44,136 nt of DNA, taken from the IMG/VR virus record IMGVR_UViG_3300005613_000122, positions 1 through 44,136 of that record; one strand, given 5' to 3'. The DNA is from a virus. Positions 1-44,136 of this stretch are shown one piece after another (the stretch's first letter is position 1; each line of letters opens with the position of its first letter). Made by a program: the position numbers and the translations under genes. Under the pieces are notes generated by a model. That model searched no databases, was not told the DNA's origin, and was given only the letters and a program-made list of their open reading frames with translations.

Positions 1-123
1 TCAATTAGGTTTATATGATAAATTCAAAATAAATAAATCAGATATGACAATTACTAATATTTCAAATGATAGTGCATTATTGTTTTTTGGACTTGATGAT
101 ATTGAGAAATTAAAATCTATACA
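1..123. repeat. Left copy of terminal direct repeat (circular overlap)
   Basis: Bases 1-123 match bases 44014-44136 exactly. The terminase large subunit frame runs unbroken across the join, so the two ends are one locus and the unit genome is 44,013 bp. A short exact overlap of this kind usually marks a circular or circularly permuted molecule closed by an assembler. A real 123-bp terminal redundancy is possible but less likely. Confidence 0.95.
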
Positions 124-1024
124 GGGTATAACATCTATTTGGGTTGAAGAAGCTAGTGAATGTGATGAAAACGATATTGCAGAGCTTAACAGAAGACTTA
201 GAGGTCATACTAAATATTATAAACAAATACTAATTACTTTTAATCCTATTAGTCATTTACATTGGTTAAAGCAAAGATTCTTTGATAATCCTGCAAGTGT
301 TGCATCCGTTTATAAATCTACTTATCTTGACAATACTTTTATAGATGATGAATATAAAACAGAGATTGAAGATATAAAAAATTATGATATTCAACAGTAT
401 AATATTTATGCTTTAGGAGAATGGGGAGTATTAAATACTAATATTATTTATCATAACTTTGATTTTAAAAAACATACTACTGAATTAACTATTGATGATT
501 TTCAGTATCTTTTTTGTGGGGTTGACTTCAACGTTGGCGGAAGTGTGTGTGTTATTTGTGGTATTAGAGATAATAAAGTATATGTGGTCGATGGTTTTGC
601 TGTTCACGATACACAAGCTATTGTAAATCAATTACAAGGAACTAAATATAAAGGTAAAGACTTTATATTGTTTCCAGATGCAAGTGGTGGAAATGAAAGT
701 GCAAATGCTTCACTAACTTCTATTGCTATACTTAAACAAGGTGGCTTTAGAATTGAAGCACCAAGAGCGAATCCACCTGTAAGAGATAGAATTAACTCAA
801 TGAATAGAATGTTTGCAAGAGATAATATTTTAATAAATGATAGATTGGAAAAACTAATAAACTCTTTACAAATTCAAGCTTATATGGAAAATGGAAAACC
901 TGAAAAGTTTACAGAACATAGAGGCGGTGCTATTGATGATTGGAATGATGCTTTAGGTTACTTTATACATAAAAAGTTTAGTATTATCAGAAATAATGTA
1001 ACATCAAGCGATTTCCTAATATGA
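2..1024 (+). CDS. terL: Terminase large subunit, C-terminal part (gene spans the circle join)
   Basis: This is the DNA-packaging motor of the procapsid. The gene starts at 43796 at the other end of the window and continues here in the same frame, giving 413 residues, normal for the PBSX/Terminase_3 type. In full-length numbering the Walker B is WVEEASE (about 120-126) and the coupling motif is TFNP (about 152-155). The nuclease domain carries acidic residues in GVDFN (about D248), FPDASGG (about D299) and DDWNDA (about 385-389). The Walker A lies in the part at the right end. The next gene overlaps its stop by 4 bases, so the two are translationally coupled. Family assignment is firm; packaging strategy cannot be read from it. 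Confidence 0.95.
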   Translation, partial: QLGLYDKFKINKSDMTITNISNDSALLFFGLDDIEKLKSIQGITSIWVEEASECDENDIAELNRRLRGHTKYYKQILITFNPISHLHWLKQRFFDNPASVASVYKSTYLDNTFIDDEYKTEIEDIKNYDIQQYNIYALGEWGVLNTNIIYHNFDFKKHTTELTIDDFQYLFCGVDFNVGGSVCVICGIRDNKVYVVDGFAVHDTQAIVNQLQGTKYKGKDFILFPDASGGNESANASLTSIAILKQGGFRIEAPRANPPVRDRINSMNRMFARDNILINDRLEKLINSLQIQAYMENGKPEKFTEHRGGAIDDWNDALGYFIHKKFSIIRNNVTSSDFLI

Positions 1025-1245
1025 AACTAAAACACCTACAACACCTTTATAACCATTTAAATTATCTACAAGGCAAAGCTTTTAATTATAATAATCTAAA
1101 TCAACATTTTAGTTTTTTTAGTCATTATAATAAAGAATTTATAGATGGCTATTTAGTGTTTAGTAAAAATGGTTGTTTTGTGCAGTTGTTAGTTATTGAT
1201 TATGGTGATTGTTTTGTTGTCGAGGAGTGGGAAGTGTTAATTTAG
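1021..1245 (+). CDS. Hypothetical protein, 74 aa
   Basis: A small protein I do not recognise. Its ATG overlaps the terL stop (ATGA), so it is probably translated by coupling from the terminase message. The N-terminal half is rich in Asn, His, Tyr and Phe. The C-terminal half (GYLVFSKNGCFVQLLVIDYG) alternates hydrophobic residues like beta strands and ends in an acidic tail. There is no signal peptide or membrane helix. It is the last gene before a class A promoter at 1247-1269, so it probably closes the TerS-TerL transcription unit. Confidence 0.6.
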   Translation: MKLKHLQHLYNHLNYLQGKAFNYNNLNQHFSFFSHYNKEFIDGYLVFSKNGCFVQLLVIDYGDCFVVEEWEVLI

Positions 1246-1246
1246 C

Positions 1247-1269
1247 TTTAATCCCTAAAATGATATAAT
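1247..1269 (+). promoter_or_regulatory. Class A phage promoter (TTTAATC-N10-TATAAT)
   Basis: TTTAATC at 1247-1253, spacer CCTAAAATGA, TATAAT at 1264-1269. It starts two bases after the stop of the preceding gene and 29 bases before the ATG at 1298. The layout matches the copies at 5338, 12348(-), 17952(-), 31127(-), 35319(-) and 42484. The spacer is almost identical to that of the 31127 copy. It probably drives the small gene at 1298, dUTPase and downstream genes. Confidence 0.7.
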
Positions 1270-1297
1270 TGTTTACTTAATAAAAGGGGAGAAGCAA

Positions 1298-1477
1298 ATG
1301 TTAAAAATATGGGATTTAATACCAATAAACAAAGATGATGAGTTTACTTATTATCTAACAAATAGAGAAGATTATCAAGGTATGATTAAAATACCTAATG
1401 AGAAAGTTGATAATTTTGAGGGTGCTGTAAAAGCTGGTAGAATATGTAGTGATAAATGGAGGGGAAGATTATGTTAA
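1298..1477 (+). CDS. Hypothetical protein, 59 aa
   Basis: A short ORF starting at ATG 1298 with a strong Shine-Dalgarno (AGGGGAGAAG) just upstream, and ending at TAA 1477 seven bases into the dUTPase gene. It is the first gene after the promoter at 1247. The protein is acidic and soluble with no recognised domain. The overlap with the dUTPase start and the good ribosome site support a real gene. Function unknown. Confidence 0.65.
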   Translation: MLKIWDLIPINKDDEFTYYLTNREDYQGMIKIPNEKVDNFEGAVKAGRICSDKWRGRLC

Positions 1478-2010
1478 AAGTTATAAATGGTGGTAAAGCA
1501 CCAACTAAGGGTAGTAAATATAGTGCTTGTATAGATTTATATGCAAGAGAAGATGTTGTTATTGGTGCAGGTGAAACTGTTTTAGTAGGGCTTGGGGTTA
1601 AAATTGATATTAGTGAGGAATGGCTATCAAGTCAAGGAATAGGAATAGATGACGGTGTTCACGATGATGGTGACGCTATGGATTTATTTATGAAAACTCA
1701 CCAACTAAACCTACACATAAGAAGCAGTATGAGTGCAAAACACGGGCTTATTATTGCTAATGGTACGGGCATAATTGATTTGGATTTTCCTGGTGAAATT
1801 AAGATTTGTTTGCATAATCCTATAACAGGTATATGCTTTGATCGTTGTGGAAATTTAGCCTCAAAAACAATAGGAGAAAGAAAGCTATCAAAGGCATATA
1901 TCAAAAAAGGACAGCCAATAGCACAAATAAGTCTAGTAGAGCATAAGTCATATTTATTTTCAATATCTTCTAATGATGAAAGAACAGGCGGTTTTGGTTC
2001 GACCGACTAA
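1471..2010 (+). CDS. dut: dUTP diphosphatase (dUTPase)
   Basis: Hydrolyses dUTP to dUMP and pyrophosphate, keeping uracil out of phage DNA and feeding dTMP synthesis. The five trimeric-dUTPase motifs appear in order: ACIDLYARED (I), RSSMSAKHGL (II), GIIDLDFPGE (III, catalytic Asp and strand), GQPIAQ (IV) and the flexible RTGGFGSTD tail (V). I chose ATG 1471 over the in-frame ATG 1456 because GGAGGGG at 1458-1464 is ideally placed for 1471. That gives 179 residues, slightly longer than the usual 140-150 because of an insert after motif I (IDDGVHDDGDAMD, about residues 60-72). Confidence 0.95.
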   Translation: MLKVINGGKAPTKGSKYSACIDLYAREDVVIGAGETVLVGLGVKIDISEEWLSSQGIGIDDGVHDDGDAMDLFMKTHQLNLHIRSSMSAKHGLIIANGTGIIDLDFPGEIKICLHNPITGICFDRCGNLASKTIGERKLSKAYIKKGQPIAQISLVEHKSYLFSISSNDERTGGFGSTD

Positions 2011-2057
2011 TTGAACATAAAGTATTATTTAGATATAGTTACACAAAGGATAATATT

Positions 2058-2717
2058 ATGAAGATGTTAAAAGATTTAGGATGTATAAAAAAACAAAAAG
2101 ACCAAAACAGATACGGAGAGTTTGAATGCCCTATTTGTTTAAAGCCTTATATAACCAGAATTAGTAGTGTAAAGAGTGGATGCTCTACTAAATGTAAAAA
2201 ATGTTCGTGTAATAAAAAAATATATAATATTTCTGAAGTATTAACTTATGATGCGACGACTGGTAACTTCACAAGAAACATAAGGACTTCAAACAGAGTA
2301 AAAAAGCTGGATAAATGTAACAATAAAAATGCTCAAGGCTATATTGCGATAGTGGTCAATAAAAAAACATATTTAGCACATAGACTCGCATGGATATTCA
2401 CGCATGGAAGTATACCGATTGAGATGGAGATAGACCACATTAATGGAATAAGAGATGACAATAGGATTGATAATTTAAGACTTGTATCATCAAGCGAGAA
2501 CTCAAGAAATATGGCTATTGGCAAAAAAAATAAAAGTGGGGTTATAGGTGTTTCTTTTTATAAGTCTAGAAATAAATGGAGAGCTACTATAATGAGTAAC
2601 AATAAGCAAAAACATTTGGGATATTTTGGAAACAAAGATGATGCAATAAGTGCAAGAAAAGATGCAGAAATAAAATACAACTACCATAAGAATCATGGTA
2701 GAAATAAAATAGTATAG
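2058..2717 (+). CDS. HNH homing endonuclease with N-terminal zinc finger and C-terminal AP2 domain
   Basis: Probable free-standing selfish endonuclease. The N-terminus (residues about 24-51) has paired cysteines (CPIC, CSTKCKKCSC), a likely zinc ribbon. The middle (about 115-155) is an HNH_3-type site with AHRLAW, EIDHINGIRDDNRIDNLR and SSSENSRN. The C-terminus (about 165-215) is an AP2-like DNA-binding domain (GVIGVSFYKSRNKWRA, HLGYFGNKDDAI). It sits between dUTPase and a small Cys-rich gene, with an AAGGATAAT ribosome site before the ATG. It does not visibly interrupt a coding sequence. It is the first of three HNH-type genes here, each with a different domain set. Confidence 0.88.
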   Translation: MKMLKDLGCIKKQKDQNRYGEFECPICLKPYITRISSVKSGCSTKCKKCSCNKKIYNISEVLTYDATTGNFTRNIRTSNRVKKLDKCNNKNAQGYIAIVVNKKTYLAHRLAWIFTHGSIPIEMEIDHINGIRDDNRIDNLRLVSSSENSRNMAIGKKNKSGVIGVSFYKSRNKWRATIMSNNKQKHLGYFGNKDDAISARKDAEIKYNYHKNHGRNKIV

Positions 2718-2738
2718 ATATAATAATAGGACAACAAA

Positions 2739-2918
2739 ATGACTAAAACACTATCCTGTAGTAACCACTACTGCAAAGGTTACAAAAACAACCTATGCAA
2801 AAGAGCTTTATTGCATAGGGAAAAACTGTATAATAAGCAAATAGATGATAATTATATAACTAAGCGAAATAATACGGAGTTATGTGATTTGTTTATTGAT
2901 AAGGATACTAATGACTGA
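2739..2918 (+). CDS. Small cysteine-rich protein, 59 aa (putative zinc-binding)
   Basis: The ORF begins at ATG 2739 after an AGGACAACAAA ribosome site. It ends at TGA 2918, overlapping the next gene (ATG 2911) by 8 bases, so the two are likely coupled. The N-terminus has a compact CSNHYC followed eight residues later by another Cys (pattern C-x2-H-x-C-x7-C), which could bind one zinc ion. The rest is basic then acidic. I do not recognise the family. A place just before the MuF and portal genes suggests a head-assembly or regulatory accessory role, but this is a guess. Confidence 0.6.
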   Translation: MTKTLSCSNHYCKGYKNNLCKRALLHREKLYNKQIDDNYITKRNNTELCDLFIDKDTND

Positions 2919-3969
2919 TTTAACAACAGAAATAATAAAAGCAACAAGCCTACTAAACCGTGTAAACTCAGACACTTACGATACATTAGTAGAACGTTTA
3001 GACAATGCACAAGCCCTAATTAATGCAGAGATTATGAAGTATGATACATTGACGCCAAAACTAAAGAAGTTTATAAATGATACTATTGGAGAGGTATATT
3101 CCAATTTTGACACTTTAATGCTTAAAGATATTGAAGATGTTGTTGAGGTCGCTTATGATAAGGTTGGTATGATTATGGGTGCTGTTGCTGGGGTTGAGGT
3201 TGTTAAGTGGAAAAATGCTAAAGACTCAGTTAAAAAAAGATTAGTAAATCCAAACAAACCAATTTTAGGTAACAATCTAAAAGAAGAGAAAGCCAACCTT
3301 GTTTATTCACAAAATAAACGATTAAGGCAAGTTATAGCAGATGGATTTGAAAGTGATTTATCATTACAACAAATACAACGACAAGTTAGAGCTAGTGAAA
3401 ATGCTAATGACTTATTTGCTAAGATAAAAAGAAATGAGATTAATACTATTACTAGAACTGCTTTATTGTCTAATATTGAAGATGCTAAAAATGAAGCTAT
3501 GGAAGTGTTTGAAAAAGAGGAGTGGTTTTTAGGGTGGGAGTATTTATCTGTTTTGGATACGAGAACTAGCGATTATTGCAAAATTGCAGATGGATATGTA
3601 ACTAAAGATAAATCAAAAGCTAAATATGTTCCGAAATCCCATTACAATTGCAGATCTATGTGGAAACCGATAACTGCTTATGATGAAGTAACAGAGCGAC
3701 CCTCTACAATATGGGATAGCAAAACTGTAAATCATAGGGATGGTTCAAAATCAACTAAATTTAAAGTAAAAGATACAGAGCTTGTATCAAGTAATTTAAA
3801 ATATATGGAATGGTATAAGCAACTACCAAAACAAGATAAAATATTGATAATGGGTAAACAAAGAGTAGAACTTATTGAAAGTGGAAAGATAAGTTTAAAA
3901 GATGCTACTAAGTTGCAGAATAATAGTTTTATATCTGTTAGAGATTTGAAGAAACAATTAGATTTATAA
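2911..3969 (+). CDS. MuF-like minor head protein (phage head morphogenesis)
   Basis: A minor capsid/portal-associated protein, probably carried inside the head. The C-terminal half holds the Phage_Mu_F signature: W-E-Y-L-S-V-L-D-T-R-T-S-D-Y-C, then DGYV, then KSHYNCRSMW, with conserved Cys and the His-x2-Asn-Cys-Arg cluster (residues about 205-255 from the chosen start). The first 130 residues are helical. I chose ATG 2911 (352 aa) over the upstream in-frame start at 2884, because 2911 has an AAGG site and overlaps the preceding stop. Unusually the gene precedes rather than follows the portal gene. It is immediately upstream of the portal, as expected for the pair. Confidence 0.85.
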   Translation: MTDLTTEIIKATSLLNRVNSDTYDTLVERLDNAQALINAEIMKYDTLTPKLKKFINDTIGEVYSNFDTLMLKDIEDVVEVAYDKVGMIMGAVAGVEVVKWKNAKDSVKKRLVNPNKPILGNNLKEEKANLVYSQNKRLRQVIADGFESDLSLQQIQRQVRASENANDLFAKIKRNEINTITRTALLSNIEDAKNEAMEVFEKEEWFLGWEYLSVLDTRTSDYCKIADGYVTKDKSKAKYVPKSHYNCRSMWKPITAYDEVTERPSTIWDSKTVNHRDGSKSTKFKVKDTELVSSNLKYMEWYKQLPKQDKILIMGKQRVELIESGKISLKDATKLQNNSFISVRDLKKQLDL

Positions 3970-3976
3970 AATATGC

Positions 3977-3982
3977 TATAAT
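3977..3982 (+). promoter_or_regulatory. Possible -10 element before the portal gene
   Basis: TATAAT in the 33-base gap between the MuF and portal genes, preceded by AAAATATGC, resembling the spacers of class A promoters. The upstream TTTAATC element is poorly matched, so this is only a weak candidate. An AAAAAGG ribosome site follows, before ATG 4003. Confidence 0.35.
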
Positions 3983-4002
3983 AAAACCAAAAAGGCTTTT
4001 AT

Positions 4003-5337
4003 ATGGTTAATAAAGTAAGCCCACAAATGGCACAAATGCACTCTAAATATCAACTAATCAACGACCTAAAAGGCGGAGCTGATGCTATTATAGGAGCAGG
4101 GGATAAGTATTTATCAAGAGGATTAAGAGAATCTAAATTATCTTTTGAACAACGATTAAAACACAGTCGGTATATAGACTATTTTAATAGTACAGTACAA
4201 TCAATAACAGGTTTAATGTTTAGTGATAAAGTAGTTTATGAAGACCTAGACCCTAAATTACAGCCATTCATAGAAAATGCAGATTCAATCGGTACTCATT
4301 ATGATTTAGTATTATCTAAATTATTTAAAAATTCTTTAGAGTTTGGTTTGGGTTTTATCCTTGTCGATATAGCTAAGGGAGAAAAACAATCTTTAGCAGA
4401 CGAAGTCGGTATAGAGCCTTATGCAACACTAATTAACGCTATGAATGTTATTAGTTATAAAAGTGAAGTTATAAATGGCAAAACTGTATTATCCCAAATA
4501 GTTATTAGAGAATTAGTCGAGGAAGATATTGATGAGTTTGAAACTGAAGTAGTTGAACAATTCAGGGTATTAAATAGAGGTTACTATAGAATATTTAGAG
4601 GTAATATTAAAGAGGGATTCGGTGTTGTTGAAGAGGGTGAAACAGGCTTAGATTATATTCCATTATTCGCTTTAAACTTAGATGAAGATGGAGGGTTTTT
4701 AGATGCCAAACCACCTCTTTATGAACTGGGTACTTTATGTAAGTATCATTATCAAGATTATAGTGAGATGAGTTGGAGTCTTTTCACGGCGAATGTTCCG
4801 ATAAGAACTATGACAGGAATAACAGCTGATGAAGCTAAGGGCTTAGAAATATCACATAATACAGTTATGAGAAGTGATAATGAGAATGCAAAATTTAGCT
4901 ATTGGGAGTACGATCCTAAAGCGATTAAATTCACAGCAGATGAACTAGAAAAACTAAGAGGGGAAATAGCAAAAGCTGGTATAGGTGCTATAAGTGGTAA
5001 ATCTCAAATGACAGCAACTGAAAATGTCTTAGATAATATTAAAACAGAGTCTAAGCTACAAACATACGCTAGAAAGTTAAGAGATGTTGCTGAGTTAGTT
5101 TTAATGTGTGTTGCAGATTTTAAAGGTATGGATACAGATAATACGGGGCGTGTTAATATTAATATTAAGCTTAGTTCAGATGTTGATGCTAGTTTCATCA
5201 CAGCAGTTACTGGAGCTTATGCTAAGGGAAGTATGAGCTTAGATACTATGTACGCAATGATACAAACAGGTAAAATGCCAGATAACTTTGATATTGAAGA
5301 AGAAAAAAGTAAAATAGCGGTTGGGGTTTTAGAATAA
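4003..5337 (+). CDS. Portal protein (DUF4055-like)
   Basis: Forms the dodecameric ring at the packaging vertex. The N-terminal pattern matches the DUF4055 portal family: a segment about GGADAIIGAGDKYLSRG, then LSFEQRLKHSRYIDYFNSTV, then ITGLMFSDKVVYED. The 444-residue length is normal for that family. A mid-protein stretch rich in acidic residues, and a later segment with ISGKSQMTATE (about 325-335) followed by a long helix, fit the clip/stem/crown order. The gene lies between the MuF gene and the sRNA/promoter region before the scaffold gene. Confidence 0.88.
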   Translation: MVNKVSPQMAQMHSKYQLINDLKGGADAIIGAGDKYLSRGLRESKLSFEQRLKHSRYIDYFNSTVQSITGLMFSDKVVYEDLDPKLQPFIENADSIGTHYDLVLSKLFKNSLEFGLGFILVDIAKGEKQSLADEVGIEPYATLINAMNVISYKSEVINGKTVLSQIVIRELVEEDIDEFETEVVEQFRVLNRGYYRIFRGNIKEGFGVVEEGETGLDYIPLFALNLDEDGGFLDAKPPLYELGTLCKYHYQDYSEMSWSLFTANVPIRTMTGITADEAKGLEISHNTVMRSDNENAKFSYWEYDPKAIKFTADELEKLRGEIAKAGIGAISGKSQMTATENVLDNIKTESKLQTYARKLRDVAELVLMCVADFKGMDTDNTGRVNINIKLSSDVDASFITAVTGAYAKGSMSLDTMYAMIQTGKMPDNFDIEEEKSKIAVGVLE

Positions 5338-5360
5338 TTTAATCTTTAATTGTGTATAAT
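5338..5360 (+). promoter_or_regulatory. Class A phage promoter driving a short transcript
   Basis: TTTAATC at 5338-5344, spacer TTTAATTGTG, TATAAT at 5355-5360. It begins directly after the portal stop codon. Unlike the other copies it is followed about 75 bases later by a strong intrinsic terminator rather than by a gene. Its spacer is nearly the same as that of the primase-operon promoter at 42252-42230. Confidence 0.68.
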
Positions 5361-5366
5361 ACCCTT

Positions 5367-5462
5367 ATCAATCAAAGGCACTCTCTCAAATCCTTTGTGC
5401 GATATACAATTTTCACAATCCTTGTTTACACTTGACCACTCTTTATAAAAGGGTGGTTTTTT
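5367..5462 (+). ncRNA. Putative ~96-nt phage small RNA
   Basis: Defined by the class A promoter at 5338-5360 (predicted start near A5367) and the terminator ending near 5462. The interval has no ORF with a ribosome site. It contains a CAAAGG (5373-5378) / CCTTTG (5392-5397) hairpin, then a single-stranded AT-rich stretch, then the terminator stem. The 3' arm of the first hairpin carries CCTTT, which could pair with the AAAGG-type ribosome sites of many genes here. That is inference. The alternative is an attenuated leader of the scaffold-capsid operon. Confidence 0.5.
5435..5462 (+). terminator. Rho-independent terminator
   Basis: Stem ACCACTC (5435-5441) with GGGTGGT (5451-5457), one G-U pair, a 9-base loop, then a run of T to 5462. 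It lies between the portal and scaffold genes and ends both the portal transcript and the putative small RNA. Confidence 0.8.
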
Positions 5463-5491
5463 ATATCCTTTTAAAAATCTTTATTTTATGT

Positions 5492-5497
5492 TATAAT
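5492..5497 (+). promoter_or_regulatory. Possible -10 element for the scaffold-capsid operon
   Basis: TATAAT in GTTATAATAAG, 30 bases after the terminator and 72 before the scaffold start. An ATCC at 5465-5468 sits near the position of the ACAACC box in the class B late promoters, but two bases off and degenerate. A promoter is expected here because the terminator would otherwise silence the capsid genes. Confidence 0.5.
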
Positions 5498-5568
5498 AAG
5501 TTTAATAAATAGTGGATTCTATTTAAATTTATTTAGTATATGGATTTATACGAAAAAGGAACAACAAA

Positions 5569-6306
5569 GTGAATGAACAGCTTAAACAGTTTTTAGCATT
5601 ATTGAATGATGCAGAAACACCGAGGGAAACTCTAGTTAAAGGCTTTACTACAGTTCAAGATGCAGCGACTAAACTTAATGACGATTATGTGAAAGTTAAA
5701 ACAGAACGAAAAGATGTAGGAAGCAAATTAGACAGCGAAAAAGGTTTTAAAAAAGAGGTATTAAGTACGCTTGGATTAGATGATACTGCTACACTTGATG
5801 ATATTAAAACAGCTTATAATTCAGATAAGAATTTAGAGAAGCATACGGCAAAATATGAAAGCCAAATTAAAGAGCTTCAAACTATTTTATCTGAAAAGAC
5901 AACATCATTAAATGATATGACTAATAAATATCAAGATTATGAGTTCACATCTTTGATTGAAAAGAATGGTTTAATGGATGATGCTAGAAAAGGTTATCAC
6001 AGGGATAATGTTTTAAAGCAATTAAAAGATAATCTAATCGTTAAAGATGGTGAATTATATAAGAGAAATGGTGATGATATTGCTAAGTCTATAACTACTG
6101 GTGACCCTATAAAAGCTATTGACTTTGTTGGAGAATTGAAAAGTAATGAATATTGGATGGAAGCTTTTGAGCCACAAGGTAAAGCTAAAGGGATGAATAC
6201 TCCTGCAACACAACCGAGTGGTTATCAGCCAAAAGAGATAAAAACATCTGATTATAAAGATGTCGGTGCGTTTATGAAAGACGCTTTTAAAAACATAAAT
6301 AATTAA
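5569..6306 (+). CDS. Head scaffolding protein
   Basis: Likely internal scaffold for procapsid assembly. The 245-residue protein is acidic/basic and almost wholly helical. It has a predicted coiled coil at about residues 75-130 (KNLEKHTAKYESQIKELQ... TSLNDMTNKY) and a C-terminal helix-turn region after a Pro/Gln linker (about 205-245), as in scaffolds whose C-terminus binds the capsid shell. It starts at GTG 5569 with an AAAAAGGA site and sits directly before the major capsid gene with an 11-base gap. Identification rests on position and composition, not on a sequence motif. Confidence 0.75.
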   Translation: MNEQLKQFLALLNDAETPRETLVKGFTTVQDAATKLNDDYVKVKTERKDVGSKLDSEKGFKKEVLSTLGLDDTATLDDIKTAYNSDKNLEKHTAKYESQIKELQTILSEKTTSLNDMTNKYQDYEFTSLIEKNGLMDDARKGYHRDNVLKQLKDNLIVKDGELYKRNGDDIAKSITTGDPIKAIDFVGELKSNEYWMEAFEPQGKAKGMNTPATQPSGYQPKEIKTSDYKDVGAFMKDAFKNINN

Positions 6307-6317
6307 AGGAAAAACAA

Positions 6318-7472
6318 ATGTCAATATTAAGTGCAGATTTTTTAGCAACACTAAATGAAAAGGTGGTTAACCCAGCTTTCGAAGTAGCTAGAAGCAATAT
6401 TATAGGAGTATCAAGAGTTATATCTGATATTGATGCAAGAAGCCCAGAGAGTGGTTATAAATTCTCTTGGCTAAATCAACAAATTGGTGCAGGTGGTTCA
6501 ACTGTAAATGGTGCAATTTTAGCAGCAGCAACAACTTTAACAGTTGACGATGGTACACAATTTAGAGCAGGTATGGCAATATCTGTGAATGGGTCAGATG
6601 AGGTTATGTTAGTTACTGCAATTAGTGGAAATGACTTAACAGTTACTAGAGGGTTTGGTGGTACAACTGCTGCTGATATTGCTGATGATGCAGTTGTAAC
6701 TATAGATTCAGTTGGTAGAGAAGAAAATTCACTTGGTGTTGATGATAATATGTTTGAACCAGACCCAGTAGAAAACTTTTTTCAAACATTAGATACTCAG
6801 CTTACATTTTCAAGAAGAGCTTTAGCACAAGCACAAATCGGTAATTATAACGATATGGAAACACAAATCACTGAAAGAGTAAATCAATTAACAATTCAAA
6901 GAAATAGAATGTTGATTAGAGGTAGAAAAGCAACTGCGACTATCGGTGGTAAAACAATATCTTATTCAGGTGGTATGAATTATTGGTTAGAGCAAACAGG
7001 TGGCAACACTGTTGATAATGGTGCTGCGGCTTTAACACTTGCTAAGATTGATTCATTAGTTGAGCAAACAGTTTTAAGAGGTGGTATGACTAATACTATT
7101 GCAGTTAATACTAAACTTGCTAGAGTTCTTCAAGGTCTTGTAAATGCTAACTATGGTTCACAAAGATTAAGTGAGTCACAAACAGATAGAGGAGCATTAA
7201 CTCAATTAAGTTCTGATTTACCAATTTTAGGACAAATCAATAACATAGTTGTTGATACTAACTTAAATGATAGTGAGCTTATTATGTTTGATTCATCTAA
7301 ACTTGGATTTGTACCAATGGCACAAGGTAACGCTAACGCTTCTGGAAATTGGAGAACATTGGATGCTACTGCTAACGGTCAAGATGGTGAGTCATTAAGA
7401 ATCGTTGGAGATTTTGGTATTGAGTTTAAATCGTTTAAAACACACGCGGTTAGACTGAAAAATATAGGTTAG
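6318..7472 (+). CDS. Major capsid protein (HK97 fold, DUF5309/SU10-like) with inserted beta domain
   Basis: The main shell protein, 384 residues. The N-terminus (about 1-55) has the expected arm and E-loop start (SRVISDIDARSPESGYKFSW). A Gly/Thr/Val-rich beta insertion at about 60-128 (AAATTLTVDDGTQF, AGMAISVNGSDEVMLV, SGNDLTVTRGFGGTT) is typical of DUF5309-type capsids and probably displays on the capsid surface. The core then resumes with long helices (TQLTFSRRALAQAQ, TERVNQLTIQRNRMLIRG). The gene has an AAAGGAAAAACAA ribosome site. It is followed by a 62-residue protein and a terminator, making scaffold-capsid-small protein one unit. Confidence 0.88.
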   Translation: MSILSADFLATLNEKVVNPAFEVARSNIIGVSRVISDIDARSPESGYKFSWLNQQIGAGGSTVNGAILAAATTLTVDDGTQFRAGMAISVNGSDEVMLVTAISGNDLTVTRGFGGTTAADIADDAVVTIDSVGREENSLGVDDNMFEPDPVENFFQTLDTQLTFSRRALAQAQIGNYNDMETQITERVNQLTIQRNRMLIRGRKATATIGGKTISYSGGMNYWLEQTGGNTVDNGAAALTLAKIDSLVEQTVLRGGMTNTIAVNTKLARVLQGLVNANYGSQRLSESQTDRGALTQLSSDLPILGQINNIVVDTNLNDSELIMFDSSKLGFVPMAQGNANASGNWRTLDATANGQDGESLRIVGDFGIEFKSFKTHAVRLKNIG

Positions 7473-7476
7473 TATT

Positions 7477-7665
7477 ATGGCTAAGTTTACAAGTAAAAAA
7501 GTAGACTTAGTTGTATCTATTTCAGATGGTTCGTATATTAAGTTTAAAAAAGGCGAATATACAGCAACTAAAAAAGCAGAAATAGAAGCACTAAGAAAAG
7601 CTTTAGATGTTACTGAAATAAAAGCAACCCCTAAAGCTAGAACTGTTACTGATATACTAGAATAA
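7477..7665 (+). CDS. Small head-associated protein, 62 aa
   Basis: Starts 5 bases after the capsid gene and is the last gene before the terminator at 7685. The sequence is basic with an N-terminal beta-like stretch (KKVDLVVSISDGSYIKFKKGEY) and a short helical C-terminus. Position suggests a minor head, decoration or connector-stabilising protein co-expressed with the capsid. No family recognised. Confidence 0.65.
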   Translation: MAKFTSKKVDLVVSISDGSYIKFKKGEYTATKKAEIEALRKALDVTEIKATPKARTVTDILE

Positions 7666-7684
7666 GTCTAGTTTAAACAAATGG

Positions 7685-7715
7685 AAAAGGGCAGTTAAAT
7701 AGTTGCCCTTTTTTT
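7685..7715 (+). terminator. Rho-independent terminator after the capsid operon
   Basis: Stem AAAAGGGCA (7685-7693) with TGCCCTTTT (7704-7712), a 10-base loop and a T-run to 7715. It is placed 20 bases after the stop of the 62-residue gene and ends the scaffold-capsid transcription unit. Confidence 0.85.
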
Positions 7716-7733
7716 ATATATAAAGGAATACTT

Positions 7734-8138
7734 ATGGATAAAACTATAAAGTGGTTTGAGGATAACTGGAAAAATATCGGTTTAGTTGTAGCGATTGGTG
7801 CTATTGTTTATTTAATGTTGCCACAACCTGTTAAGGTAGTAACACCAACAAAAGATGTTAAGGTAGCACAAAAGAAACTTGCAGATAGTTTAGTTAAAAA
7901 TGCAGAGTGTTCACCTGCTAAGACTGAACACATTATACAGTTAGCTAGTTTACCGACACTTAATGATATGTTACCAGCTAATGCAGTTGTGTACGATATG
8001 GATACATTCCAACTTATGAAAACAGAAGTTAAAAGCGACAAGGAATATAAATATTATAGAAGATATGGAAAAGTGGATACTTATTTAACTATCGCTACAC
8101 CAAAAAGTAAAGAGTTGATTAAGGTAGAAGCTAAATAA
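7734..8138 (+). CDS. Membrane-anchored hypothetical protein, 134 aa
   Basis: A short cytoplasmic N-terminus (MDKTIKWFEDNWKN) is followed by one hydrophobic segment (IGLVVAIGAIVYLML, about residues 15-29) and a soluble domain of about 100 residues, probably outside the membrane. It lies after the capsid terminator with its own AAAGGAA site and converges with the methyltransferase operon. The single anchor and isolated position suggest an accessory (for example exclusion) protein, but no family is recognised. Confidence 0.6.
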   Translation: MDKTIKWFEDNWKNIGLVVAIGAIVYLMLPQPVKVVTPTKDVKVAQKKLADSLVKNAECSPAKTEHIIQLASLPTLNDMLPANAVVYDMDTFQLMKTEVKSDKEYKYYRRYGKVDTYLTIATPKSKELIKVEAK

Positions 8139-8166
8139 AAAAGGTGGGGTTTAAAATAAACTCCCC
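8137..8166 (-). terminator. Rho-independent terminator of the antisense accessory operon
   Basis: On the minus strand GGGG(AG)TTTA pairs with TAAACCCC around a TTT loop, followed by ACC and a run of six T. The stem is formed by the last codons and stop of the cytosine methyltransferase gene, so terminator and C-terminal tripeptide share the same bases. A two-base bulge is needed. Confidence 0.6.
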
Positions 8167-9230
8167 TCTTTAGTGTTATTATCTCTTGACTTCTCTATCT
8201 GATTAAAAATCATCTCCATAACATTAACACTTATACTGTTTCCAGCTTGTTTGTAAAGTTGACTATTGCTAACTGCAAATTTAAAAGTATCGGGAAAATC
8301 TTGCAATCTAAAGCATTCTCTTGGTGTTAGTTTTCTTATTTTAAAATCTTCTTGTATCTTAGGTTGTCTATTCCCACCCTCCATAGTTGGTAAGGTTGGA
8401 CTTAATCCATCTTGACTATATACTCTTTTGATTGAATCGTTGCCTTTTATGTTAAGTGTCCCAATAGGGGTACAGTTCGGTTCAATAATACCATTTGGTT
8501 CGCTTGCTCTTAAACAATAAGCAACTTGACCCTCTATTCCTATGCACTCACCCCTTGATTTGCTGTTTCCTAGTTGAAGTGGTATGGGTTCTTTATTATT
8601 AGTAAATCCCTCAATCATCTTATCACTCAAATAATACTTATCATCAACTTCATCCTCTAAAACATCTTTTAATCTTTTTTTTAACTTCATCTTAGGTGCA
8701 AAACTAAAATTATAATAATGTTCAGTATCTTTAAAACCAACTAAAAAGATACGCTCTCTGTTTTGTGGCACTCCATAATCTTTAGTATTTAAAACTTCAT
8801 AGTGACAATGATAACCCATATCTCTAAAAGCTTCTACAAACTCTTTTATAGTTTTACCACCTTTATCACTTAACATACCTTTCACATTTTCATATATAAA
8901 AATAGGTGGTTGTATCTCTTTTATTATTCTAATATACTCATAAATTAAAACACCTTTATTTCCATCAACACCAGCTCTTAATCCAGCTAAAGAAAAATCT
9001 TGACAAGGCGAACCACCTATTAAAATATCAACTTTACCTTTATATTGAGTGCCGTCCATATCTGCAATATCTTTGTGAAAATGTTTATCTTCTATTTGAT
9101 AATTAGCTTTAAATGACTCTCTTGCATATTTGTCCCATTCACAAGCAAAAACTAAATCTAAGTTATCATATACTCTTGATGCACCTTGTTCGGGTGAACC
9201 TATCCCACTGAATAAAGTACCTATTTTCAC
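8151..9230 (-). CDS. DNA (cytosine-5) methyltransferase with C-terminal SLF peptide
   Basis: Transfers methyl from SAM to carbon 5 of cytosine in phage DNA, probably shielding it from host restriction. Motif I is LFSGIGSPEQG (6-16) and motif IV GSPCQDFSLAG has catalytic Cys about 76. Motif VI is YENVKGML (113-120) and motif VIII PQNRERIFLVG (155-165). A target-recognition region of about 100 residues follows, then motifs IX-X (RKLTPRECFRLQDFP, QAGNSISVNV). The 359-residue length is normal for a solo enzyme. GTG start 9230 overlaps the upstream stop (GTGA). No partner restriction enzyme is seen. The last residues (KEGSLF) resemble those of both other methyltransferases in this genome. Confidence 0.95.
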   Translation of the reverse strand: MKIGTLFSGIGSPEQGASRVYDNLDLVFACEWDKYARESFKANYQIEDKHFHKDIADMDGTQYKGKVDILIGGSPCQDFSLAGLRAGVDGNKGVLIYEYIRIIKEIQPPIFIYENVKGMLSDKGGKTIKEFVEAFRDMGYHCHYEVLNTKDYGVPQNRERIFLVGFKDTEHYYNFSFAPKMKLKKRLKDVLEDEVDDKYYLSDKMIEGFTNNKEPIPLQLGNSKSRGECIGIEGQVAYCLRASEPNGIIEPNCTPIGTLNIKGNDSIKRVYSQDGLSPTLPTMEGGNRQPKIQEDFKIRKLTPRECFRLQDFPDTFKFAVSNSQLYKQAGNSISVNVMEMIFNQIEKSRDNNTKEGSLF

Positions 9231-9520
9231 AGCTCTTCATACTCACTAAAATTATAATAAACAAAATTATAATTCTCTTTATCAGTTATACTATCTTCTA
9301 AACTATCTATTAAAGATTTTAACCCATACTCATCATCGTACTCACAGTTATCAATCTTCTCTTGTGTCATATCTATTCTAACTTCTTTCATTAAAGACAT
9401 CATTTTAGCTACATCTTTAGGGCTTATATCTTTATTTAGGTATTTGCTCCATTTATCGCTAATTGGTTTAAAGTTATCTCCATACATTGCTTTACGCTGC
9501 TTTATTGTTTCAATATTCAT
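9227..9520 (-). CDS. Phage hypothetical protein resembling DUF6378
   Basis: A 97-residue protein with the pattern R-K-x-M-Y-G-D, then K-W-S-K-Y-L-N-K-D-I-S-P-K-D-V-A-K-M-M-S-L-M-K-E-V-R and a final Asp/Glu-rich helix. This matches the small all-helical phage family I know as DUF6378 (function unknown, sometimes linked to nucleotide handling). The match is by memory of its YGD / W-x2-YL / ITxxDVxxMM core. It is coupled to the methyltransferase by a 4-base overlap. Confidence 0.6.
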   Translation of the reverse strand: MNIETIKQRKAMYGDNFKPISDKWSKYLNKDISPKDVAKMMSLMKEVRIDMTQEKIDNCEYDDEYGLKSLIDSLEDSITDKENYNFVYYNFSEYEEL

Positions 9521-9971
9521 CTCTTAACTTCCTTATTTTATCCCGTACACCATTTACAGGTCTATCTAATTTTTTAGCTATTTGCACACCGCTTAACTTA
9601 TCAATATTCTTTTTAATAAATTTAATCTCTTGATCCGTGTAGAATTTACCACCGATTCTTGCCTTGCCTTTATCGTGTATTTTTAATATGGCTTTAGCTC
9701 GTGACTTATCATAATCACTTCTATTTTCATAATGCCATTTGTATTTATGGTTTTCATTACAAAATACTTGATTATCTCTTGCAGTTTCAAACTCTTTATT
9801 ACAATATTTACAAGTCTTAGTATGCTTATCTTTTAAATAGTTTTTACGATAATATTTTTTATTTTTGTGCCAGTTTATACGATTTTGTTCATTTACGCAT
9901 AATCTACAATATGCTCTATCTCTATGAGTTGGTTTATTACAACCATTTTTACATAATTTTACTTCTTGCAT
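9510..9971 (-). CDS. Zinc-finger and HTH DNA-binding protein (HNH-associated type)
   Basis: 153 residues. The N-terminal half has two cysteine clusters: CKNGC...YCRLC (7-26) and CKYCNKEF...VFCNENHKYKWH (about 54-81, a C2HC/C2H2-like knuckle). The C-terminal 50 residues (KFYTDQEIKFIKKNIDKLSGVQIAKKLDRPVNGVRDKIRKL) form a SANT/Myb-like helix-turn-helix of the kind found at the ends of phage HNH endonucleases. No catalytic HNH triad is evident, so this may be a regulator or a nuclease remnant. It overlaps both neighbours by 11-13 bases. Confidence 0.65.
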   Translation of the reverse strand: MQEVKLCKNGCNKPTHRDRAYCRLCVNEQNRINWHKNKKYYRKNYLKDKHTKTCKYCNKEFETARDNQVFCNENHKYKWHYENRSDYDKSRAKAILKIHDKGKARIGGKFYTDQEIKFIKKNIDKLSGVQIAKKLDRPVNGVRDKIRKLRDEY

Positions 9972-10294
9972 TTCTCTTCCCCCAGTTTATAAGAACTATA
10001 AAAAAACGCACCACTTATAAATATTTGGATAATTACATAATACCACGCTAACTTAACTCCACTTGCATATTCAAAAGTATAAATTAACATTGATAATAAA
10101 AAGAGTACCATTAGATAGAATCCAAACAACTTATTTATATTATGCTCTATTAATGTAAAGAATAGCACTTTATAGTCTTTAGTTGTAACAGTGGTAGGAC
10201 TATCTTTAATTGTTTCATAAATAGCACCACACGCATTACAATGATATAGATCATCTTGCATTATTAATGGATTGTTACAGCTAGTGCATTTCAT
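9959..10294 (-). CDS. Zinc-ribbon membrane protein, 111 aa
   Basis: The N-terminus has a zinc ribbon (CTSCNNPL, then CNACGAIYE; Cys at about 3, 6, 19, 22). After a linker come two hydrophobic segments (about 55-75, KLFGFYLMVLFLLSMLIYTF; about 83-100, WYYVIIQIFISGAFFY) and a charged tail. The topology resembles small zinc_ribbon_2-type membrane proteins. Part of the antisense operon; function unknown. Confidence 0.65.
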   Translation of the reverse strand: MKCTSCNNPLIMQDDLYHCNACGAIYETIKDSPTTVTTKDYKVLFFTLIEHNINKLFGFYLMVLFLLSMLIYTFEYASGVKLAWYYVIIQIFISGAFFYSSYKLGEEKCKK

Positions 10295-10439
10295 AAGTAC
10301 ACCTCATATAAACAGGCTTAATTCTCTTGCTATAACTACCACAAACAAAATTAAATCTAACCTTACCTTTTCGGTGCACTGGCTCTAAACATATATAATT
10401 ATTATTTATGATTATACTCCTTTTACAGTCTTTACACAT
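10281..10439 (-). CDS. Small cysteine-rich protein, 52 aa
   Basis: ATG 10439 to TAG 10281. The start shares bases with the upstream stop (TGATG) and the 3' end overlaps the next gene by 14 bases, the same tight packing as the rest of the operon. Cysteines at about 2, 5, 17, 33 and 47 (MCKDC at the start, CLEP, VCGSY, RCTY) suggest one zinc site. Function unknown. Confidence 0.55.
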   Translation of the reverse strand: MCKDCKRSIIINNNYICLEPVHRKGKVRFNFVCGSYSKRIKPVYMRCTYEMH

Positions 10440-10585
10440 CACACAGCCTTTTTAATAAAATCTTTGATATTGCTACCCTTAACGATATAACAATCATCAT
10501 ATTGAAACTCTTCATACCACTTAATAACTTGCATTCTAGTCCTACACTCTGCTACTATTATGTTATTTCTTATTATTAGAAACAT
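10439..10585 (-). CDS. Hypothetical protein, 48 aa
   Basis: ATG 10585 lies inside the last codons of the upstream gene (10-base overlap) and the TGA at 10441-10439 overlaps the following start. Sequence features are an N-terminal beta-like stretch (MFLIIRNNIIVAEC), an amphipathic helix (RMQVIKWYEEF) and a basic tail. Support comes from the overlaps and coding-like composition. No family recognised. Confidence 0.5.
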   Translation of the reverse strand: MFLIIRNNIIVAECRTRMQVIKWYEEFQYDDCYIVKGSNIKDFIKKAV

Positions 10586-10947
10586 TGTTTATCTTTATTA
10601 TCTAATACCCATTGACAAGCTTTGAAGATTGCTCCTGGTTCTGTGTCTGCATAATATCCGCTTTTTTTACTATTAAAATTTATTGTGTTGTGTCCTATCA
10701 AACATCTGTATTCACTACTATCTTGTATTTTATAAGAAGCTATTTCACAACCATATCTATAAGCCCACTCTTTACACTTATGAGCTAGTTCGTAGATGTT
10801 TATATTCCTACCCTCGTTTCCTCTCTTTTCAAAAAAATCCCAATAAATTAAAATATTATCTTCACATAGGTCATCTTCTCGTATTTCTGACATTACATTA
10901 ATACCCAACACCTCACTCAATAACTCTTTACTTATTATCTGTTCCAT
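10576..10947 (-). CDS. Conserved-type phage hypothetical protein, 123 aa
   Basis: An acidic protein with a C-terminal TEPGAIFKACQWVLDNK block (about 102-118), and an internal ELAHKCKEWAYRYG (about 52-65). I have seen this block as a recurrent, unassigned phage/prophage protein, but I cannot name its function. No membrane or signal segment. It follows an 84-base stretch holding only two tiny overlapping reading frames (19 and 22 codons) that I do not call. Confidence 0.65.
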   Translation of the reverse strand: MEQIISKELLSEVLGINVMSEIREDDLCEDNILIYWDFFEKRGNEGRNINIYELAHKCKEWAYRYGCEIASYKIQDSSEYRCLIGHNTINFNSKKSGYYADTEPGAIFKACQWVLDNKDKQCF

Positions 10948-11031
10948 TCTTAAACTCCTTAATTAATTTTTGTTCTTTCTCAATTTCTTTTTGCATTTGC
11001 TATCTGTCTTTGTTGGTCTTTAGTTGGATAA

Positions 11032-11292
11032 TTAAGCATATAAACTAATCCTGTATGCCATATTTAGCATACTGTTATTAACTTCTTTCATTTCTTCGCC
11101 TTTATCTAATAATCTATCATATAATGTATCATAGTCTCTAATTTTAACAGCTACAACAGCTTTAAGTCTTTTATTTTCATCTTCTAATTGCTTAATTTTT
11201 TTATCTCTTTGTGTAATCATTGAACTAAACAATTCATTTTTTTTAATCACATCTGCACATAATTGTATTAAACTCTTACTATCTCTTTTCAT
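11032..11292 (-). CDS. Coiled-coil protein, 86 aa
   Basis: A mostly helical protein with a heptad-like stretch (ITQRDKKIKQLEDENKRLK, about residues 26-44). I chose ATG 11292 because AGGAG lies 8 bases upstream. The in-frame GTG at 11301 would overlap that site. It overlaps the preceding gene by 14 bases. No family recognised. Confidence 0.55.
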   Translation of the reverse strand: MKRDSKSLIQLCADVIKKNELFSSMITQRDKKIKQLEDENKRLKAVVAVKIRDYDTLYDRLLDKGEEMKEVNNSMLNMAYRISLYA

Positions 11293-11524
11293 CTTCCACA
11301 CTCCTAACTAATAGCTTTATAATTATTCCTAAAGCTTCATTTTTGTTTTTATAAGGTTTGCAACTATCTAAGGTATATAAACCGCCTTGAATCGTAAAAT
11401 GGCAAATATAAGTAATGCCATTATGGTTAGTAGATAAAATATGATTATCTACTATTGTAGAACTATTTATATCAAAGTTATTTTCACTTAGTAGCTTTTC
11501 TAGATTTTCATAATAGTGTATCAT
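11279..11524 (-). CDS. Hypothetical protein, 81 aa
   Basis: A small mixed alpha/beta protein with a central beta-rich region (HILSTNHNGITYICHF, about residues 28-43) and a hydrophobic C-terminal helix (ALGIIIKLLVRSVE). It overlaps both neighbours (17 and 14 bases). No domain recognised. Confidence 0.55.
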   Translation of the reverse strand: MIHYYENLEKLLSENNFDINSSTIVDNHILSTNHNGITYICHFTIQGGLYTLDSCKPYKNKNEALGIIIKLLVRSVEDEKR

Positions 11525-11717
11525 TTAGAATCTCCTTTAAATCTTCTCTAAAGTCATAAGAATAGTTATATTCAGCTTCTTTTTCTAATTGTTTTATGAT
11601 AGATTGCATCTTTACTAATCTATTATCTATATCATCTATAAACTTATCTAAAGCTTCCTCTTTTTTTCTATTATCTTCCATATATTTGTTTAGGTAAGTT
11701 GTGTTAGCGTCTTGCAT
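11508..11717 (-). CDS. Coiled-coil protein, 69 aa
   Basis: Nearly all helical and highly charged, with a continuous coiled-coil pattern from about residue 12 to 50. It starts at ATG 11717 after a GGAGAGAGAAA ribosome site and follows the beta-helix gene by 26 bases. Function unknown. Confidence 0.55.
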   Translation of the reverse strand: MQDANTTYLNKYMEDNRKKEEALDKFIDDIDNRLVKMQSIIKQLEKEAEYNYSYDFREDLKEILNDTLL

Positions 11718-11743
11718 TTTCTCTCTCCTTGTTTTGATATTTT

Positions 11744-12298
11744 CTATAAATATTTATTAAATCTATACTCAATTAATGGTATTAGCAATTCGTATTCTTT
11801 TTTTGACTCATCTGAATTGTCTTTTTCAGACACTTTTGCTTTAAACTCATCTATAGTACCAATAAAACAACCTCTTGTTATATTGTAACCGTCTTTTGTT
11901 TTAAATACAGTAAGTGTTGCTAATTCACTACCTACTTTTGAAATCCACATTATTTCAGCATCTCCTGACACCAAAGCATTATCACATACCCTAGCATCTC
12001 CTGACACCCTAGCATTATCATACACCAAAGCATCTCCAGATACCCAAGCATTACCATATATCAAAGCATTATCATACACCCTAGCATTACCATATATCAA
12101 AGCATTATCATACACCCTAGCATTATCATACACCCAAGCATTACCAGATTGATACAGATTTTGTTCAGACTCAATATAGCCACCTAAATCACCTGCTTCC
12201 ACTGTCAAAAATGATTTTAGAGCTACTATTCTAAATAGCTTCTTACCCTTTATCTCTATATAATCATCTTTTACTAATTCATATTTCTTTACACTCAT
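11744..12298 (-). CDS. Hexapeptide-repeat beta-helix phage protein
   Basis: First gene after the minus-strand class A promoter at 12348-12326. After about 50 residues, with an LGGYIES segment, residues about 51-115 are a run of ten or so hexapeptides of the form Y/S/C-D/G-N/D-A-x-V/I (GNAWVY, DNARVY, DNALIY, SGDARV). That is a left-handed beta-helix as in acyltransferase-like proteins. The C-terminal 60 residues (TLTVFKTKDGYNITRGCF, then an acidic helix) are non-repeat. Similar repeat proteins occur in many phages and prophages with unknown role. No catalytic residue is visible. Confidence 0.7.
   Translation of the reverse strand: MSVKKYELVKDDYIEIKGKKLFRIVALKSFLTVEAGDLGGYIESEQNLYQSGNAWVYDNARVYDNALIYGNARVYDNALIYGNAWVSGDALVYDNARVSGDARVCDNALVSGDAEIMWISKVGSELATLTVFKTKDGYNITRGCFIGTIDEFKAKVSEKDNSDESKKEYELLIPLIEYRFNKYL
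11953..12148 (-). repeat. Tandem 18-base coding repeats
   Basis: About ten near-identical 18-base units encoding the hexapeptides of the beta-helix protein; several pairs of units are identical (for example GCATTATCATACACC blocks on the plus strand). Such an array can gain or lose units by slippage or RecT-type recombination, so copy number is likely to vary between relatives. Confidence 0.8.
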
Positions 12299-12325
12299 CT
12301 TATTTCTCCTTGTTTTGATAAGATA

Positions 12326-12348
12326 ATTATATACTTTTAAAGATTAAA
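12326..12348 (-). promoter_or_regulatory. Class A phage promoter for the antisense accessory operon
   Basis: Minus-strand TTTAATC (12348-12342), spacer TTTAAAAGTA, TATAAT (12331-12326). It lies 28 bases before ATG 12298 and points away from the late class B promoter at 12368-12400. The gap of 19 bases makes this a divergent early/late control point. Confidence 0.72.
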
Positions 12349-12367
12349 TATAGTTTAAAGCAACTTA

Positions 12368-12400
12368 ACAACCTATTTAAATTTTATAAAAAGATATAAT
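12368..12400 (+). promoter_or_regulatory. Class B (late) promoter: ACAACC-N21-TATAAT
   Basis: ACAACC at 12368-12373 within TTAACAACCTATT, and TATAAT at 12395-12400. The same 13-base block recurs at 14422-14434 and a variant at 17970, each exactly 21 bases before TATAAT. It drives the head-tail connector genes. An AAAGAGGTG ribosome site follows. Confidence 0.62.
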
Positions 12401-12422
12401 TAAAATAAAAAGAGGTGTCAAA

Positions 12423-12941
12423 ATGGCAATAACCTTAGATGCGACCGTCGGTGGCACTGATAGTAATAGCTATGTTACGCTAGATGAGTTTTATAGCTAT
12501 TTAGAAATTAGAGCCAATGTAAATTTAACAGATTATAATGTAGATGATGAATTATCTAAAAGCTTATTGATAAGTGCTACAGATAGAATTGACTATGAAA
12601 GTTATGACGGGACTTTATCAAATACAAGTCAAGCTTTATCATTTCCTAGATATGATCTACCATTAATTGATGGTAGAGATGTAGATAATGTTATACCAAA
12701 GAACATAAAGAAAGCTACCTTTGAGTTAGCTATACATTTAAAAAATGTTGATATTAGTAAAAAAGATTTAATCGACGCTCCAATAGAACAATTATCTGTT
12801 GGTAGCATATCTTTAAAATACAAGATAGATAAAAATGATAATTCAACAAATCCATCTAATGAGTTGCCAGATTTTGTATTATATTTACTTGACCCGTTAA
12901 GTTATACGGCTGGTAATGGTGTTGTTCAGGTGTTTAGATAG
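12423..12941 (+). CDS. Head-tail connector (DnaT-like phage family)
   Basis: 172 residues. The N-terminal pattern matches phage neck proteins annotated as DnaT-like: GGTDSNSYVTLDEFYSYLE, then LLISATDRIDY, then LSFPRYDLP, and a C-terminal LPDFVLYLLDPL. In other genomes this gene sits right after head genes and contributes to the head-tail adaptor. It opens the neck operon here, supporting an adaptor role rather than DNA replication despite the family name. Confidence 0.72.
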   Translation: MAITLDATVGGTDSNSYVTLDEFYSYLEIRANVNLTDYNVDDELSKSLLISATDRIDYESYDGTLSNTSQALSFPRYDLPLIDGRDVDNVIPKNIKKATFELAIHLKNVDISKKDLIDAPIEQLSVGSISLKYKIDKNDNSTNPSNELPDFVLYLLDPLSYTAGNGVVQVFR

Positions 12942-13268
12942 ATGTTCACAAAACTAAAACTTAAAAAGATAGATAAAAACTTATATCAATTAAAAGATGA
13001 TTTGCAATATGGTAGTCATATCGTACCAAAGGGGTATAATACAGATTTAGCAACGACTCCTAAATGGATACACAAAGTTTATCCACCAAATCACAAACAT
13101 TATACTAAGTCTAGTATTGTTCACGATTATCTGTATGATTATAGTGATTTTAGTCGTGTTAAATGTGATTGGATATTTTTAAAAGCTATGAAAGATGAGG
13201 GGTTTAATATGTTTGGTAGATGGGTTTTTTATTTTTCGGTTAGAATTTTTGGAGGTAGGTATAGATGA
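12942..13268 (+). CDS. DUF1353 phage protein
   Basis: 108 residues carrying the DUF1353 core: VPKGYNTDLATTPKW (about 27-41), SSIVHDYLYDY (about 57-67) with the conserved HDYLY, and DWIFLKAMKDEG (about 74-85). This family is widespread in phage neck/tail clusters and usually uncharacterised. The TD and HD pairs look like metal or catalytic residues. It starts directly after the connector stop and overlaps the next gene by 4 bases. Confidence 0.82.
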   Translation: MFTKLKLKKIDKNLYQLKDDLQYGSHIVPKGYNTDLATTPKWIHKVYPPNHKHYTKSSIVHDYLYDYSDFSRVKCDWIFLKAMKDEGFNMFGRWVFYFSVRIFGGRYR

Positions 13269-13612
13269 ATTTAAGTACAATTTTACCAATCGTTAAGCAA
13301 CAAATTAATAATTTCGGTAGTGATGCGGTTTTAAAGGGTGATGGAGCAGGTGGAACTTATGATGTTAATACGGGTCAATACATTACAACAGCTAGTGAAA
13401 TACCTATTAAGATATTAATTGACACTTATTCAAGTGAAGAGGTTGGCTCTGAGATATTAACGGGTGATGTTAAAATTACTGTATATTTAGAAGACGAACC
13501 AACAACATCTGATAAGATTGTTTTTAGTGGATTAACATATAATATAATAAATATACAGCCTATGATTGCACAAAATACTTTGTTTTATTATGAAATTCAC
13601 GCGAGGCTTTAA
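13265..13612 (+). CDS. Putative head closure protein
   Basis: 115 residues, beta-rich, with a pattern typical of SPP1 gp16/HK97-type head closure (stopper) proteins: an N-terminal helix (TILPIVKQQINNFG) and a C-terminal DKIVFSGLTYNIINIQPMIAQNTLFYYEI. Assigned by position between the connector and gp10-like genes and by this strand pattern; individual residues are not diagnostic. Confidence 0.6.
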   Translation: MNLSTILPIVKQQINNFGSDAVLKGDGAGGTYDVNTGQYITTASEIPIKILIDTYSSEEVGSEILTGDVKITVYLEDEPTTSDKIVFSGLTYNIINIQPMIAQNTLFYYEIHARL

Positions 13613-13614
13613 GT

Positions 13615-14052
13615 ATGATAAAAAGTAATTTCAAAAGTTTTCAAACCAAACTAAATAAAAATATAAATGCTAAGATAAAAAAGCGTGATGATTTTGTTAA
13701 GGGTGTTATCTTTAGTGCATATGGTGAGATATTAGTGGGTATGCCCGTTGATACTTCATATCTAGCAGCTAATACATTTATTGATTTTGGCGGTTATACT
13801 TTTAGAAGCTTAGACGGTGAAAAAAGACCTAAAGATGCAGATAGAAGCAAATATGCACCAATAGTAGATAAACACGAATCAGAGGCTAAAGCCAAAATAG
13901 ATGAAGTGAATCTGTCTAAAATTGGAAGTATCAATATACATAATAGCTTAGAGTATATGGATGCTATTGAAGAGGGTCATAGTAAAAGAAATAAAAAGAT
14001 GTTTTATAAAGCAACTAAAAGAGCTAAACTAAAACTAAAAAGAGGATATTAA
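13615..14052 (+). CDS. Tail completion protein (HK97 gp10-like)
   Basis: 145 residues, basic. The VGMPVDTSYLAANTFIDFGG segment (about 42-61) is like the P-V-D-T-G-x-L-R-x-S core of HK97 gp10-type neck proteins. A long central loop and an AIEEGHSKR segment (about 120-128; compare the Y-x-x-Y-x-E-x-G-H pattern) complete the match. Positioned between head closure and tail terminator as expected. Confidence 0.7.
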   Translation: MIKSNFKSFQTKLNKNINAKIKKRDDFVKGVIFSAYGEILVGMPVDTSYLAANTFIDFGGYTFRSLDGEKRPKDADRSKYAPIVDKHESEAKAKIDEVNLSKIGSINIHNSLEYMDAIEEGHSKRNKKMFYKATKRAKLKLKRGY

Positions 14053-14055
14053 AAA

Positions 14056-14436
14056 ATGTCAAAAGAGATAAAAACAGCTTTAGAGAGTTATTTGAATAGT
14101 AATGTAACTTATAATATTATGTTTGAAAATGTACCCTTTACACCAACAGATACATATATTCAAGTGGATTACGAACAAGATACAGCATATCGTAAAATAA
14201 TAGGTGGTATTAATAATATTGAAGAGCTTGGGACTTTTTATATTTGGGTGTACACTAAAAAAGATATAGGGCGATTTGATATGGATAATATAATAGCAGA
14301 GTTGATCCCTTTATTTAGTGAACAAAAAATTAATAATGTAACTACTTACATACCACAAATCATATCGCCACAAATAGTTGGGGAAAAATATAGAGGTGGT
14401 ATAAGGGTAGATGTTAGATTATTAACAACCTATTAA
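14056..14436 (+). CDS. Tail terminator protein
   Basis: 126 residues. A helix, then FENVPFTPTDTYIQVDYEQ and a beta sheet (EELGTFYIWVYTKKDIGRF) and ending VDVRLLTTY. This agrees with the gpU/DUF4128-type fold that caps the tail tube, and the position just before the tail tube gene is the usual one. The last codons (ACA ACC TAT TAA) contain the ACAACC box of the next late promoter. Confidence 0.72.
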   Translation: MSKEIKTALESYLNSNVTYNIMFENVPFTPTDTYIQVDYEQDTAYRKIIGGINNIEELGTFYIWVYTKKDIGRFDMDNIIAELIPLFSEQKINNVTTYIPQIISPQIVGEKYRGGIRVDVRLLTTY

Positions 14437-14457
14437 TTTTTTAATCTTAGTTATAAT
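14425..14457 (+). promoter_or_regulatory. Class B (late) promoter before the tail tube gene
   Basis: ACAACC (14425-14430) followed after exactly 21 bases by TATAAT (14452-14457). The box lies in TTAACAACCTATT, identical over 13 bases to the copy at 12365-12377, although here it also encodes the end of the tail terminator protein. Confidence 0.62.
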
Positions 14458-14485
14458 TATCTAAATTTATAAAAAAGGATTTAAT

Positions 14486-15442
14486 ATGTCACAAACTCAA
14501 GGTTCATCAAGTAGAACTTCTTTCGGTTATGAATCAGCTTACGGTGTAGTTGCTACGGCTATGCAACAAGTATCAGTTATTCCAACTGTATCACTTAAAC
14601 AAACACAAAATCTTAACGATAGTGCAGTCATAAGAGGTACAAGGGATATGTCAGAAAGTTTTCTTGGTTTTAAAAGTGCAGAAGCTTCAATGTCAGTACC
14701 TCTTGATAGTGTTGCAGTTGGTCACTTCTTTAAGATGACTTTAGGAACAGCATCAGCACCAGTTGACAACTTGGATGGTACTTATACACATACATTTACT
14801 AGAAATGATACAACTTTACCATCTGTAAGTCTTGAATTAGCACATCTTGATATTTCTAAATATAAAAGAGGTTTAGGATTTAGAGCTAATACTATGAATT
14901 TAAGTTTTGGTGATGAATCAGAACAAAAACTAGATTTAGCATTTATGGGTAAATCTGTATCTAATGAAGTTGCAGAAATTGCAGCACCAACAGCACCTGC
15001 TTCATCTATTCAATATGAGCCTTTTGAAGTTAGTATTAGTGGATTTCCAACTTTAGGTATTAAAACAGGTTCTTTATCATTTACAAATAATCTTGATGGG
15101 GGTCAGTATGTTATCGGCACAAACGGCGAAGTTGCAGATATCCCTGCAGGTATGATCGGTATTAGTGGTTCATTTACTTGTTTATATGATGAAAATGTAG
15201 ATGCTATTCAAGCAGCTGCCGCAAGTGGTACAGTTCAAAATATGTCAATTGATTACAGTGATGGTACAAATGGAATTAATTTTATTATGCAAGAAGTAAA
15301 ACTAAATGCAGAAACAGGGTCGGAAGTAACAAGTCCATTAGGGCAAGAAGCTACATTCAACTTTAATGCGTTCTGGAAGTCTGGAAGCAACAACAGTGCT
15401 TTAACTATTGCAGTTACTAACGATAAAGCTACTGCTTATTAA
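14486..15442 (+). CDS. Major tail (tube) protein
   Basis: 318 residues. Begins SQTQGSSSRTSFGYESAYGV, typical of siphophage tube proteins that start with a small Ser/Gly-rich arm followed by an E-S-A-Y/T-G segment. It is all-beta through the body and ends with a FNAFWKSG...ALTIAVTNDKATA region. It has its own late promoter and a strong AAAAAAGGA site, as expected for an abundant protein, and a hairpin after it. The next gene is the frameshifted chaperone, the invariant order in siphophages. Confidence 0.8.
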   Translation: MSQTQGSSSRTSFGYESAYGVVATAMQQVSVIPTVSLKQTQNLNDSAVIRGTRDMSESFLGFKSAEASMSVPLDSVAVGHFFKMTLGTASAPVDNLDGTYTHTFTRNDTTLPSVSLELAHLDISKYKRGLGFRANTMNLSFGDESEQKLDLAFMGKSVSNEVAEIAAPTAPASSIQYEPFEVSISGFPTLGIKTGSLSFTNNLDGGQYVIGTNGEVADIPAGMIGISGSFTCLYDENVDAIQAAAASGTVQNMSIDYSDGTNGINFIMQEVKLNAETGSEVTSPLGQEATFNFNAFWKSGSNNSALTIAVTNDKATAY

Positions 15443-15452
15443 TATAATTTCG

Positions 15453-15484
15453 CCCCATCTTGTTTTCGTTGTTCTTAGATGGGG
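15453..15484 (+). terminator. Hairpin/attenuator after the tail tube gene
   Basis: CCCCATCT (15453-15460) pairs with AGATGGGG (15477-15484) across a 16-base loop. No T-run follows, so it is more likely a partial terminator or an mRNA 3'-end stabiliser that lowers chaperone expression relative to tail tube. Confidence 0.5.
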
Positions 15485-15530
15485 TATTATGGTAAATAGA
15501 ACAACAACAAATTACATTTAAGGAACAACA

Positions 15531-15959
15531 ATGTTACAATTAAAAATTAAAAAAGCAAATACAGTTATAGTTGATGGTAATCATCCAAATTTTATAGGTA
15601 CACCACTTCAAGGTTTAGATTTTAAAGTTGAAATTGGAAACAATATGACTAGAAGTCAGTATCAAAAAGCAATTAGAGATAATGATGGTAGTGATAAAGC
15701 AGTGTTTATGCTTCATATTATAGATCACGATATTGTATTTCAAAATGAAGATGGTTCTATTATAGATGATTTTAATGAAACTGTTGATAAATTATATGAA
15801 GATAAAAATACAGTACCACAAGAGTTATTTAATACTATTTTTGAAGAAATATCTAAATATTTAGGTATCAAAACTAAAGAAGATGAAAAAAAAAGCGATT
15901 CAATAGAGAATATGCAAGATGGAACGCAAGAAGCAGAAACAACTGTTCAGTCTGCGTAA
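15531..15959 (+). CDS. Tail assembly chaperone, short form (gpG-like)
   Basis: 142 residues. Binds the tape measure protein during tail assembly in the known systems. The sequence has an N-terminal beta region then helices and ends in a Gln/Glu/Ser-rich tail (NMQDGTQEAETTVQSA). The gene holds a run of nine A (15886-15894) near its end. The frame -1 to it is open from exactly that run to 16288, so this is the non-shifted product of a frameshifting pair lying between tail tube and tape measure genes. Confidence 0.82.
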   Translation: MLQLKIKKANTVIVDGNHPNFIGTPLQGLDFKVEIGNNMTRSQYQKAIRDNDGSDKAVFMLHIIDHDIVFQNEDGSIIDDFNETVDKLYEDKNTVPQELFNTIFEEISKYLGIKTKEDEKKSDSIENMQDGTQEAETTVQSA

Positions 15960-16288
15960 GGTCTAGCGAAAAGCATAAGGTATCTACACCTTGTAGATTA
16001 GATGAAGCTCCCAAAGTAAATACAAATATGTATAAACAAGAGGGGGCTTTTTTTATATGTAAATATAATCCACCAAAAACCAACTTAACACAATCTAGTT
16101 TTATTAGTACCTATAACCAAGTCTTTGGAATGCGGGATTCTATGGGGTCTTTATCTTGGGACTCAGTAAGTAGAAAAGTTGAAAGAGATTATTTTGATGA
16201 TGAAATTGATGATTGTTTAGATTTTATAAATGATTGTGAACGAGAAATAAATATTAAGAGAAGTGAAGAGAGTAAAGCTAAGAAGTAG
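15531..16288 (+). CDS. Tail assembly chaperone, -1 frameshift fusion (gpGT-like)
   Basis: Ribosomes reading codons to about 15893 and slipping back one base continue in the -1 frame to TAG 16288, giving about 252 residues (121 + 131). The -1 frame is closed by TGA at 15884-15886, immediately before the A-run, and then has no stop for 131 codons. The downstream frame has no ribosome site of its own: the first ATG (16028) is preceded by AATACAAAT. The added part is rich in Ser and Cys near the join and ends in an acidic helix (DDEIDDCLDFINDCEREI). This arrangement is the hallmark of siphophage G/GT genes. Confidence 0.8.
15887..15893 (+). promoter_or_regulatory. -1 programmed frameshift slippery site (A-AAA-AAA)
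   Basis: In the zero frame the run reads GAA AAA AAA AGC. The P- and A-site tRNAs on AAA AAA can slip back one base without mismatch. The -1 frame opens exactly here. No strong stem is seen 5-9 bases downstream, but A-runs of this length often shift without one. Confidence 0.8.
16005..16054 (+). terminator. Terminator-like hairpin inside the frameshift ORF
   Basis: AAGCTCCC (16005-16012) pairs with GGGGGCTT (16042-16049, one G-U) over a 29-base loop and is followed by seven T. It lies after the short-form stop (15959) but inside the -1 ORF, so ribosomes that frameshift would run through it. A smaller stem, ATCTACA/TGTAGAT (15982-15998), precedes it. Confidence 0.45.
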
Positions 16289-16421
16289 CCATCTCTTTTC
16301 TCAACAAATTATAATATTCTTTGCTTTTTGCCAAATGTTCACCAGCTTTTCTATGTTCGTTTCTTCTTCTACACTCTAAAAACTTTTTATACTCTTTTTT
16401 ATACAGTTTTTTATAGTTCAT
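16278..16421 (-). CDS. Small basic protein, 47 aa
   Basis: ATG 16421 with an AAGGATTACAAA ribosome site, overlapping the lipoprotein stop by 4 bases, ending at TAG 16278 (11 bases into the end of the convergent chaperone frame). The protein is very rich in Lys, Tyr and Arg (MNYKKLYKKEYKKFLECRRR start) and helical. No family recognised. Confidence 0.55.
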   Translation of the reverse strand: MNYKKLYKKEYKKFLECRRRNEHRKAGEHLAKSKEYYNLLRKEMATS

Positions 16422-16735
16422 TTTGTAATCCTTATAACTCTTGTTTTTTGATTATCAGCTAGAATTTTTCCTTTACATACTGTAATTTCACCACTTGCTT
16501 TAGAATAAAATATTTCTGTTATTTCAGTGGGGCAAGAATCATCATCTATTATATTATTGCTTTCCCCGCAACTGCACTTATAAGTATTATTATCATTTAT
16601 AAACATTGAAATATCTTCATTTATTTTACAGAAGCATTTAGCATCTTTATATTTTATATAACCTATATTAGATGGTTTACTTGCACAACCGCCAAAAGCT
16701 ATGGCGATTATTAACAGTTTAGTTATCATTCGCAT
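16418..16735 (-). CDS. Small phage lipoprotein, 105 aa
   Basis: N-terminal signal ITKLLIIAIAFGGCAS has a lipobox-like F-G-G-C (Cys about 17), so the mature protein would be lipidated and membrane-anchored. The mature part has Cys pairs CFCK (about 34-36) and CSCG (about 54-56) and further Cys, probably disulfides in the periplasm. It overlaps the upstream lipoprotein gene by 17 bases. Phage lipoproteins often block superinfection, but no specific family is recognised. Confidence 0.7.
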   Translation of the reverse strand: MRMITKLLIIAIAFGGCASKPSNIGYIKYKDAKCFCKINEDISMFINDNNTYKCSCGESNNIIDDDSCPTEITEIFYSKASGEITVCKGKILADNQKTRVIRITK

Positions 16736-17339
16736 TTAGTACCATTTTAGTACCATCATTAGAAGATTGATACATAGATACTAAGCCCGTATCAATTTTA
16801 TAAGCTTTTAAAATACTTCTGTCATCATAACTACATAAAACAAGTAAAGCATCTTGATAGTTATATCCTATTAAATCATAAGATTCTTTTATACTTGTAA
16901 CCACACAATCTTCATCTAGCTTATCACCGAATTTCATAAATCTTGGATAACTACCCGTGCTAAATATAATATTAGTATCTGTTGCAGTAAATGAAGATGG
17001 TTCTTTATCTGTTAATGTCATAGTTCCAATTAATCCACTTTTAGTCTCAATAACTTTATTATAGTTTAGATAAGTAGCTTCTATATTATTATTTGAATCT
17101 ATAGAATAGGCGTCGTACCATTTAACTTTATTTGTAGCTAATAAATAATCCCACATATCTATATCATAAGTTGGTACTTCTATTGTTGGTTCTATTGAAG
17201 TAGTTATATTGTTTTCCACTGTTTGATTGTTTTGTGTATTATCGTTATCGATGTTTATATTTGTACTTGCATCTTCTCCGCTTGTACAACCTGTAAATAG
17301 TAGACTTGCTACTGCTATGCTTAATATTGTTTTTTTCAT
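16719..17339 (-). CDS. Phage lipoprotein, 206 aa
   Basis: A clear lipoprotein signal: MKKTILSIAVASLLFTGCTS with lipobox L-F-T-G-C (Cys 18). A disordered Asn/Thr-rich linker (about 25-55) follows, then a soluble domain of about 150 residues with Trp/Tyr motifs (MWDYLLATNKVKWYDAY). A plausible extra -10 (TATAAT, minus strand 17365-17360) and an AAAAAAGGA site lie before its ATG. It may be exported to the inner leaflet of the outer membrane or act at the surface. Exclusion or host-conversion roles are guesses. Confidence 0.75.
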   Translation of the reverse strand: MKKTILSIAVASLLFTGCTSGEDASTNINIDNDNTQNNQTVENNITTSIEPTIEVPTYDIDMWDYLLATNKVKWYDAYSIDSNNNIEATYLNYNKVIETKSGLIGTMTLTDKEPSSFTATDTNIIFSTGSYPRFMKFGDKLDEDCVVTSIKESYDLIGYNYQDALLVLCSYDDRSILKAYKIDTGLVSMYQSSNDGTKMVLNANDN

Positions 17340-17367
17340 TTTATTTCCTTTTTTATTTTATTATACA

Positions 17368-17898
17368 TTAAAAGTCAAATTCTTGACCATTAAAATTAAC
17401 TTCTTTTCTTATATCTACTTTTCCTTTGTTGATGTATTGCAAAGCTAATTCTCGTTTTCTTAGATATTTTTCATCTAAGGCAATACTATTCCTCTCATCT
17501 ATTTTATCTATTAGACTTTGTGTATATTCCATCATATTTATATCTTCTGTTAAATCTCTTATTCTAACAAAAGTTTCTTTATTTGGGGACGATTGGAATA
17601 TCGAAAGATGGTGTCTTTTTATAATAAGACAGTTCCCACAAAGTAAACTATTTTCGTTTTTTTGCATAGAGTGTTTTTTAGGGGCGAACATTTCCCCGCA
17701 AAATGAACACTTACATATTTTGTTTTTATCTGCTCTTCTTGCATTTAACCCTTTAAGTGAATTTGCCACATCAGTATTAGTATGTTGTTGTTCCGCAGTT
17801 TTTCCAATTCTGTAATACCCTCCTATTACTTCTTGTCCATCACATTTTGTAGCACCATTTTTTTTCAAAAATTCATCTTGCATTTCTTTTGGTGTCAT
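17368..17898 (-). CDS. Zinc-finger phage protein, 176 aa
   Basis: A central four-Cys module (CKCSFCGEMF, about 62-71, and LLCGNCLI, about 86-93) suggests a zinc ribbon. The N-terminal 50 residues and the C-terminal third are helical and charged. It opens the small antisense island, 31 bases after the class A promoter. Possibly DNA-binding; no family recognised. Confidence 0.6.
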   Translation of the reverse strand: MTPKEMQDEFLKKNGATKCDGQEVIGGYYRIGKTAEQQHTNTDVANSLKGLNARRADKNKICKCSFCGEMFAPKKHSMQKNENSLLCGNCLIIKRHHLSIFQSSPNKETFVRIRDLTEDINMMEYTQSLIDKIDERNSIALDEKYLRKRELALQYINKGKVDIRKEVNFNGQEFDF

Positions 17899-17929
17899 CT
17901 TTCTCTCTCCTTAATTAATCTGTAGTATA

Positions 17930-17952
17930 ATTATATACTCATAGAGATTAAA
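17930..17952 (-). promoter_or_regulatory. Class A phage promoter for the lipoprotein island
   Basis: Minus-strand TTTAATC (17952-17946), spacer TCTATGAGTA, TATAAT (17935-17930). It is divergent from the class B late promoter at 17971-18003, the same back-to-back arrangement as at 12326-12400. Confidence 0.72.
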
Positions 17953-17970
17953 ATTAACTTAAACATCATT

Positions 17971-18003
17971 ACAACCCATAAAAATATTTAAAATTGATAT
18001 AAT
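17971..18003 (+). promoter_or_regulatory. Class B (late) promoter before the tape measure gene
   Basis: ACAACC (17971-17976, in TTACAACCCATA) followed after exactly 21 bases by TATAAT (17998-18003). An AAAAAGGA ribosome site and ATG 18031 follow. Confidence 0.6.
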
Positions 18004-18030
18004 AGTAACATAAATAAAAAGGATTTTTTA

Positions 18031-21000
18031 ATGAATGAAAAATTGCTATTGGAATTTGACTTAAATGATAAGTTATCACCTAAATTAACTAAGATAAATA
18101 ATCAACTACAAAATACTGATAAAACCACTAATAAATTAACTGATACTAATAAGGGTTTAGATAAATCATTTTCTAATACTATAAAAACAGTTGCTACTTT
18201 AGCAATTACTTATAAGACGCTTGATGTTGCCTATAATGGGATTATTAAGAATGGTTTAGATTATAATAGACAAATTGAACAGCAAACAGCTGGTATAAGT
18301 GCTTTAGTTAGTGCCACAAGTGCAAATGTAGATAGTTTAGGTAATCAATTAACAGCACAACAAAAGTTTAACTTAGCGGGTCAAGAGTCTATAGAAATTA
18401 TGGATGAACTTCAAAGAATAAACTCTAAACTACCAACAACATTAACAGAGACAGCATCTATTTATAAGTCATTATTACCATCATTTAAAGAAGCTGGTGC
18501 ATCTCAAAAAGAACTAATAGATTTAACTGAAAAATTCGCTATTGTTTCTAATGTTGCAGGTATAGAAATGAATAGTTTGGTGGCAACTGTTGATAGTGTA
18601 GCGAGTGGTACTTTAATCGCTTCATCTGATTTAGGTAAGTTTATGAGTGCTATGGGGCTTACAAATGAAACATTAAAAAAGACTGATGATGTAACTAAAT
18701 TAGTATTAGAAACATTTAAAGATTTTAATACTTTAGACACTTACGCAACAGCAGTTTCAAATTTAGAAGATTCTTGGGACTCATTAACAGGTAAATTAAC
18801 TAAAGATATTTTTGCAGGTCAAAAAGAATCTATAAAAGAATTAACAAAAATAGTTGAAAGCTTTACAAGTAATAAAGATGATATGGAAGCCTTACAAAGA
18901 ACTATTGTATCTTTTGCCAATACAAGTATAGATGCAGTTGAAGGTGTAGTTAATTCATTTTTACAAATTAGACAAGGCTACTTAATACTAGAACAATATG
19001 GAACTATGGCGTTTAGTGGTATAGAATTATTTGCTAATGATGTTCAAATAAAAGTATTGAAGTTTATTAGAGATATTGCTTTTGAATATAGTGAGATATT
19101 AGGCAAAATAGGTGTAAATGTAAACTTTACAGAAATGACTAGAAGTATTGCTGAATTGGAACAATCAAATGCTAGATTAGTGCAAAGCACAAATAAGAGA
19201 TTAGAATTATCAGACCAAGAAATAATAGATTTAGAACGATTAAAATTAAAGACTACTGAAATTGCAGATGTTGTAAAAAATAGTTTAAATCCTGCTACTT
19301 TACAAACTACAGAAAATATTAATGAAACTGGTAAAGCCATAGATAGTGCCAATAATAAGATGGGTAAACTTATTAAAAGTATTGCTAAACCTGAAACTGT
19401 AGAAATCAATATCGGTGGCTCAATCTCAAATGCAATAATAGATGGAATAAATGGAAGTAATTTAGAAGAAATTATCGGAAGTTTATCATCTTCAATGGGT
19501 TCATCAATGATAAGCAGTGGAGTTGGTGCTTTAGCTTTAACAGGTGCTATTAATCCTTATGCTGCTATTGGTGGTGGTATTGCTTTAAATGCCGTTGGTG
19601 GATTGTTTGGTGGAGGAAGTGATAGAGAAACAGCCACAGAAAAAGCACAGGCAAGGGCAACAAGCGAGTTAAATAAGTTTATAGAAGCTCTAAAGGGAAC
19701 TATTGATGTTATGAATACCTTTGGAAATATCGGTAGTAGTACTGTTTACGAGTTTGACCGGATGCAGACAGAATATATTAATAATTTAAAACAATATCTA
19801 TCAAATTCAATAGCATCACAAAACCAATGGTTTACTGATATGGGTAAAATATCAGCTTTGAATTTAGAATTTTTCAATAAAGCAATACCGGGACTAGAAA
19901 CAGAAGATGTATATTCAGGAGAATTTAATGGGACATCTCAGTTTGCTAAAGTTTTTACAGATGAATCTCAAAAAATTATAGAAGACTTTTTGATTGGAAT
20001 AGCCCCAGAAAAAGGGATAAAAGCGGGGTATGCGTCATCTAAATTTTCAGCAGATGAGTATACAAAAATACAAGAATTAGACCCTTTAATTAATGCTTTT
20101 GTAACAGATAAATTACCAAGTTTTTTAGACTTTTCATCTATGAGTATAGAATCTCTAAACGAAATAGTTAAAGATTTTGACAAAGACGCTTTTGATAAAA
20201 CAAATAATGCGTTAAACGAATTATCTTTATCTGTAAAAGAAGCAGGTGGTGAAGTGACACAAGAAGATATTGATTTATTTCGTAAACTTTATGACACTAA
20301 CTTTATTTTAGGGCAAGATTACCAAGAAGCAATACAAATAACAGAAGATTTTAACGATACTTTAGCCGATACCATTAAGCAAATGACATTCGTATCAAAC
20401 GATTACGAATTAGCTTTTGCTTCAATTGGTGCAACTACAGAACAAATAACAGAACTTAGAAAACAACAAATACAAGATGAGATAGACTTTTTAATAAGTA
20501 AAACGCCTGAATTAGCAGATGCTAAAGATGATTTTCTGTCTTTTTATGATGGTATTAGTCCTGAAAATACAGACTTAATAGAATCAGCAGAAGAGATTGG
20601 AGATTTATTAGTTGAACAAGCTCAATTAAACTATAAAGTTGCAGAAGCCATTACAGAATCAAACGAAGCTCAAAAAACACTAACTAATCATTATGAATCA
20701 CAAGCAAATGAGATTATAAAGTTAGCAGATGCTTATTCAAACATATCAGATGAGATATTATCTTTTATAGCTGATTTAAATTATATACCTCAATCTTTAT
20801 CAGAGATTATGGATTCAATTGGTACTGCTTCAAGTGTTGAAGATATTGATAATATTTTTAATAGCATACAAAAGAATTATAGAGAATCAGAAGATGCTTT
20901 AAATGATTTTTACGATTTAGAGATAGATAATATAAATGACAGAATTGAATTAATAGAAAAAGAAAACAGTGTATTATTATCTTTAATGGATTTTGTAGAT

Positions 21001-22062
21001 GATATTAGATTAGAACAATTAAAAAACACTTATTCTACAGATGCTATAAAAGGACAATATACAAGTTCTTTAAGTAGCTTACAAACAGCATTATTAACTA
21101 ACGACCCCAATGCTGGTTCAATAGCTGCGGACACAGAAAAATATGCAAAAGCTTATTTAGAGTCTTTTGAAGATACAGCTTCAAATATGGAAGATTTTAA
21201 ATTTGAACAAGGTAAATTGTTAGCTAGTATGGAAGATTTAGCAGGAGGTGGTAGACCTGCTTCTTTAGAGACTTTACAAAAAGAGTTAGTAAATGCAGAA
21301 GAAAACAATATACTTGCTTTAGATGAATTAAAAAGTGATGTTACAAATGCTTTGAGTGTGTTAAATGACTCTAGTTTAGATTTAAGAAATGGTTTAAATA
21401 GTGATATAAATAATCTAACTAATACAGCTATTGACTTCTTAGGAGAGGGTTCTGCTATTGTAAATTGGTTGAGTACACTTGACGCTAGTGTTAATAATCT
21501 TAGTTTTGGGGAATCGGAGACAAAAACAGCCGTTGCAGTGGCTCAAACATCTGCTTTACAATCTAATCCTACTCCATTATCTACTTCTTCAAATTATAAT
21601 ACTTTAAATACCGCTTATAATGAGTTGTTTGGTAGAGATGTCGATTTAGAGGGATTAGCATATTGGAGTGATAGATTAGATAGTGGGTTATCTACAAGTA
21701 ATTTAACAACTGCATTACTAGGCGGTGCTACCGCTTATACGGGAGAGGGATATATCGACCCTGAGACGCAATTAAAATTAATAGCTAATAATGTTGTCCC
21801 TTTTGCAGATGGTGGAATAGTAACAAAGCCAACTTTAGGACTAATCGGGGAAGCTGGATATAATGAAGCAGTTGTCCCATTTAAAGACCCTAGCGACCCG
21901 CTGAACATGAAAGCAGTTAGTAACAAGGTTGATAAGACAAACGAAAAATTAGATATACTAGAAAGAATATTAACAACTTTAGTAACAAATAATATAAACA
22001 CTTATAAGTTATTACAAAGAATAGAACAAAATGGATTAATAGCACTGGAGGAGACAGCATAA
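18031..22062 (+). CDS. Tape measure protein
   Basis: 1343 residues; sets tail length and fills the tube. Alpha-helical coiled-coil N-terminal region (KLTKINNQLQNTDKTTNKL, about 16-34) and a hydrophobic Gly/Ala segment at about 485-527 (SMISSGVGALALTGAINPYA, GGGIALNAVGGLFGGG), typical of membrane-inserting tape measures. Long helical stretches follow. Near the C-terminus (about 1188-1255) there is a DUF4214-like module (AYNELFGRDVDLEGLAYWSDRL...GLSTSNLTTALLGG), then the conserved tape-measure tail FADGGIVTKPTLGLIGEAGY. By the usual length rule it implies a tail of roughly 200 nm. It ends overlapping the next gene by one base. Confidence 0.93.
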   Translation: MNEKLLLEFDLNDKLSPKLTKINNQLQNTDKTTNKLTDTNKGLDKSFSNTIKTVATLAITYKTLDVAYNGIIKNGLDYNRQIEQQTAGISALVSATSANVDSLGNQLTAQQKFNLAGQESIEIMDELQRINSKLPTTLTETASIYKSLLPSFKEAGASQKELIDLTEKFAIVSNVAGIEMNSLVATVDSVASGTLIASSDLGKFMSAMGLTNETLKKTDDVTKLVLETFKDFNTLDTYATAVSNLEDSWDSLTGKLTKDIFAGQKESIKELTKIVESFTSNKDDMEALQRTIVSFANTSIDAVEGVVNSFLQIRQGYLILEQYGTMAFSGIELFANDVQIKVLKFIRDIAFEYSEILGKIGVNVNFTEMTRSIAELEQSNARLVQSTNKRLELSDQEIIDLERLKLKTTEIADVVKNSLNPATLQTTENINETGKAIDSANNKMGKLIKSIAKPETVEINIGGSISNAIIDGINGSNLEEIIGSLSSSMGSSMISSGVGALALTGAINPYAAIGGGIALNAVGGLFGGGSDRETATEKAQARATSELNKFIEALKGTIDVMNTFGNIGSSTVYEFDRMQTEYINNLKQYLSNSIASQNQWFTDMGKISALNLEFFNKAIPGLETEDVYSGEFNGTSQFAKVFTDESQKIIEDFLIGIAPEKGIKAGYASSKFSADEYTKIQELDPLINAFVTDKLPSFLDFSSMSIESLNEIVKDFDKDAFDKTNNALNELSLSVKEAGGEVTQEDIDLFRKLYDTNFILGQDYQEAIQITEDFNDTLADTIKQMTFVSNDYELAFASIGATTEQITELRKQQIQDEIDFLISKTPELADAKDDFLSFYDGISPENTDLIESAEEIGDLLVEQAQLNYKVAEAITESNEAQKTLTNHYESQANEIIKLADAYSNISDEILSFIADLNYIPQSLSEIMDSIGTASSVEDIDNIFNSIQKNYRESEDALNDFYDLEIDNINDRIELIEKENSVLLSLMDFVDDIRLEQLKNTYSTDAIKGQYTSSLSSLQTALLTNDPNAGSIAADTEKYAKAYLESFEDTASNMEDFKFEQGKLLASMEDLAGGGRPASLETLQKELVNAEENNILALDELKSDVTNALSVLNDSSLDLRNGLNSDINNLTNTAIDFLGEGSAIVNWLSTLDASVNNLSFGESETKTAVAVAQTSALQSNPTPLSTSSNYNTLNTAYNELFGRDVDLEGLAYWSDRLDSGLSTSNLTTALLGGATAYTGEGYIDPETQLKLIANNVVPFADGGIVTKPTLGLIGEAGYNEAVVPFKDPSDPLNMKAVSNKVDKTNEKLDILERILTTLVTNNINTYKLLQRIEQNGLIALEETA

Positions 22063-23201
22063 TGACAATAATACCACTTAAAGATTTATCATTTAACACA
22101 ACTAACATACCAGAGGATACCACACCCCTTTGGGATGCAGAAGCTGGATATGCAAAAGAAACAATCAGAAAAATAGATACTAATTTATATAAAAACTTTT
22201 TAGCAATTGACCCTTTATGTACTTATATACACGATGACACCGACCCTTTAGTGGGTGAAATAACTTATATAACCGCTACTGATGTAGAGGTTGATAGTAC
22301 AGCGGTTATATGTGTATTAGATGAAACGATAGTGTATGATAAAGGCACAGATTTATATTATGTTTTTGATAATGCAAGTGGAACTATAAATAATGGTGAC
22401 GGTACATATACAGTTGATTTTAGTACACAAGACCCAGCTTCACCAGTAAACTTTACATCAGTTACGGGCTACAGAAAAGATGTAAATAATCCCGTAACAA
22501 GTAGTAATATTTGGTTTGATTTAGGAAAAACTAATAAATATAAAATGCTAGACCAAAGTCTAGGTAGTCAAACCATCGTAAATGGTGATATGGAGATGAG
22601 TTTTATAGTTAATAAAATCAACAGTGTTCACTTATTTAGATTATATGGTAGTGCAGTTACTATAACAGTTACACAGATAGACACTTCAACGGTTCTATAT
22701 AATAATACAATAGATTTAACATCTAAAAATAGTGGGGGGACATTTTGGGGATATTTTTTTAATGACTTTACTTATGTAACTAAATTGTCTACAGATGTAC
22801 CATTAAATTTTAATATGCTAGTGGAAATAACCATAACAGCTTTAGATGGTGTTTCTAAATGTGGATTAGTAGGAATCGGTAAAAGTGAAATATTTGGTGG
22901 TTCTTTATATGGTAGCGGTGTCGGTATGATTGACTTCAGTAAAAAAGAAACCAATGATTTTGGTGAAACTTTTATTGTTGAAAGGGATTTTAAATCTACT
23001 AACAACTTAGTAGTTGATGTACTAGCAGGTCAAACGGATAGTGTAGTAAATAGACTGCAGGAATTAAGAGCTACGCCAATAATTTATAAAGGTAGCGATT
23101 ACACTTCTACTATTATTTACGGTGTTTATAATGACTGGGATGTTGTATTTAGTACACCAACCATAACAAGATTAAATATTAACCTTGAAAGTCTTACTTA
23201 A
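22062..23201 (+). CDS. Distal tail / baseplate protein
   Basis: 379 residues, almost all beta, rich in Thr, Asp and Asn. It starts in the tape measure stop (TAATG) and precedes the fibre genes, the position of distal tail and tail hub proteins. N-terminal blocks (TTPLWDAEAGYAKETIRKID; SNIWFDLGKTNKYKMLDQSL, about 145-165) resemble minor tail proteins that carry a carbohydrate-binding-like jellyroll. No cysteine protease or lysozyme motif is seen. Confidence 0.6.
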   Translation: MTIIPLKDLSFNTTNIPEDTTPLWDAEAGYAKETIRKIDTNLYKNFLAIDPLCTYIHDDTDPLVGEITYITATDVEVDSTAVICVLDETIVYDKGTDLYYVFDNASGTINNGDGTYTVDFSTQDPASPVNFTSVTGYRKDVNNPVTSSNIWFDLGKTNKYKMLDQSLGSQTIVNGDMEMSFIVNKINSVHLFRLYGSAVTITVTQIDTSTVLYNNTIDLTSKNSGGTFWGYFFNDFTYVTKLSTDVPLNFNMLVEITITALDGVSKCGLVGIGKSEIFGGSLYGSGVGMIDFSKKETNDFGETFIVERDFKSTNNLVVDVLAGQTDSVVNRLQELRATPIIYKGSDYTSTIIYGVYNDWDVVFSTPTITRLNINLESLT

Positions 23202-23206
23202 TTAGT

Positions 23207-23212
23207 TATAAT
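23207..23212 (+). promoter_or_regulatory. Possible late -10 element before tail fibre genes
   Basis: TATAAT in GTTATAATAAAAT directly after the distal tail gene. A degenerate class B box (TTAACCTTG, AACC at 23181-23184) is one base off the 21-base spacing. An AAAAAAAGG ribosome site follows. Confidence 0.42.
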
Positions 23213-23232
23213 AAAATAAAAAAAGGTGATTT

Positions 23233-23940
23233 ATGGCTATTTCTAAAATTACACCAAATACACAAGACTTTCCGACTTTAGGGCAGACCGAAGCAGTCTT
23301 TGAGTCCAATACAAGTAACCTATTTGGTAGTTACTTACCACAGTTTGAGACTGAATTTAATAATAGTATAGATGGGATTAATGATGCAATAATTAATATA
23401 GATGAAGCTTCTGATAGTGCAGATATAGCTATTGCTAGTGCAAACAATAAAGGATTATGGAGCAACTTGACAGGTGCTTTAAATATACCAGCTAGTGTTA
23501 ATCATAATAATAGTTTTTGGGTTTTAAATGTTAATTTAGCAGATGTGACATTATCAGAGCCAACAGATATAAATACAGATTGGACTAAAGCAGGAGTTAG
23601 TCAAAGTGATTTAGATTTAAAAGCTGATAAAGCTAATCCAATATTTACGGGAAGTATAACAGAAGAAACAGTGGTTGCTACAGATGCACTAGAGCCTGAT
23701 AATGGTACACTACAATACAGAACGCTTACAGCTGATACTACCTTTACAGATGGTTTAGCTAATGGTCAATCATTGACTTTAGTATTAACCAATGCGGGTT
23801 GGACTGTTACTTATCCTACTGTTACTTGGTGGGACAATGCAGATGGTACTACAGAACCAACATTAGGTACTACAGATGAGATTAAGTTTTACAAGATAGG
23901 TACTACTTTATACGGTAAGCATACAGGGAGTATTGTATGA
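23233..23940 (+). CDS. Tail fibre protein
   Basis: 235 residues. The N-terminal 70 residues (MAISKITPNTQDFPTLGQTE; NTSNLFGSYLPQFETEFNNS) match phage fibre bases that attach to the tail. An Ala/Asp/Ser helical linker follows (ADIAIASAN), then a Trp- and Thr-rich beta C-terminus (TLTADTTFTDGLANG, LVLTNAGWTVTYPTVTWWD) like trimeric tail-spike tips. It overlaps the next gene by 4 bases. Confidence 0.75.
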   Translation: MAISKITPNTQDFPTLGQTEAVFESNTSNLFGSYLPQFETEFNNSIDGINDAIINIDEASDSADIAIASANNKGLWSNLTGALNIPASVNHNNSFWVLNVNLADVTLSEPTDINTDWTKAGVSQSDLDLKADKANPIFTGSITEETVVATDALEPDNGTLQYRTLTADTTFTDGLANGQSLTLVLTNAGWTVTYPTVTWWDNADGTTEPTLGTTDEIKFYKIGTTLYGKHTGSIV

Positions 23941-24515
23941 TAAAAGATAATGATATAGCTATACCTATGCAAGGTGGCGGTGATGTTGTAGCTGAGGGTG
24001 TATCATTTGATGGTGCTACTGATTACCTGAGTAGAAGTAGTGATTTAGTTGGAAATGTTGATAGTAAGACTTTTACTTTTAGTGCTTGGGTTTATGTGCC
24101 TGAAGATTATGCTCAAGGAGGTAGTGACTATTTTTTATCAATAGGTTACAATAACCACTATATAAGGAGAACTACTTACAATAAAGTAAACTATAAGTTT
24201 TCAGATTCTGCAAATTCAGCAGTATTGTCAGGGGCATCAGATATTGGTATTTCTTTATCAACTTTTACTAATATTCTTATTAGTTACGATGCGAACTCTT
24301 CAAATTTTTCATTGTACTTGAATGATACAGCAGTAAGTTACTCAAATACTTCACAACTAAATGGCGTCATAGATTTTACTAAGGACATGCTTCATATAAT
24401 GAGGGATGACAATAGTCAGTATTCTAAAGGCAGACTCTCCCACTTATTCCTAGACTACACATACAGAGATTTATCTATAGAAGCTAATAGAAGGCTCTTT
24501 TTGGTGCCTAGCTAA
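23937..24515 (+). CDS. LamG/concanavalin-like tail protein, possibly truncated
   Basis: 192 residues. A LamG-type carbohydrate-binding fold is indicated by VSFDGATDYLSRSSDL, FTFSAWVYVPED, and a final GRLSHLFLDYTYRDLS. In the 667-residue fibre downstream the equivalent LamG domain is followed by another 150 residues. Here the protein stops soon after the domain (RLFLVPS), next to an inserted HNH gene. It may therefore have lost a C-terminal part when the HNH gene arrived. Confidence 0.7.
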   Translation: MIKDNDIAIPMQGGGDVVAEGVSFDGATDYLSRSSDLVGNVDSKTFTFSAWVYVPEDYAQGGSDYFLSIGYNNHYIRRTTYNKVNYKFSDSANSAVLSGASDIGISLSTFTNILISYDANSSNFSLYLNDTAVSYSNTSQLNGVIDFTKDMLHIMRDDNSQYSKGRLSHLFLDYTYRDLSIEANRRLFLVPS

Positions 24516-24548
24516 TGTGTAAGTTAATAAACAAAACAGTTGCTTCTA

Positions 24549-24577
24549 TTGACAGTAGTGATAAAATATGTTATAAT
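24549..24577 (+). promoter_or_regulatory. Perfect sigma-70 consensus promoter for the HNH gene
   Basis: TTGACA (24549-24554), exactly 17 bases, TATAAT (24572-24577). It lies between the LamG stop and the HNH ATG (24605). No other promoter in the window is consensus in both boxes, so the selfish gene appears to carry its own strong host-type promoter. Confidence 0.8.
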
Positions 24578-24604
24578 GTTCTATACTTAAATAAGGAAGA
24601 ACAA

Positions 24605-25267
24605 ATGGAACTAACTAAGAGAATGAAAGACTTAACTGGGCAAAAGAAAGGTAGATTAACTGCCATTAGACCATCACATAGAGACAAGCAAAACTCAGTA
24701 ATGTGGGAGTTTAAGTGTGAATGTGGTAACACACATATAGCAAGAGGTGCTGACTTTAGTATCGGTAAACAACAATCGTGTGGGTGTTTACAAGAAGAGA
24801 ATAGATTTAGTCACAATATGAGTAATACTAGAACATATAAAATATGGAGAAGTATGAAAAGCAGGTGTCACGAAAGTACAAGAGCAAGTGATGTGGAAAA
24901 TTACCAAAACAGAAATATTACTGTTTGTGATGAGTGGAAAGACAGCTTTGAAAAGTTCTATGAAGATATGGGTGAAGCGAAAGATGGATTCGATATAGAT
25001 AGAATAGATAACAACAAAGGATACAGCAAATACAACTGTAGATGGATAAGCCGAAAAGAGAATCTGCAAAATAGAAGAAATAGCTATATTTGGTGTTATA
25101 ACGATAAAGAATACGGTTCCGCACAAGACTTAGCAGAAGTGGTAGGAGTAACTGCTGGAACTATAGATAGGTGGGTAAATGGATATACACATAATCAGAC
25201 TGGCAAATACTATCCACCTAAAGAGGGATACAGTAGAAGACTAAAATATGAAAGAGAGGTAGAATAA
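24605..25267 (+). CDS. HNH endonuclease (phage IDRIDNN type)
   Basis: 220 residues from ATG 24605, chosen because AAGGAAGA precedes it and the consensus promoter lies upstream; the in-frame extension to 24515 covers that promoter. N-terminal zinc-ribbon-like region: WEFKCECGNTH and QSCGCL (Cys at about 39, 41, 58, 60). Middle: KIWRSMKSRCHE and FDIDRIDNNKGYSKYNCRWI, SRKENLQNRR, a known phage HNH family. The C-terminal part has an HTH-like segment (SAQDLAEVVGVTAGTIDRWV, about 164-183). It lies among the tail-fibre genes, with coupling TAATG to the next gene. Confidence 0.85.
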   Translation: MELTKRMKDLTGQKKGRLTAIRPSHRDKQNSVMWEFKCECGNTHIARGADFSIGKQQSCGCLQEENRFSHNMSNTRTYKIWRSMKSRCHESTRASDVENYQNRNITVCDEWKDSFEKFYEDMGEAKDGFDIDRIDNNKGYSKYNCRWISRKENLQNRRNSYIWCYNDKEYGSAQDLAEVVGVTAGTIDRWVNGYTHNQTGKYYPPKEGYSRRLKYEREVE

Positions 25268-27270
25268 TGAGTGGATTTAAGCCAAACCCTCAACTGACAA
25301 AAGATATACAAGCTGGAATCGGTGTTGATAAGTATTTGGATAATAAGTTTTATGTTGGTAATGAAGAGACAAGTCCAAGCGGAATGTATATTACTAATGA
25401 TGGCTCTAATATGTATATATGCGGAGAGTCTGGTGACTCAGTAGTGCAATATTCGCTAACTGTTCCATATAGTATACAATCAGCAGTATATACAACTAAG
25501 GAATTTAACCCTGCAGAAATGTCAAATATAGAGAGTGTATCCGTTAATTCAACAGGAGATAAACTATACTTACTTGGTGGTTCTGTGTTATATCAATACA
25601 CTCTAGGGACGCAATTTGACATAGCAACAGCATCTTATGACAGTAAAAGTTATAATTTTAGTACTCAAACTTCTTACCCATATGGATTCGATATGACGGA
25701 AGATGGTACAATATTGTTAATGACAGGAAATACAGGAATAGTATATAAATATATTATTACCACTCCTTACGATATATCAACAGCAATAGCAGATAGCTCA
25801 TTTGATATATTAAACTGTAGTGATTCTAAAGATGTTTGCATGTCACAGAACGGTTCAGATATGTATATACTAAGACAATTAGATGCTTCAGGTTTATTAT
25901 TACTTAGTATTGTACAGTATACATTGAGTACACAATATGATATAACTACTGCAGTATACAAATGTGAGATGTCATTACCAATTTATCCAGAAGAATTAAA
26001 TATAGTGGGCGGAGATAACCTGCACATATTGACAAGGAATGGTGACTTTATACAAGAGTTCAACCTATCAACTCCATACGACATCTCAACAGCAGTATAT
26101 GGATTACCAGCTAACAGCCCACAACAACCTATCCTATACCTACCAATGAAAGATGCTGAAACAGCTCATATCAATGAAGGTACTGGCGGTGACTTTGTAC
26201 AAAACGGATTAATCGAGACTGCTGATGTTGGAGCAAACCAGCTGCAATGCAAAGCTAGTGAGTTTGATGGGGTTGATGATGATTTATCTTTAGCGGGTAC
26301 TTTTGCAAACTCTAAGTATATAACGATAAGCACTATTGTAAACAGAAATACACTAGGTACAGTTGATACTATATGTACTATATCGAATGGTCGAATAAGA
26401 TATAGATTTTTAGCTGATAATACATTAAGGTTAGATTTGACTAGTCCTGGTGGAAGTTCAACGGTTACTAAAATATATAGTGCAGAGCCTAGTGGAAAAA
26501 ATATAGCTATTGCTTTTTCTTATAATGGGGATACTGGAAATTTAGTAACAAGCATAAACGGTGTTGTAAGTTCATCAACTGAAACATTAATTACTGTAGG
26601 GCTTGGAGATTTTACAGGGCACTCAATAGGGAGTTATTTTGGTGGCGATTTAATGGGTGGCTCAATAGGCGAACTATACTTCGAAACTAAATATTACGAT
26701 TTGTCTACTTTCAATCCATTCTATGATTTAGAAACAAACAAACCTATACCAGTAAGAAAAGCTATGGAGACATTAGGAAGTAATCCTTTGATTTGTATGC
26801 CTATTGATGCCTCAGCACCACACATTAACTACGGTTCAGGGGGTGATTTTGTTCTCAACGGAGGTGGGCTTCAGGGTAGTCGTGGAGCTTCTGAATATAT
26901 CGGAAGAACAATAGTTTCAGATGCTAGTAATAAAGTTACTGGAAGTATATTTTGCAAAAGCTTAGTTAAGTGGATAAACAATGTACCTACATACTTAAAT
27001 GATGTAACTTTAACTGAAACAGATGCAGGAACAGTTGGATATTATTTTGGATTTAGTGACATTATCAATTGGGCTTTAGAGTCAAATAAGAACTTAGTGA
27101 CAAATCAACTTGGATACCCTAGACAGCCTAGTCAAGTTATCTCAGATAGCGGATGGACTCCAGTTCTAGGATTATTTTTTGAGGATAGTTCAAACTTTGG
27201 ATTAAATAGCTATGGTGCTGATTACTCAGTTATAGGCTCTCCAGTTAGTGGTGCAGATGTTAAAGTATAA
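25267..27270 (+). CDS. Receptor-binding tail protein: beta-propeller-like plus LamG
   Basis: 667 residues. The first 280 contain repeated motifs such as QYSL..PYSIQSAVY, TPYDISTA, TQYDITTAVY, TPYDISTAVY spaced about 45-50 residues apart. Each has a preceding DG(S/T)xMY-like strand, a YVTN/beta-propeller pattern. Residues about 300-480 form a LamG fold (SEFDGVDDDLSLAG, IGSYFGGDLMGGSIGELYFE). The remainder (about 480-667) is a mixed C-terminal domain with Gly-rich loops. Probably the main adhesin that binds host surface glycans or protein. It follows the HNH gene with a one-base overlap. Confidence 0.78.
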   Translation: MSGFKPNPQLTKDIQAGIGVDKYLDNKFYVGNEETSPSGMYITNDGSNMYICGESGDSVVQYSLTVPYSIQSAVYTTKEFNPAEMSNIESVSVNSTGDKLYLLGGSVLYQYTLGTQFDIATASYDSKSYNFSTQTSYPYGFDMTEDGTILLMTGNTGIVYKYIITTPYDISTAIADSSFDILNCSDSKDVCMSQNGSDMYILRQLDASGLLLLSIVQYTLSTQYDITTAVYKCEMSLPIYPEELNIVGGDNLHILTRNGDFIQEFNLSTPYDISTAVYGLPANSPQQPILYLPMKDAETAHINEGTGGDFVQNGLIETADVGANQLQCKASEFDGVDDDLSLAGTFANSKYITISTIVNRNTLGTVDTICTISNGRIRYRFLADNTLRLDLTSPGGSSTVTKIYSAEPSGKNIAIAFSYNGDTGNLVTSINGVVSSSTETLITVGLGDFTGHSIGSYFGGDLMGGSIGELYFETKYYDLSTFNPFYDLETNKPIPVRKAMETLGSNPLICMPIDASAPHINYGSGGDFVLNGGGLQGSRGASEYIGRTIVSDASNKVTGSIFCKSLVKWINNVPTYLNDVTLTETDAGTVGYYFGFSDIINWALESNKNLVTNQLGYPRQPSQVISDSGWTPVLGLFFEDSSNFGLNSYGADYSVIGSPVSGADVKV

Positions 27271-27280
27271 AGGATAATAA

Positions 27281-27805
27281 ATGATAACTAAAGACACAAG
27301 GTTCTGCTTAGTAAAAGATAACAATATTACTAAGTACAATGTAAGACAAAAAGATACGGGTTTAGGTGTTAATTCATCTATAGAAACATATATAGTTAAA
27401 GGTTACTTACCACTAGAGGATAATGCACCTACTATAAACACAACTACTCATAGAATAGCAGGTAGTACATATTCAGTTGAGACTGACAAAGTAGTTAAAA
27501 CTTACAAAGTGGTAGAGATACCAATAGAAGAGATAATTACTAAAGCTAAAAACTCTATGGAAGACGCTATACAAAAACATATTAATGATACTGTAACAAG
27601 TAAAGGATATGACAATGAGAACTCTATAGCTAAATATCTGGTACAAGAAAATCCATTTTATGATGAGTGTAAAGCTATTAGTTTATGGATAGGGTCTGTA
27701 TGGGTTAAAGCATTTAGTATTCAGCAAGATGTAGAATCAGGTATTAGAACTATGCCAACAGTTGAAGAGGTAATAGTTGAATTGCCAATTTTAGATATAA
27801 TATAA
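27281..27805 (+). CDS. Tail fibre assembly-like protein
   Basis: 174 residues. The C-terminal half has the arrangement AIQKHINDTVTSKGYDNENS, YLVQENPFYDECKAI and LWIGSVWVKA. This is common in phage proteins found after fibre genes (DUF4376/fibre-assembly type: H-I, Y-D-S/N, N-P-F, W-x3-VW). Position after the receptor-binding gene supports a fibre chaperone or accessory. Its last codons carry a TATAAT (27796-27801). Confidence 0.6.
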   Translation: MITKDTRFCLVKDNNITKYNVRQKDTGLGVNSSIETYIVKGYLPLEDNAPTINTTTHRIAGSTYSVETDKVVKTYKVVEIPIEEIITKAKNSMEDAIQKHINDTVTSKGYDNENSIAKYLVQENPFYDECKAISLWIGSVWVKAFSIQQDVESGIRTMPTVEEVIVELPILDII

Positions 27806-27812
27806 AGATAAT

Positions 27813-27852
27813 CACATAACTATTATTTGTTAGCGTGCGTAATAGTTATGTG
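27813..27852 (+). repeat. 13-bp perfect inverted repeat before the lysis cassette
   Basis: CACATAACTATTA (27813-27825) pairs exactly with TAATAGTTATGTG (27840-27852) around a 14-base loop. There is no T-run after it (TTAAGGGA follows, which is the next gene's ribosome site). It could be an mRNA hairpin controlling access to that site 3 bases away. Confidence 0.75.
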
Positions 27853-27864
27853 TTAAGGGATATA

Positions 27865-28134
27865 ATGGAAGATATAAAACAATCACTTTTAAAGAATAGA
27901 GATTTATTATTAGATATAAAACATCAAGATTACGAGCATTTTAAACAAATGGAAAAAAATCAAGGTGAAATAAAATCTAGTATGGGAGTTATTTCTAATA
28001 AAGTGATTGTTTTATTGTTATTAGTTGGTATTGTTTTAGGGATTAATATGTGCTACTATAAAGATTTAGTGTTAAGCAATTTACAAAATGCAACAGATGT
28101 TGTAAGATTTATAATGAGGTTAGGGAATGAATAG
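27865..28134 (+). CDS. Single-span membrane protein of the lysis cassette, 89 aa
   Basis: From ATG 27865 (AAGGGA at 27855-27860); the in-frame GTG at 27835 lies inside the hairpin and is unlikely. A charged coiled-coil N-terminus (about 1-40) is followed by a transmembrane segment (VIVLLLLVGIVLGINMC, about 47-63) and a short tail. Size and position fit a hemolysin XhlA-like or holin-accessory protein. Confidence 0.6.
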   Translation: MEDIKQSLLKNRDLLLDIKHQDYEHFKQMEKNQGEIKSSMGVISNKVIVLLLLVGIVLGINMCYYKDLVLSNLQNATDVVRFIMRLGNE

Positions 28135-28336
28135 AGATAGAATAAATTTAATATTAAAAAATTGTGATAAAGAGCGTACTTTAGTTAATAAAGAATTAGA
28201 CAAAGTTAAACCAAATGTTTATAAGCAAGAGATTATTCTAGCTTTAGTTGTTGGTTTTGCTGTTGGTTTTTTTGCAAGTGGAATAGAAATTGATGTACTT
28301 AGATTAATACAGGATTATGTTTATGGGAATATTTAG
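28127..28336 (+). CDS. Small membrane protein, lysis cassette, 69 aa
   Basis: Overlaps its neighbours by 8 and 14 bases. A basic N-terminal helix is followed by one hydrophobic segment (EIILALVVGFAVGFFASG, about 35-52) and a short amphipathic tail. It may be a second holin or antiholin component, but the family is not recognised. Confidence 0.58.
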   Translation: MNRDRINLILKNCDKERTLVNKELDKVKPNVYKQEIILALVVGFAVGFFASGIEIDVLRLIQDYVYGNI

Positions 28337-28718
28337 TAACTTTTTTAGTGATGAAACAAGTAAAGTTGTTGATAGTGTTGGTTCAACTATAGATAAAGTC
28401 TTTACAAGTGATGAAGAGCGTTTAAAAGCTCATAATCTACTAGAAGAGATAAAAGTTAAATCCAAAGAGATTGATTTAAAGGTTGATGAACAGATAACTA
28501 AAAGATGGAATAGCGACAATGAGCATATAATCACAAGATTAGTAAGACCATTTAGTTATATTGCTATGTTATCTTTATTTATTTATATGGTAATAGGTGG
28601 GATTGAGATTAAAGACGCTTTTATTCCAGTTGTTGAAACTATAATTATTACTATGACTTTGGCTTATTTTGGTGGGCGTTCGGTTGAAAAGACTACTAAG
28701 TTTATTAAGGGGAAATAA
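28323..28718 (+). CDS. Holin, 3TM gene-transfer-agent type
   Basis: 131 residues from ATG 28323 (AGGAT placed 8 bases upstream; ATG 28317 is too close to it). Pattern of the GTA_holin_3TM family: an N-terminal DSVGSTIDKVFTSDEERLKA, a charged helical stretch, then RLVRPFSYIAMLSLFIYMVI and a second hydrophobic segment (FIPVVETIIITMTLAYFGG). It would permeabilise the inner membrane and release the endolysin encoded directly after it. Confidence 0.78.
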   Translation: MGIFSNFFSDETSKVVDSVGSTIDKVFTSDEERLKAHNLLEEIKVKSKEIDLKVDEQITKRWNSDNEHIITRLVRPFSYIAMLSLFIYMVIGGIEIKDAFIPVVETIIITMTLAYFGGRSVEKTTKFIKGK

Positions 28719-29278
28719 TGGATAAATTAGATTTAGCTTTAATAAAACTATGGCAAGTAGAGTTTAGCAATGAACCCGCTAGATTCTTACACATTAATCC
28801 AACGGAAAACTATTTAACTTTAGGCGGAATAGCCGAAAAGTATCATAAACATGATATAGATTGGGCTTTTATAAGACGATTATTGGAACTATGTAATAAT
28901 TCTATTACAAGAGCCTCACGAATGTTATATTATGATAGAGATACACAAGATTCTATTAAAAAAATATACAAAAATGAATATTTTGATAAGTTGAGACTAT
29001 ACAATATAAAAAGTCAAAAAATGATTAATGAAATATTTTTATTTGGTGTTCATACGGGGGTTAAAAACGCCGCTAGAACAGCTCAAAGAGTTGTTGGAAC
29101 TATAGATGACGGATTTATAGGTAAAGTATCAATTGCTGCTTTTAACAGGTATAATGAAGATAGGTTTGATAGTGAATTTGATGATTTAGAAATGGAGTAT
29201 TATAAAAATATTACTAAAAAAAATGATAGTATGAAAATATATCTAAATGGATTTAAAAATAGGAGTGTTTATGTTTAA
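28718..29278 (+). CDS. Endolysin, GH108-type muramidase
   Basis: 186 residues. The N-terminal region LWQVEFSNEPARFLHINPTE, then LTLGGIAEKY, matches the E-x-G/S...T-x-G-G-I layout of phage N-acetylmuramidases (Glu about 14 the likely general acid). The C-terminal LFGVHTGVKNAARTAQRV and IDDGFIGKVSIAAFN match the linked peptidoglycan-binding/GH108 tail (D-G-x-I-G). There is no signal peptide, so holin-dependent release is expected. It shares one base with the holin stop. Confidence 0.78.
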   Translation: MDKLDLALIKLWQVEFSNEPARFLHINPTENYLTLGGIAEKYHKHDIDWAFIRRLLELCNNSITRASRMLYYDRDTQDSIKKIYKNEYFDKLRLYNIKSQKMINEIFLFGVHTGVKNAARTAQRVVGTIDDGFIGKVSIAAFNRYNEDRFDSEFDDLEMEYYKNITKKNDSMKIYLNGFKNRSVYV

Positions 29279-29426
29279 AAATATTAAAGTTTTATGGACT
29301 GTAATAGTTATACAGATGGTTACCATAGTGGTTATGAGTGGGTTTGTGGAGATTAAGATAAATCTACCAATGATGGATAACACCAGCTATGATGAACCAC
29401 TCGCAAATAAGAGTGTTGATAATTAG
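29271..29426 (+). CDS. Small membrane protein after endolysin, 51 aa
   Basis: ATG 29271, AGGAG site, 8-base overlap with the endolysin gene. One transmembrane segment (VLWTVIVIQMVTIVVMSGFV, about 7-26), then a short acidic, polar tail of about 25 residues. Position suggests an accessory lysis protein such as an i-spanin, although the outer part is short for that. Confidence in the gene is higher than in any role. Confidence 0.6.
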   Translation: MFKNIKVLWTVIVIQMVTIVVMSGFVEIKINLPMMDNTSYDEPLANKSVDN

Positions 29427-29437
29427 TAGTTTGTATT

Positions 29438-29662
29438 TCATTTGCTAAAATCTAACCACTCTATAACAAACTTTTTAAAAGTATCTTCGTTATCAATTAA
29501 CACTTCTGTACTGTAACCTTGGAAATATTGAATTGTAATACAATTTTCACCATAATATTCTGATTTTTCAAATGTCATATTTCTTATGTGTTTATATGGT
29601 ATTACATAAATCTTTATTTCATCATTTATTTGTATTTTGTGTTGTAAGTTATTTTCGTTCAT
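29438..29662 (-). CDS. Hypothetical protein, 74 aa
   Basis: First gene of the minus-strand region, converging with the lysis cassette. I chose ATG 29662, with GGAG 9 bases upstream, over an in-frame TTG at 29677. A small beta-rich protein (HKIQINDEIKIYVIPYKHI; CITIQYFQGYSTEVLID) with a short C-terminal helix. No family recognised. Confidence 0.55.
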   Translation of the reverse strand: MNENNLQHKIQINDEIKIYVIPYKHIRNMTFEKSEYYGENCITIQYFQGYSTEVLIDNEDTFKKFVIEWLDFSK

Positions 29663-29771
29663 AATTAAATACTCCAAATATTCTATATTTATTTCCCACT
29701 TTTATATATATTATTATTCCCATAACCTTTAGGTATTCAATATCTCCGGCACTATTTATTTCCCATAGCAT
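29649..29771 (-). CDS. Small protein, 40 aa
   Basis: ATG 29771 with a strong ACGGAGG ribosome site 6 bases upstream, ending at TAA 29649 and overlapping the next gene by 14 bases. The sequence is mixed hydrophobic (VMGIIIYIKVGNKYRIFGVF) and could be a short beta hairpin or membrane-associated piece. Another tiny frame (18 codons, 29808-29752) with a GGATAAAAG site precedes it and is not called separately. Confidence 0.45.
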   Translation of the reverse strand: MLWEINSAGDIEYLKVMGIIIYIKVGNKYRIFGVFNYERK

Positions 29772-29820
29772 TAAAAACCTCCGTTATCATTTTATTTATT
29801 TTATTCATCTTTTATCCTTT

Positions 29821-30342
29821 TTATATATCTAGTTGTGTTTGTCTCAAACAATTATTCTTATCACTAAGCTTTTTTAACTCATTATTTTTATAATCTCTTA
29901 ATATCTTATCCTTATTAATCATACAAATTTGAAGTAATTTATTATGGCTTATTTGATTAGTGATACACCATCTATCCAAATCATACCTTTGTCGTGGTGT
30001 CATTTTAAAAGCAATTGATTTAGTGGTTTTTCTTTGTTCAAAGTCTTCAAACTCGTACTCTTCAGCTAAATCATCTAAATTCTTTGCTAAAACCCCTCTA
30101 ATATCTTTTTTATGTGTTAGTTCCACTTCATAAGCAGTTGTTCTATACACTTTATAATCGTTATCTTCATTTAAAGGTATGTAGGAGTGATTAAATTCAA
30201 CTTTGTAATGTAGTAGTTTAATAGTATCTATTTGATACTCTAAGCCAAGTATATGATAGAAATGGTTAGTTTTTTTATCTAATAAGTAATCATTGTTTTT
30301 GATGTTTAATATTTGTTGTTGTTCTTTGGTTATTGTTAGCAT
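29821..30342 (-). CDS. Hypothetical protein with C-terminal RHH-like segment, 173 aa
   Basis: Two parts: an N-terminal beta-rich region (residues 1-95) and a C-terminal basic part. That part contains TTKSIAFKMTPRQRYDLDRW, CITNQISHNKLLQICMINKDK (about 110-150), a strand-helix-helix resembling ribbon-helix-helix DNA-binding proteins. It starts at the base after the preceding stop. Possible phage regulator; not a confident call. Confidence 0.55.
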   Translation of the reverse strand: MLTITKEQQQILNIKNNDYLLDKKTNHFYHILGLEYQIDTIKLLHYKVEFNHSYIPLNEDNDYKVYRTTAYEVELTHKKDIRGVLAKNLDDLAEEYEFEDFEQRKTTKSIAFKMTPRQRYDLDRWCITNQISHNKLLQICMINKDKILRDYKNNELKKLSDKNNCLRQTQLDI

Positions 30343-30594
30343 TTAATCCTCTATAAGTGTAAAGCTACTTTTAAAATGTTCTACTGTTCTAACAAATTGA
30401 TTTTTTATTTTATTATCAATAAAATGTTTTCTATCATCACTTGATAAAACCTTAACATATGATACTACCGGTATTTTATTTGATTTAAAAGCGTGTTCTA
30501 TCAGTAAAGCTATATATATTCCGCCGTCTTTATGCTTCCATTCACTCCCAAATGGTATTTCGTATTTATCATTTAAACTTTTATTTGCCATCAC
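30343..30594 (-). CDS. Hypothetical protein, 83 aa
   Basis: Starts at GTG 30594 (overlap GTGA with the upstream stop) or ATG 30591. Beta-rich: EIPFGSEWKHKDGGIYIALL and KIPVVSYVKVL suggest a small barrel-like domain. No known motif. Part of a row of small overlapping early genes. Confidence 0.55.
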   Translation of the reverse strand: MMANKSLNDKYEIPFGSEWKHKDGGIYIALLIEHAFKSNKIPVVSYVKVLSSDDRKHFIDNKIKNQFVRTVEHFKSSFTLIED

Positions 30595-30797
30595 AAATAC
30601 CTCCCCATAATATCATCAATGCACTCTCCATCATCTACACGCTCTTTCAACTTCTTAAAAGCATACTTTAGTGATGGTACATACATCTTTTTTGAAGTAT
30701 GATTCCAAAACTTCTTTTTATCTAAAGTTTTTTCACCTATAAAGTCCTCGTAAGTGGCTGAGTTGTCTAGTTGTTGTTTTAAAGTTGATACTGCCAC
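30591..30797 (-). CDS. Hypothetical protein, 68 aa
   Basis: A basic, helical protein (KKKFWNHTSKKMYVPSLKYAFKKLKERVDDGECIDDIMGRYL in outline) with no recognised domain. It overlaps the upstream gene by 19 bases and the downstream one by 4. Confidence 0.52.
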   Translation of the reverse strand: MAVSTLKQQLDNSATYEDFIGEKTLDKKKFWNHTSKKMYVPSLKYAFKKLKERVDDGECIDDIMGRYL

Positions 30798-31099
30798 TTT
30801 GAACCTTTATATGTGATGTAATGCTTCTTCCCATTTAAACAATAAACAACATTCTTTTTATTATAACCCTCTGGCAAATCGTCCAATGTTTGGTATTTGT
30901 TTATTACTTCATCGTTTTGTATCTCCAAAATCCAAGGATAAAGATCATCAGCTTCTTTGATAATCTCATCTTTATATTCCATAGCTAAATTCAATAATAA
31001 GAATTTAGCTGGATTTTCTTTTTTCATTGTACTAAATTTTCTATAAGGCTTTATCCCTACAAAATTAGTTATGTTTTGATATCGTTCGTATTTTTTCAT
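30779..31099 (-). CDS. Hypothetical protein, 106 aa, possibly leaderless
   Basis: A basic protein with a C-terminal beta-like segment (NVVYCLNGKKHYITYKGSKW). The ATG at 31099 lies only 5 bases after the TATAAT of the class A promoter, so the transcript would begin at or next to the start codon and have no ribosome site. An internal Met at residue 25 is an alternative start without a clear site. Function unknown. Confidence 0.55.
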   Translation of the reverse strand: MKKYERYQNITNFVGIKPYRKFSTMKKENPAKFLLLNLAMEYKDEIIKEADDLYPWILEIQNDEVINKYQTLDDLPEGYNKKNVVYCLNGKKHYITYKGSKWQYQL

Positions 31100-31104
31100 A
31101 TTGT

Positions 31105-31127
31105 ATTATAGCATTTTAGGGATTAAA
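31105..31127 (-). promoter_or_regulatory. Class A phage promoter
   Basis: Minus-strand TTTAATC (31127-31121), spacer CCTAAAATGC, TATAAT (31110-31105). Its first bases overlap the stop codon of the adenine methyltransferase gene. It would drive the genes from 31099 down to 29438. Confidence 0.7.
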
Positions 31128-32247
31128 AAAGGCTTAGTTGTATATCTTTAGATACATTTTCATCTACACTACAAAATAACTTCTCTATAACTTTATTTGT
31201 AGTAGTTGCACTTAAAGAGCTAGTATGTTCAATCTCTAATACACAAGGCAAGTGACACTCATAACTACTAATATACACTTTAAAGCCCTTATCTATTAAT
31301 GTATCTACCCATTTATAAAACTCTTTATGATTAATATCTTTTTCATATTTACCTGTGTTTTCATAAGGTGGGTCTAAATAAATTATAGTTTCGTTTGGTG
31401 GTGTTGTGAATTGTACTTGTTCATATGATTGGTTTGTTATGTTTAGGTTTATGTTTGCTAAATCTATTAGACAATTTAATCTTTCAAAGTGTTGCAACCT
31501 TTCAAAATGCTCTGGTATATTGCTATTGTTTTTTGATATTTTTAAATATTTATCTAATCTTTGTAAAATATCCTCATCAAACAAAGCATTATTATCTAAA
31601 CTAATATTAGTATCAAACTTATCATTAATGGCTTTTAAACTATCCTCACATTTATTTATAATAACATTATGCAAAAGCTTTTTATCAGCTTCTGTATCTT
31701 TGCCATAAATATAATCCTTTTGATTATTCCCAAAACTCCAAACAACTTTACACAGTCCACCTAAAAAATCATCTTTATCTTTATTATCTAAAAATGTTTG
31801 TCTATCTATGAATTGATAATATTTATCTGTAATGCCATTATCTCTAATGTCTTTTAAAAGTGATACTACACCACCATTAAACTCATTGTAAAATACTTTT
31901 TTAATTTGATGTTTTTGTATAGCTTCAAAGCTTATAGCTCCACCACCTCCAAATACATCATAGAAATATTTAACATCTTTATTTTTCTTTAGTATATAGT
32001 TTACTATTTCATTTGCGATTTTTCTTTTGCTACCCATATACGGAAGCCCTAACTGTGGTTTATATTTCATTTTATCCTCTATTTGTATCATATTATCATT
32101 TCTAATAATAGACTTTTTATCAATACCAAATTTAAACCAACCATTTACAGTAGTTTTACATCTAGGTAAATCATAGTAAGTTGATACTCTTTTACCTTGC
32201 TTTATTAGTTGGAACTTTTTGTTTGTTTTTTTGTGTTGGTATATCAA
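31123..32247 (-). CDS. Dam-type DNA adenine methyltransferase with C-terminal QLSLF
   Basis: D12-class N6-adenine methyltransferase, 374 residues. An N-terminal extension of about 65 residues precedes the SAM motif LPYMGSKRKIANEI (69-82) and VFGGGGAISFEA (98-109). Catalytic motif IV is YLDPPYENTG (290-299, DPPY). Start is TTG 32247, overlapping the upstream methyltransferase stop (TTGA), so the two enzymes are made together. The last five residues are QLSLF, an exact match to the bacterial beta-clamp binding consensus QL(S/D)LF. No restriction enzyme is encoded nearby, so it is a protective or regulatory methylase. Confidence 0.92.
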   Translation of the reverse strand: MIYQHKKTNKKFQLIKQGKRVSTYYDLPRCKTTVNGWFKFGIDKKSIIRNDNMIQIEDKMKYKPQLGLPYMGSKRKIANEIVNYILKKNKDVKYFYDVFGGGGAISFEAIQKHQIKKVFYNEFNGGVVSLLKDIRDNGITDKYYQFIDRQTFLDNKDKDDFLGGLCKVVWSFGNNQKDYIYGKDTEADKKLLHNVIINKCEDSLKAINDKFDTNISLDNNALFDEDILQRLDKYLKISKNNSNIPEHFERLQHFERLNCLIDLANINLNITNQSYEQVQFTTPPNETIIYLDPPYENTGKYEKDINHKEFYKWVDTLIDKGFKVYISSYECHLPCVLEIEHTSSLSATTTNKVIEKLFCSVDENVSKDIQLSLF

Positions 32248-33077
32248 AATAGGCTCATTTGCTTGTGTAACTCTTCACTAAATAACCCAACATTGCAATC
32301 TAAAGCGTCCTTATGTTCTTTAATTCTTTTAGTGGCTTTATCAAAATAATCTTTATCCATTTCAAAACCTATATAATTTCTTTTAGTGTTTAAACACGCT
32401 ATTGCAGTTGTTCCTGAACCCATACAATTATCTAGGACTGTTTCATTTTCGTTTGTGTAGGTTTTTATTAGATATTCAAAGAGTGGGACGGGTTTTTGGG
32501 TTGGATGGATATTGTCATTATTACCTCTTGCAAAATCAAGTATATTTGTTGGGTAATCTTCATATTCAACATCTCTTTGAGAAGTGTGAGATGGTCTTGC
32601 CCCTATAACTCCGTCTTTTTTATCAGAGAATGGCTTAGGTCTTTTATGTATTTTATTTACTTTTGTTAGATTTTGTGGATTGTAAACCATTCTATTATCT
32701 TTTAGTAACGATTTATGTCCCATTGATGCTTTTGAAAATACACTTATATTCTCACTTCTTTTTAGTGGCATATTTTTAGCGTGTATAAAACCTGCAGATG
32801 TTGATTTTAACCATATCCAATCATATTTAAATAGTTCTATTTGACTGGCTCTTAATGATGTACTAAATGGTTCTGAACCAAACAGTACAATCGCCCCATT
32901 ATCCTTAATAACTCTCTTATATTGCTCCCACAAAGGTTCAAAAGGGACAACTGAGTCCCACGCTGAATCAATAGTACCATAAGGTAAATCACAAAGTATC
33001 ATATCAACACTTTTATCTTCTATATCTTGCATACCTATTAAACAATCCATATTATATACTTTATTTAATTCTAGCAT
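32244..33077 (-). CDS. N6-adenine/N4-cytosine DNA methyltransferase (class beta) with C-terminal QMSLF
   Basis: 277 residues with motifs in the beta-class order. Catalytic CDLPYGT (29-35; DLPY rather than DPPY) comes first, then a recognition region (about 100-180). HPTQKPVPLFEYLI (191-204) and the SAM-binding DNCMGSGTTAIACL (216-229) follow. A DLPY motif is compatible with adenine or N4-cytosine methylation. The C-terminus is HKQMSLF, again a clamp-binding-like peptide. The gene is coupled to the Dam-type gene and overlaps the upstream membrane protein gene by 17 bases. Confidence 0.93.
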   Translation of the reverse strand: MLELNKVYNMDCLIGMQDIEDKSVDMILCDLPYGTIDSAWDSVVPFEPLWEQYKRVIKDNGAIVLFGSEPFSTSLRASQIELFKYDWIWLKSTSAGFIHAKNMPLKRSENISVFSKASMGHKSLLKDNRMVYNPQNLTKVNKIHKRPKPFSDKKDGVIGARPSHTSQRDVEYEDYPTNILDFARGNNDNIHPTQKPVPLFEYLIKTYTNENETVLDNCMGSGTTAIACLNTKRNYIGFEMDKDYFDKATKRIKEHKDALDCNVGLFSEELHKQMSLF

Positions 33078-33273
33078 TAAAAATTCTCCTAATTATAAAG
33101 TTACGCCCTATACTAACAACAGTAAAAATAAGCGTAACTTGTAAACTATCAAACATTGATAACTGCATACCATAAACACTATTAAGTATCAAAAGTGTTA
33201 TGTAGCTTATAATAAAGCCTGCTAAGGTATTGATGTTAGCTTCGATAAATGATTGTTTTTTGGTTTGTTTCAA
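33061..33273 (-). CDS. Conserved small phage membrane protein, 70 aa
   Basis: Layout KKQSFIEANINTLAGFIISY, membrane segment, SMFDSLQVTLIFTVVSIGRN, then RRIFN. It matches a very widespread family of short phage/prophage proteins with two membrane segments and the F-T-x2-S-x2-R-x5-RR-x-FN end (function unknown; I recall it as DUF7220 but cannot confirm). Start overlaps the upstream stop by 4 bases. Confidence 0.7.
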   Translation of the reverse strand: MKQTKKQSFIEANINTLAGFIISYITLLILNSVYGMQLSMFDSLQVTLIFTVVSIGRNFIIRRIFNARIK

Positions 33274-33443
33274 AACTCCATCCTTTCACTATCATCATCT
33301 TCAACCTCAAACAATTCATTATCATTTATTGGATAATAATTTTCACATTTATAATCATCTTCAACCTTATCTGCATAATCTTCACTAATTGGATTTACAC
33401 AAATATTATTAGCATTCCACCTACAATCCTTACAACTCCTCAC
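33270..33443 (-). CDS. Small Cys-rich protein, 57 aa
   Basis: I prefer GTG 33443, which has GGGGAGG 6 bases upstream; ATG 33458 is the alternative (62 residues). N-terminal CKDCRW, then CVNP, and later CENYYP give a C-x2-C-x8-C-xn-C pattern, so a zinc-binding fold is likely. The C-terminus is strongly acidic (EVEDDDSERMEF). Confidence 0.58.
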   Translation of the reverse strand: MRSCKDCRWNANNICVNPISEDYADKVEDDYKCENYYPINDNELFEVEDDDSERMEF

Positions 33444-33597
33444 CTTTAACCTCCCCATTTTCTACTAAACTGCTTTTATTTATAAACTGCCCTTGGTATT
33501 TTAAATCCAAATCAATTAAAGCTCTCTGTCTTATTTCAAAAGGTGCTGAGCTTGTCATAATATTTTCTCTTTTTTGTTCGTATTCTTTTTTAGTCAC
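33430..33597 (-). CDS. Small hypothetical protein, 55 aa
   Basis: GTG 33597 overlaps the upstream stop (GTGA) with a TTAGGAGCGAGAA site before it, and ends at TAA 33430. The protein is charged and helical (TKKEYEQKRENIM; FEIRQRALIDLDLKYQGQFI). Its overlap with both neighbours supports it. No family recognised. Confidence 0.55.
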   Translation of the reverse strand: MTKKEYEQKRENIMTSSAPFEIRQRALIDLDLKYQGQFINKSSLVENGEVKGEEL

Positions 33598-33848
33598 TTC
33601 TCGCTCCTAACAACCGTAAATTCATAATCATATTTATTAAAATCAAAACCATCTAACATATTAACTGCTTCCACATAATAGTTGCAATGTTGTTCAGTAT
33701 GCGTATGATATTCCATATGATTTAAAACCTCTTGTAGAGTAATAGCTATATCTTCACATTGTTTTTTTAAGATAATATCATCTGTTTTATATGATAACTG
33801 TTTTAATGTAGCTAACTCGTTTATCATTTTATCTTTTAGTATTTTCAT
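33594..33848 (-). CDS. Hypothetical helical protein, 84 aa
   Basis: An all-helical protein with a His-rich middle (NHMEYHTHTEQHCNYYVEAV, about 38-57) that could bind metal. Four-base overlaps on both sides join it to the coupled early gene chain. Function unknown. Confidence 0.55.
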   Translation of the reverse strand: MKILKDKMINELATLKQLSYKTDDIILKKQCEDIAITLQEVLNHMEYHTHTEQHCNYYVEAVNMLDGFDFNKYDYEFTVVRSEK

Positions 33849-34396
33849 AATCTATCCACCAATTTATTAAATATTTTAATTGTATTATAATACAGCTCTT
33901 TATCTATATCTTCAATTTCCATTAGCATTTCAGAAGTATTAATATGACTAAATTTAACTCTTAGACTCAAATCTCTTTCAATATTAAGCATATAATCTAA
34001 AGCACACACACTTAAAGCATTTGGACTGTAAAAGATAGTTTCAATATTGTCTTTATCTCTCATTTTAGGTGTACCATCTTCGTTTTTAATAGTTAATAAA
34101 TCTTCAAAATATAATTGAGTCTTTTTTAATTTAGCTGTTAATAAGTCAGCTTCCGCTTTTGGCACTTTTAAACATTTGTATTTAGTATAGTATCTTTCAA
34201 CATTAAATATAACTTTTTCAAACTCCACGCAGTCATTAAACTTTTTATGTGATATTTCATCAAAAGCCATTCGATTAAACCAGCTTAATAATGTGTTTAG
34301 TGTTGCGTTTTTATAAACTTGATTAACACCATTGTACCGTATATTGTTTTGTTGTTTTAATAGCTCTACTTGCTGATTTGTCATATTTATACTCAT
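33845..34396 (-). CDS. Hypothetical protein, 183 aa
   Basis: A mostly helical, charged protein with no motif that I recognise. Features: NNIRYNGVNQVYKNATLNTL near the N-terminus and a Leu-rich C-terminal helix (YNTIKIFNKLVDRL). It overlaps its neighbours by 4 bases each. Expressed with the 35319 promoter group. Confidence 0.58.
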   Translation of the reverse strand: MSINMTNQQVELLKQQNNIRYNGVNQVYKNATLNTLLSWFNRMAFDEISHKKFNDCVEFEKVIFNVERYYTKYKCLKVPKAEADLLTAKLKKTQLYFEDLLTIKNEDGTPKMRDKDNIETIFYSPNALSVCALDYMLNIERDLSLRVKFSHINTSEMLMEIEDIDKELYYNTIKIFNKLVDRL

Positions 34397-34911
34397 TTAT
34401 CTCTCCTTACTTTACCTAAAAGTACATAATCATCCATTGATGGAGGTATGTTTGTATTGTGTAGTTTGTTGTGCTGTAATACTAAATCTTTATAATATCT
34501 AAAAAATTCATCACTAGTATTTCCATATAATTGTTTTCTTGTATCCATTACACAATGGTCTAAATCTGTAACTATTACACTTAAACACTCGCCATAAAAT
34601 CTGCTTTGATGCGGTTGCATTTGGTCTGCCGGACGCCATATTGCTTCTTTATAAGGACAATCATCTCTGTAATATACTTTATTGAAGCTATATCTTATTT
34701 TATTTTTATGGGCATCAGCAAACTCTTCACCAATATAGAAGCTTTGTCCTTTTTTTAGTGGTGACCAATATAATATAAACTCATCTACATCAAGTATACT
34801 AAAATTCTTTATTGTTATTCCGATTATAGGTACAATAATATACTCAACTTCACCAACTTTTAAATCTAAAAGTCTATCTTTTGTTATTTGTGGTAACTGT
34901 ATATTTTTCAC
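34393..34911 (-). CDS. ASCH-like phage protein
   Basis: 172 residues from GTG 34911, chosen because it overlaps the upstream stop (GTGA) and has AGGGG before it. The in-frame ATG 34935 lies inside the upstream frame. The order LKKGQSFYIGEEFAD, EAIWRPADQMQPHQSRFYGE, CLSVIVTDL resembles the G-D-x-L-W-V-R-E-x-W/W-R-P-x-x-x-M-P-R-x-x-S-R segment of common phage ASCH-like proteins, which may bind RNA or nucleotides. Function in phages is not known. Confidence 0.58.
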   Translation of the reverse strand: MKNIQLPQITKDRLLDLKVGEVEYIIVPIIGITIKNFSILDVDEFILYWSPLKKGQSFYIGEEFADAHKNKIRYSFNKVYYRDDCPYKEAIWRPADQMQPHQSRFYGECLSVIVTDLDHCVMDTRKQLYGNTSDEFFRYYKDLVLQHNKLHNTNIPPSMDDYVLLGKVRRDK

Positions 34912-35021
34912 AACCGCACCCCTAAAAAACCACATACTCTGCTTAATAAAAAGCCTTTAGTACCGTTCGTTTCGTATTGGTTAATCTCTTGGATTAGTTG
35001 GTTTCTTAGTTGTTGTATCAT
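34908..35021 (-). CDS. Tiny coupled protein, 37 aa
   Basis: ATG 35021 overlaps the upstream stop (ATGA), has GAGGAAC just before it, and its own TGA overlaps the next start (GTGA). The double 4-base coupling is the main support. The product is a short basic helix plus a hydrophobic tail (GFLLSRVCGFLGVRL), possibly membrane-associated. Confidence 0.5.
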   Translation of the reverse strand: MIQQLRNQLIQEINQYETNGTKGFLLSRVCGFLGVRL

Positions 35022-35173
35022 TTTAGTTCCTCAATAATTTCTTCTATCCCATATCCGTCTTTAGCGTCAATTAAATCAAGTATATCTTTCATCCCCTCTT
35101 CATACTGAGATAAATCATCATTATCATACTTTTTATAAAGTAATTTTAATAATATTTTTATTTGTTGTTCCAT
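35018..35173 (-). CDS. Small acidic helical protein, 51 aa
   Basis: First gene after the class A promoter at 35319-35297. I chose ATG 35173, with AGGAGAGAGAAA directly upstream; the in-frame ATG 35215 lies within a hairpin. The product MEQQIKILLKLLYKKYDNDD... is a helical acidic protein without known domain. The leader of about 115 bases holds an 8-bp inverted repeat. Confidence 0.55.
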   Translation of the reverse strand: MEQQIKILLKLLYKKYDNDDLSQYEEGMKDILDLIDAKDGYGIEEIIEELK

Positions 35174-35206
35174 TTTCTCTCTCCTTTTAATTTGTGTAAA
35201 CACATA

Positions 35207-35233
35207 GCAGTACACACTATCAAAATGTACTGC
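35207..35233. repeat. 8-bp inverted repeat in the leader
   Basis: GCAGTACA (35207-35214) and TGTACTGC (35226-35233), 11-base loop. Another smaller one, TGTGT-AA-ACACA (35193-35204), follows it in the direction of transcription. It lies between the promoter at 35319-35297 and the first start codon. Confidence 0.65.
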
Positions 35234-35296
35234 ATCTATTCACATCTACTATTAATACTGTTAAATGACCTTAGTCAAAACCTCTTTTGTAAGTGT

Positions 35297-35319
35297 ATTA
35301 TATACCTTTAGAGATTAAA
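35297..35319 (-). promoter_or_regulatory. Class A phage promoter
   Basis: Minus-strand TTTAATC (35319-35313), spacer TCTAAAGGTA, TATAAT (35302-35297). It overlaps the 3' end of the VRR-NUC gene and probably drives 35173 down to the two adenine-type methyltransferases. Confidence 0.72.
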
Positions 35320-35645
35320 TATCGCTTAAACTTATCAACACCATCGACACAACCGTAAGCTATAAAATAATCAAAATTCATAATTTCTAACTTATTCATA
35401 AACTCTTTTTGTACTTTAGATATTGTTCCGCCTTTTTTTCTTTTAAACTCTACAAATAAAGTTTTAGCATTTGGCATAAGGATAATTAAATCTGGACAGC
35501 CTGACATCAAACCCTCATCTTTTAATCTTTTAGCTTCAAATTTATTTCTATTCCCACCATTTGGGATACTAAATATAATATACTCTTTATAAGTGGCTCT
35601 AACCCACTTTACAAAGGCTTTTTGTTCTTGATGTTCTGATTCCAT
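35298..35645 (-). CDS. VRR-NUC domain nuclease
   Basis: 115 residues, a compact stand-alone VRR-NUC nuclease: KAFVKWVRATYKEYIIFSIPNGGNR, GLMSGCPDLIILMP with catalytic Asp about 55, and LFVEFKRKKGGTISKVQKEF with the E-x-K pair (about 67-69). Family members cut branched DNA or act as Holliday-junction-type nucleases. In phages they often accompany SSB/RecT or helicase genes, as here. It is a candidate nuclease partner for the recombinase, because no lambda-Exo or AddB-type exonuclease is seen. Confidence 0.88.
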   Translation of the reverse strand: MESEHQEQKAFVKWVRATYKEYIIFSIPNGGNRNKFEAKRLKDEGLMSGCPDLIILMPNAKTLFVEFKRKKGGTISKVQKEFMNKLEIMNFDYFIAYGCVDGVDKFKRYLISKGI

Positions 35646-36272
35646 TTATTTATACTTCCATATACTGTTTGTTTTTCTATCAGGCTTTCCACTTTTTAAA
35701 CTTCTTTCCATACTGAATCCATTTATTCTATATGCACTACTAAAAGATACATATTCTGCTAATAAATTACCATTTATATCAAATTGCAAAACAGGTTTAC
35801 ATATTGCTCCACTTTTATTTAATCCATTTAAGATATCATTATTTTGATGAAGTTGATTGTCTTTCCAAGTTCCTAATTGTATATTGTCTAATGAATATGA
35901 TTTGTAATCATCTTTTCTATCAACAGACGGCTTCATCCATTTGTCAAAATTTGACTTCACATAATTATCATATATTTCTTTATATCCATTATCGTATAAC
36001 CAGTCTTTTAACTCTTCTTTTGTATATGATGGTAAATCCATACCTCTTGCTTTACTGTTTGATTTTTGAGTCTTATATATAACTCTAATAACACCTTTTT
36101 CTGTTCTATCATATGAGTTTTCATTTTTTGATATAGTTTTTGGATTGTCTTTAGTGTCTTTTTTTGTACACTCTTTGCATTTGCCTAAGTATCCATCTAG
36201 CATTTGTTTATGTCTATAATATTCAGTAATTGGTTTATCAATTCTACATTTGAAACATTTTTTAATCTTCAT
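35646..36272 (-). CDS. HNH/NUMOD1 homing endonuclease-like protein
   Basis: 208 residues. N-terminal zinc ribbon CFKCRIDKPITEYY...GKCKEC (Cys 6, 9, 33, 36). The central KPSVDRKDDYKSYSLDNIQL (about 113-132), then WKDNQLHQNND, is an HNH-related segment (D-R-x-D...Y-x3-N). The C-terminal 45 residues are a NUMOD1-type DNA-binding domain (PVLQFDINGNLLAEYVSFSS...SIWKYK). It sits between the SSB-like and VRR-NUC genes and has its own promoter with an inverted repeat. The selfish element may borrow control from its neighbours. Confidence 0.82.
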   Translation of the reverse strand: MKIKKCFKCRIDKPITEYYRHKQMLDGYLGKCKECTKKDTKDNPKTISKNENSYDRTEKGVIRVIYKTQKSNSKARGMDLPSYTKEELKDWLYDNGYKEIYDNYVKSNFDKWMKPSVDRKDDYKSYSLDNIQLGTWKDNQLHQNNDILNGLNKSGAICKPVLQFDINGNLLAEYVSFSSAYRINGFSMERSLKSGKPDRKTNSIWKYK

Positions 36273-36281
36273 TTTTTCCCT

Positions 36282-36322
36282 TTCTAAAATGGTTTTTATT
36301 TTATTATTATACCATTTTAGAA
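36282..36322 (-). promoter_or_regulatory. 12-bp perfect inverted repeat enclosing a phage promoter
   Basis: TTCTAAAATGGT (36282-36293) and ACCATTTTAGAA (36311-36322), perfect arms with a 17-base spacer. On the minus strand the -10 TATAAT is 36311-36306 and the right arm is the spacer of a class A-like promoter (ATTAACT-N10-TATAAT). The arms therefore flank and overlap the -10, an operator-like layout in front of the HNH/NUMOD1 gene. Confidence 0.7.
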
Positions 36323-36357
36323 GTTAATCGTAGCTTGGGTATAGGTGCTACTCTACC

Positions 36358-36837
36358 TCAACTAAAAGGTATTTCGTCTGTATCCATATCAATAACAGGC
36401 ATATCCTCACTTGTTGGCTCTTCACCCCCTTTAAACTCAGGAATAGCATCTAACTTATCATTAAACTTACTATACTCATAAGACTTAATATCTGCATAGT
36501 TTTTACCATTGTATTCACGCATAGCAACAGTACCTATAACATATCTACCGACCCAGCTCTCAACATCATAATGCTCAGGGGATTTTAAAGCGATTTCTAA
36601 TTGTTTTAATTTCCATAGCATATTTTTAGCTAAAGAAAATCTTTCTATATGTGAGTAGATAACTTCTTTATTTTCAGGTTGAAATGCTTTAAAGTGCATT
36701 TTAAATTTTTCACTGCCCTCATCATTAAAACCATCTAATTCAATCTTTTCTATTTTAAAAATATAAGTTCCTGCTTTTTCTATATAAGATGCTGGTGGTG
36801 TTAGTTCCACATTTTTAGTATTTACGATTAATGCCAT
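36358..36837 (-). CDS. Phage SSB-like / DUF669-type protein with SSB-style acidic tail
   Basis: 159 residues. The body (VELTPPASYIEKAGTYIFKI; FKMHFKAFQPENKEVIYSHI; WVGRYVIGTVAM) fits the phage DUF669/SSB-like OB-fold family found with RecT. The C-terminus is IDMDTDEIPFS, like the DFDDDIPF tip by which bacterial SSB recruits partner proteins. It starts sharing one base with the upstream stop. Probably coats ssDNA during replication and annealing. Confidence 0.72.
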   Translation of the reverse strand: MALIVNTKNVELTPPASYIEKAGTYIFKIEKIELDGFNDEGSEKFKMHFKAFQPENKEVIYSHIERFSLAKNMLWKLKQLEIALKSPEHYDVESWVGRYVIGTVAMREYNGKNYADIKSYEYSKFNDKLDAIPEFKGGEEPTSEDMPVIDMDTDEIPFS

Positions 36838-36986
36838 TATATAATATCCTCTACTTTTGCTTTATTTATTAATTTATTAACTATCACTTGATTTGTAATA
36901 GTTAAACCTGTTGCTCTTTTATATTCAATTTTTAACTGCTTTAGCTTGTCAGTTGTTTGTTTAGTAATTTTAATAGCGTTACTCAT
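36837..36986 (-). CDS. Small RHH-like DNA-binding protein, 49 aa
   Basis: ATG 36986 to TAA 36837, overlapping the RecT gene end by 8 bases and the SSB-like start by one. A short strand (AIKITKQTTDKLKQLKIEYK) and two helices (ITNQVIVNKLINKA) match the ribbon-helix-helix (CopG/Arc) layout. A possible autoregulator of the recombination operon. Confidence 0.6.
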   Translation of the reverse strand: MSNAIKITKQTTDKLKQLKIEYKRATGLTITNQVIVNKLINKAKVEDII

Positions 36987-37665
36987 TTCCATTTTCAAAC
37001 TCCAATAACAATTCATCTAATTTATTATTTATTACATCTTCAATATTTTCATCATTTACATATTTTTCGTAAAACTCTTTCATCATGCCATTTGTCAATC
37101 CCCTTTTTCTTAATTTTGCTGCTAGTTCTGTTTTTAGCGTGTCTATATTTTTTGTTTCTATTATTTCGCAATCTTCTACTTGTTCTGCCTCTATTGGTAT
37201 ATCTTGGGCTTCGGTTTCACTCATAAAGCCATTTAAACATACTGGATATAAAGCCTTAACCCCATCTGTTATAACTCTTGCTCTCAACATATTTGATGGA
37301 TATTTTTTCCATACAGGATTACTGTCATAAAGCCCTGCAGTTTTTGCTTTTTTAATATCCCAACTTATAGTTAATTCTCCTCCTTGTGGATGTGAAAATT
37401 CGGCTTCGCAAATATTATCATCTGATTTTAAATATTTTATTTTTCCACCACTTTGTTGAAATCTACTTAAAACCTCTGTACTTTTTAAAGAGGGTTTCCC
37501 ATTTATTATATGATACTGTTGCATAGCGGTCATAGGGTGCTTGTTTTCAGCTTGTGCTAGTAACATTAATGTCATAGCTTGATTTTCATTTTTAAAGCCC
37601 ATAAGTCCACTCATTGTTACTGTTTTTGACATTTGTCTTACTTGGTCTATTGGTATTAGTTCCAT
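36979..37665 (-). CDS. recT: RecT-family single-strand annealing protein
   Basis: 228 residues. The N-terminal half has MTLMLLAQAENKHPMTAMQQ YHIINGKPSLKSTEVL (about 30-65), the signature of RecT proteins. The C-terminal NPVWKKYPSNMLRARVITDG VKALYP (about 115-140) and an acidic extension follow. It anneals ssDNA in phage recombination. Neighbours are Gp157 upstream and SSB-like downstream. No exonuclease lies next to it. Confidence 0.85.
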   Translation of the reverse strand: MELIPIDQVRQMSKTVTMSGLMGFKNENQAMTLMLLAQAENKHPMTAMQQYHIINGKPSLKSTEVLSRFQQSGGKIKYLKSDDNICEAEFSHPQGGELTISWDIKKAKTAGLYDSNPVWKKYPSNMLRARVITDGVKALYPVCLNGFMSETEAQDIPIEAEQVEDCEIIETKNIDTLKTELAAKLRKRGLTNGMMKEFYEKYVNDENIEDVINNKLDELLLEFENGNE

Positions 37666-38324
37666 TATCTTACTCCTAAATTTGTTCTTTCAATTATTTT
37701 TGCCCCGTCTATTGTTGCACCTTTTATCAATTCATATTCATCTAATAAAGTATTCAATGATAATCTTAAATCAAGTGCTTTATCTTTTAATTGCAACAAT
37801 ACTTGATCCTCAAATAATTCAGTAACGATATAAATATCTTCATCTTTTTTGTATTCAAATCCTATCTTTGGTGTTGAGTCCAATAAAGCTTTTTTAATCT
37901 TAGTCTTATCAGCTTCATACTTAATTTTAAGCCATTCACGACTTAACTCATTTTCATCAGCTTCAACACTTTTACTATTCATAGTATAAAAACTAAATTT
38001 ATCTGTTTTTATTTTACCGCCTGCTAAAGTTAAAGCTCCTAGCATTAATGATTTTAATACCTTTGTTTTGTTATCAAGTGCAACTGCTTTAGAAGTTAAT
38101 CTTTTTGCTTCTGCTCTTAACATATCAGCATTAGATTTATTTTGTTTAATAACATAATTACAACTATCTAATTTATTCGATAATTCATCTTCTATACTTT
38201 CAAATAAAGATGCTATTGCTTCATCTTCATTTATAACCTCACCTGTATCTTGGTTAAAAGATACATCATTCATTAAATCGTTTAATACTTGGTAGTTAAT
38301 ACCTATCTCAAATAAACTTGCCAT
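37665..38324 (-). CDS. Gp157-like (Siphovirus Gp157) protein
   Basis: 219 residues. N-terminal GVxNDED-type acidic half then a long coiled-coil (SNKLDSCNYVIKQNKSNADM LRAEAKRLTSKAVAL, about 50-85), KSLMLGALTLAGGKIKTDKF SFYT, and a C-terminal beta/alpha part. This matches the Sipho_Gp157 family that precedes RecT/SSB genes in many phages. Exact function is unsettled. It is the first gene after the 38375 promoter. Confidence 0.78.
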   Translation of the reverse strand: MASLFEIGINYQVLNDLMNDVSFNQDTGEVINEDEAIASLFESIEDELSNKLDSCNYVIKQNKSNADMLRAEAKRLTSKAVALDNKTKVLKSLMLGALTLAGGKIKTDKFSFYTMNSKSVEADENELSREWLKIKYEADKTKIKKALLDSTPKIGFEYKKDEDIYIVTELFEDQVLLQLKDKALDLRLSLNTLLDEYELIKGATIDGAKIIERTNLGVR

Positions 38325-38352
38325 TCACTCTCCTTTTTGTTGTTGTATAAGA

Positions 38353-38375
38353 ATTATAGTATAAGAAAGATTAGA
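38353..38375 (-). promoter_or_regulatory. Class A-like promoter for the recombination operon
   Basis: Minus-strand TCTAATC (38375-38369, one base off the consensus), spacer TTTCTTATAC, TATAAT (38358-38353). It drives Gp157, RecT, the RHH-like gene and SSB-like gene. Confidence 0.58.
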
Positions 38376-38376
38376 T

Positions 38377-38574
38377 TTACCTTAATTTATTATATAATTC
38401 ATTATATTTTTTATTATAAGTTTCTAAATCGCATTTAACTCTCATTTCTTTTTTCATATATCCTTTTATATTAATAGACGATTTAAAGAATATAGTCATA
38501 ATCCCATCTTTATATGGTGGGTGGATATTATTTGGTTGCCATTGCAGGGTTTCTATATTCTTAATATCTATCAT
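38377..38574 (-). CDS. Hypothetical protein, 65 aa
   Basis: Overlaps the helicase stop by 4 bases (ATGA), so probably translated with it. Sequence has beta-like blocks (LQWQPNNIHPPYKDGIMTIF; NIKGYMKKEMRVKC) and a helical end. No family recognised. Confidence 0.52.
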   Translation of the reverse strand: MIDIKNIETLQWQPNNIHPPYKDGIMTIFFKSSINIKGYMKKEMRVKCDLETYNKKYNELYNKLR

Positions 38575-40082
38575 ACAAACATCAATTTACTTATTTTATG
38601 ACCTTTTTTTGATATTTCATTTATAGCTTTAATACTATCTTCTGCTGTCATATTTTTATTTTTTAAGTGTTCCATTAATCTATCTGAATACTGCCACTTG
38701 TAACCACATTTTTTACACTCTATTTTTAGTAATAGTTTTACATCTTCCCAAGTCTTACCAACTTTAGCTTGTTCCTCTTTTATCTCTACTAGCTCTTTAT
38801 CATTTAATAGTATTTCTCTTCTTATACTTTTTTCGCCACAACTAGGGCATACTTTAGTAAATTCTATACTATCGTTTGTTTTAATCATCTCAACTTCAAC
38901 TTCTAATAAGTTATATTGGCAAGATGTACAAGTTGTATCTATAATAGCTTTTAGTTTGATGTTCTCCTCTATCTCTTCTAATCCACAATCACATGTATAT
39001 TTGCTACTAACTAAATACTCAAATTCATTTATATCTTTTATATCTCTTGATACTAATTTCATAACTTTACCGCACACACACTTTTTAAGTTTATCATCTG
39101 ACTTGGTCTTGTTAAAATCTAATCTGCTCATTGGATTATGTTCTGTTCTGTTATAAACATCAGCACAATCTAATATTAAAGCATCATCATTTGGCGACTT
39201 TGGATTGATTCTAGTAGCTCTACCTATACACTGAATAAATAAAGGTATAGACTTCATAGGTCTTGCAAATATAATACAATTGATAGACGGTATATCAACT
39301 CCAACTGTTACCATATCAACAGATACTAACACATCTATAACACCATTTTCTAAGTTATCCAGTACCGAATCATTGTTCTTTTTAGAGTGCATCGAATCAG
39401 CTTTAACATTTGCTTTTAAAAATTCATTCTTTAAGTTTTCACAATGTTCCGTATTAACCGCAAACACAACAACTTTTCTATCACTTGCAAACTTTTTATA
39501 AGTACCTACAATATCACTATGGACAGATGCTTTATCCATTAACTCAAAAGATTGTTTTTTATTGAAATCTCCACCTTGCACTTTTAAATTATTAGTTGAT
39601 ACTTTTGGCATTGACATATACTTAATCTTTTTAGCATATCCTTGTTTGATTAAATCAGGAAGTTGTACACCATCAACTATAGCATCATAAGATGGTATTT
39701 TATACCCATTAGAATCAACTGGAGTTCCTGTTAAGGTTATCATATATCTAGCATTTATATTATTCTTTAACTTAGATGTACTTCCCCAGTTCTCATCAAC
39801 TATCACTAAGTCATATAAATCTGTTGGGACTTTTCCGTGCTTTTGTAAAGTCCCATAAGTTATATCTTTATTTAATTTGTCAAGATGTGGTTTTATTTGT
39901 TCGATTAAAATATTTCTAAATGTAAAGAAGCCTATTTTACCTTTTGAATTTTCTAAAATCATTCTAGCTATTAAAGACTTGCCCGAACCAACAGATAAAG
40001 CGAGGGCTACAGACCTATTCCCTTGCTTTAAAGATTCTCTACAGTCATTAACTGCTTTTATTTGATATTCTCGTGGCTTCAT
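38571..40082 (-). CDS. SF2 DNA helicase with C-terminal zinc-binding modules
   Basis: 503 residues. Q-motif-like KPREYQIKAV at the start; Walker A ALSVGSGKSLIA (27-38); motif II VIVDENWGS, with DENW in place of DEAH/DECH; motif III TLTGTP. The helicase C domain has VVFAVNTEHCENL, DVLVSVDMVTVGVDIPSINC and the arginine-finger motif VI IQCIGRATRI. After about residue 330 come at least four Cys pairs (CVCGK, CDCG, CTSCQ, CPSCG, CKKCG), probably zinc ribbons. A likely replication/recombination helicase of the UvsW/RecQ-like SF2 type; the DENW motif is unusual. Confidence 0.85.
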   Translation of the reverse strand: MKPREYQIKAVNDCRESLKQGNRSVALALSVGSGKSLIARMILENSKGKIGFFTFRNILIEQIKPHLDKLNKDITYGTLQKHGKVPTDLYDLVIVDENWGSTSKLKNNINARYMITLTGTPVDSNGYKIPSYDAIVDGVQLPDLIKQGYAKKIKYMSMPKVSTNNLKVQGGDFNKKQSFELMDKASVHSDIVGTYKKFASDRKVVVFAVNTEHCENLKNEFLKANVKADSMHSKKNNDSVLDNLENGVIDVLVSVDMVTVGVDIPSINCIIFARPMKSIPLFIQCIGRATRINPKSPNDDALILDCADVYNRTEHNPMSRLDFNKTKSDDKLKKCVCGKVMKLVSRDIKDINEFEYLVSSKYTCDCGLEEIEENIKLKAIIDTTCTSCQYNLLEVEVEMIKTNDSIEFTKVCPSCGEKSIRREILLNDKELVEIKEEQAKVGKTWEDVKLLLKIECKKCGYKWQYSDRLMEHLKNKNMTAEDSIKAINEISKKGHKISKLMFV

Positions 40083-42074
40083 CTAAAACATCTCAGGCAT
40101 TTCAACACTATCGTAATCATATGTTGTTATTTGTGGTTCTGAATTATAAAGTAAACTATACTTTTTACCAAAAGGTGCTTTTTCTGCACTCCATAATTTA
40201 TCAATATTGTCTTTTAGTATTTTGGCTATGACTTCTTTTTTAGCAACGTTTTTAAATCTGGCATTTATTGAACTTGTAAATGGTTTGTTTTCTTTATTAG
40301 ATAAATAAGTTTTTATTTGATTTGTTAAATCATCATCATCTATAAATACAACTTCTTCCATTTGTGGTTCATCATCTGTTCCTATTTCAACACTATTTAT
40401 AACTCTAGTAGCAAAATCAATATCAATATCATACATATTATCTTTTTTATCTGACCTTGATTTTTTAACAAAAGCTTTTACATTTCCATTATTATTTGAT
40501 AAAATAAGCATATTGTCAGTAATAGCTTCAATAATTTGTGAACCGATATAATTTCTTTTCCCATTATCATCTGCAGCTTTTAAAGTATGATGCAAAACAA
40601 TAATAGTAGCACCAAATCTATCTCTTATTAATTTAAGCATTAATAGAAAATCTTTTGAACTTGTATCGTCTCCTATTGTACCTTGTGAAAAGAATTGTAA
40701 ACCATCTAATATAATAAGTGTTTTATCTCCACTGCCTTTTGGCATAAGTGTTAAACTTTTTAAAGCATTTACCATATCTTCAATAGTTGATTTTATTCCA
40801 TTAAAATAAGAAAATTTATCACCATAGTTTTTGGTTAATCTTTCAATAGTATCCTTAACATATCCAACTGAACTATCAGGGTCAAAAAATAAAGCATTTT
40901 CTATTTTCTTATCATCTAATAAAGATTGTGTAATACCATAAGTAAGTGCCGATTTACCTGCATTTGGTGGAGCTACAATCATTGTTATATTGTTTTTAAT
41001 AATAAGTTCAGGATATAAAAATTCTTGATTTTGCGCAGCCTCTATATCTTCTAAAGTAAGTGGTGATATTCCTTTGAAAAAAGTATCTTTCCAATTTACA
41101 ACTTTAATATCTTCACTAATAATAAAATTATCAAAAGCATCTTTAAATGTTTTTAAATCTTTAAAGCAATATGTATAATCTGTAAAATCCTTACTGTCAC
41201 ACTTTGTTATCTTTTTAAACTCTTTATGGTTAAACCATATTTTTTCACTAACACAATCATCATATAACTTAACCATGCTATCTTTACCATCATCATCATC
41301 TATAAAGATACATAACCTATCTTTTAATAAATCATTGTCTAATTGATAATTAGCTTGTGGTAATGCTATAACACTATATCCACACATTAAAGCTGTTAAG
41401 AAGTCCCTAGAACCCTCTACTATTAAAGTTATTTTATCAGTTGTTAATCTGCAATATGGATAATTGCTTTTAGTTCCACTAATAGCATTCCATTTAACCA
41501 TTTCACCATCAAAATTTGGTTTTCTTCTATGTCTAAAAGTATGAATATCGCCTTTTTCATCAGGTAAAGCAACTATACAAGTATCGTGCACTTTATCATA
41601 TCTAACTAAATTCTCAAACTCTTTTTTATCTTGTTCTGATGCTTCGTGAATTAAGTAATCAGGAATAATATCAATTAAATGTTTTTTATGCTTTTTATAA
41701 TTAATATCATCATAAGAAGTAGCTTTAAACATTGCTAATACTCTTTCAGGCGATGGGTATTTCTTTTGTGGTACTGTTACTATCTCATAATCGTTTTTAC
41801 TATCTATATTGTATTCATCTTTTAAAAACTTAATAGCTTCACTTGTACTTTTATTAAGTGCTTTCATAACTAAGTCTATTGGACTTCCACCATCTTTTGA
41901 ACCAAAATCAGTCCAAGTATTAGTGTCTTTATAGAATTTTATAGAACTTGTTTTTTCTTCTCTAATAACATTGTTTTTAGAAGATATTATATTTCCTCTA
42001 CCGTATGGTTCAAATCCTAAACTTGTAGCTACTGATATAATATCAATAGCTCTTATTTTATCTAGTTCTGACAT
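40083..42074 (-). CDS. Primase-helicase (Toprim plus RepA-like ATPase)
   Basis: 663 residues. An N-terminal segment (1-90: TSSIKFYKDTNTWTDFGSKDGGSP) resembles a zinc-free CHC2-type primase start. A Toprim domain follows: ITLIVEGSRDFLTALMCGYS, with acidic EGxxD (about 215-223), and LCIFIDDDDGKDS (about 250-262). The RecA-like domain has Walker A MIVAPPNAGKSALT (about 362-375) and motif H2 LIILDGLQFF with LHHTLK downstream, like RepA/DnaB-type helicases. It likely makes primers and loads the host replisome. The 5' leader before it is long and highly structured. Confidence 0.9.
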   Translation of the reverse strand: MSELDKIRAIDIISVATSLGFEPYGRGNIISSKNNVIREEKTSSIKFYKDTNTWTDFGSKDGGSPIDLVMKALNKSTSEAIKFLKDEYNIDSKNDYEIVTVPQKKYPSPERVLAMFKATSYDDINYKKHKKHLIDIIPDYLIHEASEQDKKEFENLVRYDKVHDTCIVALPDEKGDIHTFRHRRKPNFDGEMVKWNAISGTKSNYPYCRLTTDKITLIVEGSRDFLTALMCGYSVIALPQANYQLDNDLLKDRLCIFIDDDDGKDSMVKLYDDCVSEKIWFNHKEFKKITKCDSKDFTDYTYCFKDLKTFKDAFDNFIISEDIKVVNWKDTFFKGISPLTLEDIEAAQNQEFLYPELIIKNNITMIVAPPNAGKSALTYGITQSLLDDKKIENALFFDPDSSVGYVKDTIERLTKNYGDKFSYFNGIKSTIEDMVNALKSLTLMPKGSGDKTLIILDGLQFFSQGTIGDDTSSKDFLLMLKLIRDRFGATIIVLHHTLKAADDNGKRNYIGSQIIEAITDNMLILSNNNGNVKAFVKKSRSDKKDNMYDIDIDFATRVINSVEIGTDDEPQMEEVVFIDDDDLTNQIKTYLSNKENKPFTSSINARFKNVAKKEVIAKILKDNIDKLWSAEKAPFGKKYSLLYNSEPQITTYDYDSVEMPEMF

Positions 42075-42131
42075 ATAAGAATCCTTTTTGTGCCATTTAT
42101 AAATTTTAAGTATTGATTTTAAGTGAGTAGA

Positions 42132-42213
42132 TGGCGGTCTATTTCACATCAATAGCTTATACAAACAAGGCAAGACCGCCAAGTTTTGATGACCTTGTTT
42201 GCTTGTATAAACT
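42132..42213 (-). promoter_or_regulatory. Interleaved inverted repeats, possible pseudoknot in the primase-operon leader
   Basis: Arm A TGGCGGTCT (42132-42140) pairs with A' AGACCGCCA (42173-42181), 9 perfect bp and unusually GC-rich. Arm B TTATACAAACAAGG (42157-42170) pairs with B' CCTTGTTTGCTTGTATAA (42193-42210), 14 bp with a 4-base bulge and 3 more possible pairs. The order is A-B-A'-B', so in the minus-strand leader RNA both stems can form together only as an H-type pseudoknot. Connecting loops of 11, 2 and about 16 bases are physically reasonable. Confidence 0.65.
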
Positions 42214-42229
42214 ATCGTTTTGTATTGAA

Positions 42230-42252
42230 ATTATATACAATTAAAGATAAGA
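42230..42252 (-). promoter_or_regulatory. Class A-like promoter for the primase operon
   Basis: Minus-strand TCTTATC (42252-42246), spacer TTTAATTGTA, TATAAT (42235-42230). The spacer matches that of the plus promoter at 5338. The transcript would start near 42223 with a leader of about 150 bases to ATG 42074. Confidence 0.55.
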
Positions 42253-42289
42253 TATAACTTATAAAAGTAAATTAGTTTTATTTAAGCCC

Positions 42290-42317
42290 TTGACTTTTTA
42301 ATTTTTTTATATATAAT
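42290..42317 (+). promoter_or_regulatory. Sigma-70-like promoter inside the control region
   Basis: TTGACT (42290-42295), 16 bases, TATAAT (42312-42317). The -10 box lies in the left arm of the large hairpin, so transcription would begin within it. Confidence 0.55.
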
Positions 42318-42374
42318 TATGCTTTAAGCATTCCCCTATAGGGAATTAGCTAAAGCGTTATAATTATATATAAA
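42306..42374. repeat. 69-base hairpin/cruciform with a TATAAT box in each arm
   Basis: Outer stem: TTTATATATAATTAT (42306-42320) with ATAATTATATATAAA (42360-42374), 15 perfect bp. Next stem: GCTTTA (42321-42326) with TAAAGC (42351-42356), a 3-base bulge on the right. Inner stem: ATTCCC (42330-42335) with GGGAAT (42341-42346), loop CTATA. The left arm has plus-strand TATAAT (42312-42317) and the right arm minus-strand TATAAT (42368-42363). A second 6-bp repeat, AGCGTT/AACGCT, overlaps it. Confidence 0.85.
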
Positions 42375-42483
42375 GATTCTAAAACGCTATTTATATAAAA
42401 AAATTATTTTATTTCTATCAAAATTCAATCTTATTCGATAAACATTCGGTCTCAGGGCTTAGTTATTTTATTTTTTATTTCTT

Positions 42484-42506
42484 TTTAATCTTTAAAATGA
42501 TACAAT
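42484..42506 (+). promoter_or_regulatory. Class A phage promoter for the small gene/TerS operon
   Basis: TTTAATC (42484-42490), spacer TTTAAAATGA, TACAAT (42501-42506; one base off TATAAT). It is 28 bases before the first start codon at 42534, and the spacer is almost identical to the copy at 1254-1263. Confidence 0.68.
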
Positions 42507-42533
42507 ACATAATATAAACACAAAGGAGAGAAA

Positions 42534-42716
42534 TTGACTAAAAAAGAAAAGATTAAATTGTTGCAAGAGCAAAATGAATTTTTAAAAGTTAAGGCATTAG
42601 AAGCTATTAATTTAAAAATAGAAAATGAAGAACTAATTCAAGAGATAGAAACTTTAGAAATGATGTTATGTAAGCAAGATGCAGTTATCGAGTATTTAGA
42701 GAATAGAAATGTATAA
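42534..42716 (+). CDS. Coiled-coil protein, 60 aa
   Basis: TTG start 42534 with a strong AAAGGAGAG site. Almost continuous coiled coil (KIKLLQEQNEFLKVKALEAI; ENEELIQEIETLEMML). Its last bases overlap the next small gene. A likely small regulator or structural accessory; no family recognised. Confidence 0.6.
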   Translation: MTKKEKIKLLQEQNEFLKVKALEAINLKIENEELIQEIETLEMMLCKQDAVIEYLENRNV

Positions 42717-42801
42717 CTGGGAAGAAGACAAGGTTAATTATATTTGGTACATAAGTTTTGTTGCTGCTGTTGCAGTTGTTAGTTATTATTTATTAGGATA
42801 G
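42709..42801 (+). CDS. Very small membrane protein, 30 aa
   Basis: ATG 42709 overlaps the previous stop by 8 bases and ends at TAG 42801, five bases before the next ATG. The product has a charged start and one hydrophobic segment (WYISFVAAVAVVSYYLLG). The coupling and its clean fit between genes support it, but it is too short to be sure. Confidence 0.5.
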   Translation: MYNWEEDKVNYIWYISFVAAVAVVSYYLLG

Positions 42802-42805
42802 GGAA

Positions 42806-43009
42806 ATGACAAAAGAACAATTAAAAGAAGCAATTGATTTATCAAATTTAATAGATAAGTTTGAAAATGCTAAGGAGTGTAATTTTAATATTCAGATAAA
42901 TAGTTATGATATTACAGATGCACAATTAAGACCATCAACACAAAGTGCTATTAAAGAATTACTATTAGAAGAGTTGGATTTTTTAAAGCAAAAATTTAGT
43001 AAATTATAA
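42806..43009 (+). CDS. Hypothetical helical protein, 67 aa
   Basis: Starts at ATG 42806, after AGGATAGGG. Charged and helical (MTKEQLKEAIDLSNLIDKFE; SAIKELLLEELDFLKQKF) with a short central beta region. Small early/late boundary gene of unknown role, between the membrane peptide and the next coiled-coil gene. Confidence 0.6.
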   Translation: MTKEQLKEAIDLSNLIDKFENAKECNFNIQINSYDITDAQLRPSTQSAIKELLLEELDFLKQKFSKL

Positions 43010-43025
43010 AAAGGAAAACTAGAAA

Positions 43026-43235
43026 ATGGAACAACAAAAATTAATTACAATTACACAAGAGCAGTATGATATGCTTTTAAAGGTCGTAGAACTAGCTGAG
43101 AAGCAAAAAGAGGAGTTAGATCAACTAAAGACACCATCAGATGGTTTGGATATGGAAAGATTAAAAAGCTTAGTTGATACTGTTGAAGTTGTTGATACTT
43201 TGAGTGATGCTGTTAGTGTTTGGGAAGATAGGTAA
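43026..43235 (+). CDS. Hypothetical acidic coiled-coil protein, 69 aa
   Basis: Starts after an AAAAAGGAAAAC site. A helical N-terminus (ITQEQYDMLLKVVELAEKQK) and acidic C-terminus (VDTVEVVDTLSDAVSVWEDR). Two bases separate it from TerS, so it is translated with the packaging genes. No family recognised. Confidence 0.6.
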   Translation: MEQQKLITITQEQYDMLLKVVELAEKQKEELDQLKTPSDGLDMERLKSLVDTVEVVDTLSDAVSVWEDR

Positions 43236-43237
43236 GT

Positions 43238-43795
43238 ATGGCTAAACTTAGTGATAGACAAAAGAATAACATTTTTGATAAATGGAACACTGGAAGCTAC
43301 ACTAAAACCCAACTAGCAAAAGCATATAAAGTTAGTGAGAAAACGATAAGGGATATAGTCGGAAAAGAAAAGCCTACAAACTCCCATTTTGTCGAGGCTG
43401 GAGTATTTTTGGAAACTGCGAAAAAGTCCGAAAAAAGTCCGAATGAAATTAAAGCAATAAATCAAGCAATAAAATACGAGTTAGACAGTTTAGAATATAA
43501 GCAAAACAATAAGGTTTTAGTTCACGATTCAGCCAAAGAAGTTTTAGGTATGATAATGGATAAACTAAAAAATGGTAAGGCTTCAAAAGTTATTACTGAG
43601 GGGCTAGGTGATGGAATGTCAAGAGGTGCAGAGATTGAATTCGAGCATCAAATAGAACATTATGATAAAGCAATTAATGCAATAGAAAAAACTGCTAAGA
43701 TATTTGGAGTTATTGAAGATAAAGCGTCTGTTCAAATTGCTAATCAGAATCAACAAGAAGTAAATAATCAAAATTTAGAGGTTGTTTATAAGTAG
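43238..43795 (+). CDS. terS: Terminase small subunit
   Basis: 185 residues. An N-terminal helix-turn-helix (GSYTKTQLAKAYKVSEKTIR DIVG, about 19-42) is followed by a long helical oligomerisation region and a C-terminal Gln/Asn-rich tail (QIANQNQQEVNNQNLEVVYK). It recognises phage DNA for packaging and modulates TerL. The stop (TAG 43795) is directly followed by the TerL start, the standard order. Confidence 0.85.
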   Translation: MAKLSDRQKNNIFDKWNTGSYTKTQLAKAYKVSEKTIRDIVGKEKPTNSHFVEAGVFLETAKKSEKSPNEIKAINQAIKYELDSLEYKQNNKVLVHDSAKEVLGMIMDKLKNGKASKVITEGLGDGMSRGAEIEFEHQIEHYDKAINAIEKTAKIFGVIEDKASVQIANQNQQEVNNQNLEVVYK

Positions 43796-44136
43796 ATGTT
43801 AATGGAACGCAACAAATCGCATAAGTTAGTATTTGAAGATGAGAACAGATTTTTAATATCTTATGGAGGAGCTGGATCTGGCAAGAGTTATTCGGTAGCT
43901 CAAAAGATATTAACTAGAATACTAACAGAAGAAAATCATAAGTTTCTTATTTGTAGAAAAGTTGCAAGGACTTTAAGAGTATCAGTATTTCAATTATTTA
44001 AAGACTTAATATCTCAATTAGGTTTATATGATAAATTCAAAATAAATAAATCAGATATGACAATTACTAATATTTCAAATGATAGTGCATTATTGTTTTT
44101 TGGACTTGATGATATTGAGAAATTAAAATCTATACA
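43796..44136 (+). CDS. terL: Terminase large subunit, N-terminal part (cut by the window end)
   Basis: Starts at ATG 43796 directly after the TerS stop (ATG 43802 is an alternative). Walker A is YGGAGSGKSYS (24-31 in the protein). The frame continues past the window end into 2-1024, giving 413 residues in all. The last 123 bases are the overlap with the window start. Confidence 0.93.
   Translation, partial: MLMERNKSHKLVFEDENRFLISYGGAGSGKSYSVAQKILTRILTEENHKFLICRKVARTLRVSVFQLFKDLISQLGLYDKFKINKSDMTITNISNDSALLFFGLDDIEKLKSI
44014..44136. repeat. Right copy of terminal direct repeat (circular overlap)
   Basis: Identical to bases 1-123, inside the TerL coding sequence. It shows that the 44,136-base window is a 44,013-bp circle with 123 bases counted twice. 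Confidence 0.95.

Follow-up and report, generated by a model that had tools for sequence, protein, structure and literature searches.

Clamp-binding tails in described systems

The bacterial β sliding clamp is bound through the motif Q-φ-x-[L/M]-[F/L] or a six-residue form, and QLxLF is the version of highest affinity, as set out in a 2024 review (PMC11139829). The glutamine is helpful and not strictly required, its replacement by glutamate in a consensus peptide greatly weakens clamp binding, and several natural motifs sit at the extreme C terminus of their proteins (PMC11139829). The pocket of the Escherichia coli clamp takes the QAMSLF peptide of the δ subunit, and in the Helicobacter pylori clamp a ligase peptide ending in SLF binds the same pocket as the δ peptide does in E. 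coli (PMC4976356).

Transposases of the IS1634 type and TnsE are mobile-element enzymes with a C-terminal Q-L-x-L-F, which is convergent in these non-homologous proteins, and they reach host DNA through the host clamp (PMC4549789, PMC5371812); mutation of the Q and F of the transposase abolishes β binding and lowers transposition (PMC4549789). These are recombination enzymes seeking target sites, whereas the proteins described here are phage methyltransferases whose clamp binding is predicted from sequence. E. coli polymerases likewise carry a clamp motif at the extreme C terminus, on a flexible tail (PMC11139829), and have measured affinities for the clamp. Among DNA methyltransferases, DNMT1 has a clamp-binding motif that brings it to nascent DNA (PMC9690074), although this is a PIP motif for PCNA, serves maintenance CpG methylation and is of unrelated origin.

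Two plasmid methyltransferases, M.EcoGIX and M.BceJIII, resemble the present case as mobile-element enzymes coupled to host replication; their coupling runs via Pol I, however, and an intermediary role of a clamp is no more than a suggestion of the authors (PMC7736820); neither DnaN nor QLSLF was found in the text of that paper. DnmA, a host methyltransferase of Bacillus subtilis, is also close to the fork, but its enrichment at the replisome is attributed to unmethylated substrate and not to a clamp motif (PMC9973331), so an enzyme enriched at the fork need not be bound to the clamp. In a literature search, with subscription papers and preprints outside its scope, no methyltransferase of a phage or bacterium was found to be reported with a clamp-binding tail, in agreement with the original prediction, which knew of no description of such tails as a phage strategy; the 2024 clamp review has no word with the stem ‘methyl’ in its main text (PMC11139829).

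The clamp motif and the principle of recruitment are already known, and phage methyltransferases are a new class of user. For a phage, methylation of new DNA has to outpace cutting by host restriction. The question of how solo phage methyltransferases manage this is, to our knowledge, rarely asked; a five-residue clamp tag would, if real, be a directly testable answer for a sizeable minority of phages, would carry the transposase–clamp theme to viruses and would provide a bacterial parallel to DNMT1–PCNA.

A coupled methyltransferase pair with clamp-motif tails

The window, that is, the whole stretch of DNA analysed, is the 44,136-base IMG/VR contig IMGVR_UViG_3300005613_000122, which may be incomplete. 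Its features are given in Table 1.

Table 1 Methyltransferases, tails and a tailed replication protein in the window
Feature	Position	Strand	Details
C-terminal QLSLF and stop (D12 enzyme)	31123–31140	−	codons CAA CTA AGC CTT TTT TAA
D12-class (Dam-type) N6-adenine DNA methyltransferase	31123–32247	−	374 aa from TTG; open reading frame and translation
C-terminal QMSLF and stop (β-class enzyme)	32244–32261	−	codons CAA ATG AGC CTA TTT TGA
β-class N6/N4 DNA methyltransferase	32244–33077	−	277 aa, ATG start; open reading frame and translation
C5 cytosine DNA methyltransferase	8151–9230	−	359 aa; PF00145 2.9e-84; ends KEGSLF-stop
Primase-helicase-like replication protein	40083–42074	−	CHC2-type zinc-finger and AAA_25 matches; ends EMPEMF

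The coupled pair consists of two real open reading frames on the minus strand, which overlap by 4 nt with the D12 gene downstream. In profile searches the D12 enzyme matched PF02086 (1.3e-12) and phrog_56 (8.6e-39), and its YLDPPY (the DPPY motif) places it in the D12 class; the β-class enzyme matched PF01555 (1.1e-29) and phrog_67 (3.5e-76), and was assigned to its class by a motif IV, DLPYGT, of a kind often seen in this family. It is uncertain that the D12 gene starts at the TTG: residues 1–62 have pLDDT <50, and codon 53 (32091) is an ATG in the same frame. The segment upstream of this likely start, 32091–32247(−), encodes about 50 residues, open from the TTG and homologous to nothing among the aligned relatives, and is either an N-terminal extension or a mis-called start. 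The choice of start leaves the C-terminal tail unchanged.

The D12 enzyme ends in KDIQLSLF, an exact QLxLF, and the β-class enzyme in HKQMSLF, which fits Q-φ-x-[L/M]-[F/L]. Both tails, and their match to the clamp-binding consensus as the review defines it (PMC11139829), are thus as originally predicted, although the strand had not been given.

No cognate restriction enzyme was found in the window, so the enzymes are solo phage methyltransferases. The nuclease-type genes of the window are only of the HNH/AP2, VRR-NUC and endonuclease VII-like types. A match to the ‘restriction endonuclease’ family phrog_8790 was rejected as a partner enzyme, since it is the HNH/AP2 gene at 24515–25267. The endonuclease VII-like gene at 35646–36272(−), near the methyltransferases, also weakly matches phrog_5558, a Lar-like restriction alleviation profile (7.8e-7).

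Endings in [L/M]F are confined to 4 of the 75 called genes of the window, namely the three methyltransferases and the primase-helicase. The third, C5 enzyme had been said to end similarly, which is only partly true: its LF is kept, but Glu replaces Gln and Gly replaces the hydrophobic residue at position 2, a departure from the canonical motif. Relatives of this enzyme end in QGSLF, KGSLF, TDTLF or NNTLF. The ending of the primase-helicase is a possible weak clamp motif, as may be EADGLF at the end of a primase-like protein in another contig, L006.

The window was predicted to encode no DNA polymerase or clamp, and this agrees with what was found: there is no DnaN homologue in the 44,136 bases of this possibly incomplete contig, and no DNA polymerase among the family matches listed (the best 25 of 33 Pfam families, plus PHROG). 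With neither seen on the contig, copying of the phage DNA presumably falls to the host replisome. A replication gene of the window has weak similarity, and only to one Campylobacter and one Helicobacter phage protein, which points weakly to a Campylobacter/Helicobacter-type host.

Enrichment of the tail among phage methyltransferases

Methyltransferase relatives were gathered from viral contigs regardless of their tails, with other genes of the same contigs and of motif-unrelated contigs as background. QxxLF-stop was found in 21/110 β-class, 3/45 C5 and 2/84 D12 enzymes, as against 3/3998 other phage genes (Fisher P = 2.5e-31, 2.5e-5 and 4e-3, respectively), an enrichment of about 30- to 300-fold across the three classes. 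These P values overstate certainty because related enzymes are not independent observations, and the recurrence in three separate enzyme classes, together with the tree described below, is a safer argument. Shuffling of the last 20 residues, the check that had been proposed for the prediction, gave expectations of 0.04, 0.02 and 0.01 tails for the β-class, C5 and D12 enzymes, well below the numbers observed in each. The looser ending [L/M]F-stop occurred in 37/110 β-class, 12/45 C5 and 9/84 D12 enzymes and in 26/3998 other genes.

Of the 56 distinct [L/M]F tails, 25 have Gln at position −5, and none of the other positions listed has it in more than 8; T, K, R and S predominate at position −3. 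Judged by their residues, tails that had not been picked for Gln reproduce the clamp-binding consensus. Hydrophobic C termini can act as protease signals, and the tails could in principle be a turnover or other peptide signal (a C-terminal degron) that resembles QLSLF by accident; a degron would need neither the Gln at −5 nor a limitation to proteins that modify and replicate DNA, and this reading is very improbable.

That two short endings coincide with the consensus by chance in this phage is just as improbable, even though a five-residue motif is short and most relatives lack it: the background is 3/3998, two of the three methyltransferases of the window are tailed and the class is strongly enriched. 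As the source of the tails across the class, chance is ruled out by the shuffled tails, by the same background and by the scrambled codon pattern described below.

The prediction had further called the tail a shared trait. It does recur in three methyltransferase classes, yet QxxLF is missing from about 80% of the related phage β-class methyltransferases and LF itself from about two thirds, and sharing of the tail between methyltransferases of one locus is not above expectation (p = 0.26). Given the proportion of β-class relatives without QxxLF, the clamp tail is optional, though frequent. It was absent from the β-class enzymes of the Lactococcus 936 group and the T7-like Lauvirus homologues that were examined, and from the D12 enzymes examined in isolated phages. 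In Staphylococcus phage IME1354 the enzyme ends in NKQMELFDI, with QMELF two residues from the end.

The same D12 and β-class pair as in the window occurs in L010, at 1–819(+) and 3390–4181(+), where both enzymes end in SLW and not SLF. A change of Phe to Trp weakens binding to the E. coli clamp, so the clamp of the L010 host may differ.

PolA or DnaN was found in none of 50 records with β-class relatives, many of which are fragments. One LF-tailed D12 enzyme shares its contig with a family A polymerase (PolA), and the tail is therefore not confined to polymerase-less phages.

Flexibility and evolutionary turnover of the tails

In AlphaFold2 models the last 17 residues of the β-class enzyme have pLDDT of about 50–56, against ≥90 in the core, and the last residues of the D12 enzyme about 52–62, with a core mostly above 90. 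Both tails are thus modelled as flexible and outside the enzyme fold, where they would be accessible; packing of the tail inside the fold, which would have spoken against the prediction, is not what the models give.

These models bear on another possibility, in which the clamp plays no part and the [L/M]F ending serves the structure or the dimerisation of the methyltransferase. In parts of the β-class family the ending does lie close behind the last helix (for example, RINKHKNQQRLF), and many endings have LF without Gln. The ending is, however, common to three methyltransferase classes and B-family polymerases, follows linkers of variable length, is frequently gained and lost, and is flexible in the models. 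It was present in 0/50 distinct bacterial chromosomal PF01555-type proteins, which come from two phyla and belong partly to other subfamilies, so that the match is imperfect; one of the 50 has QLCLF three residues from the end. A structural role is improbable, and the absence from bacterial relatives together with the flexible tails rules out [L/M]F as a general property of the methyltransferase fold.

Alignments of the β-class relatives show the LF end preserved despite very different linker lengths. A quick and weakly resolved tree of 105 β-class enzymes, built without their last 16 residues, has at least 25 changes of [L/M]F state and at least 12 of QxxLF. Gain and loss this frequent, as read from the tree, are typical of a short linear motif. 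Close relatives of the D12 enzyme end in IKSLF, YTRLF or YGSLF, or have no such tail.

The same tail on other phage proteins

Viral contigs were also scanned, with gene identity ignored, for codons of QL[S/T]LF-stop in one AT-rich and one GC-rich pattern; the same codons scrambled to L[S/T]QFL-stop served as the control. Among the matches listed, 54/213 QL[S/T]LF-stop sites end open reading frames of ≥200 aa, as against 3/186 scrambled sites. Of 68 tailed proteins, again among the matches listed, 16 match phage DNA polymerase profiles, mainly of family B, and 11 match profiles of N6/N4 methyltransferases; others match further methyltransferase profiles. Further matches are Mom-like enzymes, an NAD-type ligase domain, helicases and late transcriptional activators. 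Neither a methyltransferase nor a polymerase was present among the ten scrambled-tail proteins scanned, and the only QxxLF-stop in 2058 genes of the contigs found with the scrambled pattern, which are unrelated to the motif, is on a C5-type methyltransferase. An artefact of AT-rich gene ends was rejected, as methyltransferases are found with the GC-rich codon pattern too and the remaining genes on the same contigs seldom have an LF end.

That the clamp is the target of the tail is most strongly indicated by the recurrence of this tail on polymerases, given that E. coli Pol II binds the clamp through its own C-terminal motif (PMC11139829). Family B-type phage polymerases of about 620–700 aa ending in QL[S/T]LF were found in L175, L179, L200, L201, L204, L215, L220, L224, L233, L246, L260 and L279, suggesting that these polymerases use the host β clamp. 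Pol II of E. coli is itself a family B polymerase. A Mom-like DNA modification protein (phrog_1384; L203:1191–1877(−)) has the ending QLTLF-stop, which extends the tail beyond methyltransferases.

Proposed recruitment to the host clamp

Under the proposed mechanism, QLSLF and QMSLF would be C-terminal clamp-binding peptides (short linear motifs) that enter the hydrophobic pocket of the host β clamp (DnaN). The tailed methyltransferases would ride the clamps left on new DNA behind the fork, methylate during synthesis and so be on the phage DNA ahead of the restriction enzymes that cut unmethylated daughter molecules. From established clamp biology the tails are likely to bind DnaN; methylation at the fork is plausible, as is escape from restriction as the benefit.

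The host clamp might instead be bound for another benefit, with no anti-restriction role: competition with host polymerases, maintenance of an epigenetic mark carried by a prophage or replicon, or a higher local concentration on DNA. The same tail on polymerases, a ligase, Mom-like enzymes and putative late-transcription activators fits this, since it marks clamp recruitment as a general phage tool, and DnmA, for which no clamp motif is reported, is near the replisome via its unmethylated substrate (PMC9973331). The enrichment is nevertheless centred on modification and replication enzymes, which pure clamp poisoning would not need, and placement at the fork is most useful to enzymes that meet only new, unmodified DNA. 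A benefit of this other kind is unlikely, though less so than the structural, degron and chance readings.

Taken as a whole, the best explanation, and probably the right one, is that a convergently acquired peptide recruits phage modification enzymes to the host β clamp. Of the original reading, the match to the consensus stands, and the enrichment, the presence of the motif on phage DNA polymerases, the flexible tails and the absence from bacterial chromosomal relatives agree with it; the third enzyme lacks the Gln, and the tail is missing from most relatives. Whether phages without a clamp of their own repeatedly evolve such tails on modification enzymes (all methyltransferase classes and Mom-like enzymes), polymerases and late activators, a hitchhiking on the replisome, is evenly balanced; if they do, this would be a general strategy by which both the marking of DNA and the expression of late genes are coupled to replication in the host.

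In phage T4, gp33 and gp55 couple late transcription to replication through gp45. Proteins of phrog_836 (late transcriptional activator) ending in QLSLF-stop were found at L123:9787–10176(−), L094:2184–2567(+), L113:5970–6293(+) and L142:235–621(+), and by analogy their tails could couple late transcription to replication via the host clamp. Proteins of phrog_5696 and phrog_38338, which have no assigned function, end in QL[S/T]LF at L144:2686–3537(+) and 3562–4059(+), which are neighbours, L082:708–1631(+) and L132:4168–5022(+), and are candidates for uncharacterised replication or repair factors. Three putative clamp tails lie within 4.5 kb of L632 (2067–2285(+), 2291–3070(+) and 5578–6510(+)), where a D12 methyltransferase ending in QTKLF is near genes ending in QLNLF and QPKLF.
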